The translations under genes and the position numbers were made by a program. The notes beneath the pieces are model-generated. The model was not told the DNA's origin. It was given only the letters and a program-made list of their open reading frames with translations, and did no database searches. A DNA stretch of 64,000 nucleotides from NCBI RefSeq assembly GCF_003730275.1, contig NZ_QTTA01000024.1, positions 1-64,000 on the forward strand, in the 5' to 3' direction. This document shows, piece by piece, positions 1 through 64,000 of the stretch. The stretch comes from Brevundimonas halotolerans (GTDB lineage Bacteria; Pseudomonadota; Alphaproteobacteria; Caulobacterales; Caulobacteraceae). Every line of letters starts with the position of its first letter. Positions within the stretch are counted from its first letter, which is position 1.

Positions 1-76
1 CCGACGCCTTCCCCGGGAGCAGCGGCTCGATACGGGCCCACTGCGCTTCATCCAGTTCGTACCGCTTCACACCCAT
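1..76 (-). CDS. IS5-family-like transposase, N-terminal fragment (runs off left edge)
   Basis: Reading leftwards from the ATG at 76-74 gives a peptide beginning MGVKRYELDEAQWARIEPLL, then PGKAS, typical of the first ORF of IS5/IS427-group transposases (DUF4096-type N-terminus). Only about 25 codons lie in the window, so catalytic DDE residues cannot be checked. The transposase starts close to one end of its element, so the IS end should lie between 77 and the entericidin stop at 152. An intact IS cannot be told from a remnant here. Confidence 0.75.
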   Translation of the reverse strand, partial: MGVKRYELDEAQWARIEPLLPGKAS

Positions 77-146
77 CACAGACCTCCGTCAAAGCGGAGA
101 CCTATGAATCACGCATTCAGGCCCAAGTGAATCCCTGAATGTCGAT
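1..146 (-). mobile_element. End of an IS5-like insertion sequence (outer boundary uncertain)
   Basis: The transposase start is followed outward by about 70 non-coding bases with short inverted and repeated pieces (for example CATTCAGG near 113 and CCTGAATG near 134). These suggest terminal repeats, but the exact tip and any target duplication cannot be fixed without the other end. The boundary given is only an upper limit set by the next gene. Confidence 0.4.
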
Positions 147-151
147 TGGAC

Positions 152-289
152 CTAGTTTTTCGCTTCTTCGGCACCGCTGGTGACGGCGCCGCCGACGGCT
201 TCGACATCGCGACCGATGCCGGAAATGGTGTTGCAGGCAGAAACGGCCAGGGCCGAGGCGATGAGGGCCAGGGTGATGATCTTGCGCAT
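152..289 (-). CDS. Entericidin A/B-family small lipoprotein (copy 1)
   Basis: A 45-residue product: MRKIITLALIASALAVSAC, then a short Gly/Ala-rich tail with the N-T-I-S-G-I-G-R-D-V pattern of entericidins. The lipobox is A-V-S-A-C, with lipidation expected on Cys19, so the mature peptide is a membrane-anchored lipopeptide of about 27 residues. Entericidins are small envelope lipoproteins linked to stress and stationary phase; the precise role is unclear. It is very similar to the second copy at 38622-38759 in length and pattern. An EcfG-like promoter lies just upstream. Confidence 0.85.
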   Translation of the reverse strand: MRKIITLALIASALAVSACNTISGIGRDVEAVGGAVTSGAEEAKN

Positions 290-314
290 GGGGAACTCCT
301 GTATGGCCAAGCTC

Positions 315-339
315 TAACGCGGACCCGGCCTGCGGGTTG
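315..339 (-). promoter_or_regulatory. EcfG-like promoter of entericidin copy 1
   Basis: Read on the minus strand: GCAAC (339-335), 16-base spacer, CGTT (318-315). The alphaproteobacterial EcfG/SigT consensus is GGAAC-N16/17-CGTT, so there is one mismatch in the -35, with exact spacing and a perfect -10. The -10 ends 26 bases before the ATG. The assignment is by motif and by analogy to the second copy; it is not proven. Confidence 0.5.
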
Positions 340-389
340 CATGGCAGAGCAATGGTCAAGACTGGCCCTGATCTGCTAGCAGCAGACGC

Positions 390-2075
390 ATGAGCCAAAC
401 CGCACACACCGCCCGCACGAGCGCCGCCCACCGTCTGGTGCAGACCCTTCTGATCAATGAGATCGACACCGTCTTCTGCGTGCCGGGGGAGAGTTATCTG
501 GCCGTGCTGGATGCGCTGGCCGATGTGCGCGACCAGATCCGGGTGATCACCTGCCGACATGAGGCGGGGGCCGCCAATATGGCTGAGGCCTATGGCAAGC
601 TGACGGGCAAGCCCGGGGTCTGCATGGTCACGCGCGGACCGGGCGCGACGCACGCCTCGATCGGCGTGCATACGGCGCATCAGGACTCTACGCCGATGAT
701 CCTGTTCGTCGGCCAGATCGCCCTGACCGACCGGGGACGCGGGGCGTTTCAGGAGGTCGATTACCGCGAGGTGTTCGGCGGCCTGGCCAAATGGGCGACC
801 GAGATCGAAACGCCGGCGCGCACGGTCGAGATCGTCGAGCGCGGCATCGCCACCGCCCTGCAGGGGCGGATGGGGCCGGTGGTCATCGCCCTGCCCGAAG
901 ACATCCTGCACGACGACGGCGGTCCGGCCCCGGTCCGGCCCGTGACCCCGGCCCGGTCTGCGCTGGACCCCGCGATTGCCCGCGAGATCGAGGCGCGGCT
1001 GGCCAAGGCGGAGCGGCCGCTGCTGATCGTCGGCGGCTCGGGCTGGACCCATGAGGCGGCGCATGCGCTGGCCGCCTGGTCCGAGGCGCTGGGCCTGCCG
1101 ATCACCGGCTCGTTCCGCCGCAAGGATATCATCGCCAATGACCGGCCGAACTATGCCGGAGATCTCGGGCTGGGCTGCAATCCCAAGCTGATGGCGCGGG
1201 CGAAGAACGCCGACCTGATCATCGCCATCGGCGCACGGCTGGGCGAGAACCCGACGCAGGGCTATACCCTGTTCGACCGGGAGCACACGGCCAGGGTGCT
1301 GGTGCACACCCACCCGGGGCCCGAGGAACTGGGCCGGGTCTGGCCGACGCTGACGTCGGCTGTGGCGGATAACAGTCTGGCGGCCTTGGCCCTGTCGCAG
1401 CTGGAGCCGGGCCGCACCTGGCACGATCTGGGCGACGCCGCCCATGCGGATTTCGAGGCCTTTTCGACGCCGGTCAAGGTGACCGGCGCGGTCAATCTGA
1501 GCCAGTGCATGAAGCATCTGGGCGAGGTCATGCCCGCCGATGCCATCATCACCAATGGCGCCGGAAACTTTGCCGCCTGGCTGCACCGGTTTTACCGCCA
1601 CCGCGCGTGCCGGACGCAGCTGGCCCCGACGTCGGGGGCCATGGGCTATGGCTGGCCGGCGGCGCTGGCGGCCAAGGCGGTCCACCCGGATCACGAGGTC
1701 ATCTGCGTGGCCGGCGACGGCGACTTCATGATGACCGGTCAGGAGATGGCCACCGCCGTTCAGCACGGGCTGAACCCCGTGGTGATCGTGGTCGACAACT
1801 CGACCTATGGCACCATCCGCATGCACCAGGAGGGGCACTACCCCGGCGCGGAACGGGTGATCGCCACCGATCTGAAGAACCCCGACTTCGTCAAATGGGC
1901 CGAGGCGTTTGGAGCGTTCGGCGTGCGTTGCGAGACGACCGAGGATTTTGCAGGCGCGCTGGAGACGGCGCGGAGGGAGGCCCGCGAACAGGGCGTGCCC
2001 GCCCTGATCCACCTGATCACCTCGGCCGAGGACATCGCGCCCAACCGCACCATCAGCGGGATGCGTGGGGGGTAG
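390..2075 (+). CDS. Thiamine diphosphate-binding enzyme, acetolactate-synthase-like
   Basis: 561 residues with the three-domain ThDP architecture: an N-terminal Pyr domain with the catalytic Glu in R-H-E-A-G-A (about residue 55), a central domain, and a C-terminal PP domain with the ThDP/Mg motif G-D-G-D-F through D-N-S-T (about 445-475). It resembles the large subunit of acetolactate synthase, but no small subunit (ilvN) is nearby. Related enzymes include oxalyl-CoA and phenylpyruvate decarboxylases, so the substrate cannot be assigned. It sits alone between the entericidin and NYN genes. Confidence 0.75.
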   Translation: MSQTAHTARTSAAHRLVQTLLINEIDTVFCVPGESYLAVLDALADVRDQIRVITCRHEAGAANMAEAYGKLTGKPGVCMVTRGPGATHASIGVHTAHQDSTPMILFVGQIALTDRGRGAFQEVDYREVFGGLAKWATEIETPARTVEIVERGIATALQGRMGPVVIALPEDILHDDGGPAPVRPVTPARSALDPAIAREIEARLAKAERPLLIVGGSGWTHEAAHALAAWSEALGLPITGSFRRKDIIANDRPNYAGDLGLGCNPKLMARAKNADLIIAIGARLGENPTQGYTLFDREHTARVLVHTHPGPEELGRVWPTLTSAVADNSLAALALSQLEPGRTWHDLGDAAHADFEAFSTPVKVTGAVNLSQCMKHLGEVMPADAIITNGAGNFAAWLHRFYRHRACRTQLAPTSGAMGYGWPAALAAKAVHPDHEVICVAGDGDFMMTGQEMATAVQHGLNPVVIVVDNSTYGTIRMHQEGHYPGAERVIATDLKNPDFVKWAEAFGAFGVRCETTEDFAGALETARREAREQGVPALIHLITSAEDIAPNRTISGMRGG

Positions 2076-2136
2076 GAGCGCCGCTTCGCTCCTCGCGTCA
2101 CGAGACGCCTGACTGTCGGAGAATATCTAGCGAAAC

Positions 2137-2165
2137 TTGACTTTTGTGCATGCCGTGCACATTCT
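2137..2165 (+). promoter_or_regulatory. Possible promoter with overlapping palindrome ahead of the NYN gene
   Basis: TTGACT at 2137-2142 is a good -35; 17 bases on is a weak -10, CATTCT (2160-2165). Between them lies the palindrome TGTGCA-N5-TGCACA (2145-2161), an operator-like arrangement. Further down, 2208-2227 forms a GC hairpin (GGCGGGCCC/GGGTCCGCC, one mismatch) followed by a short T run, which could be an attenuator. The rest of 2076-2248 shows nothing else. Confidence 0.3.
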
Positions 2166-2248
2166 GACGTACATCACTCCTCCGATTGCTTCGGCGGTCG
2201 GACGCGCGGCGGGCCCAAGGGTCCGCCGTTGCATTTTCTGGCTAGGCC

Positions 2249-2926
2249 ATGCGGACGAATGTCTACGTAGACGGTTTCAACCTCTATTACGGCTGCCTGA
2301 AGGGCACGCCTTACAAGTGGCTTGATCTGGAACAGCTTTTCGACCGCGTGCTTCCTCGAAATCAGGTCGAAACAATACACTACTTCACTGCGCGGGTAGA
2401 ATCCCGCCCCGGCAACACAGACGTTGCCGTTCGCCAGGCCACATATCTTCGCGCTCTGGCCACGCTTTCCCGTGTTCAGGTTCATTTCGGCAATTTCCTA
2501 GCATCGCCAGTTCGTGCACCTGTTCTCGAATGTAACCCCAAGGGCTATCCGCTGCGAAATAATGGGCAGCTGGTCGTGAAGCGAAATCCAAACGGCGCGG
2601 TCGTGATGGAATGGGTGCACAAGACCGAAGAGAAGGGATCGGATGTCAATCTGGCCGCCCATCTGTTGCGGGACGCATTGAAGGGGACGGTCCCGGCAGC
2701 AGTAGTGGTCTCCAATGACTCCGATCTTCTGACTCCCATCCGTATGGCGCAGACGGATGGCGGCATTGTTGTCGGCCTGATCCCCCCTCGACCCAATGGG
2801 AGCGCTGAGTTGAAAAAGCTCGCCAGCTTCAAGAGAGACATTCGCCAGCACGATCTGGCAGCCTGCCAACTGCCCACCACCATGACAGACGCATCAGGCA
2901 CTTTCACCAAGCCGATGGATTGGTGA
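2249..2926 (+). CDS. NYN-domain protein (PIN-like nuclease fold)
   Basis: 225 residues. The NYN/DUF88 signature is visible: V-D-G-F-N near residue 7-11 (first metal-binding Asp), a middle segment with S-D-V-N-L-A-A (about 130), and V-S-N-D-S-D-L (about 152-158) supplying the acidic cluster of PIN-like RNases. Predicted role is metal-dependent RNA cleavage or processing; the target is unknown. Base composition is near 53% GC in 2281-2400, clearly below the neighbouring genes, which hints at recent acquisition. It ends 5 bases before the trmD ATG. No strong Shine-Dalgarno precedes the ATG. Confidence 0.8.
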
Positions 2927-2931
2927 CCCCC

Positions 2932-3639
2932 ATGCCCTACCCCGTTACCGTTCTGACCATGTTTCCGGAGGCGTTTCCGGGGCCGCTCGGCGTGTCGCTG
3001 ATCGGGACGGCGTGGCGTGAGCGGGGGCTGTGGAGCCTTGAAACGGTTGACATCCGGGCCTTTAGCGACGATAGGCGCGGCTTCCTGGACGACACCCCTG
3101 CGGGTGGCGGCCCCGGAGCTGTGCTGAAGGCCGATGTGGTCGCCCGGGCTCTCGACAGTCTGGATGGGCCCAAACGACCCCTTCTGTACATGAGTGCCCG
3201 GGGTCGGCCCCTGACCCAGGCGCGTGTGAAGGACTGGGCCACAGCCGACGGTCTTGTCGTGCTGTGCGGCCGGTTCGAGGGGGTGGACCAGCGTGTGCTC
3301 GACGCGCGCGGGTTCGAGGAGGTCGCCGTCGGCGACGCGGTCCTGGCCGGTGGCGAGGCGGCGGCGATGGTGGCGATCGAGGCGTGCGTGAGACTGTTGC
3401 CCGGCGTCCTCGGCCAGGCGGCCAGTCTGGAGAGCGAGAGTTTCGAGGACGGGCTTCTGGAGCATCCGCAGTACACGAGGCCGCGGACGTTCGAGGGGCA
3501 CGACATTCCCGAGGTCCTGCTGTCGGGTGACCATCAAAAGGTCGCACGGTGGCGCGAGGAGCAAAGGGAGAAGACCACCCGTGAGCGGCGTCCCGATCTG
3601 TGGGCCGCCTTTGCGGACAAGACCACCCCGCGAGGCTGA
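2932..3639 (+). CDS. trmD: tRNA (guanine-37-N1)-methyltransferase TrmD
   Basis: 235 residues from the ATG at 2932. It uses S-adenosylmethionine to methylate G37 of tRNAs reading CNN codons, preventing +1 frameshifting. The N-terminus V-T-V-L-T-M-F-P-E, the knot-forming [10 protein letters not shown] segment and [11 protein letters not shown] are SPOUT/TrmD hallmarks. In-frame TTG (2920) and GTG (2923) are possible earlier starts, the latter overlapping the NYN stop. The usual upstream partners rpsP and rimM are absent; rplS follows. Confidence 0.95.
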
Positions 3640-3690
3640 TACCCTCGCCAATTGACAGCTAAAGGGCGCAAAGCCCGACGGAGAGTGACC

Positions 3691-4116
3691 ATGAATATCG
3701 TCCAGCAGCTCGCTGCCGAAGAAAAAGCCCGCCTGCTCGAAACCCGTGAGATCCCGGTTTTCCAGCCCGGCGACACCCTGCGCGTCAATGTGCGGATCAA
3801 GGAAGGCGAGCGTGAACGCGTCCAGGCCTTTGAAGGTGTCTGCATCGCCCGCTCGGGTGGCGGCGTGAACGAGACCTTCACGGTCCGCAAGATCAGCTTC
3901 GGCGAAGGTGTGGAGCGGAAATTCCCGATCCTGTCGCCGAACATCGAATCCATCGAGGTCAAGCGTCGCGGCGTCGTGCGGCGCGCCAAGCTCTATTATC
4001 TGCGCGACCGTCGCGGCAAGTCGGCCCGTATCGCCGAGCGCCAGACGGTGCGTCCGGCCAAGGGCGTCGCCGTGCCGGAGACCGGCAAGGCCGAGACCCC
4101 CGACACCGAAGCGTAA
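3691..4116 (+). CDS. rplS: 50S ribosomal protein L19
   Basis: 141 residues starting M-N-I-V-Q-Q-L. It binds at the 30S-50S interface. The conserved core ([34 protein letters not shown]) is complete; the C-terminal extension after about residue 115 is common in alphaproteobacteria. The start is preceded by GGAGAGTGACC. An earlier in-frame start would add 13 basic residues and is less likely. It is in one transcript with trmD and is followed by a clear terminator. Confidence 0.96.
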
Positions 4117-4140
4117 GACACAGGTCCGCAAGGACGCGAG

Positions 4141-4168
4141 AGGCCCCGGATCGCTCCGGGGCCTTTTT
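4141..4168 (+). terminator. Rho-independent terminator after rplS
   Basis: A perfect 10-bp stem, AGGCCCCGGA / TCCGGGGCCT, with a TCGC loop, ending in five T. It is placed 24 bases after the rplS stop. Confidence 0.9.
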
Positions 4169-4271
4169 GCTGTGCCGCTGGTCGGGGCTCCATCAGAAGA
4201 CGTCAGAGATCGACGCTTGCCGACGGCGCCGCGGCGAGTAACCTGCCGGGATCGCCATCCTGGAGCCTGCC

Positions 4272-4760
4272 ATGCGCCTCGCCGTTACTCTCGCCACCGC
4301 CGTCGTCGCCGCCACGACCCTCGGCGTGTCCGCGCCCCGCGCTCAGGAAGCGCCTGCAGTCGACGGACCCTATTATCTGATCGACATCACGCGGGAGGCG
4401 CTGATCTTTGTCGCGGGGGGCACCGTGCAGAAATCGGGCAATATCGCGAACGTCACCGTCATCACGGGCTCGTCACCGGAAACCCTGGCCGAGACCGGGT
4501 TCGCGCGTCTGGACATGCGCTATCAGTTCGATTGCCGGAACGCGACGTACAAGACGCCGAGCTTTGCCGGGTATGGCGCGGGGGGCGAGTTGATGGGTGC
4601 CCTCACGGACGACGCGGACTGGGAGGCGGTCAACCCGGACGCGCCATCCGCCCTTGTGCTGGACTTCGCCTGCAACGGCACCATTCCGGCCGGCAGCGAG
4701 CTGGAAGGCGACGTCCAGATAATCGTCACCGAATACCGCGCCTTCATTCTCGAGCAGTAG
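4272..4760 (+). CDS. Secreted protein, surface-adhesin-E-like (tandem copy 1)
   Basis: 162 residues with a Sec signal peptide (MRLAVTLATAVVAATTLG, cleavage near A-R-A-Q-E). The mature part has the pattern of the surface-adhesin protein E family (PF16747-like): Y-Y-L-I-D near the start, K-S-G-N-I-A-N-V-T-V, an F-D-C followed by a late F-A-C-N-G (possible disulfide), and a W-E-A-V/N-P-D segment. Function is unknown, probably periplasmic or cell-surface. It shares length and layout with the next gene, so the two arose by tandem duplication. Confidence 0.6.
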   Translation: MRLAVTLATAVVAATTLGVSAPRAQEAPAVDGPYYLIDITREALIFVAGGTVQKSGNIANVTVITGSSPETLAETGFARLDMRYQFDCRNATYKTPSFAGYGAGGELMGALTDDADWEAVNPDAPSALVLDFACNGTIPAGSELEGDVQIIVTEYRAFILEQ

Positions 4761-4871
4761 GCCGACCCGGCCGGCCCTGCATGACTGAACCTGACGCGAG
4801 GCGCCTGCCCCCTGTCGCGTTTCAAAAAGCCGGGTTATGAATTCGGTCAGACGCCTGTTCAGGAGATTATC

Positions 4872-5360
4872 ATGCGCCTCGCCCTTGCCTTCGCTGCCGG
4901 AACCCTGGCAGCCACGACCTTTGGCTTTTCCGCCGCCCAGGCCCAGTCGGCCCCGCCGGTCTCGGCCCCCTATTACATCATCGATGCCGACACCAATGCC
5001 TTGGCCCTCGCCTCGGGCGGATCGGTTCGCAAGTCGGGCAATATCGCCAGCATCACCATCGTCATGGGCTCGCACCCGGACCAGGTGGCCGAAAGCGGCA
5101 TCGCCCGTCTGGACATGGCCTATGAGTTCAACTGCGCGAACTCGACCTATCGTACGCCGGGCGCCGCCGCCTATGACGTCAATGGCGGCTTCATGGGGGC
5201 CATTGACGACGACGAGCCGTGGGAAGCGGTGGCTCCCGACAGCAATAACGCGACCTTCAAGGGCATCGCCTGTGACGGCGTGATCCCCGACGACAGCGAA
5301 GTCGGCGACAATCTGACCGGCATCATCGCCGTCTATCGCGACTGGGTCGTGGAGCAGTAA
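4872..5360 (+). CDS. Secreted protein, surface-adhesin-E-like (tandem copy 2)
   Basis: 162 residues, paralogous to the preceding gene: same signal-peptide form (MRLALAFAAGTLAATTFG, then A-Q-A-Q-S), same Y-Y-I-I-D, K-S-G-N-I-A-S-I-T-I, F-N-C-A-N-S-T-Y and I-A-C-D-G positions, so the two cysteines are conserved. The RBS is AGGAG shortly before the ATG. Function is unknown; family membership is by pattern only. It ends just before a strong terminator that it shares with the convergent DUF2383-like gene. Confidence 0.6.
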   Translation: MRLALAFAAGTLAATTFGFSAAQAQSAPPVSAPYYIIDADTNALALASGGSVRKSGNIASITIVMGSHPDQVAESGIARLDMAYEFNCANSTYRTPGAAAYDVNGGFMGAIDDDEPWEAVAPDSNNATFKGIACDGVIPDDSEVGDNLTGIIAVYRDWVVEQ

Positions 5361-5380
5361 CCCACGCCTCCAGAATGCAG

Positions 5381-5412
5381 AAAGGGCTCCGGTTTGCGCC
5401 GGAGCCCTTTTT
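5381..5412 (+). terminator. Terminator between convergent genes
   Basis: AAAGGGCTCCGG (5381-5392) pairs with CCGGAGCCCTTT (5399-5410), a perfect 12-bp stem with flanking A and T tracts. It probably works for both the plus-strand paralogue and the minus-strand gene that ends at 5427. Confidence 0.85.
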
Positions 5413-5426
5413 CGTGGTCGCAGCAA

Positions 5427-5918
5427 TCAGGCGCGCAGGCCGTCCTCAGGCGGCAACAGATGCTCCTCGCGGTCGCCGGGGTATGGATCGATGACGTCGA
5501 ACGCCCGGCGAATGACATGACGGGTCGACTCGCCGAGGTCGGGGTCATTGAGGGCGACCTCCCAGGTGTCGATCAGCCAGGATTCGCCATTGCGGATGGA
5601 ACCGTCGAGGGTGTCGTCGTCGCGCAGCAGGGCGTGTTTGACGTCCATGAAGGCCCGGTGGGCCTTGCCCAGCAGGGAGCCGCTGTCTCCCGGGTGGCCA
5701 CCGAGGTCGCGCAGGGCATTCTGCAGGGACTGAACGACGGCGTCGCGCTGCTCGGCCCGTCGTCCATAGGCCAGTTTTCGGCCGGGATCGTGGCTGTCGC
5801 GGGCCGCGTCCCGATAGCCTTCAGCACTGTCGAGGGTGACCTCGATCAGGCGGTTGAGCACACCGATATCGTGCGCGTGATCGCGGCGGTGTGCATCGGT
5901 GATATCCAGTCGGGCCAT
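5427..5918 (-). CDS. PA2169-type four-helix-bundle protein (DUF2383)
   Basis: 163 residues, mostly helical and rich in charged residues, beginning M-A-R-L-D-I-T-D-A-H-R-R-D-H. The V-L-N-R-L-I-E-V-T-L-D-S-A-E-G-Y segment is typical of the DUF2383/PA2169 ferritin-like bundle group. The start at 5918 is chosen because an excellent AGGAGG lies 7 bases ahead; a longer in-frame start at 5996 lacks this. No enzymatic role is established for the family. It is transcribed after kynA in the same direction. Confidence 0.7.
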   Translation of the reverse strand: MARLDITDAHRRDHAHDIGVLNRLIEVTLDSAEGYRDAARDSHDPGRKLAYGRRAEQRDAVVQSLQNALRDLGGHPGDSGSLLGKAHRAFMDVKHALLRDDDTLDGSIRNGESWLIDTWEVALNDPDLGESTRHVIRRAFDVIDPYPGDREEHLLPPEDGLRA

Positions 5919-5992
5919 GGTGACCTCCTGTTCCAACACCTCTCCCTTGAAAGGAAAATGCATGGACGGGAGGGCGGGTTGCCCGACGCGGA

Positions 5993-6784
5993 TCACAAAC
6001 GGGTGCGCAGGGACCAGAGCTCGGGGAAGCAGCGGCGCTTGAGCGTTTCGGTCAGATAGCCGACGCCATCGGTGCCGCCGGTGCCGGTCTTGCGGCCGAT
6101 GATGCGCTCGACCGTGACCACATGCTTGTGTCGCCAGGTCAGTAGGGCATCGTCAAGATCGACCAGCTTCTCGGCCAGCTGATAGAGCGCCCAGTAGCGT
6201 TCGGACTCGCGATAGACCGTCAGCCAGGCGGCCTCGACCGCCGGATGGGGTTCGTAGGGGGCGCTGATGTCGCGCTCCAGCACCTCGGGCGGCAAGTCGA
6301 ACCCGGCGCGGGCCAGTTGATGCAGAGCGTCGTCGTAGAGGCTGGGCGCCTCGATGGCGGCCTTCAGCGCGGCGTGGGCATCGGGCCGGTCCTCGTGGTG
6401 GGCGAGGAAACGGGCGTCCTTGAGACCCAGCATGGCCTCGACCCGGCGGAACTGGTCGCTCTGAAAGCCCGAGCTGGTGCCCAGAACGCCGCGAAAGCGC
6501 AGATAGTCGGCGGGGGTCAGGGTGGCCAGGATGTCCCAGCTCTGGGTCATGACCGCCTGGATGCGGCTGATCCGGGCCATGCTCTTGTAGGCGGGAACCA
6601 GATCGCCGGCGCGTACCAGCTGCTGGGCCAGCGCCAGTTCGTGCAGGATCTGCTTGAGCCACAGTTCCTTGGTCTGGTGGATGATGACGAACAGCATTTC
6701 GTCATGCTGGTCCGACAGCGGGTGCTGGCAGGCCAGAAGGTCATCCAGCGCCAGATAGCCGGCATAGGTGATGGGGCGGGTCAT
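5993..6784 (-). CDS. kynA: Tryptophan 2,3-dioxygenase
   Basis: 263 residues. A haem enzyme opening the indole ring of L-tryptophan to N-formylkynurenine, the first step of the kynurenine route. Visible motifs: F-V-I-I-H-Q-T-K-E-L-W-L-K-Q (substrate pocket His and Arg/Lys region, about residue 32-45), G-T-S-S-G-F-Q-S (about 101-108) and the proximal haem ligand in W-R-H-K-H (about 217). Length fits the short bacterial form. No kynB or kynU is in the window. Confidence 0.95.
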   Translation of the reverse strand: MTRPITYAGYLALDDLLACQHPLSDQHDEMLFVIIHQTKELWLKQILHELALAQQLVRAGDLVPAYKSMARISRIQAVMTQSWDILATLTPADYLRFRGVLGTSSGFQSDQFRRVEAMLGLKDARFLAHHEDRPDAHAALKAAIEAPSLYDDALHQLARAGFDLPPEVLERDISAPYEPHPAVEAAWLTVYRESERYWALYQLAEKLVDLDDALLTWRHKHVVTVERIIGRKTGTGGTDGVGYLTETLKRRCFPELWSLRTRL

Positions 6785-6791
6785 GCCGGCC

Positions 6792-7328
6792 TCACGGCTG
6801 GCCGAAGCCGAACTCCGCAGAGGTCTCCGGCAGGGCGGCCTGACGCAGGGGGGCCGCGCTGGTCAGCGGCTCCTTATAAACAAAGCCGTAGATCGGATAG
6901 ACGCTGGAGCCGAGATCGTTGATCGGGGCGTACCAGACCTTGACCGCACTCCAGTCACCGGCGTCGGAAACGTCGACCACGGTGACGTTTTCCTCGATCT
7001 TGCCGCGGCTTCCGCCCCAATTGGCGTGGGTAACGCGGATCACGCGATCGGTCAGCACTTCGGAGACCATGGCCACATGGCCGCGTGTCATGCGCCCGTG
7101 GGGCTGGAACACCAGGACGGCGCCGGTCTCAGGCTGGGTGCCGGTGCGGAACTGCTGGGTGCCCTGACGCCACCAGGTCCAGGCATCGCCGTAGATCTCG
7201 ATGCCCGACGCCAACCGCACAAAGGTGACACACTGCCAATAGACGTCCTGGGTCCGTCCCGGAGAGACGGCGAACAGGCTGAGACCAAGGGTGGCGGCAA
7301 CCAAGAGGGCGGAGAGGCGTTTCAGCAT
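6792..7328 (-). CDS. Secreted CHAP-domain amidase/endopeptidase
   Basis: 178 residues. Signal peptide MLKRLSALLVAATLGLSLFA with cleavage near G-R-T-Q. The CHAP catalytic pair is visible as Q-C-V-T-F-V-R (Cys about 33) and G-H-V-A-M-V (His about 85), with the supporting N of H-A-N-W-G-G. Such enzymes cut peptidoglycan peptides or the glycine/amide link. The start at 7328 is preferred over an upstream in-frame one because it begins the signal peptide. It ends 7 bases ahead of the kynA start; a functional link to kynA is not evident. Confidence 0.8.
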   Translation of the reverse strand: MLKRLSALLVAATLGLSLFAVSPGRTQDVYWQCVTFVRLASGIEIYGDAWTWWRQGTQQFRTGTQPETGAVLVFQPHGRMTRGHVAMVSEVLTDRVIRVTHANWGGSRGKIEENVTVVDVSDAGDWSAVKVWYAPINDLGSSVYPIYGFVYKEPLTSAAPLRQAALPETSAEFGFGQP

Positions 7329-7362
7329 GCGGAGCACTGTGCGCTGTTGAGACTGCTTCGGC

Positions 7363-8520
7363 CTATACGATAGTTTTCGGAGCCTGAAACCCCTCGACAG
7401 GCGAATTCGCTGTGGGCGACACTGTGGGCGACGTCGGCTTTGCCCGTCCGGTCCTTCGGGCGCGGAGCCAGCCACGTGCCGGTCGTTCGACCAGATGATA
7501 GGTCCCGGCCGCCACCACCGGCACCATCAGCACCAGCGCCAGCCAGACGGGCCACCACAGGCCGGCATCGCCCGCGCCGGTCAGGCGGGCAGCGACATTG
7601 ACCGCGACCAGTTTGACCGGAATGCAGACCATATAGACCGAGTAGCTGATCTCCCCCAGATAGACGGCGGGGGCCGAGGCCATGAGGCCCGCGCGGCTGT
7701 TGGGAATGCCCGCGAGGCCCAAAATCATCAGACCCGCCAGCACCACGATCAGGGCGTCGGGGGCGCTGAGGGCCGCAGAGACGGCCAGCGCCAGGGCGGA
7801 GACGGCCGCAAGGGCCGCCGGACGGGCCAGCGGCGCGCGGCGGTACAGCAGATAGAGGGCACAGCCATAGGCGAAGCACGGCACGATCCGGAGCGCGCCC
7901 CACTGAATGGTCGCCTGGGTCAGCGGGAAGCCGGCCAGCGCCTGAAACACCAGATAGATGGCCGGAATTAAGGCCGCTGTGAGAGCAACGGCGATCCATG
8001 GCCGGTCGCGCATCCGCCAGGCGACGGCGGCGAAGACGGGGAAGGTCAGATAGGCGAACCATTCCGCCGAGATCGACCAGGAGGGGTGGTTGAAGGCCGC
8101 TTCGGGCGCCAGACCCCAAGCATGGACCATGGCCAGATTGGCGGGCAGGGAGGCCCAGTCAAGCACACTGGCATTCAGCGACATGCCGGCGACCGTGGCC
8201 GCCAGCCCCAGCGCCATCACGCCGAACAGGGTGAACAGATGCAGCGGATAGACCCGAGCCAGCCGGGCCCAGAGGAAGCCGCCATAGTCGGACCGACGGG
8301 TGCCGAACGCCTCGAGATAGACGTGGCACAGGATGAAGCCCGACAGGACGAAGAAGACCTCGACCCCCAGATAGCCCTTGGCCACCGCATGGGGCAGGAC
8401 ACCGACGTCGAGGTCCGGCCAGAAGGCATAGACCACCACCCAGGCCGCAGCCAGAAAGCGCAGCGCCGTCAGGGGGCGGAGATCGGCGGGGCCGTGGAGT
8501 TCGGGCGGTGAAGCGGTCAT
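7363..8520 (-). CDS. Membrane acyltransferase, family 3 (OafA/YrhL-like)
   Basis: 385 residues with about ten hydrophobic helices. The N-terminus L-R-P-L-T-A-L-R-F-L-A-A-A-W-V-V, then G-Y-L-G-V-E-V-F-F-V-L-S-G-F-I-L and the R-L-A-R-V-Y-P-L-H segment are the Acyltransferase_3 signature. The usual catalytic His after the first helix (W-V-V-x-x-H) appears as Y-A-F-W here, so the normal proton acceptor may be missing. Likely substrate is a surface glycan or lipid; not assignable. Confidence 0.8.
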   Translation of the reverse strand: MTASPPELHGPADLRPLTALRFLAAAWVVVYAFWPDLDVGVLPHAVAKGYLGVEVFFVLSGFILCHVYLEAFGTRRSDYGGFLWARLARVYPLHLFTLFGVMALGLAATVAGMSLNASVLDWASLPANLAMVHAWGLAPEAAFNHPSWSISAEWFAYLTFPVFAAVAWRMRDRPWIAVALTAALIPAIYLVFQALAGFPLTQATIQWGALRIVPCFAYGCALYLLYRRAPLARPAALAAVSALALAVSAALSAPDALIVVLAGLMILGLAGIPNSRAGLMASAPAVYLGEISYSVYMVCIPVKLVAVNVAARLTGAGDAGLWWPVWLALVLMVPVVAAGTYHLVERPARGWLRARRTGRAKPTSPTVSPTANSPVEGFQAPKTIV

Positions 8521-8556
8521 GGCCGAAACCCTGCCATGCCGCCGATGTGAGAACCG

Positions 8557-9042
8557 TTAAGAGGCGGGGGCGGGTGCCGCATCTGCCGGGGCATCGACCA
8601 CGAGGCCGGATTCGCCCGCGCTCATGATGGCCGAGACGGTCGCGGCACAGCCGTTCAGGGTCTCCCCGCCGACCTCGAGACGGGCCGTCAGCGGATAGGT
8701 GCGGTCGCTCATGCCGTCCGAGCACTCGGTCGCCATCAGGATCAGGTCCATGGGGGCACCGTCAGAGGTGGTGCCACGCCAGCTGGCCACGGTGCCCATC
8801 AGTTCGACGCCGTCATGGGTGGCCCGACGCTCAGGGCGATCCACACCGGAATAGACCAGGGCATCGGCGGTCACGTCCACACCCCAGAAGGGTTCGGTGC
8901 CCAGCGCCCGCAGGGGCTGATCCAGCGGCACTCCGCCCAGTTCCAGCACCGGGGCCGGAGCCTCAACGGGCGGCGGGGCCTCGGCCTCGGGCGAACAGGC
9001 GGCGAGGGCCAGAACGGCCACGGCGGACAGGATCAGACGCAT
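8557..9042 (-). CDS. Predicted lipoprotein of the COG3650 type
   Basis: 161 residues. MRLILSAVAVLALAAC is a lipoprotein signal with lipobox L-A-A-C, followed by a Pro/Ala/Glu linker. The folded part contains A-L-G-T-E-P-F-W-G-V-D-V and a late L-N-G-C, which fit the COG3650 group of uncharacterised envelope proteins. Function is unknown. The gene is transcribed toward the acyltransferase. It occupies only the C-terminal end of a very long antisense frame that crosses lpd; that longer frame is not real. Confidence 0.6.
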   Translation of the reverse strand: MRLILSAVAVLALAACSPEAEAPPPVEAPAPVLELGGVPLDQPLRALGTEPFWGVDVTADALVYSGVDRPERRATHDGVELMGTVASWRGTTSDGAPMDLILMATECSDGMSDRTYPLTARLEVGGETLNGCAATVSAIMSAGESGLVVDAPADAAPAPAS

Positions 9043-9165
9043 CACAGGACTCCAGAAACGTTCGCGCCATGCCAACGCCATCCCGCGGCCGGGGTCAAGT
9101 CGGCCCCCCTCGGCGATTTCCGGGTTCCGGTGTAGGGTTAACGCCGAAATCTGAAAGGGTGCCCC

Positions 9166-9690
9166 ATGAAGATCCTGCGTATCCTCCTTGTTCTCGCGGT
9201 GCTGGCCTATGCCGGCTGGCTGGCCTGGCCTTTCCTGTCGCCCTTCCTCGAAGGCGCGGGCATGGATGCCGCCGCAAATCGCGCCGGGGCCGAGGCCCAG
9301 GTCGGGCTGGACCTGCCGGTTGTCGCCCTGTGGGTCGGGGCGGTGGTGCTGTATCTGGCCGCGGCGGCCCTGCTGGGATCGGGTAATCCGAAAGCTGCCG
9401 TGGCCTATTTCCTCGGTTTCATGGCCGATGCCGTGTTGCGACTGGCGATCGACCGGGGCGGCTTCGGGGGTGGCGGTGATGCCGGTGGCAAGGTCGACCC
9501 CGATGCCCCCTCGATGCAATCGACAATCACCGAAGGCGGTCCGGCCGCCGCGCCCGGCGGACTGGGAGCTGATCTGGGCGTTGACCCGACCTGGCTGGTG
9601 CTGGGAGCGCTGATTGTGGTCGGTATACTTATCGTGGTGGTCACACGGGCGCGCCGCCGCAAAAGGACGCCGGGCCAACTTTCCATCTAG
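9166..9690 (+). CDS. Hypothetical membrane protein
   Basis: 174 residues with three hydrophobic stretches: about 4-28, about 52-72 with a following short segment, and about 143-162. Between the second and third is a Gly/Asp/Ala-rich loop, and the C-terminus is very basic (R-A-R-R-R-K-R). No family is recognised. The start is preceded by GAAAGGGTGCCCC. It stands alone ahead of lpd, with 126 bases between them in which I see nothing else. Confidence 0.55.
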   Translation: MKILRILLVLAVLAYAGWLAWPFLSPFLEGAGMDAAANRAGAEAQVGLDLPVVALWVGAVVLYLAAAALLGSGNPKAAVAYFLGFMADAVLRLAIDRGGFGGGGDAGGKVDPDAPSMQSTITEGGPAAAPGGLGADLGVDPTWLVLGALIVVGILIVVVTRARRRKRTPGQLSI

Positions 9691-9816
9691 GGCTCCCGAC
9701 CCCACATCGGTCTTGCCGGTTGATTCCCGCGTCAGGGGCGCTAGACCGACGATCGACCGATCTGGCGCGGCCCTCCCCGGCCGTCTGCCGCGTTTCCGAC
9801 CCGACCGAGGACACCC

Positions 9817-11235
9817 ATGGCCCAGGCTTCCGCATCCGACACCCCCTATGACGTCGTCATCATCGGCGGGGGGCCCGGGGGTTATAATGCCGCCATCCGC
9901 GCCGGCCAGCTGGGGCTGAAGGTCGCCTGCATCGAGATGCGCGAGACCCTGGGCGGCACCTGTCTGAACGTGGGCTGCATGCCCTCCAAGGCCCTGCTGC
10001 ATGCTTCGGAGATGTATGAGGCCGCCGGGCGCGAGTTCGCCGGACTGGGCATTGAGGTGTCGCCGACGCTGAACCTCGGCCAGATGATGAAGCAGAAGCA
10101 GGAAAGCGTGACGGCCCTGACCAAGGGCATCGAATTCCTGTTCAAGAAGAACAAGGTCGACTGGGTGAAGGGCCGGGGCCGTCTGAAGGGCAAGGGCGTG
10201 GTCGAGGTTGAGGCCGCCGACGGCACGACCACCACGCTGAAGACGGCCAATGTCGTCATCGCCACGGGCTCGGAGCCCACCCCCCTGCCCGGCGTGACCT
10301 TTGAGGCTGGCAAGGTGATCGATTCCACCGGCGCACTGGCGCTGGACAAGGTGCCCGAGAAGCTGATCGTGGTCGGCGCCGGCATCATCGGGCTGGAACT
10401 GGGCTCGGTCTGGCGGCGTCTGGGCGCCGAGGTGACCGTGGTTGAATATCTGGACCGCATCACCCCGGGCGTGGACAGCGATGTGGCCACGGCCTTTCAG
10501 CGGGTGCTGACCAAGCAGGGCATGAAGTTCAAGCTGGGTGCCAAGGTGACCGGGGCCAGGACCTCCAAGTCCGGCGTTGAGCTGACGATCGAGCCCGCCA
10601 AAGGCGGCGAGGCCGAGACGCTGAAGGGCGATGTGGTGCTGGTCGCCATCGGCCGCCGTCCCTACACCGAAGGCCTGGGGCTGGAGACGGTCGGCCTGAC
10701 CACCGACAAGCGCGGCTTCCTTGACAATGACCACTTCCGGACCGGTACGGACGGCATCTGGGTGGTCGGCGATGTGACCCACGGCCCGATGCTGGCCCAC
10801 AAGGCCGAGGAAGACGCGGTCGCCGCCATCGAGACCATCGCCGGCAAGGCCGGGCACGTCGACTACAACCTGGTGCCCGGCGTGGTCTACACCAGCCCCG
10901 AAGTGGCCTGGGTCGGCCAGACCGAGGACCAGCTGAAGGCGGCGGGCGTCGCCTACAAGGTCGGGAAATTCCCCTTTACCGCCAACAGCCGCGCCAAGAT
11001 CAATCACGAGACCGACGGCTATGCCAAGGTGCTGGCCGATGCCGAAACCGACAAGGTGCTGGGCGTCCACATCCTGGGTCCGCAAGCCGGTGAGATGATC
11101 CATGAGGCCGCCATGGCCATGGCCTTCGGCGGTTCGTCGGAGGACATCGCCCGCACCTGCCACGCCCACCCGACCCGCTCGGAGGCCGTGCGTCAGGCCG
11201 CCATGGGCGTCGAAGGCTGGACCATGCAGGCCTAG
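9817..11235 (+). CDS. lpd: Dihydrolipoyl dehydrogenase (E3), 2-oxoglutarate-dehydrogenase type
   Basis: 472 residues. FAD enzyme reoxidising dihydrolipoamide with NAD+. Visible: N-terminal FAD fold G-G-G-P-G-G-Y, redox-active disulfide [16 protein letters not shown] fold G-A-G-I-I-G-L-E-L-G-S, and C-terminal catalytic His-Glu in H-A-H-P-T-R-S-E. The C-M-P-S-K-A-L-L-H form is typical of the E3 that serves 2-oxoglutarate dehydrogenase. It stands alone here, and its last bases overlap the convergent gene by 4. A second E3 lies at 60853-62250. Confidence 0.93.
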   Translation: MAQASASDTPYDVVIIGGGPGGYNAAIRAGQLGLKVACIEMRETLGGTCLNVGCMPSKALLHASEMYEAAGREFAGLGIEVSPTLNLGQMMKQKQESVTALTKGIEFLFKKNKVDWVKGRGRLKGKGVVEVEAADGTTTTLKTANVVIATGSEPTPLPGVTFEAGKVIDSTGALALDKVPEKLIVVGAGIIGLELGSVWRRLGAEVTVVEYLDRITPGVDSDVATAFQRVLTKQGMKFKLGAKVTGARTSKSGVELTIEPAKGGEAETLKGDVVLVAIGRRPYTEGLGLETVGLTTDKRGFLDNDHFRTGTDGIWVVGDVTHGPMLAHKAEEDAVAAIETIAGKAGHVDYNLVPGVVYTSPEVAWVGQTEDQLKAAGVAYKVGKFPFTANSRAKINHETDGYAKVLADAETDKVLGVHILGPQAGEMIHEAAMAMAFGGSSEDIARTCHAHPTRSEAVRQAAMGVEGWTMQA

Positions 11236-12179
11236 CGGGTTCGCGCGGCTGGCCTGAGGCCGCTCAAGGTCATACGCCTGCGGCCATAATCCAGCTCGAC
11301 CCGGCGGAAGCGGTACAGGATGTCGGCCCCGATCAGCAGAGCCGGGGCCGCGATCAGGTCCAGCGCCGAAAAGGCGTGCAGATCGGCGAACAGAAGGGTC
11401 GTGGGGCCAAGGTCGCGGTTGGCGATCTCGAGGCCACGCACCTCACGCTCGCGGGCCATCAGCACCTGACCGGTGACCCCATAGACCTCGACATTGCGGC
11501 CCGGCTGATCCGCCCGTCCGGCGCTGAGCGCCTCCAGCAGGGCCAGATTGCCGATCGAATACTGGGCGCCGGTGTCGACAAAGGCCGACAGGGTCACACC
11601 CCCCGCCCGGGCGGTCGGCAGGATCAGCTGTCCGAACCGCCCGATTTCGGCGCGGACGCCCTCCCGGGTCAGGCGCGACGGTGAGGCAAAGGCCGGGCTG
11701 CCCTCGAACACATCGCTGCCCGAAGGCCGCATCGACACCCGCCTGCGGGCCAGATCGATGCTGAGCCGGTAGCGCGACAGCACGTCCAGACCCAGCAGGC
11801 CGTCGGCGGCCAGCAGATCCCGGCTGACCACCGGACAGACCAGATCGTTGAACCGCCGCCCCGCGAAATCCAGCTGGGCCAACCGGACCGTCGGCAACAC
11901 CTCGGCCGAGGTGATGGCATGGACCAGAACCGGCGGGCCCGCCGGCAGGTTCAGATCGCGCACCACGGTATCGGCCAGCACGGTGCGTCCGGCGCCGGTG
12001 TCGAGCACCAGCGGATAGCGGTTGCTGCCGTTCAGCTCGACCTCGGCCGCCACGCGGGTCAGGATATTGGTCAGCAGGCGCGGTTCGGGGTCCTGCCGCA
12101 TCGGCGTCGCCAGGGCCGGACCGGCCACAGCCAGCCCCGCCGCTGAAAGAATGAGGGTCCGCCGATCCAGACCGGTCAC
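11232..12179 (-). CDS. Secreted retropepsin-like aspartic protease, two DTG motifs
   Basis: 315 residues. N-terminus D-R-R-T-L-I-L-S-A-A-G resembles a Tat signal peptide. Two catalytic triads are visible, L-D-T-G-A-G-R-T (about residue 60) and V-D-T-G-A-Q-Y-S (about 203), each followed by a G-L-D-V-L / G-A-D-I-L hydrophobic-hydrophobic-Gly segment. Two retropepsin-like halves in one chain are like a eukaryotic pepsin layout. Substrate unknown, presumably periplasmic. Confidence 0.75.
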   Translation of the reverse strand: MTGLDRRTLILSAAGLAVAGPALATPMRQDPEPRLLTNILTRVAAEVELNGSNRYPLVLDTGAGRTVLADTVVRDLNLPAGPPVLVHAITSAEVLPTVRLAQLDFAGRRFNDLVCPVVSRDLLAADGLLGLDVLSRYRLSIDLARRRVSMRPSGSDVFEGSPAFASPSRLTREGVRAEIGRFGQLILPTARAGGVTLSAFVDTGAQYSIGNLALLEALSAGRADQPGRNVEVYGVTGQVLMAREREVRGLEIANRDLGPTTLLFADLHAFSALDLIAAPALLIGADILYRFRRVELDYGRRRMTLSGLRPAARTR

Positions 12180-12227
12180 CGATATCTCCCTGCCCCATGC
12201 CCGGTCTGATGCCGGGCTGGGTCCACC

Positions 12228-13178
12228 CTAACCCCTCGGGTGGGCGGATGAATAGACGCCCATGAGGCGGGCGGCGTCGACGGCGGTGTATTTCTGGGTG
12301 GTCGACAGGCTGGCGTGACCCAGCAGGTCCTGCAGGCTGCGCAGGTCGGCACCGGTGCCCAGCAGATGGGTGGCAAAGCTGTGGCGCAGGGCGTGGGGCG
12401 TAGTCGTCTCGGGCAGGCCGAGGCGACGGCGCAGGGTCTGGACGGCCGCCTGCACCTGACGCGGACTGAGCTTGCCGCCACGTCTGGCGAGGAAAAGGGC
12501 GCGGTCGGGGCCCTCGGTCCAGGGGCGGAGGGTGCGATAGGCGGCCACGGCACTGGCGACCTGGGGCAGAACCGGCACAATGCGGGTCTTGGTGCCCTTG
12601 CCGGTGATGCGCAGGGTCTCGCCCATGGGCACTTCGGCATCGGTCAGGCTGAGGGCCTCGGAGATGCGCAGGCCGCAGCCGTACAGCAGCATCAGCACGG
12701 CGCGGTCGCGGGCGGCCTCCCACGGTGGGGTTTCGGCGTCGTCGCCGGTGGCCTCCATCAGCTCCAGCGCCTGATCGATCTGGAGGGCGCGCGGCAGGGA
12801 GGGCTTGATGCGCGGGCCACGCACCAGCGCCAGTTCGGGCGCCTCGATCCCCAGCCGCCGCTCCAGAAAGCCGTGAAAGGCGCGGATGGCCGACAGGGCC
12901 TGGCTGAGCGAGCGGGCCGACAGGGGGTGAGCGCCGGATCGCCGCTCGGCCAGATGGGCGCGCAGGTCGGACGGCGTGATATCGGCCAGATCGCCGACCG
13001 TCAGGGCCCCGCCCCGGTGGCCGGCCAGAAAGGCCAGATAGCGACGTCCGGCGTGGCCATAGGCCTCCAGCGTGCGGGGCGACAGGCGGCGCTCATGCGC
13101 CAGATGGTGCAGCCAGGCGTGAAGCGCTGTCTCTGCGGGCGCGCCGGGCTGCGGGAGGGTCAACTGAGGATCGGCCAT
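12228..13178 (-). CDS. xerC: Tyrosine recombinase XerC
   Basis: 316 residues. Site-specific recombinase that, with XerD and FtsK, resolves chromosome dimers at dif. N-terminal SAM-like core-binding domain (about 20-105), then catalytic domain with all six residues: R in C-G-L-R-I-S-E-A-L, K in G-K-G-T-K-T-R, H-x-x-R in H-A-L-R-H-S-F, H in L-L-G-H-A-S, and the nucleophile Y in Q-K-Y-T. It overlaps the DUF484 gene by 19 bases, so the two are coupled, as is common for this pair. Confidence 0.93.
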   Translation of the reverse strand: MADPQLTLPQPGAPAETALHAWLHHLAHERRLSPRTLEAYGHAGRRYLAFLAGHRGGALTVGDLADITPSDLRAHLAERRSGAHPLSARSLSQALSAIRAFHGFLERRLGIEAPELALVRGPRIKPSLPRALQIDQALELMEATGDDAETPPWEAARDRAVLMLLYGCGLRISEALSLTDAEVPMGETLRITGKGTKTRIVPVLPQVASAVAAYRTLRPWTEGPDRALFLARRGGKLSPRQVQAAVQTLRRRLGLPETTTPHALRHSFATHLLGTGADLRSLQDLLGHASLSTTQKYTAVDAARLMGVYSSAHPRG

Positions 13179-13867
13179 CGCTCGGCCATACGTTCGATCA
13201 CCCGGGTGAGGAAGGCCGCCAGTTCGCAGCCCATCTCGGGTGTGAAGCCTTCGGGGTCGGGCGAGCCGAAGGCACAGAGGGCCGGGCGCGTGGTGCCATT
13301 CGGGCCGACATGCGGGGCCATGCGGACCAGGGCCACCGAGCGGACCTCGTCCTCGGCGGCGCCGAACAGGCCCAGCCCCTGCCCGCCTGTGCCCAGCCTG
13401 TGCAGGCCGTTCCGGCCCAGCAGGCCGTCGACGCCGCCGGGATCGAGCGCGCGCCAGCCAAAGGGAATGCCGCCCGGCTTTTCCAGAACGATCGACGCCC
13501 CGGCGAGACCGAAGCGAGCCTGGGCGGCGGCATCCAGCCGACGGGCGAGGTCGGAGGGGTTGCGCGCCTCCATCAGGTCGAGGACAGCCACATGGGTCTG
13601 GGCCTGGGCGGCGAAATTGGCGCGGGCGACGCCCTCGATGGCCTTGCGGGCTCCGGCTTCTCGCGCGGCGACGGCCTCGACCCGCGACAGGGCGGCGGCG
13701 CCGAAGTCCACGACATTGGGGCCGTGCGGGCGCAGACCGAGTTCCTGCAGCAGGGCGCGGTCCTCGACCAAGGTCGCGGCATGGCTCTGCAGCCAGGCGC
13801 GCACCTCGGGCCAGCGGGGGCCCTCATCTGCGGGGTCGTCATGGAACAGGTCGGCGGTCTCGGTCAC
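13160..13867 (-). CDS. DUF484 family protein
   Basis: 235 residues with a GAF-like fold. The N-terminal W-P-E-V-R-A-W-L-Q-S-H (helix) and the late A-L-C-A-F-G-S-P-D-P-E-G-F-T-P-E-M-G segment are the DUF484 signature. No biochemical function is established, but the gene commonly precedes xerC. Its end overlaps the xerC start. Confidence 0.8.
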   Translation of the reverse strand: MTETADLFHDDPADEGPRWPEVRAWLQSHAATLVEDRALLQELGLRPHGPNVVDFGAAALSRVEAVAAREAGARKAIEGVARANFAAQAQTHVAVLDLMEARNPSDLARRLDAAAQARFGLAGASIVLEKPGGIPFGWRALDPGGVDGLLGRNGLHRLGTGGQGLGLFGAAEDEVRSVALVRMAPHVGPNGTTRPALCAFGSPDPEGFTPEMGCELAAFLTRVIERMAERWPILS

Positions 13868-13914
13868 GGTTGGCCCCGGTTCGGCGCGACCGACCGGGTC
13901 ACCGGCGCGCCGTC

Positions 13915-14568
13915 TTACAGAATGCTCTGGCCGGTCTTGCCCCAGTCGGCCAGGAAGGCATCAAGACCCTTGTCGGTTAACGGGTGCTTGACCAGCGCCT
14001 TGAAGGTGTCGACCGGCAGGGTCGCCGCATCGGCGCCGGCCAGCGCCGCCGCCGAGACATGGCCGGGATTGCGCAGGGAGGCGGCCAGCACCTCGGTCTC
14101 GAAGCCGTGGATGTCGTAGAGGGCGCGGATTTCTTCCAGCAGGACGATTCCGTCGGCGCCGTGATCTTCCAGCCGCCCGACGAAAGGCGAGATGAAGCTG
14201 GCCCCGGCCTTGGCCGCCAGCATGGCCTGGGCGGCCGAGAAGCACAGGGTCACATTGGTGCGGATGCCCTTGTCGGCAAAGGCCCGCGTGGCCCGCAGGC
14301 CGTCCCAGGTCAGGGGCAGCTTGACCACCACGTTCGGCGCGATGCCGGCCAGCTTTTCGCCCTCCTTGACCATGGTCTCGAAGTCGGTCGCGACAGCCTC
14401 GGCCGAAATGGGCCCCTCGACGAGGGCGCAAATCTCGGCGATGACCTCAGCGATGTTGCGACCAGACTTGGCGATCAGGGACGGATTGGTGGTCACGCCG
14501 TCCACCATTCCGGTGGGCAGCATGTCCTTGATGACGGCGACGTCGGCGGTATCGAGAAACAGTTTCAT
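13915..14568 (-). CDS. tal: Transaldolase / fructose-6-phosphate aldolase-like (TalC type)
   Basis: 217 residues, the short TalC/FSA form. [27 protein letters not shown] (Schiff-base Lys, about 86) and [11 protein letters not shown] mark the class I aldolase barrel. It acts in the pentose phosphate route, or as an aldolase on fructose-6-phosphate; short enzymes of this group can do either and sequence alone does not decide. It is divergent from priA with 30 bases between the starts. Confidence 0.88.
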
Positions 14569-14598
14569 GCCGGGGGTTCTAGACCACGGGGCCCGCCG

Positions 14599-16767
14599 GT
14601 GAAAGTCGCCGCCGTCCTGATTCCCCTGCCGGTCGACGAACCGTTCGACTATGTCGTGCCGGACGACATGGCGCTGGCCCGCGGCGATCTGGTCACCGTG
14701 CCGCTGGGACCTCGCCAGATGACGGGCGTCGTCAGCGAAGTGCGCGAGATTCCGGCGACCAACCGGCGGCTGAAGGCCATTGTGGCCCGGCTGGACCTGC
14801 CCGCCCTGCCCGCCGCGACGCTCGATTTTCTGGAATGGGCCGCGCGCTGGACCCTGTCGCCGCCCGGCGAGATGGCGGCCCTGTCGCTGAAGGCGCTGCG
14901 CCACGCACCGCCAAAGCCGCCCCTGCGCCTGCACCGGGTGGCGGGCAAGGCGCCCGTCCGCCTGACTCCTGCCCGGGCGGCGGTGCTGCAGGCCCTCGAC
15001 GAAGGGCCGACGGTTGCCAGCGCCGCGGAGCTGGGGCGTGCGGCCGGCGTCTCGGCGGGGGTGGTCAAGGGACTGGTGGACGAGGGGGTGATTACGGCTC
15101 GCCCGGCTGAAACCGGCAACCCGTTGCAGGCACCGGATCCCCACCATGCCCGGGTCGAGCTGAATCCGGACCAGGCCGAGGCCGCCGGCCAGATTGGTCA
15201 GGCGGCCCTGTCAGGGGAATTCGTCGCCTTTCTGCTGGACGGGGTGACCGGCTCGGGCAAAACCGAAGCCTATCTGGAGGCGGTGGCGCGGCTACTGGAG
15301 GGGTATCCGCAGGCGCAGGCGCTGATCCTGCTGCCCGAGATCGCCCTGACCCAGGCGGTCATCGCCCGCATCACCGCCCGGTTCGGCGCGGCCCCGGCGG
15401 AGTGGCATTCGGGCCTGACCGGACCGCGCAGGCGACAGGTCTGGGACGCCGTGGTCTCGGGCCACTGTCGCATCGTGGTTGGGGCGCGCTCGGCCCTGTT
15501 CCTGCCCTTCCCGAATCTGCGGCTGATCGTCGTCGATGAGGAACACGACGGGTCGTACAAGCAGGAGGACGGCCTGATCTATCAGGGACGCGACCTGGCC
15601 GTGGCCCGGGCGCGGTTCGAGAGCGCGGCGGTGGTGCTGGCCTCGGCCACCCCCTCGCTGGAGACGCTGGGCAATGCGCGGCAGGGGCGGTATCGCGAAC
15701 TGAGGCTGACGGCGCGGCATGGGACGGCGGTGCTGCCCGACATCACCCTGCTGGACCTGCGCGCCGATCCCCCCGAGCCGCAGACCTGGCTGAGCCCGCC
15801 CCTGCGTGCCGCCATGGCCGAGACCCTGGCGCGCGGCGAGCAGACCCTGCTGTTCCTGAACCGGCGCGGCTATGCCCCCGTGGTGCTGTGCCGGGCCTGT
15901 GGGCACCGGATGACGGCGCCGGACACGGATTCATGGCTGGTCGAGCACCGCTATACCGGGCGGCTGGTGTGTCACCTGACCGGCTTTTCCATGGCCCGGC
16001 CCGACACCTGCCCGTCGTGCGGGGCCAAGGACAGTCTGGTGCCGGTCGGCCCGGGCGTGGAGCGCGTCGAGGAAGAGGTCCGCAGCCTGTTCCCCGAGGC
16101 GCGCACGACGATCTTTTCCTCCGACACCACGCCCGATGGGCGCTCGGCCCGCGATCTGGTCGAGGCGATGGAGCGCGGCGAGATCGATATTCTGGTGGCG
16201 ACCCAGGCGGCGGCCAAGGGTCACAACTTTCCCAATCTGACGCTGGTCGGGGTGGTCGATGCCGATCTGGGGTTGAGGGGCGGCGACCTGCGCGCGGCCG
16301 AGCGGACCTTCCAGCTGCTTATGCAGGCCACGGGCCGGGCGGGGCGGGCCGAGCGCCCGGGTCGGGCCCTGCTGCAGACCTGGACGCCCGAGCATCCGGT
16401 GCTGCAGGCGCTGGCGGCGGGCGACCGCGACAGCTTCCTGGCCACCGAATCAGAGGAGCGGCGGCTGGCCGCCCTGCCCCCGTTCGGACGTCTGGCGGCG
16501 CTGATCCTGTCGGGCGACAAGGCGGACGCTGTCGAAAAGGCCGCCCAGCTGCTGGCCGGGGCCATTCCCAATGCCGAGCGGCTGGAGGTCTATGGCCCGG
16601 CCGATGCGCCGCTGGCGCTGGTGCGGGGGCGGCGGAGGAAGCGGCTGCTGGTCCGGGCCGACCGCGACGTCGACATTCAGGCCTTCCTCCGGGCCTGGCT
16701 GGCGCGGGTCAAGCTGCCGTCGTCGGTGCGGCTATCGATCGACGTGGACCCCTACAGCTTCCTGTAG
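14599..16767 (+). CDS. priA: Primosomal protein N' (PriA helicase)
   Basis: 722 residues from the GTG at 14599. Restarts collapsed replication forks. N-terminal DNA-binding domain (about 1-105), Walker A T-G-S-G-K-T-E (about 217), D-E-E-H motif II, and helicase motifs V-VI ([17 protein letters not shown]). In the zinc-binding insert only five of the usual eight cysteines remain: C431, C434, C458, C471, C474 are present, but the expected positions 440, 443 and 461 are Ala, Thr and Thr. A longer in-frame start reads back over tal and is not used. Confidence 0.94.
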
Positions 16768-16781
16768 GGACCCCTGACGGT

Positions 16782-17615
16782 TCAGGCCCGGTTGTCGGCT
16801 GCGTCGGCTTCCGCCTCGGCGGCGCGGGCGCGGGCCTCGGCCTGATCGGCCTGGGCCCGGAGTTGCTGGGCGTTCTCTCGCTTGGTCGAGGCCTTGCGGC
16901 TCCACATGTTGAGAATCTCGACCCCGGCCGAGAAGGCCATGGCAGCGTAGATATAGCCCTTGGGCACATGGGCGCCGAAGCCTTCGGCGATCAGCACCAT
17001 GCCGATCATCAGCAGGAAGCCCAGCGCCAGCATGACCACGGTCGGGTTCTTGTTGATGAAGTTGGCCAGCGGGTCAGCGGCCAGCAGCATGACGGTGATG
17101 GCGACCAGAACGGCCACGACCATGATCGGCAGGTGCTCGGTCATGCCGACCGCCGTCAGGATCGAATCGACCGAGAACACCAGGTCCAGAAGGATGATCT
17201 GGAAAATGGCAGCCCCGGCATTCGAGATGACCACATCCTTCTTGTCGAGGATGTCGTGGGCCGGGGTCGGGTCGACCGTGTGGTGGATTTCCTTGGTCGC
17301 CTTCCACACCAGGAACAGGCCGCCGGCGATCAGGATGATGTCCTTCCAGGAGAACTCATTGCCCATGACGGTAAAGACCGGCGCGGTCAGGCCGACGATC
17401 CAGGCGATCATCGACAACAGGGCGAGGCGCATGATCAGCGCCAGCGAAATACCGATGCGGCGCACGCGCGAGCGCTGATGCTCGGGCAGCTTGTTCGACA
17501 GGATCGAGATGAAGATCAGATTGTCGATCCCCAGCACCACTTCCATGACGATCAGGGTGACGAGGGCCGCCCAGGCCGCCGGATCGGAAAGAAGGGGCGT
17601 GATGCTGTCGAACAT
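16782..17615 (-). CDS. TerC-family integral membrane protein
   Basis: 277 residues with seven or so helices. [14 protein letters not shown] (about 24) and D-L-V-F-S-V-D-S-I (about 150) carry the conserved acidic residues of the TerC family, associated with metal efflux during protein secretion (Mn2+ in several bacteria). The C-terminus is an Ala/Glu/Arg-rich helix (about 240-277). The start at 17615 gives the usual M-F-D-S-I-T-P-L-L; a longer frame to 17717 is unlikely. Confidence 0.88.
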
Positions 17616-17704
17616 GAAGTCTCGGTCCAGAAGGGAAGGTTTCGCCGATCTATAGAGACTCCGCGGCCTGCGACAAGCCGCCCGCCTGTGGCGCACCGCC
17701 TCGG

Positions 17705-17731
17705 TTGCGGGGGGCAAGGCCCCGTGCTATC
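17705..17731 (+). promoter_or_regulatory. Possible housekeeping promoter for the atp operon
   Basis: TTGCGG (17705-17710) and GCTATC (17726-17731), 15 bases apart, resemble the Caulobacter housekeeping form TTGACG...GCTA. They lie in the 253-base gap between terC and atpH. The rest of that gap (17732-17868) would be leader; it has no recognised structure. Confidence 0.4.
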
Positions 17732-17868
17732 AGGCGCCCGGCTGAACCGGGACCTCTGTCGCAAGACAGGGACCCGTTGTGCTTTTTTCAAGCATTTCAA
17801 GCCTTTGATCGGGGTGATCCGTCACCGCCGGTTGCGACCCAAACGCTTTTGATCGCGGACTTTGACGA

Positions 17869-18426
17869 GTGGCTGACGATTTCAGGACTACGACTGTCGG
17901 CGCACGTTACGCGCAGGCCCTTTTCGACCTCGCCGATGAAGGCGGGGCGCTGGACGCCGTTCGCGCCGACCTCAAGTCGCTGCGCAAGGCCTGGGGCGAG
18001 AGCGCCGACCTGCGCCGGCTGGCCACCTCGCCGGTGATCAGCAATGAGGACCAGGCCCGGGGCCTGATCGCCATCGCCGACAAGGCCGGTTTTGACGGCC
18101 TGACCCGAAAATTCCTGGGCCTGCTGGCCCAGAACGGCCGGTCGGGCGACCTGACCGCCGTGATCGCCGGCTTCGACCGTTTGTATGCCATCCGCACCGG
18201 ACTGGTCTCGGCCGAGGTGGTTTCGGCCGCCCCGCTGGACGCGGCCCAGATGAATGCCATCAAGGCCTCGCTGCGCAAGGCGCTGGGCAAGGATCCCGAG
18301 CTGGAAGCCCGCGTCGATCCGGCCCTGCTGGGCGGCCTGAAAGTCAAGGTCGGCTCGCGCCTCTACGACGCTTCGCTGAAGACCAAGCTCGACCAGATGA
18401 AATTCGCCCTCAAACGGGCCGGATAG
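17869..18426 (+). CDS. atpH: F1F0 ATP synthase subunit delta
   Basis: 185 residues, starting with a GTG (V/M-A-D-D-F). Links the F1 head to the peripheral stalk. The N-terminal A-R-Y-A-Q-A-L-F-D-L-A and the C-terminal V-D-P-A-L-L-G-G-L-K-V-K-V-G-S-R-L-Y-D-A-S are family hallmarks. It is first of five genes (delta-alpha-gamma-beta-epsilon). The F0 genes are not in the window, as is normal for alphaproteobacteria. Confidence 0.95.
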   Translation: MADDFRTTTVGARYAQALFDLADEGGALDAVRADLKSLRKAWGESADLRRLATSPVISNEDQARGLIAIADKAGFDGLTRKFLGLLAQNGRSGDLTAVIAGFDRLYAIRTGLVSAEVVSAAPLDAAQMNAIKASLRKALGKDPELEARVDPALLGGLKVKVGSRLYDASLKTKLDQMKFALKRAG

Positions 18427-18462
18427 GCTGACAAGCCGCTTCCGCTCCGCCCCACAGACTGA

Positions 18463-20022
<1,560 letters not shown>

Positions 20023-20056
20023 TCGCCGCCACAGCTAGGAGCTAGAGGAACGCCGA

Positions 20057-22538
<2,482 letters not shown>

Positions 22539-22540
22539 TC

Positions 22541-22810
22541 ATGGCTGGCAAACTCTCCTTCTCTCTCGTCTCGCCGGAACGCGAGGTCTTTGCGGGCCTC
22601 GTGGATCAGGTGGACGCGCCCGGCGTCGAGGGTGACTTCGGCGTGCTGGCCGATCACGCGCCCTTCATGACGGCCCTGCGCGAAGGCGTGGTCACCGTCA
22701 TGGACGGCAGCAGCCGGCGCCAGTTCCAGGTCGAGGGCGGCTTTGCCGACGTGACCCCCGCCGGCCTGACCATCCTGGCCGAGCGCGCCGCGGAAGTCGC
22801 GGCGGGCTGA
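22541..22810 (+). CDS. atpC: F1F0 ATP synthase subunit epsilon
   Basis: 89 residues. The beta-sandwich domain is complete (S-P-E-R-E-V-F-A-G, G-D-F-G-V-L-A-D-H-A-P-F-M-T-A-L), but the C-terminal helical hairpin, which inhibits ATP hydrolysis in E. coli, is missing. The protein ends at A-E-R-A-A-E-V-A-A-G. Short forms like this are found in several alphaproteobacteria. Confidence 0.94.
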   Translation: MAGKLSFSLVSPEREVFAGLVDQVDAPGVEGDFGVLADHAPFMTALREGVVTVMDGSSRRQFQVEGGFADVTPAGLTILAERAAEVAAG

Positions 22811-22835
22811 TTTCGCAGACAATCTGATTGCAGGG

Positions 22836-22865
22836 CGGCGGCTTTCTTCGGGAGGCCGCCGTTTC
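22836..22865 (+). terminator. Probable terminator of the atp operon
   Basis: CGGCGGCTT (22836-22844) pairs with AGGCCGCCG (22853-22861), 8 of 9 pairs plus a G-T, followed by TTTCTG. It lies between atpC and the convergent rppH. Confidence 0.6.
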
Positions 22866-22869
22866 TGCG

Positions 22870-23349
22870 TCAGGACCGAGCGAACCGGCCAAACTCAGTA
22901 CAGACCTGATCATAGACGGCACGCTTGAACGGCACGATCAGGCCGGGCGCTTCGGACAGATCGGCCCAGCGCCAGGCGTCGAACTCCTGCTCGCCGTGGG
23001 CCTGCAGATCGACCTCGTCATCCGTGCCGGTGAAGCGGAAGGCGAACCACACCTGCTTCTGGCCGATATTGCCGCGCTTTTTCATGGCGCCGTTCAGCAC
23101 TTCGGGCGGGAAGTCATAGACGATCCAGCCCTCGGTCCGGCCCAGCAGGTCGACCGAGCGGAGACCGGTTTCCTCGAACAGTTCGCGGCGGGCGGCGACC
23201 TCGAGGTCTTCACCTTCGTCGACGCCGCCCTGGGGGAACTGCCAGTTCCACGGGTCCGGCGTGCCGATCCGGCGGCCCAGCCAGACGCGGCCCTCGGCAT
23301 TGAAGACCACGACGCCGACATTGGGGCGGTAGAGGGAGAGGTCGCGCAT
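22870..23349 (-). CDS. rppH: RNA pyrophosphohydrolase RppH (Nudix)
   Basis: 159 residues. Removes pyrophosphate from mRNA 5' ends to trigger decay; members also hydrolyse diadenosine polyphosphates. Nudix box G-G-V-D-E-G-E-D-L then R-E-L-F-E-E-T-G-L (about 41-63) and the RppH start Y-R-P-N-V-G-V-V-V-F are clear; Q-V-W-F-A-F-R-F matches the family. Last of the long minus-strand housekeeping run. Confidence 0.93.
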   Translation of the reverse strand: MRDLSLYRPNVGVVVFNAEGRVWLGRRIGTPDPWNWQFPQGGVDEGEDLEVAARRELFEETGLRSVDLLGRTEGWIVYDFPPEVLNGAMKKRGNIGQKQVWFAFRFTGTDDEVDLQAHGEQEFDAWRWADLSEAPGLIVPFKRAVYDQVCTEFGRFARS

Positions 23350-23361
23350 GGGGCCTGAGTG

Positions 23362-23486
23362 CTAGTGGGTGGTGAGTAGTGAGTGGTCAGTGGCGAGTGG
23401 CGAGTGGCGAGGGGCGGGACCGGCTGCGCGTTCGGATCGCGACAGAAACAGGTTCCTAATCACTACTCACTACTCACCATCATCAC
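23362..23486. repeat. GAGTGG-type low-complexity repeat with long-range hairpin
   Basis: Degenerate units of GTGAGTAGTGAGTGG and GAGTGGC fill 23366-23411; the arm GGTGAGTAGTGAGT (23371-23384) is exactly complementary to ACTCACTACTCACC (23465-23478). The intervening 80 bases are unremarkable. It occupies the whole gap between rppH and the deacetylase gene. This is not a CRISPR: no spacers of equal length. Confidence 0.7.
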
Positions 23487-24686
23487 CTAGCGCCCCGGGC
23501 GGCGGGTCATGGCACTGGCAGGGGCCAGTTGCAGGCCGCGCGCGTCCAGTCCGGTGGCCCAGCGGGCCACGGCCTCGACCGTCACCGGATAGCTGAAGCC
23601 GGTGCCCAGAGCGTCCCCGCGCTGTTTGGCCATGGCCTCGATGGCATTGAGCTGGCCCATGATGGCCACCGGGGTCTGGGTCTCGTCGATCACGCGGTCG
23701 GCGGTGGCGCGCGACCAGGCCCCGGGGCGACGGCGCGCCTGACCGTCATCGATGAAGGCCAGGCCATGGGTGCGCAGGGTGCCCAGCATGGCCCCGAAGG
23801 CCGCATCCGAGGTCATGAAGCGGTCGCCCAGATAGTTGGTCACCCCGAAATAGCCGGTTGCGCGGCCCAGCAGCCACGGCAGCTTGCCGCCGACATCCTC
23901 GACCCCGCCATCGGCCAGCAGGGTGTAGGGACCGGGGTCGTTGTCGGGATAGCCGGTCGGCTCCATCGGGATCTCGATCATCACCTCATGGCCGTGCGCG
24001 CGGGCCAGATCGATCCACGCCTGCAGGTCGTCGGCATAGGGCACGAAGCTGAGGGTGATTTCCGGGGGCAGGCGTTCGATGGCGGCGCGCGTCGTGGTGG
24101 CATTCAGGCCCAGACCGCCGACGATCAGGGCGACGCGCGGCTTACCGTTCGGACGGAACGGGCGGGCATAGGCCTCGGCCGGGGTGCGGCCGTCGGTGGC
24201 GATGATCGGCAGGGGGCCCGCCGGACCCGGGCGGCTCAGGCCCTCGATGGGGGCGCGCGGCAGCGGTGTGGTGGCGGCGATGCGCGGGGCGGTGATCCCC
24301 TCGCCCGAGCCCGAGACACTGGCCCCGTCGGGCAGGGTGATGACGGCCTCGGTGCCCAGGGCCTCCGGGTCGGCACCGAGGGTCAGCCAGGCATCCTCGA
24401 CCCCCATGGAGAAGGCCTCCATGCCGGTCGGGGCCCGCTCGGCCACAACCTCGCGCTTCAGGTCGACGCGAGCCGAAGGCAGGCCGGCGCGAGGATCGCC
24501 CAGCACGGCGATGAACAGGCCGGCGCTGAGCAGCACCAGCAGGCCGGCCGAGGCCACCGCCACCGGCGGCTTGCGGAAAAAGGTCACGATCTGTTTGCGG
24601 GCCGCGCCCAGATCGACGCGGCGCGGCGGAGACCCGGCCTTGGCGGCGAGACGCGACTGGCGTTTGGCGAAACTGGACTCGGACAT
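23487..24686 (-). CDS. Divergent polysaccharide deacetylase family protein (YibQ-like)
   Basis: 399 residues. A cytoplasmic N-terminus, one membrane anchor (about 43-62), a Pro/Ala linker and a periplasmic NodB-fold domain of the DUF610/YibQ type: A-L-I-V-G-G-L-G-L-N, I-T-L-S-F-V-P-Y, H-G-H-E-V-M-I-E-I-P-M-E-P, and L-A-F-I-D-D-G. In canonical members the second Gly run holds Asp-Asp; here V-G-G-L-G replaces the usual D-D-x-G. Often sits beside ctpA and envC, as here, suggesting a cell-wall role. Confidence 0.75.
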   Translation of the reverse strand: MSESSFAKRQSRLAAKAGSPPRRVDLGAARKQIVTFFRKPPVAVASAGLLVLLSAGLFIAVLGDPRAGLPSARVDLKREVVAERAPTGMEAFSMGVEDAWLTLGADPEALGTEAVITLPDGASVSGSGEGITAPRIAATTPLPRAPIEGLSRPGPAGPLPIIATDGRTPAEAYARPFRPNGKPRVALIVGGLGLNATTTRAAIERLPPEITLSFVPYADDLQAWIDLARAHGHEVMIEIPMEPTGYPDNDPGPYTLLADGGVEDVGGKLPWLLGRATGYFGVTNYLGDRFMTSDAAFGAMLGTLRTHGLAFIDDGQARRRPGAWSRATADRVIDETQTPVAIMGQLNAIEAMAKQRGDALGTGFSYPVTVEAVARWATGLDARGLQLAPASAMTRRPGR

Positions 24687-24760
24687 GCGGACCCGGACGG
24701 CGTCACGGCCCGGCCGCCCATGCGGTTCAGGCCATTTGGACGCAGAATGCCCGCCGCCGG

Positions 24761-24775
24761 TTAAGAAACCCTAAC
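24761..24775 (-). promoter_or_regulatory. Candidate CtrA-binding box ahead of the deacetylase gene
   Basis: TTAA (24761-24764), seven bases, TAAC (24772-24775). The CtrA consensus is TTAA-N7-TTAA(C), so this is one base short. It lies about 75-90 bases upstream of the gene start at 24686. Weak, motif-only call; cell-cycle regulation is plausible for a division-related gene. Confidence 0.3.
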
Positions 24776-24812
24776 GCCGCATTCACCATGACACCCGGGT
24801 GCGGGGTGGGCC

Positions 24813-26180
24813 TTACTCCGGATCGGTCGCGGCCGCGAACTCGGTGGGTTCGGTGCCCGGCGGGGTGACGATGATCCCTTTGGGCGCGGCGGCCAGCTGG
24901 TCAAGGCGGCCCCCGGCGCGCAGCACGTCATAGGCGCGCTCCAGCTGATAGTCCTTGTCCTCGGGATAGTCCTCGCCCGGGGCCTCGAACGGCACGTGGG
25001 GGCCCTTGCGTTCAGCCCCGATCGAGGCGTCCAGCGCGGTGGAATAGGCGGCTTCGGAATAGATGAAGTTCGACCGCGCGACGATGCCGGCTTCGGCGAA
25101 GGAGCGCGAGACCTCGAGGTCCGGCTCGATGCCGATCTTCTGAATCGAGGCCCCGGACGGCGTGTAATAGCGCGCCGTGGTGATCGACAGGGCCCCGTCC
25201 TCGCCGCCGCGCAGCGGGATGACGGTCTGGACCGAGCCCTTGCCGAAGCTGGTCAGGCCGACGACGGTCGCCCGCTCGTGATCCTGCAGCGCGCCGGCGA
25301 CGATTTCCGAGGCCGAAGCGGAGCCGTAGTTGACCAGCACCACGATCGGCAGACCGTTGGCCAGATCGCCGGGCCGGGCCGAATAGCGCTCGATCTGATC
25401 AGGCTTGCGGCCGCGCTGGCTGACGATCTCGCCGCGCTCGAGGAAGGCGTCGGACACGGCAATGGCGGCCGACAGCAGGCCGCCGCCATTGTTGCGGAGA
25501 TCGACGACATAGCCCTTGATGCCCGGGTTCTCGGACTGCAGCCGGGCCATGACCTCGTTCAGTTCGCGGCCGGTGTTCTCGTTGAAGGTCGAGATGCGGA
25601 CATAGCCGAAGTCGCCTTCGATCCGGCCGGTGACCGACTCGATCTTGATGATCTCGCGCGTCAGGGTGACTTCCAGCGGGTCGGAGCCATCGCGCAGGAA
25701 GGTGACTCGAACCTCGGTGCCGGCCGCGCCGCGCAGCTTTTCGGAGACCTCCGAGACCGACAGGCCCGCAGCCGTCGAACCCTCGATGGCCGAGATGACG
25801 TCGCCGGCCTGGACCCCGGCGCGGGCGGCGGGACCCCCGTCCATCGGCGAAATCACTTTTACAAAGCCGCCTTCGGCCGAAATGGTCAGGCCGACGCCCG
25901 AATATTGTCCCTCGGTGCGTTCGCGCAGCTCGCCGAAGCCGGCCGGGGCCAGGTAGCTGGAGTGCGGGTCGAGCGCGGTCATCATGCCGCTGAGTGACGC
26001 CTCGATCAGCTTGCGATCATCGACGGGGACCACATAGGCCTGCTTCACCACGGCGAGCACATCGCCGAACAGCTCCAGCATGCGGAAGGTCTCGTTGTTG
26101 CGGACGTTCTGCTGGGCCATGGCCGCAGCCCCCGCCCCGAGCGCCAGGGCCGCACATCCGACAAGCAACAGTCTACGCAT
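24813..26180 (-). CDS. ctpA: Carboxy-terminal processing protease, S41 family (CtpA)
   Basis: 455 residues. Signal peptide MRRLLLVGCAALALGAGAAA. Then an N-terminal helical part, a PDZ domain (about 95-165: V-G-L-T-I, A-A-R-A-G-V-Q-A-G-D-V-I) and the tail-specific protease core with the Ser in Y-G-S-A-S-A-S-E-I-V and the Lys in S-F-G-K-G-S-V-Q-T, the Ser/Lys dyad. The start at 26180 is taken rather than 26252. Upstream to envC is a 153-base gap with no structure seen. Confidence 0.92.
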   Translation of the reverse strand: MRRLLLVGCAALALGAGAAAMAQQNVRNNETFRMLELFGDVLAVVKQAYVVPVDDRKLIEASLSGMMTALDPHSSYLAPAGFGELRERTEGQYSGVGLTISAEGGFVKVISPMDGGPAARAGVQAGDVISAIEGSTAAGLSVSEVSEKLRGAAGTEVRVTFLRDGSDPLEVTLTREIIKIESVTGRIEGDFGYVRISTFNENTGRELNEVMARLQSENPGIKGYVVDLRNNGGGLLSAAIAVSDAFLERGEIVSQRGRKPDQIERYSARPGDLANGLPIVVLVNYGSASASEIVAGALQDHERATVVGLTSFGKGSVQTVIPLRGGEDGALSITTARYYTPSGASIQKIGIEPDLEVSRSFAEAGIVARSNFIYSEAAYSTALDASIGAERKGPHVPFEAPGEDYPEDKDYQLERAYDVLRAGGRLDQLAAAPKGIIVTPPGTEPTEFAAATDPE

Positions 26181-26333
26181 AGGTTTGTCTTTCCTTGTGG
26201 CCGGACCCGGCCCTTGAGCGGGCAGGCCCGCATCGGTCATCCGTCCTATCAAATAGTAGAAGGCAGGACCAAATCGAGGCGAAACCCCCGCTACGGTACA
26301 AATTCTGTGTCAGCTTCACGTGACCGGCGGCGT

Positions 26334-27413
26334 TCAGTCCAGCCAGGGCGAGGGATCGACGGCCAGTTCCTCGCGTCTCAACTCCAGAACGACCGGCAGG
26401 CTGTCGTGCCCCGCACCCAGCCGCTGGCCGGTCTGGACCCGGTCGCCGGTGCCGATATCGAGCGCGGTCAGACCCGACAGCACAACCCGCCAGCCGGGTC
26501 CGGCATCCAGAATGACCACCTGGCCCCAGCCGTCCAGCGGCCCTGCATGGATGACCTCGGCCTCCAGCGGCGCGACCACCGCCTGGCCCGGGGCGCGCCA
26601 TTGCCAGCCGGTCGATCCCTTGCCGAAGCGGGCCGAAGGCGGGCCCTCGACCGGGGCCAGAAGGGTGTCGCGTCCATTGGGGAGCCTGAGAGCGGGCGTC
26701 TGGCTGACCGGGACGTCCGGCACCGGGGCCCCAGCGGCGCGCAGGCGCGCTTCCAAGGCCTCGACCTCACGGCGGGCCCGCTGTGCCTCGGCCCGCAGGG
26801 TGGCGCGACGGGCGCGGTCCGAGACCAGCCGCGACTGCAGGGTCGCCTGCCGGTCGCCGGTCTGGCTCTCGCTGACGAACAGGCGTTCGCTTTGCAGGGC
26901 AATGGCGCGGCGCTCGGCGACGACGGCGGCGCGGCGGCGGTCGGCCCGTTCGACCTGATCGGTCAGGGGCTCGACGAGGGCCCGCATCAGCACGGCCGCG
27001 CGGACCGTATCGACCGCCTCCTGCGTCGGAACGACCAGCGGCGGCGGCGGATGCCGGGTCAGGGTCTGCAGGGCGCCCAACACCCGCGTGAGCGGCCCCT
27101 TGGCCAGGGCCAGCTCTTCCAGCGCGCGAGCTTCCAGACGGCCGGCGGCATCCAGCTGCCGGCGTTGCAGCAGAACGGTTTCGTCACCGGCGGCGGGCTG
27201 GCGTTCCAGACTGGCCTCAGTGTCGGCGATCCGGCGATCCAGCGCCGCCACATCCGCCTCGAGTCGACGGGCACGGATCACGGCGTCACGATACTGAGCC
27301 TGGGTCTGCGCGACCGCTTCAGGGTCGGGGCGCGGGGTTGACTGGCCAGACACCGGTCCGACCATGCCGAGCATCAGGGCCACCATCAGCAGGGTCCGCC
27401 GCATCCGCCTCAA
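26334..27413 (-). CDS. envC: EnvC-like murein hydrolase activator, degenerate LytM domain
   Basis: 359 residues: signal peptide (about 1-24), long coiled coil (about 35-230), LytM/M23 domain (about 255-359). The zinc ligands are gone: the usual H-x-x-x-D is R-A-P-G-Q, and the H-L-H motif is V-L-E-L-R, while the fold-shaping G-D-R-V-x-x-G-Q-R-L-G and V-D-P-S-P-W-L remain. So this should be a non-catalytic activator of cell-division amidases, as E. coli EnvC is. It overlaps rlmH by 4 bases. Confidence 0.88.
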   Translation of the reverse strand: MRRMRRTLLMVALMLGMVGPVSGQSTPRPDPEAVAQTQAQYRDAVIRARRLEADVAALDRRIADTEASLERQPAAGDETVLLQRRQLDAAGRLEARALEELALAKGPLTRVLGALQTLTRHPPPPLVVPTQEAVDTVRAAVLMRALVEPLTDQVERADRRRAAVVAERRAIALQSERLFVSESQTGDRQATLQSRLVSDRARRATLRAEAQRARREVEALEARLRAAGAPVPDVPVSQTPALRLPNGRDTLLAPVEGPPSARFGKGSTGWQWRAPGQAVVAPLEAEVIHAGPLDGWGQVVILDAGPGWRVVLSGLTALDIGTGDRVQTGQRLGAGHDSLPVVLELRREELAVDPSPWLD

Positions 27414-27874
27414 TCTCGATGATAGGGCGTGCCCGCCAGCAGGGTGGTGGCGCGATAGATCTGCTCGGCCAGCATGGCGCGGGCGAGGGCGTGGGGCCAG
27501 GTCTGGGGACCGAAGGCCAGGGTAAGCGAGGCGGCGTCGCGCACCACCTCATCCAGCCCGTCCGCGCCGCCGATGACAAAGGCCAGATGGCGTTCGCCCC
27601 CGTCCCGGATGTCGCGGATCAGATCGGCAAAGGCGCGCGAGGAAAAGGTCTTGCCGCGCTCGTCGCAGGCGATCAGACGCGCGCCTGTGGTGGCCGCCAG
27701 CAAGGCGACGCCCTCGGGGCCGGGACCGGGCTTCTTGGTCTCGACGTCAATCAGCTCGCAAGGGCCCAGTCCGATGCCGCGACCGGTGCGGCCGGCACGC
27801 AGGGCATAGTCGCTGGCGAGGTCCGCCTCGGGACCCCGTCCGGCCCTGCCGATGGCAACGATCGACAGCTTCAC
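27410..27874 (-). CDS. rlmH: 23S rRNA (pseudouridine-1915-N3)-methyltransferase RlmH
   Basis: 154 residues, SPOUT fold. Methylates pseudouridine 1915 of helix 69 on assembled 70S ribosomes. F-V-I-G-G-A-D-G is the SAM loop and the C-terminus E-Q-I-Y-R-A-T-T-L-L-A-G-T-P-Y-H-R is diagnostic. It lies between rsfS and envC, the classic neighbourhood. Confidence 0.95.
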   Translation of the reverse strand: MKLSIVAIGRAGRGPEADLASDYALRAGRTGRGIGLGPCELIDVETKKPGPGPEGVALLAATTGARLIACDERGKTFSSRAFADLIRDIRDGGERHLAFVIGGADGLDEVVRDAASLTLAFGPQTWPHALARAMLAEQIYRATTLLAGTPYHRD

Positions 27875-27899
27875 GACGCAGATCCCCCGTCAGACAAGC

Positions 27900-28346
27900 C
27901 TAGTTGCGGGCCGTCCGGTGCGCCGCGTCCACGGCCCAGATCTTCTCGATGTTGTAGAAGGTCCGCACCTCGGGCCGGAACAGGTGGACGATCACGTCCC
28001 CGGCGTCGATCAGCACCCAGTCGCAATGTGGCAGGCCCTCGACCTTGGCCTTGCCGAAGCCGTGTTCCTTGAGGGTGCGCAGCAGGTGGTCGGCCAGCGC
28101 GCTGACATGGCGGTGCGAGCGACCGGACGCCACAATCATGGTGTCGGACATCGGGCTTTTGCCCTTGAGGTCGATCAGGACGATGTCCTGCGCCTTGTCC
28201 TCATCCAGCTTGGCCAGGAGGGCGGTTTCGAGAGAAGCGCTTCCGGTCGGAAGCTCGGCGGATCGGGCGTCAGCACTGTCCGGGCCGTCGGAATCGACGT
28301 GGGAGGTGTCGTCAGCATGCGCATCGTGCGCGGGCGAGGGGGTCAG
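27900..28346 (-). CDS. rsfS: Ribosomal silencing factor RsfS, non-canonical start
   Basis: 148 residues if read from a CTG at 28346-28344. Binds ribosomal protein L14 and blocks 30S-50S joining in nutrient limitation. The conserved domain begins near L-D-E-D-K-A-Q-D-I-V-L-I-D-L and continues G-R-S-H-R-H-V, C-D-W-V-L-I-D-A-G-D-V-I-V-H-L-F-R-P-E. The only in-frame ATG/GTG/TTG between the upstream stop (TGA at 28373-28371) and this domain is at 28151, which would cut off about 18 core residues. A GGAG lies 7 bases ahead of the CTG, so CTG is preferred; ATT at 28352 is a second choice. Confidence 0.85.
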   Translation of the reverse strand: MTPSPAHDAHADDTSHVDSDGPDSADARSAELPTGSASLETALLAKLDEDKAQDIVLIDLKGKSPMSDTMIVASGRSHRHVSALADHLLRTLKEHGFGKAKVEGLPHCDWVLIDAGDVIVHLFRPEVRTFYNIEKIWAVDAAHRTARN

Positions 28347-28404
28347 CGGAATACTCCAGTCGACAAAAGGTCAGGCAGCAGCCTAGCACATCCCCGCCCG
28401 GCGG

Positions 28405-29109
28405 TCACTGTCGCGCCGAGGCGGCCTCGGCGCGCAGGGCCGTCGAGGAGGTCCGGTTCAGCGGCGCCGTCAGATAGACCCAGGCCGGGGCCTGCCGATC
28501 CGCCAGTGTATGGGCCTCATGCGCGTGAATCCGGTAGCGGCGATAGCGTAGGGCGGCGGGCGCCGCGCGGCTTTCCAGCAGGCTGCCCGGGCGGGCCACG
28601 ACCGCCATCGGCATCAGCGACAACAGGTCCGTCCAGCCGCGCCAGCGATGAAAGCCGGCCAGATTGTCCGACCCCATCAGCCAGACGAATTTCACGCCCG
28701 GATAGCGGGCGGTCAGGGCCCTCAACGTGTCGATCGTCCGGCGCGTACCGACGCGGGACTCAAAATCGGAGATGACCATGTGGCGCGATCCGTCGGCGCG
28801 GTCGGCCCATTCCCGGGCCGAGGCCATGCGGTCGGCAAGGGGCGCGGTTTCGGCATCGGACTTCAGCGGGTTCTGGGGCGAAACCAGCCAGACGACCCGG
28901 TCCAGACCCAGACGACGCAGGGCCGTTTCGGCCACATGGGCGTGGCCGTCATGGGCCGGATTGAAGGAGCCACCGAACAGGCCGACCCGCATGCCGGGAT
29001 ACAGCAGCAGCCCGTCATTCAGGCCGCCGGGGCGGGGCCCGGCGGTCCGGGGGGCAGGGCCGGCATGGAAGAAGCGCAAGGACGGGGTCTCGGCAGGGCT
29101 TATGCTCAC
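28405..29109 (-). CDS. nadD: Nicotinate-nucleotide adenylyltransferase
   Basis: 234 residues from a GTG at 29109. Joins nicotinate mononucleotide to ATP in NAD synthesis. G-L-F-G-G-S-F-N-P-A-H-D-G-H and the C-terminal S-S-T-A-L-R are the nucleotidyltransferase HxGH and ISSTxxR motifs. A shorter start is the ATG at 28992 (M-R-V-G-L-F-G-G), which would drop a 39-residue, Pro/Gly-rich leader; the true start is uncertain. Confidence 0.9.
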   Translation of the reverse strand: MSISPAETPSLRFFHAGPAPRTAGPRPGGLNDGLLLYPGMRVGLFGGSFNPAHDGHAHVAETALRRLGLDRVVWLVSPQNPLKSDAETAPLADRMASAREWADRADGSRHMVISDFESRVGTRRTIDTLRALTARYPGVKFVWLMGSDNLAGFHRWRGWTDLLSLMPMAVVARPGSLLESRAAPAALRYRRYRIHAHEAHTLADRQAPAWVYLTAPLNRTSSTALRAEAASARQ

Positions 29110-29159
29110 GCGTGCCCTAACACCCCCGCCCCCGCTTGTCTCGATTTATCGCCGAAGCT

Positions 29160-30467
29160 TCAGGGCCGGGCGTGGCCCTTGCCGCGCACGACATATTTGA
29201 AGCTGGTCAGCTGTTCGGCGCCAACGGGGCCGCGCGCATGTAACCGGTCGGTCGAGATGCCGATCTCGCCGCCAAAGCCGAACTCGCCCCCGTCCGCGTA
29301 CTGGGTCGAGGCATTGGCCAGCACGATGCCGGCGTCGGCCCGCGCGAGGAAGCGCTCCAGAACGCCCTCGTCGGAGGCCACGATCGCCTCGGTGTGGCCC
29401 GAGCCAAACTGCGCGATGTGATCCAGAGCGCCATCGACGCCATCGACCAGCTTCACCGCCAGAATGGCCGCCAGATACTCGGTGGGCCAGTCGGCGTCGG
29501 TGGCCTCGGTCGCGTCCGGTATCAGGGCCCGTGCGGCGGGATCGGCCCGCAGCTCACAGCCCGCGGCCTTGAGGGCCTCGGCAATGCCGGGCAGCAGTCG
29601 CTCGGCCCCGGCCTTGTCGACCAGCAGGGTCTCGGCCGCACCGCAAACCGAAACCCGGCGCATCTTGGCATTGACCACGACGTCGCGGGCCATGTCAGGA
29701 TCGGCGCTGGCATCGACATAGACGTGGTTGACACCCTCCAGATGGCCCAGCACGGCGACGCGCGCCTCGGCCTGCACCCGCTCGACCAGCGAACGCCCAC
29801 CACGCGGGATCAGCAGGTCGATGGACCCGTTCAGCCCCTGCAGGATATGGCCGACCGCCGCGCGGTCGCGCGTCGTGACGATCTGCACGCAGTCGGGGCT
29901 CAGGCCCGCCTGCTCCAGACCTTCGGCAAGCGCACCGTGGATGGCGAGGTTCGAGCGCAGGCATTCCGAACCGCCGCGCAGGATCACCGCATTGCCGGCC
30001 CGAACCGCCAGCGCTGCGGCATCGGCGGTCACGTTCGGACGGCTTTCGTAGATGATGGCCAGAACTCCGATGGGGGTGCGCACCCGGGCGATATCCAGAC
30101 CGTTGTCCGGCGTCCAGCGGGCGGTCTCGATACCGACCGGATCGGGAATGGCAGCGATCTTTTCCAGAGCGGCGATGACGCCGTCCAGACGTTTTTCGTC
30201 GAGCGCCAGACGGTCCATCATGGCTGCGGCCATACCCTTGGCCCTGGCGGCCTCGAGGTCCGCAGCATTGGCCTCAAGCACCTCGGCCGAGCGGGCCTTC
30301 AGGGCCCTGGCCATGCCGGCAATGGCATGCGTCCGCGTCTCTGGCGAAGCGAGGCCCAGGTCGCGGGCGGCGGCGCGGGCCTTTCGGCCCAAAGCCAGCA
30401 TGTCGGCTTCAAGGGTGGAATCGGTCGGGCGGTCGGGTGCGATCTCCGCAGTCTGGGTCATGGTCAT
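29160..30467 (-). CDS. proA: Gamma-glutamyl phosphate reductase
   Basis: 435 residues. NADPH-dependent reduction of glutamyl-5-phosphate, second step of proline synthesis. Catalytic Cys in R-R-V-S-V-C-G-A-A-E-T, and the C-terminal A-S-T-Q-Y-A-D-G-G-E-F-G-F-G-G-E-I-G-I-S-T are normal. An alternative start two codons on (M-T-Q-T) is possible. It is transcribed with proB, 72 bases downstream of it. Confidence 0.95.
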   Translation of the reverse strand: MTMTQTAEIAPDRPTDSTLEADMLALGRKARAAARDLGLASPETRTHAIAGMARALKARSAEVLEANAADLEAARAKGMAAAMMDRLALDEKRLDGVIAALEKIAAIPDPVGIETARWTPDNGLDIARVRTPIGVLAIIYESRPNVTADAAALAVRAGNAVILRGGSECLRSNLAIHGALAEGLEQAGLSPDCVQIVTTRDRAAVGHILQGLNGSIDLLIPRGGRSLVERVQAEARVAVLGHLEGVNHVYVDASADPDMARDVVVNAKMRRVSVCGAAETLLVDKAGAERLLPGIAEALKAAGCELRADPAARALIPDATEATDADWPTEYLAAILAVKLVDGVDGALDHIAQFGSGHTEAIVASDEGVLERFLARADAGIVLANASTQYADGGEFGFGGEIGISTDRLHARGPVGAEQLTSFKYVVRGKGHARP

Positions 30468-30539
30468 TCCTCTAAGGTCGGGCCGTCTCCGTCTGTTTCA
30501 ACCCCCGACGGGGGTATTCGGGCTCAGTGAAGGTCTTTG

Positions 30540-32773
<2,234 letters not shown>

Positions 32774-32843
32774 TTACAGGCGTCTTTAAGCGGATTGAAA
32801 GCGGTCACTGCCAGTCTCTGCCGATCCGACACAGGGGATCAGA

Positions 32844-33512
32844 ATGATCTCGACCGCCTTCCGACTGCCCGAAGCCCCCTCCCCGGCCCTGCAGTTTGCC
32901 CGTGCCGGGGCCGTTCAATCCCCGGCTTCGTCGACTTCAGCGAAGGCTGCGGAGCCGGCTGACAAGCCCTTCGAGATCAAGGCGGGGTCGGGCAAGGAAC
33001 AGGCCCGGGAGCTGGCGTACAAGCGACTGGAGCGGGTCAAGGCGTGCATGGACGCGCTCAAGCTGATGGCCAAGATCGACCCGAAGACGGCGCTCAAGCT
33101 GGCCGCCGAGCTGGCGCGAGAGATGAAGGGAGCGGTCAAGGCCTATGCCGAGGCGGGCGGCCGCAATGTCTCGACCGGCGATCTCGCCCTGATCCGCAAA
33201 CAGGCCGCCGACGCGCTGGAGGCCCGCGATGCGGCGGCCGAGGCCGGGATCGACACCACGGCGATGGAGGCACAGATCAAGGCACTGGGGGCCCGCGAGG
33301 AAGACGCTGTGGCTGACTATGGCTTCTTCGAACAGGTCAAACAGATCGTCGCCGGGCTGAAAAAGGCCCGCCAGGACATTAAGGGCGAGGCGATCACCTC
33401 GCTTAACCCGCCGTCGGAAGAGGACTGGAAGGCCGCCGACCGCGACCAGGCCGAACTGGAGCGCGAGATCGACAGGGCCGCCTCCGGCCCCGCCGTCTCC
33501 ATCCGCGTCTAG
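32844..33512 (+). CDS. Hypothetical helical protein
   Basis: 222 residues, no signal peptide. After a Ser/Ala/Pro-rich start (about 1-45), the chain is strongly helical and rich in Ala, Lys and Glu, with a middle part like a coiled coil (K-R-L-E-R-V-K-A-C-M-D-A-L-K-L-M, A-A-E-L-A-R-E-M-K) and a final acidic segment. No family is recognised. It is divergent from obgE and convergent with ald. Codon use looks native. Confidence 0.6.
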   Translation: MISTAFRLPEAPSPALQFARAGAVQSPASSTSAKAAEPADKPFEIKAGSGKEQARELAYKRLERVKACMDALKLMAKIDPKTALKLAAELAREMKGAVKAYAEAGGRNVSTGDLALIRKQAADALEARDAAAEAGIDTTAMEAQIKALGAREEDAVADYGFFEQVKQIVAGLKKARQDIKGEAITSLNPPSEEDWKAADRDQAELEREIDRAASGPAVSIRV

Positions 33513-33516
33513 CCGC

Positions 33517-34632
33517 CTACTTTTCCCAGACGCCGTAGGGGTCGGTCCATTCCATGCCCATGGCCTCGGCCACGGCGGGATAGGTGATCTTGCCGCCCAT
33601 GACATTCAGTCCGCGGGCCAGATGCTTGTCCTTCTTCAGCGCGTCGAGGCCGTGGTCGGCCAGCGCCAGGCCGAACGGCAGGGTGGCATTGTTCAGGGCT
33701 TCCGAGCTGGTGCGCGGCGCGGCACCCGGCATATTGGCCACGCAATAGTGGACGACGCCATCAATCTCATAGGTCGGGTCTTCGTGGGTCGTGGCGCGCG
33801 AGGTTTCGAAACAGCCGCCCTGATCAATGGCGACGTCGACCAGCACCGAGCCGTTCTTCATCTGCTTCAGGTGCTCGCGCTTGACCAGCTTGGGCGCGGC
33901 GGCCCCGTGGACCAGCACCGCGCCGATCACCACATCGGCCTTGACGATTTCTTCCTCGATGGCGTTGATCGAGGAGTAGCGGGTGATGACCCGGCCGTCG
34001 GTCAGTTCGTCGATCTCGCGCATGCGGGGGATGGAGCGTTCCAGCACCACGACCTCGGCCCCCAGACCCAGCGCCATGCGCGCCGAGTTGAAGCCGACCA
34101 CGCCGCCGCCCAGCACCGCCACGCGGGCCGGGGCCACCCCGGGCACGCCACAGAACAGCAGGCCCATGCCGCCATTGTGCTTCAGCAGGGTCTCGGCCGC
34201 CGAGAAGACGGCGATCCGGCCGGCCACTTCCGACATCGGCGCTAGCAGCGGCAGGCCACCGTTGCGGTCGGTGACGGTCTCATAGGCGATGGCCGCGCAT
34301 TTCGAGGCCAGCAGGCCCTTGGTCTGCTCGGGATCGGGCGCCAGGTGCAGGTAGGTGTAGAGGATCTGGTCCTCGCGCAGCATTTCCCACTCGACCTTCT
34401 GGGGTTCCTTGACCTTCACGATCATGTCGCTGTCGGCGAAGACGGTCTTGGCGTCCGGCGCGATCTTGGCGCCCGCCAGCTTGTATTCGGCATCGGTGAA
34501 GCCCGCGCCGTCGCCCGCGCCGGTCTGGACCAGCACCGTATGGCCGTGGGCCACATATTCGCGCACGGCCGTCGGCGTCAGGCCGATGCGGTGCTCATTC
34601 TTCTTGATTTCCTGGGGGACACCGACGCGCAT
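33517..34632 (-). CDS. ald: Alanine dehydrogenase
   Basis: 371 residues. NAD-dependent interconversion of alanine and pyruvate plus ammonia. V-G-V-P-Q-E-I-K-K-N-E-H-R-I-G at the start, the catalytic Lys in L-H-L-A near residue 95, and Rossmann G-G-G-V-V-G are the family marks. Length is standard. An Lrp-type regulator gene is divergent, as usual for ald, so alanine-dependent control is likely. Confidence 0.94.
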   Translation of the reverse strand: MRVGVPQEIKKNEHRIGLTPTAVREYVAHGHTVLVQTGAGDGAGFTDAEYKLAGAKIAPDAKTVFADSDMIVKVKEPQKVEWEMLREDQILYTYLHLAPDPEQTKGLLASKCAAIAYETVTDRNGGLPLLAPMSEVAGRIAVFSAAETLLKHNGGMGLLFCGVPGVAPARVAVLGGGVVGFNSARMALGLGAEVVVLERSIPRMREIDELTDGRVITRYSSINAIEEEIVKADVVIGAVLVHGAAAPKLVKREHLKQMKNGSVLVDVAIDQGGCFETSRATTHEDPTYEIDGVVHYCVANMPGAAPRTSSEALNNATLPFGLALADHGLDALKKDKHLARGLNVMGGKITYPAVAEAMGMEWTDPYGVWEK

Positions 34633-34771
34633 GACCGTTTCCTCTTGAGGCAGGGCAGGCCACCGGCGTGGCCCGTTCGGAGCGCAATCTAGCGGGGGCG
34701 GCGGCGCAGGTTCCTGTTCATTTTGCTGGGTGAACGGCGTAAAGTCGCAGAACCTTGCTTATGGATGCCAA

Positions 34772-35248
34772 ATGAAGACCGTTTCTGCCGTCACCCTCGA
34801 TGCCATAGATCGCAAGATGCTGCGCGCCCTGCAGGAGAATGGCCGCATCTCGAACGCCGATCTGGCCCGGACGGTGAACCTGTCCGAGAGCGCCTGCCTC
34901 AGGCGCCTGCGCGCGCTCGAAACCGAGGGCGTGATCAGCCGCTATGCCGCCATCATCAATGAGCGCGCCGTAGGCCTGCCGATCAGCGTGTTCGTGACCG
35001 TCACCCTGTCGTCCCAGGCCGAGGCGGCCCTGACCGCCTTCGAGACCGCCGTCGCCACCGTGCCCGAGGTGGTCGAATGCTATCTGATGACCGGCGGCTC
35101 GGACTATCTGCTCAGGCTGGTGGTGCGCGACGTCGATGATCTGGAGCGGGTCCACTCGCACGAGCTGACCCGCATCCCCGGCGTCACCCGCGTCTCCTCC
35201 AGCGTCGCCATGCGCACCGTGGTCAAACGCGGCGCGCTGCCGGTCTAG
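34772..35248 (+). CDS. Lrp/AsnC-family regulator, likely of ald
   Basis: 158 residues from M-K-T-V-S-A-V-T. Helix-turn-helix (about 11-55: D-R-K-M-L-R-A-L-Q-E-N-G-R-I-S-N-A-D-L-A) then the RAM ligand-binding domain (about 70-150: F-V-T-V-T-L, V-V-E-C-Y-L-M-T-G-G-S-D-Y-L-L). It is divergent from ald, suggesting it is its activator. The 139-base gap holds TTCA-N10-TGAA (34716-34733), a weak operator candidate. A longer GTG start at 34730 is less likely. Confidence 0.88.
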   Translation: MKTVSAVTLDAIDRKMLRALQENGRISNADLARTVNLSESACLRRLRALETEGVISRYAAIINERAVGLPISVFVTVTLSSQAEAALTAFETAVATVPEVVECYLMTGGSDYLLRLVVRDVDDLERVHSHELTRIPGVTRVSSSVAMRTVVKRGALPV

Positions 35249-36699
35249 CCCAGCTTGAGCGTCAGGGTCTTGATGTCCAGATAGTCGTCGATGCCGTGGG
35301 TCGAGCCCTCACGGCCATAGCCGGACTGTTTGACGCCGCCGAACGGAGCGACCGGGGTCGACATCAGGCCGGTGTTGATGCCGCACATGCCCGCCTCGAT
35401 ACGTCGGCCGATGCGGATGGCCCGGTCGAGGTCGCGCGTGAACAGATAGGAGGCCAGGCCCAGGTCGCTGTCATTGGCCTTGTCCAGCACCTCGTCCTCG
35501 GTGTCGAAGGCAAACACGGGCACCAGCGGGCCAAAGGTCTCCTCCTCGCGGAACAGGGCGTCGTCGCCGCCGAACGTCACGGTCGGCGTAAAGAACCGCC
35601 CGCCCAGACCGTGACGCTCGCCGCCGGTCAGAACCTCGCCGCCGGCCGCCTTGACCTTAGCGACGTGGTCCTCGACCTTGTCGACACCCTTGTCCTCGAT
35701 CAGGGGGCCGACCTTGACGCCGTCGTCAAAGGCATTGCCGACCTTGAGCTTTGACACCTCGGCCGCCAGCCGGTCAGCATAGTCGCGGGCCACGGACCGT
35801 TCGACATAGATCCGGTTGGGACAGACGCAGGTCTGGCCGGAGTTGCGGAACTTGCCCTTGATGGTCTCGGCCACGGCCTGATCGATATCGGCGTCGGCGA
35901 ACACGATCAGGGGGGCGGCGCCGCCCAGCTCCATCGACACGCGTTTTAGCGTCGGCGCGCATTGCTCGGCCAGTACGCGGCCCACGGGCGTCGAGCCGGT
36001 AAAGCTGAGCTTGCGGATCACCGGCGAGGCCGTCAGCACCCCGCCAATGGTCGCGGCATCGCCCGTCACCAGATTGAGCACCCCCTTCGGCAAGCCCGCC
36101 TGATGCGCCAGTTCCACCAGGGCGATGGCGGTAAAGGGCGTCTGGCTGGCGGGCTTGACCACGGCGGTGCAGCCCGCAGCAAAGGCCGGGCCCAGCTTGC
36201 GCGTCAGCATGGCGGCCGGGAAATTCCACGGCGTGATCAGGGCGCAGGGGCCGACGGCCTTGCGGAACGTCAGAATGACATGGCCCAGCGGGCTGTCCTG
36301 GGTCTCGCCCAGCATGCGCTCTGCCTCGCCCGCAAACCATTTGAGAAAGCCGTTGGCATAGGCGACCTCGCCCCTGGCCTCGTCCAGCGGCTTGCCGTTT
36401 TCCAGCGCCATCAGACCGGCCAGACCCTCTGCATTCTCGTCGATCAGCCGGGCCCACTCGCGCAGGAAGGCCGCCCGCTCGTCCGGACGCCTGCCCGACC
36501 AGTCGGCAAAGGCCCGATCAGCGGCCGCAATCGCCTGTTCCGTCTCGGTCTTGCCCAGATCGGGCACGGTGCCGAGGATGTCGCCCGTCGCAGGATCGTC
36601 GACCGTAATCGTCCCTCCGCTGCCCTTCACCGCCTTGCCGTCGATGAAAGCGTGCTCATGAAGCAGTTTCAGACCGGCATCGCGGGCGGAATGGGACAT
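35245..36699 (-). CDS. gabD: NAD(P)-dependent succinate-semialdehyde dehydrogenase
   Basis: 484 residues. Oxidises succinate semialdehyde to succinate, usually from GABA. Catalytic Cys in N-S-G-Q-T-C-V-C, catalytic Glu in E-L-G-G-A-A-P-L, and NAD-binding F-T-G-S-T-P-V-G are intact. The Q-T-C-V-C motif, with a second Cys two residues on, is typical of GabD and glutarate semialdehyde enzymes. The convergent Lrp-type gene's end overlaps this one's stop. Confidence 0.88.
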   Translation of the reverse strand: MSHSARDAGLKLLHEHAFIDGKAVKGSGGTITVDDPATGDILGTVPDLGKTETEQAIAAADRAFADWSGRRPDERAAFLREWARLIDENAEGLAGLMALENGKPLDEARGEVAYANGFLKWFAGEAERMLGETQDSPLGHVILTFRKAVGPCALITPWNFPAAMLTRKLGPAFAAGCTAVVKPASQTPFTAIALVELAHQAGLPKGVLNLVTGDAATIGGVLTASPVIRKLSFTGSTPVGRVLAEQCAPTLKRVSMELGGAAPLIVFADADIDQAVAETIKGKFRNSGQTCVCPNRIYVERSVARDYADRLAAEVSKLKVGNAFDDGVKVGPLIEDKGVDKVEDHVAKVKAAGGEVLTGGERHGLGGRFFTPTVTFGGDDALFREEETFGPLVPVFAFDTEDEVLDKANDSDLGLASYLFTRDLDRAIRIGRRIEAGMCGINTGLMSTPVAPFGGVKQSGYGREGSTHGIDDYLDIKTLTLKLG

Positions 36700-36741
36700 G
36701 AGAGGACCTTTCACTCGGGGGGAGATGCGCGGGAGAACGCC

Positions 36742-38415
36742 TCAGTCGCCGATGGTATCCAGATCGCGACCCTTGGTCTCGGGCAACCAGATGAGGCTGA
36801 CAATCACGGCGATCAGGGTGAAGACAACCGAATACCACAGACCGAAGTAGATATTCCCCGACCAGGCCACCAGGGCGAAACTGGCCGCCGGCAACAGGCC
36901 CCCAATCCAGCCCGTGCCGATGTGATAGGGCAGGCTCATCGCCGTATAGCGGACCCGCGTGGGGAACAGCTCGACCAGCGCCGCCGCCTGCGGACCATAG
37001 AGGGCCGTCGCCGCCACGATGAAGATCATCAGGATGCCGATCACCAGCGGCATGTTGATCCGCGCCGGATCAGCCCGGGCTGGATAGCCGGCCTCGACCA
37101 GCGCCGCCTTCACCCGGGTCTCGACATCGGCGCGGGCCGCCGCCAGCGCCTCGCCCTCGAGCCCGCGCCCCTCGACCGAGGGGATGACGACATCGCCGAT
37201 CCGCACCTGGGCCAGAGTGCCGGCGGGGGCCGCCTCATTCTCATAGCTGACACCGGCATTGGACAGCACCGACTTGGCCAGATCGCAGGAACTGGCGAAG
37301 GCCGCCTTGCCGACGGGGTCGAACTGGATGGCGCATTCGCTGCGATCCGCCACGACCGTCACGGGGGCAGAGGCCTGGGCCTCGGCCAGTGCCGGATTGG
37401 CGGCCCGCGTCAGGGCATGAAAGCCGGGGAAAAAGGCGATCAGCGCCAGGATCATGCCGAACAGCATGACGGGCTTGCGCCCGATCCGGTCCGACAGCCA
37501 GCCGAAGAAGACATAGAGGAAGGCCGAGGCCAGGGTGATGATCAGCAGGATCTGGTCGACGGTGCCGACCTCGACCTTCAGCACCCGTTCCATGAAGAAG
37601 CGGCTGTAGAAATAGCCGCAATACCAGACCGCGCCCTGGGCGATCATGATGCCGAAAAGGGCCAGCAGAACGAATTTGCCGTTCTTCCAGGTGCCGAACG
37701 CCTCGCGATAGGGGGCGCGCCGTTCGCCGCCCTCCGCCTCCATCCGCTTGAAGGCCGGGCTTTCGTTCAGCTTCAGCCGAATCCACAGCGAGATCACCAG
37801 CAGGAAGAAGGACAGCAGGAAGGGGATCCGCCAGCCCCAGTCGTTGAACGCTTCCACACCCACGATCATGCGGGTCAGGATGATGACGCCCAGTGCGCCG
37901 ATCAGGCCGAAGGCCGCCGTCGTCTGGATCCAGCCGGTCAGATAGCCGCGCTTCTCGTTCGGGGCGTGCTCGGCGACGAAGATCGCAGCCCCGCCATATT
38001 CACCGCCCAGCGCGAACCCCTGCGCCACGCGCAGCACCAGCAGCAACAGGGGTGCCGCGATGCCGATCTGGTCATAGGTGGGCAGCAGGCCGATCGCGAC
38101 GGTCGCCACCCCCATCAGGGTGATCGTCACGAGGAAGGTGGTCTTGCGCCCGGTCCGGTCGCCGAACCAGCCGAACACCAGCGCGCCCAGCGGCCGGACG
38201 ACAAAGCCGACCCCGAACAACAGCAGTGTCAGGATATAGGCCGTCGCCTCGCCCACATTGGCGTAGAATTTGTTGGCGATGACCGCCGTCAGCGAGGCGA
38301 AGATGAAGAAGTCGTACCATTCGAAGGCCGTGCCCGCAGCCGAGGCCGTCACCACGGTTCTCAGGCCCGGACCCTGATCGGGCCGGTCGTCGATGGTCGT
38401 CTGGTCGGCCCCCAT
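36742..38415 (-). CDS. MHS-type major facilitator transporter with a large inserted domain
   Basis: 557 residues with 12 helices. E-W-Y-D-F-F-I-F in TM1 and two motif A loops (G-D-R-T-G-R-K and S-D-R-I-G-R-K) place it in the metabolite:H+ symporter group (ProP/ShiA). Between TM9 and TM10, about residues 336-454, lies a soluble stretch of about 119 residues with two Cys (361 and 377) not seen in ordinary members. By standard topology this insert faces the periplasm. RBS AGGGGAGG precedes the ATG. Substrate unknown. Confidence 0.85.
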   Translation of the reverse strand: MGADQTTIDDRPDQGPGLRTVVTASAAGTAFEWYDFFIFASLTAVIANKFYANVGEATAYILTLLLFGVGFVVRPLGALVFGWFGDRTGRKTTFLVTITLMGVATVAIGLLPTYDQIGIAAPLLLLVLRVAQGFALGGEYGGAAIFVAEHAPNEKRGYLTGWIQTTAAFGLIGALGVIILTRMIVGVEAFNDWGWRIPFLLSFFLLVISLWIRLKLNESPAFKRMEAEGGERRAPYREAFGTWKNGKFVLLALFGIMIAQGAVWYCGYFYSRFFMERVLKVEVGTVDQILLIITLASAFLYVFFGWLSDRIGRKPVMLFGMILALIAFFPGFHALTRAANPALAEAQASAPVTVVADRSECAIQFDPVGKAAFASSCDLAKSVLSNAGVSYENEAAPAGTLAQVRIGDVVIPSVEGRGLEGEALAAARADVETRVKAALVEAGYPARADPARINMPLVIGILMIFIVAATALYGPQAAALVELFPTRVRYTAMSLPYHIGTGWIGGLLPAASFALVAWSGNIYFGLWYSVVFTLIAVIVSLIWLPETKGRDLDTIGD

Positions 38416-38534
38416 GCCGTCCTCCCCTGATGTGCCGGGCCTTCTGACGAGGCCCTCCCTCAACAGCCATGCTTAACGGGGTTGGGGCGATCCGCAAACA
38501 CTCCGGGGGGCTGTCGCAGGTGCCAGACATGACA

Positions 38535-38595
38535 GACCCCACCGGTGGGGGGATACCGGTGGGGTCCGACCTTCACGCCGAGCCCCGGAGGGCTC
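38535..38595. repeat. Two consecutive GC hairpins
   Basis: GACCCCACCGGT (38535-38546) and ACCGGTGGGGTC (38555-38566) form a perfect 12-bp stem; GAGCCC-CGGA-GGGCTC (38580-38595) forms a second. They lie downstream of the entericidin gene (minus strand) and before the MFS start. Neither is followed by a T tract, so they may stabilise the 3' end rather than terminate. Confidence 0.7.
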
Positions 38596-38621
38596 TACGC
38601 GGCGTGGCTGTTCTGTAGCGT

Positions 38622-38759
38622 TTAGTTGGCGGCGTCGTCGGCGGCTTCTTCCACGGCGCTGCCCGCAGCCTGGGTATCGCGGCCAACACCGGCGATGGTG
38701 TTGCAGGCGGCGGTGGTCAGGGCGGCAGCGGCGGCGACCAGAATGAAAATCTTGCGCAT
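38622..38759 (-). CDS. Entericidin A/B-family small lipoprotein (copy 2)
   Basis: 45 residues: MRKIFILVAAAAALTTAAC then N-T-I-A-G-V-G-R-D-T-Q-A-A-G-S-A-V-E. Lipobox T-A-A-C, lipidated Cys19. It is the same length as copy 1 (152-289) and shares the N-T-I-x-G-x-G-R-D core. It lies 88 bases downstream of phyK on the same strand, but with its own EcfG-like promoter. Role: envelope lipoprotein under stress control (inferred). Confidence 0.85.
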   Translation of the reverse strand: MRKIFILVAAAAALTTAACNTIAGVGRDTQAAGSAVEEAADDAAN

Positions 38760-38811
38760 GGGATCGGTCCTCGTTCAGGCGCCGCAGGGCGCGGGCGGTT
38801 ACGACCTGAAT

Positions 38812-38836
38812 AACTCCGCACACGCAGGCGGGTTCC
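38812..38836 (-). promoter_or_regulatory. EcfG-like promoter of entericidin copy 2
   Basis: Minus strand: GGAAC (38836-38832), 16 bases, AGTT (38815-38812). The -35 is perfect and the -10 has one change from CGTT. It lies 52 bases from the ATG, within the gap after phyK. Motif-based only. Confidence 0.5.
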
Positions 38837-38847
38837 CGCCCCGGGCG

Positions 38848-40578
38848 TCAGACGCTGGGGGTGACGAAGGTCATGCGGACACGGGTACCGCGCGGCGAGG
38901 CCGCCAGCACCTCGGTTGACCCTCGCAGCTGTTTGGCAAAGGCCGTCATCAGGGTGCGCCCTACGCCGACCGGGTCGGCTTCCGACAGGCCGGGACCGTC
39001 GTCCTCGACCTCCAGCACGCTGGTCTCGCCATCGACCGTGAAGCGGACGGTCAGGGTGCCACCCTTCTCCGCAAGCGCATGCTTCAGCGCGTTCGAGATC
39101 GCCTCGACCAGCCACAGGGCCATGGGGGCCAGCTTGTCAGGGTCCATGATCAGGCTGTCGGCCTCGACCCGGCTTGAGACCGCCGGCCCGCGCCCGGCCT
39201 CGCTGGCGACCAGCTGACCGACCAGATCGTGCAGGAAGACCGCTGCGTCGGCGTGGCGGATGTCGTCGCTCTGGTAGAGGGTCCGATAGATCAGGGCCAG
39301 CGCCGAGATACGCTGTCGCGTATCGCCCAGCGCCATCTTTGCCGCGTCATCGCTGAGCGCCCTCTGCTGTAGGCTGAGCAGCGACGAAATGATCTGAAGG
39401 TTGTTCTTCACCCGGTGGTGGATCTCGCGCATCAGCACGTCTTTTTCGGCCAGACTGTCCAGCAGCGACTGGTCGCGAATCGACACGGCCTCGGCCAGTC
39501 CGTCCAACGTCTCGGCCAGCACCCGGATTTCGGTCGGCGCATTGACGGCCTGGACGGGGCGGACTGTGAAACGGCCCCGGGTATAGAGGGCGGCGATACG
39601 CTCCAGATAATCCAGCCAGCGCACCACCACGCGCTCGGTGACAAGGATCACGGCGACAAAGGCTGTCATCCAGGCGGCGAGCGGCAGTAGAATCGAGCCG
39701 ATCGGGTTCAGACGCGCCCAGGACAGCAGGCCGGGTGAGGGCGCGGCCAGCAGCACATAGACATCCTGGCCCGACATGGCCGAACCGGCATAGGCTCGCC
39801 GCTCTCCCCCGCTGTCGCGGGCCTCCAGCACCCGGTCGTCGCCGGCCCGCATTTCCTGGAACCACGTTGCCAGCCTGCCCCCGGGCTCCATGTCAAAGGC
39901 GGCCGGATCGGTGGCCACCAGAATCTGGCCTTCGCTATCCACAAGCGCCGCTTCTGACCCTTCCGGCAAGGCGGGGTCGCGGGTGTCGGGCTGGAGGGAT
40001 TCAAGCGGAATGACAGCCGCCATGGCGCCGTCAAAGCGTCCCATGGGGCGCTCGACCCGAAGGCCCGTCACCAGAGCCGGAAAGTCGCGCTGGGCCCGCG
40101 ACACGACCCAGTCGCTGCCAGCCCGCAGGCGGACGAACCAGCCGCGTTGGGTGACGTCTACGCCGCGCAGTTCGCCAGCGCTGCAGACCACCTGACCAGT
40201 AGCGGTGTAGCGCACGATAGTTGAATAGCCGTCCAGCCGCTCCAGAAGTGCGCCCAGCCGCTCCTCACAGAAAGGAGAGCTGCCCTCAAATCTCAGAGCC
40301 TGAAGGAGAGTTGCGGCGCCCTCCAGCCGCGTGCGGGCGCCGACAGCGCTGCGTTCAGCGGCCAGTTGCAGATCGACCCGGCGCTCCTCGGCCTGCTCGC
40401 GAAAGTCCGCATCGACCTGCAAGGCGATCAGTACCAGAAAGGGCGCGAGGGCCAGAGCCATGGCCATGCCCAGACGGAACCGGATTCCTTGAAATTTAGC
40501 GCGTTTCAGTCCACGCCCGCCCGGGCGTCCGAAGGAACGGCCCAGGTGACGGCCAAGCGCGCGGCCCAGCCGTCCCAT
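38848..40578 (-). CDS. phyK: PhyK-type sensor histidine kinase of the general stress response
   Basis: 576 residues. A basic N-terminal tail, TM1 (about 37-54), a periplasmic sensor domain (about 55-295) and TM2 (about 296-315), then an HisKA_2 dimerisation domain with E-I-H-H-R-V-K-N-N (phospho-His, probably H388) and an HATPase domain (D-D-G-P-G-L, T-R-V-R-M-T-F). This is the class of kinase that phosphorylates PhyR. The start is 1 base after the ecfG stop, so nepR-ecfG-phyK form one operon. Confidence 0.88.
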   Translation of the reverse strand: MGRLGRALGRHLGRSFGRPGGRGLKRAKFQGIRFRLGMAMALALAPFLVLIALQVDADFREQAEERRVDLQLAAERSAVGARTRLEGAATLLQALRFEGSSPFCEERLGALLERLDGYSTIVRYTATGQVVCSAGELRGVDVTQRGWFVRLRAGSDWVVSRAQRDFPALVTGLRVERPMGRFDGAMAAVIPLESLQPDTRDPALPEGSEAALVDSEGQILVATDPAAFDMEPGGRLATWFQEMRAGDDRVLEARDSGGERRAYAGSAMSGQDVYVLLAAPSPGLLSWARLNPIGSILLPLAAWMTAFVAVILVTERVVVRWLDYLERIAALYTRGRFTVRPVQAVNAPTEIRVLAETLDGLAEAVSIRDQSLLDSLAEKDVLMREIHHRVKNNLQIISSLLSLQQRALSDDAAKMALGDTRQRISALALIYRTLYQSDDIRHADAAVFLHDLVGQLVASEAGRGPAVSSRVEADSLIMDPDKLAPMALWLVEAISNALKHALAEKGGTLTVRFTVDGETSVLEVEDDGPGLSEADPVGVGRTLMTAFAKQLRGSTEVLAASPRGTRVRMTFVTPSV

Positions 40579-40579
40579 C

Positions 40580-41182
40580 TCAGGTGCTGTAGCCGCCGCT
40601 CAGACGGTCCGCGGCCCCGAGGATCGAGGCCATGGCATCGCCGGCGGCCTTGCCGTCGCGGTCATAGCCGCCGCTTTCCAGAACGGCGAGCAACGCCTTG
40701 CGGGCGCGACTGACCCGGCTTTTGACCGTGCCGACGGCGCAGTCACAGATGGCAGCCGCTTCCTCATAGGCAAAGCCCCCGGCGCCGACCAGAATCAGCG
40801 CCTCGCGCTGCTCTTCGGGCAGAGAGGCCAGCGCCAGCCGCAGTTCGTCCAGCGCGACCGGGGCCTCGGGATTGTCGACGGCGACCAGCGTGCGCTCTGC
40901 TGCTTCCTGATCCAGCTGCGACTGGCGCCACGACCGGCGCTTGTCCGAATAGAACTGGTTGCGCAGGATCATGAAGGTCCAGGCCTTCATGTTGGTCCCC
41001 ATCTGGAAGCTGGCCCGCGCATCCCACGCCTTGACCATGGCGTCCTGCGCCAGATCGTCGGCCGCGGTGGCGTCGCCGGTCAGCGTCCGGGCAAAGGCGC
41101 GCAGGTGCGGGATCAGGGCGACCAGCTCGACCTTGAACGCCTTGTCATCGGTCGAAGGGGGCTTGGGGGCAGCACCGCTCAT
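40580..41182 (-). CDS. ecfG: ECF sigma factor EcfG (SigT) of the general stress response
   Basis: 200 residues. Sigma2 (about 22-88: L-R-A-F-A-R-T-L-T-G-D, D-D-L-A-Q-D-A-M-V-K-A-W, W-T-F-M-I-L-R-N-Q-F) and sigma4 (about 120-172: L-P-E-E-Q-R-E-A-L-I-L-V, A-Y-E-E-A-A-A-I-C-D-C-A-V-G-T-V-K-S-R-V-S-R-A). Held by NepR and released when PhyR is phosphorylated. It overlaps nepR by 4 bases. Confidence 0.92.
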   Translation of the reverse strand: MSGAAPKPPSTDDKAFKVELVALIPHLRAFARTLTGDATAADDLAQDAMVKAWDARASFQMGTNMKAWTFMILRNQFYSDKRRSWRQSQLDQEAAERTLVAVDNPEAPVALDELRLALASLPEEQREALILVGAGGFAYEEAAAICDCAVGTVKSRVSRARKALLAVLESGGYDRDGKAAGDAMASILGAADRLSGGYST

Positions 41183-41379
41183 TCGCCACCTTCGCCCGAC
41201 GCGCGGCTGTCCGCACGGCGCAGGATGTCGAGAAATTCGTCGGGGACCGGTTCATTGACCACCTCGTCGAAAATGTGCCGCAGCTTGACCCCGATGGCCT
41301 GCTGGCGAAGCCGTGCCTCTTCCAGATCTTCGGACCCGAGGTCCTCGATCGGCTGGCCGGGTTTGGATTTTTCAGTCAT
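41179..41379 (-). CDS. nepR: Anti-sigma factor NepR
   Basis: 66 residues from M-T-E-K-S-K-P-G-Q. The core L-R-Q-Q-A-I-G-V-K-L-R-H-I-F-D-E-V-V-N-E-P-V-P-D-E-F-L-D-I-L is the NepR helical signature; it binds either EcfG or PhyR's sigma-like domain. A longer in-frame start at 41475 would extend across its promoter and is rejected. Confidence 0.92.
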   Translation of the reverse strand: MTEKSKPGQPIEDLGSEDLEEARLRQQAIGVKLRHIFDEVVNEPVPDEFLDILRRADSRASGEGGE

Positions 41380-41415
41380 GAACGGCTGTCTGCCCCTTGA
41401 ATGCCGGTCGTCATT

Positions 41416-41440
41416 AACGTCACCTTGCGCTGCGGGTTCC
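41416..41440 (-). promoter_or_regulatory. EcfG-dependent promoter of nepR-ecfG-phyK
   Basis: Minus strand: GGAAC (41440-41436), 16 bases, CGTT (41419-41416), an exact match to the EcfG consensus. It lies 37 bases before the nepR ATG. It implies autoregulation of the stress sigma factor. Confidence 0.88.
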
Positions 41441-41480
41441 TTCCTCCACGAGATTTCCCCGGGTGAAGGCCGCAAGGCAC

Positions 41481-41505
41481 GGAACCTTGGCTGTTAAGCG
41501 ACGTT
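41481..41505 (+). promoter_or_regulatory. EcfG-dependent promoter of phyR
   Basis: GGAAC (41481-41485), 16 bases, CGTT (41502-41505), again an exact match. It lies 71 bases before the phyR ATG. With the opposite promoter at 41416-41440 the two -35 boxes are about 40 bases apart, so both arms of the switch share the same sigma factor. Confidence 0.88.
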
Positions 41506-41576
41506 CTGCCTGCTTGTCACCACCTGCGGACCGGTTTGTCCCGGCCGCAGAATCATTAGTCGGGAATGATAGCTCC

Positions 41577-42368
41577 ATGAGTCTGCTTGCCAGGTTGGCC
41601 CCTCACCTTCCGTATGTCCGCCGTTACGCCCGTGCCCTGACCGGCGACCAGACCACCGGGGACAACTATGTACGGGTCGCGCTGGAGGCCCTCGCGGCCG
41701 GCGAGCAGCAGCTGTCCCAGGACATGACGCCGCGCGTCGCGCTCTATCACGTGTTCCACACCATCTGGGCCTCGACCGGGGCCCGGCTGGAAGGTCGCCC
41801 CGACGTTGAGAGCGGAGACGAAGCCTCGCGTCGGCTGATGCGTATCTCGCCGCGCTCGCGCCAGGCCTTTCTGCTGACCGCGCTCGAGGGCTTCACGCCG
41901 TCCGAGACCGCGCAAATTCTGGGCTCCGATGTGCCCTCGGTCGAATCGCTGATCAGCGAGGCCCAGTCCGACATCGATGCCGAGCTGGCGACCGACGTGC
42001 TGATCATCGAGGACGAGGCCATCATCTCGGCCGACATCGAAAATCTGGTCAAGGATCTGGGCCACCGGGTCACGGCCACAGCCACCACCCATGACGAGGC
42101 CGTTGATGCCGTCTCGCGGCACAAGCCGGGTCTGGTGCTGGCCGACATCCAGCTGGCCGACGGTTCGTCCGGGATCGATGCGGTCAAGGATATCCTGAAG
42201 GCCATCGATGTGCCGGTGATCTTCATCACCGCCTTCCCGGAGCGCCTGCTGACCGGCGAGCGGCCCGAGCCGACCTTCCTGATCACCAAGCCGTTCCAGC
42301 CGGAAACGGTCAAGGCCGCCATCAGCCAGGCGCTGTTCTTCCATCCGGGCCGCCGCGAGATCGCCTGA
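41577..42368 (+). CDS. phyR: PhyR response regulator (anti-anti-sigma factor)
   Basis: 263 residues from M-S-L-L-A-R-L. N-terminal sigma-like domain (about 1-130), which mimics EcfG and captures NepR, then a receiver domain (about 138-255) with acidic pocket I-I-E-D-E and phospho-acceptor D190 in L-V-L-A-D-I-Q-L-A, and the conserved Lys in F-L-I-T-K-P-F. Phosphorylation frees the NepR-binding face. An in-frame upstream start at 41463 overlaps the promoter and is rejected. Confidence 0.93.
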   Translation: MSLLARLAPHLPYVRRYARALTGDQTTGDNYVRVALEALAAGEQQLSQDMTPRVALYHVFHTIWASTGARLEGRPDVESGDEASRRLMRISPRSRQAFLLTALEGFTPSETAQILGSDVPSVESLISEAQSDIDAELATDVLIIEDEAIISADIENLVKDLGHRVTATATTHDEAVDAVSRHKPGLVLADIQLADGSSGIDAVKDILKAIDVPVIFITAFPERLLTGERPEPTFLITKPFQPETVKAAISQALFFHPGRREIA

Positions 42369-42388
42369 CGAATTTTTCACCCGGCGCG

Positions 42389-42413
42389 GGAACCGGGGTC
42401 TTCGCTCTGCATT
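42389..42413 (+). promoter_or_regulatory. EcfG-like promoter of the intergenic sRNA
   Basis: GGAAC (42389-42393), 16 bases, CATT (42410-42413). Perfect -35 and spacing; the -10 differs by one base from CGTT. A start near 42420 would place the first hairpin at the 5' end of the RNA. Confidence 0.55.
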
Positions 42414-42419
42414 CTTGAT

Positions 42420-42537
42420 ATGCGGAGGCAGCGACGCCCCCCCGACAATGACCGGTTCACTCCGGTCAGCTGCCTCCGCGCCTCATCTCGATGATGCCTT
42501 TGAAGGCGGACCGTTTGCGGTCCGCCTTCATTTTTTT
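42420..42537 (+). ncRNA. Candidate sRNA downstream of phyR, GsrN-like
   Basis: About 118 bases with three-part structure: GCGGAGGCAGC (42422-42432) pairs perfectly with GCTGCCTCCGC (42469-42479); inside, a 16-base strand with seven C in a row (42437-42443), and a hairpin TGACCGG/CCGGTCA (42449-42468); then a strong terminator. No coding capacity is evident. In Caulobacter, the SigT-controlled sRNA GsrN acts through a C-rich loop. Features match, and the location next to phyR supports it, but homology was not tested. Confidence 0.6.
42501..42537 (+). terminator. Strong Rho-independent terminator
   Basis: Perfect 13-bp stem, TGAAGGCGGACCG / CGGTCCGCCTTCA, with a TTTG loop, then seven T. It is 130 bases past the phyR stop and ends the sRNA candidate. 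Confidence 0.95.
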
Positions 42538-42633
42538 GTGCCCATATCGGCCCTGCCCCTCGACAAGCTGTGCCCCTCGGCCATGATGTCGGTCCATAAA
42601 GAAAACGCATAGCGAGACATCAGGAGGTCGATC

Positions 42634-43650
42634 ATGACGCGCACCAATCGCCAATGGGTTCTTCGCCGCCGGCCGCAGGGCCTGATCCAGGACGGCGACC
42701 TTGAACTGGTTGAAAGCCCCGTCGCAGACCCCGGTGATGGCGAGGTTCTGGTCCGCACCATCTATCTGTCGCTGGACCCGACCAACCGCACATGGATGAA
42801 CGACTCCGAGGGCTATCTGCCGCCCGTCGGTCTGGGCGACGTCATGCGGGGTCTGACTCTGGGCGTGGTCGAGGCGACCCGCTCGGACCGCTTCAAGGAA
42901 GGCGATCTGGTTATGCCCATGTCGGGCGGCTGGGCCGACTATGCTGTCGTTCCCGACAGCCAGCTGCGTCCTGTGCATCGCTTCCCCGGTCTGCCGCTGA
43001 CGGCCAATCTGTCGGTGCTGGGCATGACCGGCCTGACCGCCTGGGCGGGCGTCACCGATGTCCTGCGGCCCGAGCCCGGCCAGACCATGGTCATCTCGGC
43101 TGCGGCCGGCGCCGTCGGCTCGATTGCCGGCCAGATCGCCAAACAGAAGGGCGCCCGCGTGATCGGCATCGCCGGGGGCGCCGACAAGGGCCGCTGGCTG
43201 ACCGAGGAACTCGGCTTCGACGCCGCCATCGACTACAAGAATGAGGATGTGGGCGAGGCGCTGGACCGTCTGGCCCCGGACGGCATCGACCTCAATTTCG
43301 AGAACGTCGGCGGCGACATCATGATCGCGGTCTGGAACCGGCTGAACACCCACGCGCGCATGGCCGTGTGCGGCCTGATCTCGGCCTATAACGCCACGCG
43401 CATGCCGCCCTCGCCGAACTTCTCGCGGATCATCACCCACCGGCTGGAGGTGCGCGGCTTCCTCGTGCTCGACTATGCCCCTCGCGCGCGCGAGATGGTG
43501 GCCGAGGTCGGGCCCTGGCTGGCCGACGGGCGGGTGAAGTGGAAGGTCCACGTCGATCACGGGCTGGAAGGCGCCGTCCAGTCGCTCAACCGCTTGTTCA
43601 CCGGCGATCATGACGGCAAACTGCTGGTGCGTGTCTCCGAAGAGCCGTAG
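42634..43650 (+). CDS. NADP-dependent oxidoreductase, medium-chain (CurA/LTB4DH-like)
   Basis: 338 residues. N-terminal W-V-L-R-R-R-P-Q-G, R-T-I-Y-L-S-L-D-P-T-N-R-T-W-M-N and the NADP fold A-A-A-G-A-V-G-S-I-A-G-Q place it in the zinc-free MDR group of alkenal/curcumin reductases. It reduces conjugated double bonds of reactive aldehydes or ketones. RBS AGGAGG precedes the ATG. It sits between the stress island and a MaoC-like gene; not itself evidently under the EcfG promoter. Confidence 0.85.
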   Translation: MTRTNRQWVLRRRPQGLIQDGDLELVESPVADPGDGEVLVRTIYLSLDPTNRTWMNDSEGYLPPVGLGDVMRGLTLGVVEATRSDRFKEGDLVMPMSGGWADYAVVPDSQLRPVHRFPGLPLTANLSVLGMTGLTAWAGVTDVLRPEPGQTMVISAAAGAVGSIAGQIAKQKGARVIGIAGGADKGRWLTEELGFDAAIDYKNEDVGEALDRLAPDGIDLNFENVGGDIMIAVWNRLNTHARMAVCGLISAYNATRMPPSPNFSRIITHRLEVRGFLVLDYAPRAREMVAEVGPWLADGRVKWKVHVDHGLEGAVQSLNRLFTGDHDGKLLVRVSEEP

Positions 43651-43680
43651 CGCCCGGCGTCAGAAAAGGCAGGGTCCCTG

Positions 43681-44106
43681 ATGAGCGAAGCCGAGGCGAC
43701 CGACCCCTTCCGGGTCTGTTTCGAGGACCTGTCGGTGGGTCAGGTCATACCGCTGGGTGCCTGCACGGTGGACGCCGAGTCCCTGAGCGGCTTCGTTGCC
43801 ACGTTCGCGCCCCGCTGGCCGGTTGAGGCCGGCGCCCCTCCGGCCATGGTCTATGCCCTGTGGACGCGGCTGTTCGCGGAAAAGTCCAGCCACTGGGCCC
43901 AGACCAAGGTGCTGGCCGTCGATGGCCTGCGCTATATGCGTGATCCGCCGGCGGGTGAGCTGCTGCGCGGCCGCATGACCGTCATGGGCAAGGACCCGGT
44001 GGGCGACGACAAGGGCATTGTCATCGCCCAGCACGACCTGCTGGACGAGGGCGGGCGGCTGGTCTTTTCCTGCCTGACCCGCGCCCTGTTTACCCGCCGC
44101 GCCTGA
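43681..44106 (+). CDS. MaoC-like hotdog-fold protein, catalytic motif not visible
   Basis: 141 residues. F-E-D-L-S-V-G-Q-V-I-P-L-G at the N-terminus is the MaoC/R-specific hydratase opening. The usual D-x-x-x-x-H active-site helix is not recognisable (here A-P-R-W-P-V-E-A-G-A-P-P-A). So it may be a non-enzymatic or altered member. It lies 30 bases after the oxidoreductase, likely the same transcript. Confidence 0.6.
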   Translation: MSEAEATDPFRVCFEDLSVGQVIPLGACTVDAESLSGFVATFAPRWPVEAGAPPAMVYALWTRLFAEKSSHWAQTKVLAVDGLRYMRDPPAGELLRGRMTVMGKDPVGDDKGIVIAQHDLLDEGGRLVFSCLTRALFTRRA

Positions 44107-44112
44107 CGCACG

Positions 44113-44152
44113 AAAACGCCCGACCCGGCGGACCGGATCGGGCGCTCGTTTT
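44113..44152. terminator. Bidirectional terminator
   Basis: CGCCCGACCCGG (44117-44128) and CCGGATCGGGCG (44133-44144) pair at 11 of 12 positions, with AAAA before and TTTT after, so it can work for both convergent transcripts. Confidence 0.8.
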
Positions 44153-44170
44153 ACCTAAGCCCCGTCAGGC

Positions 44171-45130
44171 CTACTGGACGCGTTCGACCGTAAAGCCGCG
44201 CTGCTCCAGCAGGGCCTGGACACTGTCATCGCCGGCCAGGTGGGCGGCACCGACGGCGATGAAGATCACGCCCTCGCCGTCCATCATGGTGTCGATCTGG
44301 CCGGCCCAGTTGGCGTTCCGCTTGACCAGAAGGTTCTGGTAGAATTCCTCGCCCTCGGCCCGCATCTGGGTGACGCCGATCTCTTCCAGGGTCTCGACAT
44401 CGCCGACCGCCCAGGCGTCGACCAGACGGTCCAGCTCGACGGTGGCATTCTCATAGTCGCTGAGCACCGAGCGCAGGAAGGCCATCTGGGCATCCTCGGA
44501 CATGCCGGACAGGATCTGCAGCTGCTCCTCGATCGTCTCCAGACCGTCGATCGGCTTGCCGGCTTCCAGAGCGCGGGCGCGCAGCACCAGCTCGACACCC
44601 GATTCCGGATCGTATCCGGCCTTGGTCAGCGGGGCCATCGACAGGGTCAGGGCCGCCAGCCACGGCCGCATGGGCTCGAATGCCGGACCGGTCAGCCCCA
44701 TGGCCTCGGCCGCCGTGTTCAGCTGGCTCTGCTCGGTAGCGTTCAGACGGCTGGAGAGGGGCGTTTCCATGTCGATGCCGTAGCGCTGGATCAGCGGCAT
44801 GGCCGCAGCCTGGTCATCGGGGTTCTCGATCTCGAACCAGATCTGGTCGGCACTGTCGAAGGCCTGATTGACGACCGGCGAGCTCCAGACGGTCTCGGGC
44901 CGCAGCAGATGCACCGTGCCGAACAGATAGATGGTCGAGTCGGCATCGCGCAGCACCCACAGGGCAGGCTTGCCGGCCTGCGCCGCGGCGTCCTGGGCCA
45001 TGGCCGGAGCGGGCGCCCCGGCGATGACGGCGAGGCCGAGACCGAGGCCGAGCGCGGCCGCGGCGGCCGTGCCCATCAGGCGGCGGCCAAAGGCGAGGGT
45101 CGAGGTCTTCAGGTGTTCAAGCGTGGTCAT
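44171..45130 (-). CDS. TraB/GumN-family secreted protein
   Basis: 319 residues. Long Ala/Leu signal peptide ending A-P-A-M-A-Q-D (about 46). The TraB/GumN fold has the paired motifs L-F-G-T-V-H-L-L (about 70) and A-V-G-A-A-H-L-A-G-D-D (about 293) with helices between, as seen. A metalloprotease-like activity has been suggested for the family; none is established for these bacterial members. Confidence 0.8.
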   Translation of the reverse strand: MTTLEHLKTSTLAFGRRLMGTAAAAALGLGLGLAVIAGAPAPAMAQDAAAQAGKPALWVLRDADSTIYLFGTVHLLRPETVWSSPVVNQAFDSADQIWFEIENPDDQAAAMPLIQRYGIDMETPLSSRLNATEQSQLNTAAEAMGLTGPAFEPMRPWLAALTLSMAPLTKAGYDPESGVELVLRARALEAGKPIDGLETIEEQLQILSGMSEDAQMAFLRSVLSDYENATVELDRLVDAWAVGDVETLEEIGVTQMRAEGEEFYQNLLVKRNANWAGQIDTMMDGEGVIFIAVGAAHLAGDDSVQALLEQRGFTVERVQ

Positions 45131-45191
45131 GGGTCGATCCTTTCATGATCGGGAGGGGAAGTCGAAAAGGGTTGGAGGAAGAGTTCGGGCG

Positions 45192-45773
45192 CTATTTCAG
45201 TCCGCGCCGGGCGCCGGCCACGGCCGAGGCGACCATGTAGACGGCCATCATGATGCCGATCATGCCCCAGGCGGTGATGCCCTCGACAAGACCCAGCCGT
45301 TCCGAGGCGGCATAGACGAACAGCGCCAGTTGCAGGACCCAGAAGGCCAGCGCGCCCGTCTCGACCATCACCCGCCGCAACATCTCGTCGGCCTGGCGGA
45401 ACATCATCACATTGGCGACGGTCTGGATGGCCAGCAGGCCGAGGACGATGGCCATGGAGACCTCGGCCGACAGCCAGTTCGTCCCGTAGATCGGCACGAT
45501 CAGGACGATCCCGGCCAGGGTCAGCACCAGAATCTGCAGCAGGCCGCAGCCTTTCGGGACCTCAGTGGGACGCAAGGCAAGGATGCCGCCCATCACCACG
45601 CCCATACCGATCAGCACCACCCCGACGAACAGGTTCAACGCGTCGTCGGCGGGCAGGGCCGCGGCATCGATAAAGCGGGCCGTTGCGGCTCCGACCGCGG
45701 CCCCGATGAGGGCCAGCAGGACCAGTCCACCGATCTTGAGAGCCGGGTGGAGCGTGCGTTCATCGGACGTCAT
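45192..45773 (-). CDS. Hypothetical membrane protein, end of XRE cassette
   Basis: 193 residues with about six hydrophobic helices and short loops. No family is recognised. It starts 3 bases after the XRE gene stop, so the three genes 46428-45192 read as one unit: membrane protein, repressor, membrane protein. Function unknown. Confidence 0.65.
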   Translation of the reverse strand: MTSDERTLHPALKIGGLVLLALIGAAVGAATARFIDAAALPADDALNLFVGVVLIGMGVVMGGILALRPTEVPKGCGLLQILVLTLAGIVLIVPIYGTNWLSAEVSMAIVLGLLAIQTVANVMMFRQADEMLRRVMVETGALAFWVLQLALFVYAASERLGLVEGITAWGMIGIMMAVYMVASAVAGARRGLK

Positions 45774-45776
45774 GGA

Positions 45777-45968
45777 TCAGTCCTCCAGAAAGATGGATTC
45801 AATGGGTTGTTCAAAGACGCGGGCGATCCTGAAGGCCAGCGGCAGCGAGGGGTCGTAACGACCGGTTTCCAGCGCATTGACGGTCTGGCGGGAGACCCCC
45901 AGCCGGTCGGCCAGTTCGGCCTGGCTCCAGTTGCGCTCGGCGCGCAGCACCTTGAGACGATTGTTCAT
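45777..45968 (-). CDS. XRE-family small HTH regulator
   Basis: 63 residues: M-N-N-R-L-K-V-L-R-A-E-R-N-W-S-Q-A-E-L-A-D-R-L-G-V-S-R-Q-T-V-N is a complete HTH_3, ending I-E-S-I-F-L-E-D. Such stand-alone HTH proteins with a membrane partner are known in many bacteria and usually control their own operon. The start at 45968 is chosen; the longer frame to 46052 reads into the preceding gene. Confidence 0.88.
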   Translation of the reverse strand: MNNRLKVLRAERNWSQAELADRLGVSRQTVNALETGRYDPSLPLAFRIARVFEQPIESIFLED

Positions 45969-45975
45969 GACGCGC

Positions 45976-46428
45976 TCACCGGTGCCTTGCCCACCAGAAC
46001 ACCCAGGCAAAGGCATAGCCGAGGGTCTGGACGAGGATGACCGAGAAGACACCGCCCTGGATCAGGTCGACAGGGTCGTAGGCCGCGAACGCCGTCTGCG
46101 CCTGCTCCGCATCGATGACCACCATGCCGGTCAAGAGGACGATGCCCCCTATCGCCAGGCCAAAGGTCGAGCCCCACCACCAGGCCCATTTATGGGCCTC
46201 GCGGGCGGCTTCATCGAGGCCGCGCCACCACCAGACGCACATCCAGATCACCCCCGCCATGCCCAGGGCGATAACGAATGCCATCATGGCCACGGACACG
46301 GCGCGCAACTCGCCCATGACGGCGGCGCCCGCACCGGCGATACCGCCGAACACCATGCAGGCGGCCATCACGGCGACGTAGCGAAGCGCGGGGTTGCGCG
46401 CGATGCGAGGGGGCTTGGGCGAAGGCAT
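45976..46428 (-). CDS. Hypothetical membrane protein, start of XRE cassette
   Basis: 150 residues with four helices (about 17-38, 46-68, 87-105, 127-146) and a Trp-rich cytoplasmic loop (W-W-W-R-G-L-D-E-A-A-R-E-A-H). Family not recognised. First gene of a three-gene unit with an XRE regulator 7 bases downstream. Confidence 0.65.
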   Translation of the reverse strand: MPSPKPPRIARNPALRYVAVMAACMVFGGIAGAGAAVMGELRAVSVAMMAFVIALGMAGVIWMCVWWWRGLDEAAREAHKWAWWWGSTFGLAIGGIVLLTGMVVIDAEQAQTAFAAYDPVDLIQGGVFSVILVQTLGYAFAWVFWWARHR

Positions 46429-46446
46429 GACAACTGTCCCTGTCTG

Positions 46447-46500
46447 TTTGACAAGGGTGTTTTACATCACGCGCCGCACAAGTCAAGCACCCTTGTCAAA
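46447..46500. promoter_or_regulatory. Promoter/operator of the XRE cassette with 13-bp inverted repeat
   Basis: TTTGACAAGGGTG (46447-46459) and CACCCTTGTCAAA (46488-46500) are perfect inverted repeats 28 bases apart. The minus strand between holds TTGACT ... TAAAAC with 16-base spacing, a promoter into the cassette. This is the expected shape of an autoregulatory operator for the XRE protein. Confidence 0.6.
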
Positions 46501-46517
46501 AAGGAAAGGGATGACGT

Positions 46518-47771
46518 CTATTCGCCGGATTCCGGGGCTTTCAGCAGTTCCGGACGACTGAGCGCCCGGGGCGAGGCCTCGACCGGCGAAAGGTCGGGCA
46601 GCTCCTTGCCCTCATGATCGACGTGCAGATCCTCGAACCGGCGCGCCGACACCATGACCTGGCTTTCGAGTGAGCCGACGAACTGGTTGTATTTGCCCAC
46701 GGCGGTGTCGAGGGCACGGCCGACGGCGGCCGCATGCCCGCCCATGACCGACAGCCGCTTGTAGAGCTCCTTGCCCAGTCGGGCGACGTCCTCGGCATTC
46801 CTCGACTGCTCCTCGGCGCGCCAGCCATAGGCCACCGCCTTGCACAGGGCGAACAATGTGGTGGGCGTGACAATGACCACGCGCGAGGCCATGGCCTGGG
46901 TCATCAGCTCGGGCTCATGATCCAGTGCCGCCGCCAGAAAAGCATCGCCCGGCACGAACATGGCGACGAAGTCGGGACTGGGCTGGAACTGGTCCTGATA
47001 GGCCTTCGACGCCAGCTGCCGCATATGGGTCTTCATACTGGCGGCGGTGCGCAGCGACGCCGCCTGCTGGCGCTGCTCCTCATCGCCCTCGCCCTGATCG
47101 GCAAAGGCCAGCGGCACCTTGGCGTCGATCACGAACATGCCACCACCGGGCAGGCGCACGACAAAGTCCGGCCGTTGCTGGCGGCCGGCCTCATCGGCAT
47201 TCGAGGTCTGCTCCTCGAAATCGAACCGGCCCGCCATGCCGGCGGCCTCCAGCACATTGCGGCAGGTCTGCTCGCCCCAGCGCCCCCGCCGCCCGGTGTT
47301 ACCGCGCAGGGCCTCGGTCAGCTTGCGCGCCTCATCCCGCGTGGCCGACGACGCCGTCATCAGCGCCGCCAGCTGTGCCTTCAGCCCGCCGGTCTCCTCC
47401 GAGCGGGTCTTCTCCAGCGCCGTCACATGCTCCTGGAATTTAGCCAGGGTGTCGGCCACGGGCTTCAGCTGGGCCTCCATCCGCTCGCGGGCCATCAGTT
47501 CGCGATTGCGGAAGGTCTCATCGGTGCGCTTCAGCAGCTCCTCGGCCACGGCCCCGGCCGACTGCGCAGCCTGGACGCGGAGGAATTCGGCATTGGCCGC
47601 CGCCTGATCCTCGAACAGCCGCATCCGGGCCTCGGTCTCGGCATGCCGCTCACGCAGCTCCCAGTTCCGGGTTTCTGCGGTCGCGGCCCGGCGGCGCTCC
47701 ATCAGGGCCCAGGCCAAGGCGATGACAGCGACCACCGAAGCGGCGACAAAGGCAATGAGGGAAGCGTTCAT
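46518..47771 (-). CDS. rmuC: DNA recombination protein RmuC
   Basis: 417 residues. N-terminal helix (about 4-22), long coiled coil (about 30-150), then the RmuC nuclease-like domain with R-G-R-W-G-E (about 160), P-D-F-V-V-R-L-P-G-G and V-I-D-A-K-V-P-L (about 215-230), and S-P-D-F-V-A-M-F-V-P-G-D-A-F. Limits inversions and other rearrangements. The gene faces the same way as the upstream repeat cluster. Confidence 0.92.
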   Translation of the reverse strand: MNASLIAFVAASVVAVIALAWALMERRRAATAETRNWELRERHAETEARMRLFEDQAAANAEFLRVQAAQSAGAVAEELLKRTDETFRNRELMARERMEAQLKPVADTLAKFQEHVTALEKTRSEETGGLKAQLAALMTASSATRDEARKLTEALRGNTGRRGRWGEQTCRNVLEAAGMAGRFDFEEQTSNADEAGRQQRPDFVVRLPGGGMFVIDAKVPLAFADQGEGDEEQRQQAASLRTAASMKTHMRQLASKAYQDQFQPSPDFVAMFVPGDAFLAAALDHEPELMTQAMASRVVIVTPTTLFALCKAVAYGWRAEEQSRNAEDVARLGKELYKRLSVMGGHAAAVGRALDTAVGKYNQFVGSLESQVMVSARRFEDLHVDHEGKELPDLSPVEASPRALSRPELLKAPESGE

Positions 47772-47844
47772 GCTCCGTTCCTAACCTGAGTCAGGAAGAG
47801 GGGAAAGGCACGTGGGGCGCGAGGGGCCGCCGGTCCAGGTTCAT

Positions 47845-47889
47845 CACAGAGAACACAGCGAAGAAAAGCCACGAAGACCACAGCGAGGG
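47845..47889. repeat. Dispersed repeat of the CACAGAGAACACAGCGAAG type
   Basis: Short-period copies of CACAGAG/CACAGCG and GAAGAAAAGCCACGAAGACC fill 45 bases. Similar A/G-rich tracts occur intergenically in alphaproteobacteria. It is part of a 332-base gene-free gap (47772-48103) with two other repeat types. Confidence 0.5.
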
Positions 47890-47923
47890 GGTGCGGGGGG
47901 CGACGGCGGCGCATCTTTCATCT

Positions 47924-47978
47924 CCTCCCCCTCATGGGGGAGGTGGCGCGCCGCGAAGCGGCGAGACGGAGGGGGCGA
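47924..47978. repeat. REP-like palindromic element (single unit)
   Basis: CCTCCCCC-TCAT-GGGGGAGG hairpin (47924-47943) followed by CGCGAAGCGG and the tail GGAGGGGGCGA. The same building blocks appear at 63624-63748 inside the E2 gene, so this is a dispersed family. Confidence 0.7.
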
Positions 47979-48053
47979 CTCTGCGGGCATCCGTTTTCCC
48001 GACGAAGGTCGGGGTCCATAAGGGGATGCAAGCCGTCTGCCTGTTTCTCTGGG

Positions 48054-48071
48054 CCCCGGCCTGCGCCGGGG
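48054..48071. repeat. Short GC hairpin in the intergenic repeat cluster
   Basis: CCCCGGC-CTGC-GCCGGGG, a perfect 7-bp stem. It is the third repeat type in the 47772-48103 gap, which otherwise contains no gene. Confidence 0.5.
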
Positions 48072-48103
48072 AAGCGGAGAGGTGTGTGGGGAGGGCTCAG
48101 CCC

Positions 48104-48706
48104 CTACGTCGGCCGTCTTGCACGCATGGCCTGGATGATGGTGCCGTCGTCCAGCCAGTCGAGGTCGCCGCCGACCGGCACGCCGCGCGCCAGAGAGGTC
48201 ACGCTGACCCCGGCATTCGCCAGCCGTTCGGCGATATAGTGGGCGGTCGTCTGGCCATCGACGGTGGCCGGCAGGGCCAGCACCACCTCGCGCACGCCGC
48301 CTTCGCCCACACGCGCGACCAGCTCGCCCAGCCGCAGCGACTCGGGGCCCACGCCATCCAGCGCGGAAAGCAAACCGCCCAGCACGTGATAGCGACCCCG
48401 GAACGCGCCCGAGCGCTCCATGGCCCACAGGGCACCGGCCTCCTCGACCACGCAGATCAGGCCCGCATCGCGCGCCGGGTCGGCGCACAGGGTGCAGGGA
48501 TCGCGGGTATCGGGCGCGCCGCAGATCGAACAGGATTTCACCTTGTCCGCCGTCTCGGCCAGCGAGGCCGCCAGCGGCAGCAACAGCTGCTCGCGCCGCT
48601 TCAGCAGGGCCAGAGCCGCGCGCCGGGCCGAGCGCGGCCCCAGCCCGGGCAGTTTCGACAGCAGACCGATCAGCCGCTCGATCTCGGGTCCGGCAGACGC
48701 GGCCAC
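48104..48706 (-). CDS. recR: Recombination mediator RecR
   Basis: 200 residues. Works with RecO and RecF to load RecA. HhH (about 15-35: [14 protein letters not shown]), intact C4 zinc finger C-S-I-C ... C-T-L-C (about 58-75), then the TOPRIM domain ([15 protein letters not shown]). Its zinc site is complete, unlike those of DnaX and PriA here. It lies downstream of ybaB. Confidence 0.95.
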
Positions 48707-48713
48707 AGGCGGA

Positions 48714-49043
48714 TCAGAACAGCTTGGGCATGCCGGGGATGTTCATCCCGGCCATGGGGCCCGCAGCCTCGCGCATCAGGACGGAGTTGGCCTCGTCCAG
48801 CTTGCGCTTGGCATCCGCATGGGCGGCCACGATCAGATCGGCCAGGATGTCCTGTTCGCCGGCCACCATCAGACTGTCGTCGATCTGGACGCGGGTGACG
48901 TCTCCGGGGCCCTTCAGGCTGACGGTCACCAGCCCCCCGCCCGAGGTGCCCTCGGCGGTGGTTTCGGCCATCCTGGCCTGGGCGTCCTGCAGCTTTTGCT
49001 GCATCGCCTGGGCCTGTTGCATCAATTGGGTCAGGTCTTTCAT
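48714..49043 (-). CDS. ybaB: YbaB/EbfC family nucleoid-associated protein
   Basis: 109 residues. Helix-strand dimer that binds [21 protein letters not shown] and [11 protein letters not shown] are family marks. It lies between dnaX and recR as usual; 7 bases separate its stop from the recR ATG. Confidence 0.92.
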
Positions 49044-49136
49044 GACCCCTATCTAGGACGAAGCGGGCCGTTCCGACAGGGGTCTGTTCCGGTGCAGTGC
49101 CCGAGAGATGTTCATGGCCCGCGCTGACAGATTCCG

Positions 49137-51002
49137 TCAGGTATCGGGGTCGGGGTCGCCATCCTCATCCGGGTCGTCCGGTATGGCGGGCAGGGAGACC
49201 GCAGGCGCCATGTCGCGGATTTCGCCCAGCTTGGCACCGGGGAAGGCCTCCAGCACCGAACGGATAAAGGGGTCGGCCTCGACCTCGGCGCGGGTCTGTT
49301 CGCGGGCGCGGCGTTCCTGTTCGATCAGCGTCTCGCCGCCGCCCTGACCATTGGCAGCGACCAGCCAGGTGCGGCCGGTCCAGTCCTTCAGCCGGCTGGC
49401 CAGCTTGCGCGCCAGATCGGGCGGCGTGCCCTGGGCGGGTTCAAAAGTCAGCGCCCCGGGGCGAAAGGCGACGGGCCGGACATAGCGTTCGATATCCAGT
49501 TTCAACGCGATCTCGCGCTTGTCATCGATCAGGGCAACCATGGCCTCGAACGTCTGGGGGTCCGGCAGGGCGGGTTCGGCCGCGACGCGCGGCTGGGCCA
49601 TGGTCGCCTGCGCGCCGCCACCACCGCCTCCGGACCCGCCGCCGCGCGGCGCGGGACCGCCGCCGCCCATGCCCTCGCCCGACTTCAGCGCCTTCAGCGC
49701 CTCTTCCGGCCCCGGCAGGTCGGCGGCATAGGCCAGCCGGATCAGGGCCATTTCCACGGCATCGGCGGGGTTGGGCGCGCGGCGGGTCTCCTCCAGCGCG
49801 CGCAGCAGCATCTGCCAGACGCGAGCCAGTGTGCCGGCCGAGATACCCGCACCCAGCGCCGCTAGCACCCGCGCCTGATCGCCCGGCAGGCGGGTCGCCT
49901 CGGGCCCCAGCATCTTGGCGACCGAGGCCGCATGGCAGTGCTCCAGCAGGTCGCCCATGATCTGCACCGGATCGGCGCCATAGCCATACAGGTCGCGGAA
50001 CATCTCCAGCGCCTCGGGCGTGCGGCCGCCCATGAGGGTTTCGAACAGGGCGATGGTCCGGGTGCGGTCGGCGAGGCCCAGCATGTCCCGGACAACCTCG
50101 GCCTTGACCGCTTCACCCTCGCCACCCTGGACCAGCGCCTGATCCAGCAGCGACAGGCCATCACGCACCGATCCTTCGGCCGCGCGCGAGATCAACGCCA
50201 GGGCATCGCGCTCGATCGCCATGCCCTCCTGCTGGGCCACCCGGCCCAGGTGATCGATCAGGATTTCGGGCTCCACCCGCCTCAGGTCAAACCGCTGGCA
50301 GCGGCTGAGAATCGTCACCGGAACCTTGCGGATCTCGGTGGTGGCAAAGATGAATTTGGCGTGGGGCGGCGGCTCTTCCAGCGTCTTCAGCAGGGCGTTG
50401 AAGGCCTGGTTCGAGAGCATGTGCACCTCGTCCAGCACATAGACCTTGTAGCGCGCCTCGACCGGGCCATAGCGCACACTGTCCAGGATCTCGCGGATGT
50501 CACCCACGCCGGTGTGGCTGGCGGCGTCCATCTCCATGACGTCCATGTGCTGACCGGCCATGATCGCCGCGTCATGCTGACCGTTGGGCGTCAGGGCCAG
50601 CGACGGCTTGTCGATTCCGGGGGCCTGATTGTTGAGGGCCCGGGCCAGCAGGCGGGCCGTGGTCGTCTTGCCCACCCCGCGTACGCCGGTCAGCATGAAG
50701 GCGTGGGCGATGCGGCCGGTCTCGAACGCATGCGTCAGGGTGCGGACCATAGCCTCCTGACCGATCAGGTCCTCGAAGGTCGTCGGCCGATATTTGCGGG
50801 CCAGCACCTGATAGGCCGCCGAGGGCGCGTCCTTGACCGGGACAGGCGCAGGCTCGGGCAGCGGCGCGAGTTCGGGTTCCGGCGCAGGCTCCGGCGCCGC
50901 CGGGGCACCGAACATGTCATCGGTGTCAGGATCGCGCTCGACCGACTCCGCGCCCTGCGTGTCGTCGTCTTCCCACGGCGGAATCGGGTCCATGTCGCTC
51001 AT
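49137..51002 (-). CDS. dnaX: DNA polymerase III subunits tau/gamma
   Basis: 621 residues from M-S-D-M-D-P. Clamp-loader ATPase: acidic/Pro leader (about 1-60), AAA+ with Walker A G-V-R-G-V-G-K-T-T-T (about 106-115) and D-E-V-H, then Gly-rich linker (about 450) and C-terminal tau domain. The zinc module that normally carries four Cys lies at about residues 124-152 but contains no Cys at all here. A longer in-frame start at 51158 reads through the 4.5S RNA gene and is rejected. Confidence 0.94.
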   Translation of the reverse strand: MSDMDPIPPWEDDDTQGAESVERDPDTDDMFGAPAAPEPAPEPELAPLPEPAPVPVKDAPSAAYQVLARKYRPTTFEDLIGQEAMVRTLTHAFETGRIAHAFMLTGVRGVGKTTTARLLARALNNQAPGIDKPSLALTPNGQHDAAIMAGQHMDVMEMDAASHTGVGDIREILDSVRYGPVEARYKVYVLDEVHMLSNQAFNALLKTLEEPPPHAKFIFATTEIRKVPVTILSRCQRFDLRRVEPEILIDHLGRVAQQEGMAIERDALALISRAAEGSVRDGLSLLDQALVQGGEGEAVKAEVVRDMLGLADRTRTIALFETLMGGRTPEALEMFRDLYGYGADPVQIMGDLLEHCHAASVAKMLGPEATRLPGDQARVLAALGAGISAGTLARVWQMLLRALEETRRAPNPADAVEMALIRLAYAADLPGPEEALKALKSGEGMGGGGPAPRGGGSGGGGGGAQATMAQPRVAAEPALPDPQTFEAMVALIDDKREIALKLDIERYVRPVAFRPGALTFEPAQGTPPDLARKLASRLKDWTGRTWLVAANGQGGGETLIEQERRAREQTRAEVEADPFIRSVLEAFPGAKLGEIRDMAPAVSLPAIPDDPDEDGDPDPDT

Positions 51003-51065
51003 GGGCTTGTCATAGCCCGTGACGCGATCCCGGGCGAGGCCGGATGACGGTTTTGCTGAGGGGGA

Positions 51066-51158
51066 AAAGGTGGAGACCGCGACCCGAAGGGGAATTCGTT
51101 GTGGCTGCTGCCTTCCGGCCCTGACCAGTTTGGCGAAGCCTTCGCCCGCGATCTCCAC
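51066..51158 (-). ncRNA. ffs: 4.5S SRP RNA
   Basis: Minus strand carries the conserved loop CTGGTCAGGGCCGGAAGGCA followed by GCAGCCAC (51129-51102), the SRP domain IV signature that binds Ffh. The ends pair: GTGGAGA (51158-51152) with TCTCCAC (51076-51070), giving a hairpin of about 93 bases. Position upstream of dnaX is typical. The longer ORF through here is a shadow. Confidence 0.9.
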
Positions 51159-51162
51159 GCCC

Positions 51163-51191
51163 GATATGCGCGTTCAGCTTCGCGAGATCAA
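51163..51191 (-). promoter_or_regulatory. Promoter of the 4.5S RNA gene
   Basis: Minus strand: TTGATC (51191-51186), 17 bases, CATATC (51168-51163). The expected start is near 51157, at the 5' end of the RNA stem. Confidence 0.65.
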
Positions 51192-51233
51192 GATGCCTTA
51201 CGGATCGCGGCAGCCAGCGCTATGGAAGGCGCC

Positions 51234-52163
51234 ATGTCCGCGCCCGTCGTCACCGCCTTTTCCGCCTCGCCGCTCGACCGGGGGGGCGACAGCCGCAATG
51301 ACCCCGACTGGATGGCCGCGCGTACGGCCGATCCCGCCGCCCTGTCGCTGGCGATGATCGACGGACGGCCCCGGCTGGAGACCACGGGCGGTCAGGACCG
51401 GCTGGCCTGGGCGCCCCTGTCGCGCCTGCTGCTCCTGTCGGACGCTGATCCGGTGTTTCTGGGCTTCTGGAAAGAGGCGCCCGTCTTTGCCTGTTCGGTC
51501 CCCGAGGCCCGGGCCGCCGAGCTTGAGACGCTGATGGGGCCCGGCGACCAGCCCGATATGCGGGCGGCGGCCGCCCGTCTGCCGATGGGCGATCTGGCCA
51601 TGGCGGGGGCGGCCAAGGGCCTGTTCGACTGGCATGGGCGTAATCGCTTTTGCCCCGGCTGCGGACAGGAGACGCAGGTCGCCTCGGGCGGATGGCGCCG
51701 CACCTGCGCCACCTGCGCGGTCGAGCACTACCCCCGCGTCGACCCGGTCTGCATCATGCTGCCGGTCTTTTCGGGCGGGTCCGAGCCGATCTGCCTTTTG
51801 GGCCGCCAGGCCGCCTGGCCCGCCGGACGGATGTCGGCCCTGGCGGGCTTCATGGAGCCCGGCGAAAGCCTTGAAGAATCCTGCGCGCGTGAGGTGAAGG
51901 AAGAGGCCGGGTTGACGGTCACCACCGTCCGCTATCTGGCCAGCCAGCCCTGGCCGTTTCCGCACCAGCTGATGATCGGCCTGATCGCCGAGGTCACCGA
52001 CGACAAGGCCCAGCCCGACCTGACCGAGCTGGAGGCCGTCGCCTGGCTGACCCGGGCCGAAGCCCGGGCCGTGCTGGCGGGGCGCCACCCCGATATTCTG
52101 GCGCCCTTCCCCTTCGCCATCGCCCACACCCTGCTCAGAGCGTGGGCGGACGGCGAGGCCTGA
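51234..52163 (+). CDS. nudC: NAD(+) diphosphatase NudC
   Basis: 309 residues. Hydrolyses NADH and removes NAD caps from RNA. Zinc ribbon C-P-G-C ... C-A-T-C intact (about 140-160), Nudix box G-F-M-E-P-G-E-S-L-E-E-S and R-E-V-K-E-E-A-G-L, and the NudC marker S-Q-P-W-P-F-P-H (about 245). Start at 51234 has GGAAGG upstream; 51222 is possible. Confidence 0.93.
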   Translation: MSAPVVTAFSASPLDRGGDSRNDPDWMAARTADPAALSLAMIDGRPRLETTGGQDRLAWAPLSRLLLLSDADPVFLGFWKEAPVFACSVPEARAAELETLMGPGDQPDMRAAAARLPMGDLAMAGAAKGLFDWHGRNRFCPGCGQETQVASGGWRRTCATCAVEHYPRVDPVCIMLPVFSGGSEPICLLGRQAAWPAGRMSALAGFMEPGESLEESCAREVKEEAGLTVTTVRYLASQPWPFPHQLMIGLIAEVTDDKAQPDLTELEAVAWLTRAEARAVLAGRHPDILAPFPFAIAHTLLRAWADGEA

Positions 52164-52164
52164 C

Positions 52165-52605
52165 TCAGTCGGCGCTGTAGGCGCGCACACCCCAGTTGCA
52201 GCTGCCCTGGCAGGTGACCATGCCGACGTCGACGGTATAGCGGCCGCCCCGGGCGCCATCCACGATCACCATCGGTACATCGTCCGGCTCTTCATCGCGG
52301 CCCACTTCATTGCCCGAGGAGTCGCGCACGATCATATCGAGGTCGGAACAGTTCTCGTCACAGGCCCCGATCAGGACATAGGTGCCTCCCGCGCTCAGAT
52401 TGAAGGTCACGGTCTGGACATTGCCGGCGGACTGGCGGCCGGCCTGTGAGGCCGTACTGGAAAAGCCGAACTCGTTCTCGACCTGCTCGAACAGGTAGTC
52501 GACCATGGCCGCACCTGTCGGATCCTGCGCCTGGGCGGCGGTGGGGGCGAGCGCGAGGGCAGCAAGACCGACGGCGGCGGACGCGGCAGCGAAAATTCTG
52601 TTCAT
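52165..52605 (-). CDS. Hypothetical secreted protein
   Basis: 146 residues. Signal peptide MNRIFAAASAAVGLAALALA with cleavage at T-A-A-Q-A-Q. The mature part has four Cys in two close pairs (G-A-C-D-E-N-C and V-T-C-Q-G-S-C), consistent with disulfides, and an acidic D-E-E-P-D-D. No family recognised. It converges with nudC with one base between stops. Confidence 0.65.
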   Translation of the reverse strand: MNRIFAAASAAVGLAALALAPTAAQAQDPTGAAMVDYLFEQVENEFGFSSTASQAGRQSAGNVQTVTFNLSAGGTYVLIGACDENCSDLDMIVRDSSGNEVGRDEEPDDVPMVIVDGARGGRYTVDVGMVTCQGSCNWGVRAYSAD

Positions 52606-52682
52606 GAAGGTATTTCCTCTGATTGAACCGCGACGCTGCACCGTTTTCAGATAACGCGCAAATGACAGGGTCTGACGGCCCG

Positions 52683-53414
52683 TCAGCCGCGCCCCGCCCG
52701 CAGGCGCGCCTCGGCCAGATCGCCCGGATTGTCGATCGAAAGGGGGGCGTCGGCGATCACCGCCGCATGGATACGCAGCCCCATTTCCATCGCCCGCAGC
52801 TGTTCCAGCTTCTCGCGGCGCTCCAGCGGCGAGGGCGGGGCGGCACAGAAGGCCTCCAGCGCGGCCCGGCGATAGCCGTACAGGCCCACATGCCGCCAGA
52901 CGTGGCCGTCGCCATACAGGGTGGAGCGGGTGAAATAGAGGGCGCGGCCCTCGGTCCCTTCCGGCGCCATGGCCAGGACCGCCTTGACCACATCGGGATT
53001 GCTCCGGTCGTCCGGCCCCGATTCCGGAGCTACCAGGGTCGCGATGTCGCACTCCGGGTGGCGCGCCAGCAGGTCGATGCAGAGCGCCGAGATACCGGGG
53101 TCGGCAAACGGCATGTCGCCCTGCAGATTGACGATCACATCATGCAGCCCCTCGGGATCCAGCGCCTGCAGGGCCGCGCGGATACGGTCCGAGCCCGAGG
53201 GCAGGTCGGGATCGGTCAGCACAGCCCGTCCGCCATCCGCCTCGACCGCCTCGACGATTTCCGCGTCACCCGCCGCCACAGCCGCCGCCAGACCCGAGGC
53301 GCGGGCCTGTCGGCTGGCCCGAACGATCATGGGCAGGCCGCCGATGTCCGCCAGAGGCTTTCCGGGCAGGCGGGTGGCGGCCATGCGGGCCGGAATCAGG
53401 ATCAGGGGGTTCAT
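52683..53414 (-). CDS. kdsB: 3-deoxy-manno-octulosonate cytidylyltransferase
   Basis: 243 residues. Activates Kdo with CTP for lipid A core synthesis. I-L-I-P-A-R-M-A-A-T-R-L-P-G-K-P-L, N-L-Q-G-D-M-P-F and H-V-G-L-Y-G-Y-R are the family motifs. It is divergent from cycM. Confidence 0.94.
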   Translation of the reverse strand: MNPLILIPARMAATRLPGKPLADIGGLPMIVRASRQARASGLAAAVAAGDAEIVEAVEADGGRAVLTDPDLPSGSDRIRAALQALDPEGLHDVIVNLQGDMPFADPGISALCIDLLARHPECDIATLVAPESGPDDRSNPDVVKAVLAMAPEGTEGRALYFTRSTLYGDGHVWRHVGLYGYRRAALEAFCAAPPSPLERREKLEQLRAMEMGLRIHAAVIADAPLSIDNPGDLAEARLRAGRG

Positions 53415-53577
53415 CGGGGCTCGGTCAGCGGGGTCTTTGGTCGCAGCCGGGCGTCAAACCCAACCGGACAGTTGCGAAGGCCGCATTACCGTGTCAGAGA
53501 CGCGTCCGCGAAACAATGCCTGCGACCCTGCCACCGGCTGACGACGCGGGCCCTTCAGATACGGGACTGACGACCGG

Positions 53578-54270
53578 ATGAGCGGCAACCTCGAGTGGAA
53601 CAAGATTTTCGGTGCAGGACTGGCGACGGTCTTCACGATTCTGGTTGTCCAGCAGGCCTCGGGCTTCGTCTATGCGACGAAGGCCCCTGAAAAGATGGGC
53701 TATGCGGTCGAAATCCCCGAAGAAGGGGCCGGAGGCGGGGCCGAAGCGGTGCTGCCGCCGGATTGGGGCACGCTGATTCCTGTGGCCGACCTCGCCGCCG
53801 GTGAAGCCGCCTTTGCGCGCTGCCAGGCCTGTCACACGGTCAACGCAGGCGGCGCCAACGGCATCGGCCCGAACCTGTATGGCGTCGTCGGTCGCGCCGT
53901 TGCGGGTCATGCGGGCTTTGCCTATTCGGACGCCATGGTCGCCCACCAGGCCGAGGACCCGACCTGGTCGCTCGACGCCCTGGACCAGTTCATCACTGCC
54001 CCGGCCCGCTATGTCTCGGGCACCAATATGTCGTTTGCCGGTCTGCGCGACACTGAAACCCGTGTGAACCTGATCGCCTGGCTGATGACCCAGGGCTCGA
54101 TCGGCTATGCGGTTCCGGCTCCGGATCCCGCGCGTCAGCCGGGCCTGGCCATTGAGGGTGAAGCCGGCGAAGGCGTGACCGCAGCCCCGATCGACGGTGC
54201 CGCTGGCCAGCCGAACATCGAGTCGCCTGCCGCGCCGCCGGCCTCGGACAGCGCGCCCGTCGGCGGCTGA
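53578..54270 (+). CDS. Membrane-anchored c-type cytochrome (CycM-like)
   Basis: 230 residues. One N-terminal anchor helix (about 9-31), then a cytochrome c domain with haem motif C-Q-A-C-H (about 82) and distal Met in G-T-N-M-S-F (about 143), then an Ala/Pro/Gly-rich tail. Likely carries electrons between complex III and an oxidase. Confidence 0.9.
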   Translation: MSGNLEWNKIFGAGLATVFTILVVQQASGFVYATKAPEKMGYAVEIPEEGAGGGAEAVLPPDWGTLIPVADLAAGEAAFARCQACHTVNAGGANGIGPNLYGVVGRAVAGHAGFAYSDAMVAHQAEDPTWSLDALDQFITAPARYVSGTNMSFAGLRDTETRVNLIAWLMTQGSIGYAVPAPDPARQPGLAIEGEAGEGVTAAPIDGAAGQPNIESPAAPPASDSAPVGG

Positions 54271-54280
54271 TACCCGTCTT

Positions 54281-55060
54281 CTAAAGTCGTCTAATGATCA
54301 GCGCGTCGAAGCCCTCGGCGCGCTGATTCGTATCGGCCGCTGCCAAGGCCTGAACCAGCACGCGGCCTTCTGTGCCGACCGCATGGATCACCGCGTCAGG
54401 CCCCAGTGCGATCGCCGAATGACCGGTCCAGCCCCGGTCGCCCCGGGTGTACGGCCAGACGACAATATCCCCCCGCCTCAGGTCTGTCCGATCAACCGCC
54501 TCGCCCAGTTCTGCCTGGGCGTCAGCGTTGCGAGGCGCAGCCCGTCCCCCGGCGATCAGACAGGCCTGGACCAGCCCGGAACAATCGGTGCCTGACTCTG
54601 TGCGGCCGCCCGCGGCGTAAGGCACACCCAGAAAGGTCTCGGCCACCGCAACCAGATCCGGCTCGAACTCGCCCAGCGGCATCAAGGCCACATCGCCGAC
54701 CGCGTCCCGCGACGGGTCGACAAGAGCATTGAACGGCAGAACCCCGCCCGGGCTGGCCATCCGGTGGGTCGGCACCCTCACACCGGACCGAAGCGCATCC
54801 TCGGCCACCCAGCCCACGACACCGTCGCGACGGCAGCGGCCCCAGTGGCGGTCGCCCTCGCGGATCAGGACGTCAAACGCCTCTCCGAACAGCAGCTGGG
54901 AGATCCGGTTGCCGTCATCATCCAGCACATCAGCCTGCGGGACGACCGCCTGCATGGCCTCGGTCGGGCGATAGGCGCGCGCGGACACAATCCCTTCCAG
55001 TGCCGTCTCGGCAAGGTCGGGTCGCATCAGCAGGGCGCGGGTATCGACGTCGATCATCAC
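54281..55060 (-). CDS. NlpC/P60 (C40) family hydrolase with SH3-like N-terminus
   Basis: 259 residues. N-terminal SH3-like part (about 30-95: Q-L-L-F-G-E-A-F-D-V, G-V-V-G-W-V), then the C40 domain with Cys in G-T-D-C-S-G-L-V (about 160), His in T-G-H-S-A-I and His in V-I-H-A-V-G. Cuts peptidoglycan stems. No signal peptide is clear, so a cytoplasmic recycling role is possible. Confidence 0.85.
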   Translation of the reverse strand: MMIDVDTRALLMRPDLAETALEGIVSARAYRPTEAMQAVVPQADVLDDDGNRISQLLFGEAFDVLIREGDRHWGRCRRDGVVGWVAEDALRSGVRVPTHRMASPGGVLPFNALVDPSRDAVGDVALMPLGEFEPDLVAVAETFLGVPYAAGGRTESGTDCSGLVQACLIAGGRAAPRNADAQAELGEAVDRTDLRRGDIVVWPYTRGDRGWTGHSAIALGPDAVIHAVGTEGRVLVQALAAADTNQRAEGFDALIIRRL

Positions 55061-55136
55061 ATGCGGCGGCGGGTGGGTCCGGATTCCGCGCCACCCTGCA
55101 CCGACAAGGCGAAGGTCGCGTTAACGCCGCCCCGAT

Positions 55137-56531
55137 TCAGCCGGGATAACGCGTCTTCAGCATCTCGAAGGCGGCGCGCATCGCCTGGACCTCGCCGCCC
55201 TGGGGCCAGCCCGCCCGGCCCCGCGGATTCCAGGCGAAGATGTCCATGTGCGCCCAGGCCCCGGTCCCGGGTGCGAAATGCTTGAGGAACAGGGCCGCCG
55301 TCACGGATCCGGCCTGGGCCCAGGCGGCCGAGTCGTTCCGGAGGTCGGCGATGTCGCTGTCCAGGGCATCGGAATAGGGCGCCCACAAGGGCATCCGCCA
55401 CAGGGGGTCCTCGACCCGCGCCGAGGCCGCCAGCATATCGGCCGCCAGCGCCTCATCATCCGTATAGAGCGGCGGCAGGTCCGGCCCCAGCGCTATGCGG
55501 GCCGCGCCGGTCAGGGTGGCAAAGTCTAGCGTCAGATCAGGCTCCAGCTCTCCGGCGCGGGCCAGGGCATCGGCCAGGATCAGCCGCCCCTCGGCATCGG
55601 TATTGCCGATCTCGATGGTCAGCCCCTTGCGGCTGGACAGGATATCGCCCGGGCGAAAGGCATCGCCCGAGACGGCGTTCTCGACGGCGGGCACCAGCAC
55701 CACCAGCCGTACCGCGAGACCGGCTCGCATCACCTGCCGGGCCAGCCCCAGCGCATGGGCGGCCCCGCCCATGTCTTTCTTCATATTGCGCATGCCGGCG
55801 CCGGCCTTGAGATTCAGCCCACCCGTGTCGAACACCACCCCCTTGCCGACGATCGCCAGCAACGGCAGGTCAGACCGGTCCGTATTCCAGTGGATCTCGA
55901 TCATACGGGGGGCCCGCGCCGGCACCGCCGCACGGCCGACGGCGTGCACGGCCGGATAGTTGGCGTCGAGCAGGGCATCGCCGGTGATCACGCTGATCGT
56001 GGCGCCCGACTCTTCGGCGATCTCGCGCGCCATCGTCTCGATCTGCAGCGGACCCATGTCGGCGGCGGGGGTATCCACCATCTCCCGGACCAGATCGCAG
56101 CTGCGCGCCAGATCGAGCACCCGGTCGACGTCCACAGTGTCGGCCACGACCAGCCGGGCGGGAGGCTCGGTCCCGACCGCAGTGTACCGGTCAAAGGCAT
56201 AGCTGCCGAGGCAGAAGGCCAACGCCGCGAGGTCAGCCTGACCGTCCGGCACCCCGTCCAGCCGCCAGACTCCGCCCGGCAGGCGGTCGGCGAGGGCCCG
56301 CAGGGCCATGGGCTCAAAGGCCTTGCCGATGCCGAACAGCGCCTCGGCAATCTCTCCCGCATCATCCGGGCACAGCAACAGCCGCCCCCTCTGCCCCTTG
56401 AAACCATTGGCGGAAGCCCAGGCGCCGGCCCGACCGTCCAGCGCTTCGTCCGCGGCAGTCAGACGTACGGGGCGGGCCGATTTTGCCTCTTCGGTATCGG
56501 CGGCGACCAGAACGGGCAGGCGGCGGGACAT
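55137..56531 (-). CDS. pepA: Leucyl aminopeptidase, M17 family
   Basis: 464 residues. Two-metal aminopeptidase. V-G-K-G-V-V-F-D-T-G-G, K-K-D-M-G-G-A-A and N-T-D-A-E-G-R-L-I-L-A-D-A-L supply the metal and catalytic residues. The N-terminal domain is short and divergent. It is upstream of and transcribed with the C40 gene, 76 bases apart with nothing seen between. Confidence 0.92.
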   Translation of the reverse strand: MSRRLPVLVAADTEEAKSARPVRLTAADEALDGRAGAWASANGFKGQRGRLLLCPDDAGEIAEALFGIGKAFEPMALRALADRLPGGVWRLDGVPDGQADLAALAFCLGSYAFDRYTAVGTEPPARLVVADTVDVDRVLDLARSCDLVREMVDTPAADMGPLQIETMAREIAEESGATISVITGDALLDANYPAVHAVGRAAVPARAPRMIEIHWNTDRSDLPLLAIVGKGVVFDTGGLNLKAGAGMRNMKKDMGGAAHALGLARQVMRAGLAVRLVVLVPAVENAVSGDAFRPGDILSSRKGLTIEIGNTDAEGRLILADALARAGELEPDLTLDFATLTGAARIALGPDLPPLYTDDEALAADMLAASARVEDPLWRMPLWAPYSDALDSDIADLRNDSAAWAQAGSVTAALFLKHFAPGTGAWAHMDIFAWNPRGRAGWPQGGEVQAMRAAFEMLKTRYPG

Positions 56532-56622
56532 GGACTCTCCACGGTCTCTGTGGGGTTAACGAAGGATTGACCGAAGCGGCCCACCCTGACGGTGACCTAA
56601 ACTCTATCCCCGGGATCGTCCC

Positions 56623-57387
56623 ATGTCGCGCCCACTTCTGTTGATCGCCACGCTCGCCGCCCTCGCCCTGCCGTCTGCGGCGTTGTCGCAGGACCGTCAG
56701 CCCGCCTCGGCCGAGACGCGCGCCACCTATGACCGGATGGACCCCCTCAGCCGCTCGCTGTTCTGGCAGCAGGAGTCCGAGATCAACCCCGCCGATCCGG
56801 TGGCCGGGGTGCGGCTGGCCCAGGCCCTGCGCGAACTGGGCCAGTTCGATCAGGCGGTTCAGGCCGCCGACAAGGTGCTGGTGGTCCAGCCCGACAACGC
56901 CGAGGCCATGATCGAGCTGGGCCGCGCCCACATCGCCCGGGGTCAGGCCTTCTATGGGATCGCGGCCCTCGAACGGGCCCGCGACCTGTTGCCCGGTGAC
57001 TGGCGTCCGTGGTCGCTGCTGGGCGTGGCCTATCAGCAGGTGCGGCGCGAAGCGGATGCCCAGGTCGCCTGGGCCGAGGGCCTGCGCCTGTCGCCCGACA
57101 ACCCCTCCATCCTGTCGAACATGGCCATGGTGCGCCTGACCTCCGGCGATCTGCCCGGGGCCGAAGCCCTGCTGCGGCGCGCGGCAGCCCAGCCCCAGGC
57201 CGGCCTTCAGGTGAAGCAAAATCTGGCGCTGGTGCTGGGCCTGTCCGGCAATCTGGGCGAGGCTGAAACCATCCTGCGCCGCGAACTGCCGCCCCAGGTC
57301 GCCGACCGGAATCTGGCCTGGATCCGCGAGCGCGCGGCCGGCCCGGTCACCGCCGACAGCGGCCGCACCTGGCAGTCCCTGCAATAG
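56623..57387 (+). CDS. Secreted TPR protein, TadD-like
   Basis: 254 residues. Signal peptide MSRPLLLIATLAALALPSAA, then four or so tetratricopeptide repeats (about 65-215, A-E-A-M-I-E-L-G-R-A-H-I-A-R-G-Q-A). Resembles TadD, which supports pilus assembly, but no other tad gene is nearby, so the role is open. Confidence 0.75.
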   Translation: MSRPLLLIATLAALALPSAALSQDRQPASAETRATYDRMDPLSRSLFWQQESEINPADPVAGVRLAQALRELGQFDQAVQAADKVLVVQPDNAEAMIELGRAHIARGQAFYGIAALERARDLLPGDWRPWSLLGVAYQQVRREADAQVAWAEGLRLSPDNPSILSNMAMVRLTSGDLPGAEALLRRAAAQPQAGLQVKQNLALVLGLSGNLGEAETILRRELPPQVADRNLAWIRERAAGPVTADSGRTWQSLQ

Positions 57388-57426
57388 CGTCTTTCGCAGG
57401 CCGCGGGTCGCGCCTATGTTTCGTCC

Positions 57427-57915
57427 ATGATCGACGACCTCTACAGCGCACGGATTCTGGGTCTGGCGGCCAACCTGCCCCACGCCGGACGGCTGGTCCG
57501 TGCCGACGGTACCGGTGAGCGCGTGGCCCGGCTGTGCGGCTCGCGCGCCATCGTCGATGTGACCCTGGACGATCAGGGCCTGATCACCGACTTCGCCCAG
57601 GACATCAAGGCCTGCGCCCTCGGACAGGCCGCCGCTGGCGTGATCGGCGAGGCCGTCATCGGCGCTACAGCTGACGAGATCACCACCGCTGCAACAGCCC
57701 TGACAGACATGCTGAAGGCCGGCGGCGAGGGTCCGGAGGGCCGCTTCGAGGGCCTGCGCGTGCTCAAGCCCGTCGCCGACTATCCCCAGCGCCATGCCTC
57801 CACCCAGGTGGCCATGGGGGCGCTGGTCGATGCCGTCGACATGGCGTTGGCGACGTCCTTGGCGACCCGCGACATCCCCGAGGCCGAGCGAACTCGCCGC
57901 GCCGGAGCGGCCTGA
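57427..57915 (+). CDS. IscU/NifU-like Fe-S scaffold, third Cys lacking
   Basis: 162 residues. Two of the three IscU cysteines align (R-L-C-G-S and K-A-C-A-L-G-Q); the third position, in the R-H-x-C context, is R-H-A-S here. Such forms are common in alphaproteobacteria and sit beside other genes, so a distinct role is possible. It is followed by yidD, 72 bases on. Confidence 0.75.
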   Translation: MIDDLYSARILGLAANLPHAGRLVRADGTGERVARLCGSRAIVDVTLDDQGLITDFAQDIKACALGQAAAGVIGEAVIGATADEITTAATALTDMLKAGGEGPEGRFEGLRVLKPVADYPQRHASTQVAMGALVDAVDMALATSLATRDIPEAERTRRAGAA

Positions 57916-57987
57916 TCCGCCCGGCACTCCCCGAGCTCGCCCGCGGTGCTTGCCCGGGCGGGCGATGCGGGGGATAAGCGCGACGAC

Positions 57988-58266
57988 ATGGCATCCGGCG
58001 AAACCCTCTATGAACGCGGCGTCCGCGCGGCCCATCGTGGCTACAAGCTGACCCTGTCGCCCCTGATCGGGCAGTCCTGCCGGTTTTTGCCAACCTGTTC
58101 GGACTATGCCCGCGACGCCCTGATCACTCACGGGCCGGTGCGGGGCGGATGGTTGACCGTTCGACGCCTTTGCAAATGCCATCCTTTCGGAAGCTCGGGC
58201 TATGACCCGGTTCCGGCGCGGGAGCCCTCCCCTCCCGCGATCCAGACAACGAAGACAGACCCATGA
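57988..58266 (+). CDS. yidD: Membrane protein insertion efficiency factor YidD
   Basis: 92 residues from [31 protein letters not shown] and C-K-C-H-P-F are the DUF37/YidD hallmarks. An earlier GTG at 57946 is less likely. It overlaps thrS by 4 bases. Confidence 0.92.
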
Positions 58267-60188
58267 TCGACCTGAAATTTCCCGACGGTGCCGTCCGCCA
58301 GTTTCCGTCCTCGACGACAGGCCGGCAGGTAGCCGCCTCCATCTCGCCCTCGCTGGCCAAGAAGGCCGCCCTGGCCGAGATCAATGGCGAGCAGCGCGAC
58401 CTTGATCGCCCGATCGAGACCGGCGGCGATTTCCGCCTGCTGATGCGGGATGATCCGGCAGCGCTGGAAACCATCCGCCACGACGCCGCCCATGTGCTGG
58501 CCCAGGCGGTGCAGGAGCTGTTCCCCGGCACCCAGGTGACCATCGGCCCCGCCATTGACGACGGCTTCTATTACGATTTTCACCGCGAAGAGCCGTTCTC
58601 GACCGACGACTTTGCCGCGATTGAAAAGCGCATGGGCGAGATCGTCGACCGCGACGAGAAGCTGGTCCGCGAGGTCTGGGATCGCGACGAGGCCATCATC
58701 TATTTCGACAGCATCGGCGAGCGCTTCAAGGCCGAGCTGATCCGCGACCTGCCGGAAAACGAGGTCATCACCGTCTATCGCACGGGCAAGTGGCTGGACC
58801 TGTGCCGGGGTCCGCACTTCCCCTCGACCAAATTCGTCGGCAAGGCCTTCAAGCTGACCAAGCTGGCCGGGGCCTATTGGCGCGGCGACCACCGCAATCC
58901 GCAGCTGCAGCGCATCTATGCGACGGCCTGGGCTTCGAAAGAGGATCTGGACGCCCACCTCAAGCGGCTGGAAGAGGCCGAGAAGCGCGACCACCGCAAG
59001 CTGGGCCGCGCCATGGAGCTCTTCCACATGCAGGAAGAGGGCCGCGGCATGGTCTTCTGGCACCCCAAGGGCTGGGTGCTGTGGCAGGTGATCGAAGCCT
59101 ATATGCGCCGCCGCCTGAACGCCGCCGGCTATGTCGAGGTCAAGACGCCCCAGGTGCTGGACCGCAAATTCTGGGAAGCCTCGGGCCACTGGGACAAATA
59201 CCGGCCGAACATGTTTGTCTGCGAAACGGTCGAAGGCGAGGAGCTCAGCCTCAAGCCGATGAACTGCCCGGGGCATGTGCAAATCTTTGACCAGGGCCTG
59301 CGGTCCTATCGCGAACTGCCGCTGCGCATGGCCGAGTTCGGCGCCTGCCACCGCTATGAGCCGTCCGGCGCCCTGCACGGCCTGATGCGGGTGCGCGGCT
59401 TCGTCCAGGACGATGCCCACATCTTCTGCCGCGAGGACCAGATCGTCGAGGAGACCTCGCGTTTCATCGACCTGGCGCGCAGCGTCCACGCCGACCTCGG
59501 CATGGAAACCGCCTATATCAGCCTGGGCACACGGCCCGAGGTTCGTGCGGGTACGGATGAATTCTGGGACAAGGCCGAGGCCCAGATGGCCGAAGCCGCC
59601 CGCGCGGCCGGCACCGAGCCCGTCGTGACCGAGGGCGACGGGGCCTTCTATGCCCCCAAGCTGGACTTCGTGGTCAAGGATGCCATCGGCCGCGAATGGA
59701 CCTGCGGAACCATCCAGCTGGACTATGTCCTGCCCGAACGTCTGGGTGCGGAATATGTCGGAGAGGACGGCGCCAAGCACCGGCCCGTCATGCTGCACCG
59801 GGCCATCCTGGGGTCGTTCGAGCGGTTCATCGGCATCATGATCGAGAACTATGCCGGGGCCTTCCCGCTCTGGCTGGCGCCGGTCCAGATCGTGGTCGCA
59901 ACCATCGTCTCGGACGCCGACGACTATGCGAAACAGGTGGCCGCGAAGTTCAAGGCGGCGGGCCTGCGCGTCGAGACCGACCTGCGCAACGAAAAGGTCG
60001 GCTACAAGGTGCGCGAACACTCCGTCGCCAAGGTTCCGGTGATCGCCGTGGTCGGCAAGAACGAGGCCGAGGAGGGCAAGGTCGCCATCCGCCGTCTCGG
60101 CTCACAAGGCCAGGAGATCGTCTCGATCGAGGAAGCCATCCGTATCCTGACGGATGAGGCCACCCCGCCCGACCTCAAACGGGGATAG
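58263..60188 (+). CDS. thrS: Threonine--tRNA ligase
   Basis: 641 residues. TGS domain (about 1-62), editing (SAD) domain (about 63-225, [11 protein letters not shown]), class II core with zinc Cys in M-N-C-P-G-H (about 338), [11 protein letters not shown] and the C-terminal anticodon domain. Stop-start overlap ATGA with yidD. Confidence 0.97.
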
Positions 60189-60334
60189 TCTCGTCCGGGT
60201 CGGTATCGGAGCGGGTCGGCGCCGGTCGAATGGTGACGATCCGCGTCTCGCCGCAGAAGGACGCGGCGCAACGTCCCGACTGACGCAAGGATCGGGGCCG
60301 GTCGTCACGGCCGGCCTCCTTTCAAGGTCCGGCC

Positions 60335-60733
60335 TCAGCCGCTGACGAAGGCCACGGTGAACTTGCCATCGGTATAGCCGCCGATGCCCCACGTCAGCAT
60401 CTGGCCGCTTTCGAAGAAGACTTCATAGGTTTCAACGCGAGCCTCGCCCTCGCCCTCGGCGCTGACGAAGGCCATGTCGCTGATCGGGCCAAGCGACTGC
60501 AGCGCCGGGCCGATCTGGTCGACCTGTTCATTGCAGGCGGTCAGCAGTTCCGCAGCCATCAGGTCCGCCGGGCATTCGCCGTCGGCGGTCGCGGTGATCA
60601 TCCGCGTGAGCGAGGCGCTGTACTGCCCTTGGGCGGGTTGGGCCTCGTGACCGGCGTGGGGGTCCTGGGCATTCGCGACACCGGCCAGGGCCACGCCGGC
60701 CACCACGGTCGCCATCATCAGGGAAAGTCGCAT
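60335..60733 (-). CDS. Hypothetical secreted protein
   Basis: 132 residues. Signal peptide MRLSLMMATVVAGVALAGVA (cleavage N-A-Q). Mature part short with two Cys (G-E-C-P and T-A-C-N). No family recognised. The 146-base gap to thrS has only a weak hairpin near 60297-60315; 60734-60852 upstream holds nothing seen. Confidence 0.6.
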   Translation of the reverse strand: MRLSLMMATVVAGVALAGVANAQDPHAGHEAQPAQGQYSASLTRMITATADGECPADLMAAELLTACNEQVDQIGPALQSLGPISDMAFVSAEGEGEARVETYEVFFESGQMLTWGIGGYTDGKFTVAFVSG

Positions 60734-60852
60734 GGGGTATCCTCCATCTGGGGTTGCTCCAACAATGCGTCATGCCCTCGCTCCACTCAAGTGAAAGCGC
60801 GGTAATGCCCACCCTCAAGTCGCGAGCGACCGCGTCGCGAGCGGCAGCGCCC

Positions 60853-62250
60853 CTAAATGTGTATCGCGTGGCCCAGCGCGCGCAAGGACGCCTCGTGAAA
60901 GGCTTCGCCCATGGTCGGGTGCACGTGGATGGTCCCGGCCACATCCTCCAGCACCGCGCCCATTTCCAGCATCTGGGCAAAGCTGTTCGACAGCTCCGAC
61001 ACATGCTGGCCGACGGCCTGAATGCCGAGGATGCGGTGATCCGTCTTTGACGCCAGCACCCGCACGAACCCGCCGTCATCGCCGGCCTCCAGCGCCAGCG
61101 CCCGGCCGATGGCCATGAAGGGGAACATCGCGGTGATCACATCGTCGCGCCCCTGCACGTCCTGCGGCCCCAGCCCCGCCGAGACGATCTCGGGCTCGGT
61201 GAAGCACACTGCCGCGATCGTCACAGGATCAAATCGCTTGTCATGGCCGGCGATGATCTCGGCCACGACCTCGCCCTGGGCCGAGCCCTTGTGGGCCAGC
61301 ATAGGTTCGCCGGTCAGGTCACCGACGGCCCAAACGGTCTTCATGCTGGTGGCGCAGCGGTCGTCGATCTTCACGAACGGCCCGGCCATGGCCACGCCCA
61401 TATTCTCCAGACCCCAGCCCTTGGTGCGGGGGCGGCGACCGACGGTGACCAGCACCTTGTCGGCCTTGAGCTGCAGCGCCTTGCCGTCCTTGTCGGTGAC
61501 GTTCAGCGCGCCCTTTTCGAACGACCCGGCCTTCGCACCGAGATGCAGCTCGACGCCGTGCTTCTCGAGCCATTTGGCGACCGGATCGGTCAGGGCCTTG
61601 TCATAGAGCGGCAGCAGGCGGTCGGCCATTTCGACAATGGCGACCTCGGCCCCCAGCTTGCGATAGGCGATGCCCAGCTCCAGCCCGATATAGCCGCCGC
61701 CGACCACGACCAGCCTGTTCGGCACCGCATCCAGCGCCAGCGCCCCGGTCGAGGAAATCACATCGCCGCCGAACGGCAGGAACGGCAGCTCGACCGGCTC
61801 GGACCCGGTGGCCAGGATCACATGCTCGGCGGAAATGGTGATGTCGCCGTCATCGGTTTTGACAGTGCAGGTCTTGGCGTCAGAGAACTCGGCCCAGCCG
61901 TTGATGACCTTGACCTTGGCCTTCTTCAGCAGGGCCGCGACCCCGCCGTTCAGCTTACGGACAATGCCGTCCTTCCAGGCCATGGTGGCCTTCAGGTCAA
62001 TGGCCGGCTTCGACGCCGTAATGCCCAGCGTCCCGCCATCTGCAGCCTTGGCCACCGTCTCGAATTTCGAGGCCGCATGGATGATGGCCTTGGACGGAAT
62101 ACAGCCGACGTTCAGGCAGGTGCCGCCAAGGCCGTCGCCGCCATCCACCAGAATGGTGTCGAGGCCCAGCTGGCCACAGCGGATCCCCGCCACATAGCCG
62201 CCGGTGCCGGCGCCGATGATCAGGACTTTGGTTTTGAGGGTTTGGGTCAT
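60853..62250 (-). CDS. lpdV: Dihydrolipoyl dehydrogenase (E3) of the branched-chain complex
   Basis: 465 residues. FAD fold G-A-G-T-G-G-Y, disulfide [13 protein letters not shown] fold [10 protein letters not shown], and H-V-H-P-T-M-G-E at the C-terminus. The C-I-P-S-K-A-I-I-H form and operon position next to an E2 identify it as the E3 of a branched-chain 2-oxoacid dehydrogenase (LpdV-like). It overlaps the preceding gene by 4 bases. Confidence 0.9.
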
Positions 62251-62708
62251 TGATGCCCTTCCAGGACGGCTTTCAGGTCCGCAGGGACATGGTACGGCTG
62301 CGGAATCATGAGACGGCCGTCTCGATTTTCGTAGGCAACGACTACGTCGCCAACATTGAGTTCAACCCGCCAGGGAAGGCACCGTATCGGCTCATCGGAC
62401 AAAGGCCGCCGGGAGTGAACCTGTTTCATTTGGTACTGGGCATCTGGAGCGCCCTGCAGCGCCTGCACCAGTTCGACCGTCACCGTTTCATCGAAGACTT
62501 CTGTGCGGTCGGATATCCGCGGAACCGCGGCAATATCGATGCGTGTAACACGGACGATCATGAGGTCGGGCCCATCCGGCCGCTGGATGTCAGACCATTG
62601 AGGCCACGGCTCCGGCAGGCAGGCCATAACGGGCGTTGCCAATGCAACTCCAATTACCGCGCTGACCGCTGCGCCAATGACGCGGGATTTAGGATTCCGC
62701 AGTCTCAT
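62247..62708 (-). CDS. Hypothetical secreted protein within the bkd operon
   Basis: 153 residues. Signal peptide, basic start M-R-L-R-N-P-K-S-R, cleavage near M-A-C-L. Mature part has three Cys and W-P-Q-W, acidic and aromatic stretches. No family recognised. It starts 4 bases after the E2 stop and its own stop overlaps the E3 ATG, so it is translationally coupled between E2 and E3, which is unusual. Confidence 0.65.
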
Positions 62709-62712
62709 ACCC

Positions 62713-64000
62713 TCACCCCATCCACAGCGTCGCCGGGTGCTCCAGCAACCCCTTGATGCGCTGCACGAACACCGCCGCGTCATGGCCGTCGACGATGCGG
62801 TGATCGAAGCTGGAGGACAGGTTCATCATCTTGCGCACGACCATCTGCCCGTCCTTGACCACCACGCGTTCGGCGATCTTGTTGGGGCCGACGATGGCGA
62901 CCTCGGGGTGGTTGATGATCGGGGTGTGGACCACCCCGCCCAGCGTGCCCAGAGAGGTGATGGTGATGGTCGAGCCCGACAGTTCGTCGCGTTTGGCCGA
63001 GCCGTCCTTGGCCGCGCCCGAGACGCGGGCGATCTCCAGCGCCGTGTCGTACGGATCGCGCGCCTCGGCGTGGCGGACGACGGGGACCATCAGGCCGTTC
63101 GGGGTCTGGGCCGCGATGCCCAGGTGGACGGCGTTGTGCGTCGTCAGCACCCCGCCCTCGTCGTCATAGTGGCTGTTGATGGTCGGCTGGTCGCGCAGGG
63201 CCACAACGATCGCGCGGGCGATGAAGGGGAGGACGTTCAGCTTGGGCTGGTCCTTGGTGCGCGTCGTATTCAGATGCGCCCGCAGCTCCTCGACCGCCGT
63301 CATGTCGATTTCCTCGACATAGGTGATGTGCGGGATGCGACGCACGCTCTCGGCCATCTTCTCCGCGATCTTGCGGCGCAGGCCGATGATGCGGGTCTCG
63401 GTCGTGCCCTCGGCCCGGGCATAGGTCGAGGCCGATGATCCGGAGGCGGACGATCCACGGCTGCCCGAAGCGACGTAAGCGTCGAGATCGCCATGCTCGA
63501 TGCGCCCGGCCGGGCCGGAACCGGGCACGAACTGCAGCTCGATCCCGAGATCGCGGGCGCGCTGGCGCACGGCGGGCGAGGCCAGGGGGCGTTCGTTGCG
63601 CGCGGACAGGGTGCGGGTAACCTCGCCCCCTCCACCCCGCTTCGCGGGGTCCCCCTCCCCCGCACGCGGGGGAGGAGCTGAGGCGACGGATTTCGATCCT
63701 CCCCCGTCCTTCACGGGGGAGGGGGACCGCGAAGCGGTGGAGGGGGCGGAAGCAGGCGCAGCCGCCGCGACATTCCCCTTGCCCTCAACCTTGAACGACA
63801 CCAGCGGCCCACCCACGGCCAGTTGCTGGCCGGGTTCACCGTGCAGGGCGACCACTGTGCCGGCGACCGGGCTGGTCAGCTCGACGGTCGCCTTGTCGGT
63901 CATGATGTCGGCGATGATCTGGTCTTCCTCGACCGCGTCCCCGACCTTGACGTGCCAGCCGGCCAGCTCGGCCTCGGCCGTGCCCTCACCGACGTCGGGC
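62713..64000 (-). CDS. bkdB: Branched-chain 2-oxoacid dehydrogenase E2 (5' end off window)
   Basis: About 429 codons present; the frame is open to the right edge. Lipoyl domain with the lipoylated Lys in M-T-D-K-A-T-V-E (typical of BCKDH, where PDH has E-T-D-K-A), a linker, an E3-binding domain (S-P-A-V-R-Q-R-A-R-D-L-G), a second linker and the catalytic domain with H-R-I-V-D-G near its end. The first linker contains a palindromic repeat. BCKDH assignment rests on motif and E3 neighbour. Confidence 0.88.
   Translation of the reverse strand, partial: PDVGEGTAEAELAGWHVKVGDAVEEDQIIADIMTDKATVELTSPVAGTVVALHGEPGQQLAVGGPLVSFKVEGKGNVAAAAPASAPSTASRSPSPVKDGGGSKSVASAPPPRAGEGDPAKRGGGGEVTRTLSARNERPLASPAVRQRARDLGIELQFVPGSGPAGRIEHGDLDAYVASGSRGSSASGSSASTYARAEGTTETRIIGLRRKIAEKMAESVRRIPHITYVEEIDMTAVEELRAHLNTTRTKDQPKLNVLPFIARAIVVALRDQPTINSHYDDEGGVLTTHNAVHLGIAAQTPNGLMVPVVRHAEARDPYDTALEIARVSGAAKDGSAKRDELSGSTITITSLGTLGGVVHTPIINHPEVAIVGPNKIAERVVVKDGQMVVRKMMNLSSSFDHRIVDGHDAAVFVQRIKGLLEHPATLWMG
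63624..63748. repeat. REP-like palindromic pair inside the E2 coding region
   Basis: CGCCCCCTCCACC (63624-63636) mirrors GGTGGAGGGGGCG (63736-63748), with further mirrored GCTTCGCGG and CCCCCTCCCCCG blocks, about 35-bp arms, and a central segment. On the E2 strand it is read in frame through the linker as a Pro/Ser/Gly-rich stretch. Same family as 47924-47978. Confidence 0.8.

Follow-up and report, generated by a model that had tools for sequence, protein, structure and literature searches.

A gsrN-type small RNA gene after phyR in Brevundimonas halotolerans, with a recoded 5′ half in some related species

RESULTS

We analysed a stretch of 64,000 nucleotides of Brevundimonas halotolerans DNA (hereafter the window) and found that positions 42389–42537 are, judged by their sequence, the Brevundimonas ortholog of gsrN, of the standard type and in its usual place after phyR. 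We consider it very probable that this stretch is a gsrN gene, specifying a stress RNA that would be driven by EcfG and would pair with its targets through a run of C residues. The assignment stands on the sequence, its predicted structure, covariation, position and the conservation of the promoter. Neither the kind of RNA nor its location inside the regulator island is new, as both were published in 2018, Brevundimonas included, in the text of Tien et al. (PMC5869019). The new part, of modest extra interest, is that in some related species the 5′ half is recoded and the other half is kept.

The RNA lies in the core regulator island

The locus contains the following features:

38848–40578, − strand: HisKA_2/HWE sensor kinase (Pfam), beside ecfG
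40580–41182, − strand: ecfG sigma factor (PF04542, PF08281; Pfam)
41179–41379, − strand: nepR anti-sigma factor (PF18557)
41416–41440, − strand: EcfG-type promoter GGAAC-N16-CGTT upstream of nepR-ecfG (motif scan)
41481–41505, + strand: EcfG-type promoter GGAAC-N16-CGTT upstream of phyR (motif scan)
41577–42368, + strand: phyR (PF22029, PF22233, PF00072)
42389–42413, + strand: EcfG-type promoter GGAAC-N16-CATT of the RNA (motif scan)
42420–42537, + strand: gsrN-type small RNA gene (RF01529 at 42424–42526; start predicted from the promoter position)
42422–42432, + strand: outer stem, 5′ arm (fold, covariation)
42437–42443, + strand: C7 run, presumed seed, in the exposed loop 42433–42448
42449–42468, + strand: inner hairpin of 7 bp (42449–42455 paired with 42462–42468)
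42469–42479, + strand: outer stem, 3′ arm (fold, covariation)
42480–42497, + strand: linker with a small hairpin, containing TCTCGATG (fold, congener alignment)
42501–42537, + strand: intrinsic terminator, 13 bp and T7, possibly common to phyR (fold, terminator scan)
42634–43650, + strand: medium-chain dehydrogenase (PF16884, PF00107), downstream of the RNA

The gene at 40580–41182 was named ecfG because it adjoins nepR and phyR. A first-pass annotation, made from the sequence alone, had placed the RNA inside the core regulator island, between phyR and an ‘MDR gene’. Its placement holds, with phyR, nepR and ecfG adjoining by Pfam and the position conserved in relatives, and what it called the ‘MDR gene’ encodes a medium-chain dehydrogenase/reductase (PF16884, PF00107). 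Such a location near ecfG/nepR/phyR is typical of GsrN, though not obligatory, and the window RNA has it.

Three further observations concern the surroundings. The sensor kinase on the − strand (38848–40578) has a Cache domain slightly below the cut-off and is a candidate PhyR kinase. A 141-aa open reading frame (43681–44106, + strand), with no Pfam match at E 0.001, lies immediately 3′ of the dehydrogenase gene. A bacterial small SRP RNA (RF00169, 64.5 bits) was found at 51065–51160 on the − strand.

Identity and distribution of the RNA

The covariance search that the first-pass annotation had proposed gave a full-length match (1–106) to RF01529 (CC3552) at 42424–42526. It scored 65.8 bits, above the gathering score of 50, and no second match was found in the genome at E 0.001. 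Taken with the covarying stems and the conserved position, this match bears out the assignment to GsrN made there. Of 14 control genomes, Caulobacter vibrioides was the sole one with an RF01529 match above the cut-off. Our own model, R1, matched 42422–42539 with 104.8 bits, the window RNA being among the 30 sequences from which R1 was built.

How the Rfam family relates to the published RNA can be read from the loops. GUCGGGGGGCGUC and AAGUCGGGGGGCG, printed as target sites of C. crescentus GsrN in the text of Tien et al. (2018, PMC5869019), have exact reverse complements in GACGCCCCCCGAC and CGCCCCCCGACUU, loop sequences seen in members from Caulobacter such as L060 and L075. Because the Caulobacter loops complement the printed target sites, we infer CC3552 to be the same RNA as GsrN; a publication naming both was not found in our literature search.

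With stricter filters, under which weak matches are lost, RF01529 was present in 32 of 61 genomes of relatives (32 of 37 in the same genus, own genome included, and 0 of 24 in other families of the order), in 84 of 149 genomes and 17 of 22 genera across the family, and in 2 of 289 genomes across the class, which belong to the window's genus. Second RF01529 matches in two genomes (G416 and G485, 35 bits) were rejected, since no phyR adjoins either and they look like chance.

A further set of at least 120 stretches (L057–L176) was gathered by a 5′-loop pattern, so that conservation of the 5′ part in it is partly by construction. R1 found the RNA in 97 of the first 100 of these stretches (L057–L156; 101 matches, with 4 weaker second matches on the opposite strand dropped); it was absent in three, two Halomonas and one Microbacteriaceae. 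A later R1 search gave 52 matches, of which 20 were second matches, 19 of them lying across the true match on the opposite strand. The tallies by genus given here and below comprise 79 of the 97 RNA-bearing loci, those with a named genus (27 Brevundimonas, 24 Caulobacter and 28 Phenylobacterium); the 18 with vaguer titles were left out, and the 27 Brevundimonas records overlap in part with the 30 copies in the alignment described below. When the loci listed are limited to those with at least 2 kb upstream, phyR precedes the RNA on its strand in 16 of 17 loci of Brevundimonas, in all 16 of Caulobacter and in all 20 of Phenylobacterium; with any flank, the counts among the loci listed are 23 of 27, 20 of 24 and 24 of 28, respectively.

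katG as a possible target

In C. crescentus, the C-rich loop of GsrN pairs with the first seven bases of the katG mRNA (text of PMC5869019). The window's own genome also contains katG. As a target in this genome, katG, which the first-pass annotation had suggested, is not supported by the sequence: the best duplex of its leader with the loop was no better than those of shuffled leaders (245 of 300 were as good), in a test that is weak on Caulobacter too. When 17 same-genus katG leaders were considered, own included (the 18th locus, L203, was set aside, as the sequence upstream of it reads as coding), the duplexes were mostly no better than dinucleotide shuffles, the median fraction as good being 0.63 for these and 0.53 for 19 Caulobacter leaders. 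The lowest shuffle counts were 19, 27, 32 and 39 of 300 (L182, L212, L216 and L213, respectively).

It is therefore worth weighing whether the RNA is a GsrN ortholog by descent that lacks katG control and in Brevundimonas has other G-rich targets or serves as a sponge, a serious alternative that we place somewhat below the point of being probable. It gains from the finding that the GUCGGGG site was the best duplex in 0 of the 17 same-genus leaders (own included), with GTCGGGG present in 3 of the 19 Caulobacter leaders, and loses from the fact that the starts of katG transcription are not mapped and that the duplex test did not separate even the Caulobacter leaders, at their median of 0.53, from shuffles. 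Exact complements of ten loop bases numbered 6 in the own genome (one being the gene itself) versus 9 for the reversed control, and nothing among the genes near them was persuasive as a target.

The promoter and the relation to phyR

The EcfG-type promoter GGAAC-N16-CATT claimed by the first-pass annotation is present directly upstream of the RNA (42389–42413), with a −10 one base off CGTT, the −10 given for C. crescentus in the text of Tien et al. (2018, PMC5869019). Scanning the full 64 kb for GGAAC-N15-17-C(A/G)TT gave three matches (upstream of nepR-ecfG, phyR and the RNA), all in the island. Chance would yield a mean of 2.01 matches of this loose pattern in 64 kb, and at least three were reached in 31 of 100 shuffles. 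Thus the three matches are within chance, and the promoter call rests on position and conservation rather than on the count. The strict form used in relatives (GGAAC-N14-18-C[AG]TT) stands 5′ of 27 of 30 congener copies, the window's own among them (CGTT in 23, CATT in 4). Among the loci listed, it precedes 23 of the 27 named copies from Brevundimonas and 23 of the 24 from Caulobacter. It occurred in 0 of 27 listed Phenylobacterium loci (one further locus has too little flank). Twelve of these 27 were read (L061, L063, L064, L067, L069, L074 and others) and have GGAAC with an NGTT −10 in which N is not C, perhaps a genus-specific preference of EcfG.

The RNA start is within 57–60 bases of the phyR end in the window and in three near relatives, and in the gap between them (42366–42420) the terminator scan found one weak terminator-like hairpin (6 pairs, 42394–42409), which overlaps the promoter. 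Both observations would also suit a unit that is mainly the 3′ UTR and terminator of phyR, the RNA being a by-product of phyR mRNA processing. We regard this as improbable, as those 27 of 30 congener copies have an EcfG-type promoter in front of the RNA, the distance from phyR to the RNA is 132–1391 bases in most relatives measured, and the conservation of the loop and linker exceeds the needs of a terminator. For a gsrN gene with its own promoter, read-through from phyR may still be a second source of the RNA, because the gap hairpin is weak.

Predicted structure and covariation

The fold of 42420–42537 has a predicted energy of −64.9 kcal/mol, compared with a mean of −35.69 for shuffled sequences (sd 3.6, z −8.11; 0 of 200 shuffles were as stable). 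Folding reproduced the layout described in the first-pass annotation (an 11-bp outer stem, C7 and a 7-bp hairpin), and its 13-bp terminator with seven T was recovered both by the fold and by the terminator scan. In the predicted fold the 11 bp of the outer stem join 42422–42432 with 42469–42479, the C7 run sits in a 16-base strand and is unpaired in both the minimum-energy and the centroid fold, and the terminator (42501–42530) has 13 pairs and a loop of 4, followed by T7 (42531–42537). A 5′ stem enclosing an unpaired C-rich loop is a feature of GsrN, and each of the 30 aligned congener copies has a C run of at least 6.

These 30 copies, the window RNA included, were aligned with MAFFT (alignment A1). 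Pairing was kept in 97.5% of 839 cells, and 12 of 28 pairs had changes on both sides (48 such cells); each of these three values was reached by 0 of 500 shuffles, and the number of further pair types by 8 of 500. Sliding the partners lowered the pairing to 25–58%. The test favours the structure, because the structure was derived from A1 itself. Covariation across the 30 congeners supports the stems. The signal comes mostly from the inner hairpin, in which 6 of 7 pairs changed on both sides, and from the terminator; the outer stem and linker hairpin are mostly invariant (11 of 16 pairs never vary), and TCTCGATG in the linker is identical in 30 of 30 copies. The C run measures 6, 7, 8 or 10 in A1. 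Among the loci listed, it is 7 in 18, 6 in 8 and 5 in 1 of the 27 named Brevundimonas, 8 in 6, 7 in 16 and 6 in 2 of the 24 Caulobacter, and 8 in 26 and 7 in 2 of the 28 Phenylobacterium.

Stems that covary and do not code are a further GsrN feature found here (the 12 of 28 double-change pairs). Conservation following a protein frame, which the first-pass annotation had named as the result that would speak against an RNA, found no support, and a short protein, for instance from the open 65-aa frame 42415–42612, is next to inconceivable, as the changes follow the stems and, with C runs of differing length and variable hairpin lengths, the frame is not kept in the 30 copies.

Natural variants of the 5′ module

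Seven genomes of the same genus that had given no RF01529 match at E 0.001 (G006, G030, G462, G023, G443, G013 and G005) were re-examined. In G006, G030 and G462, a unit with an EcfG promoter, the linker CCTCATTCTCGATGATG and a terminator lies between phyR and the dehydrogenase, and its 5′ module is recoded, with an outer stem of CGAGGGC/GCCCTCG or near it and a C4–C5 loop. In G023 and G443 (loci L283 and L284) the unit after phyR keeps the promoter, linker motif and terminator, and no C-rich loop was seen, an apparent loss or replacement of the seed; R1 finds these two units weakly (32.7 and 26.1 bits), and a dehydrogenase was not found near them within the available flank. G013 has a terminator-like stretch after phyR, with no promoter match, and in G005, a genome 78% complete, phyR was not found. 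Two other genomes (G421 and G429) kept the C-rich 5′ module and lost the linker, with RF01529 below the gathering score.

We also searched the 131 genomes of the genus with a pattern blind to the 5′ module (promoter, gap and TCTCGATGATG). It matched 93 of them, with zero for the reversed control among the matches listed. Classed by their first 80 letters, 80 of the 93 strings look standard (G022, with four C, among them), 10 are of the recoded type (G006, G030, G462, G490, G491, G496, G501, G502, G516 and G528), 2 lack the C run (G023 and G443) and 1 is apparently unrelated (G557). The 38 genomes with no pattern match include standard copies one base off in the linker (G028, G015 and G381) or in the −10 (G035, G014 and G012).

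In a tree of the dehydrogenase (46 rows), eight recoded copies form one clade with support 98/95; G516 and G528 were not sampled, and G023, G443, G421 and G429 could not be placed. Recoding of the 5′ module therefore looks like a single event. Within the clade all 8 copies share the linker CCTCATTCTCGATGATGCG, and 3 of 27 predicted pairs changed on both sides. These recoded copies of one Brevundimonas clade lie after phyR at loci L253, L251, L255, L297, L298, L304, L312 and L313.

The natural variants point to an outer stem of free sequence, to a C run that recoded copies retain and to a separate constraint on the 3′ module in Brevundimonas. A bolder reading, possible but on balance doubtful, is that the two halves of GsrN are separate parts that evolve independently of each other. 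What stays constant in Brevundimonas would be the promoter and the 3′ module (the linker around UCUCGAUGAUG and the terminator), the latter with a function of its own as an Hfq/RNase platform or second seed. The 5′ C-rich module would serve as a cassette for targeting that can be exchanged: one clade would have recoded it once, two genomes would have replaced it by a structure with no C-rich loop, and two others would have kept it without the linker. According to the text of PMC5869019, C. crescentus GsrN is cut at about position 53 to give a 5′ isoform of 51–54 nt and, in contrast to a constraint on the 3′ module, peroxide survival in that species was restored by an allele lacking the 3′ part. 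Because the linker starts near this cut (with the numbering unmapped between the two RNAs), a role in processing or Hfq binding is the simplest guess for it. Among the loci listed, the linker is much less conserved in Caulobacter, which counts against a family-wide role. Modularity of GsrN was not found in the text of the open-licence papers searched, figures aside.

DISCUSSION

From the promoter motifs and the known pathway, nepR-ecfG, phyR and the RNA would share EcfG control. Under stress, PhyR would sequester NepR and free EcfG, which would transcribe all three from like promoters within about 1 kb. The resulting RNA, of roughly 118 nt, would consist of a 5′ module, in which the outer stem holds the C-rich strand open for G-rich mRNA sites, and a 3′ module of linker hairpin and terminator. 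By analogy with C. crescentus GsrN, the C run may pair with targets and alter their translation or stability, and the RNA may be cleaved near the base of the outer stem. Transcription, sigma dependence, targets and processing of the window RNA are thus all inferred. The sequence and covariation evidence adds to the case that, in Brevundimonas, the general stress response of alphaproteobacteria has its post-transcriptional arm in the core regulator island, and GsrN is therefore testable outside C. crescentus. The recoded and C-less variants are a ready set for asking where in GsrN target recognition resides and what role the linker has.

Comparison with known systems

In C. crescentus, gsrN (ccna_R0081) specifies an RNA of ∼100 nt and requires sigT, and homologs were described in Caulobacter, Brevundimonas and Phenylobacterium, typically near ecfG/nepR/phyR with C. 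crescentus as the exception (text of Tien, Fiebig and Crosson 2018, PMC5869019). The window RNA resembles it in its EcfG/SigT-type promoter, length of roughly 100 nt, 5′ stem with an exposed C-rich loop, intrinsic terminator and occurrence in Caulobacteraceae. It differs from the RNA described in that text in adjoining phyR, whereas C. crescentus GsrN is distal from it, in having seven rather than six C, in its −10 (CATT versus CGTT) and in the absence of a clear katG site in its genome. After the C run it reads GACAAT, compared with GACTTGAG in the consensus. Like Rfam RF01529 (CC3552), it matches over the full length above the gathering score, although its 65.8 bits are below most congeners (29th of 32; best 118.9). 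The putative GsrN-like RNAs of Rhizobiaceae are likewise described as lying near the general stress response locus with an EcfG-type promoter (text of PMC5869019); the RF01529 matches among the 289 class genomes were those 2 of the window's own genus.
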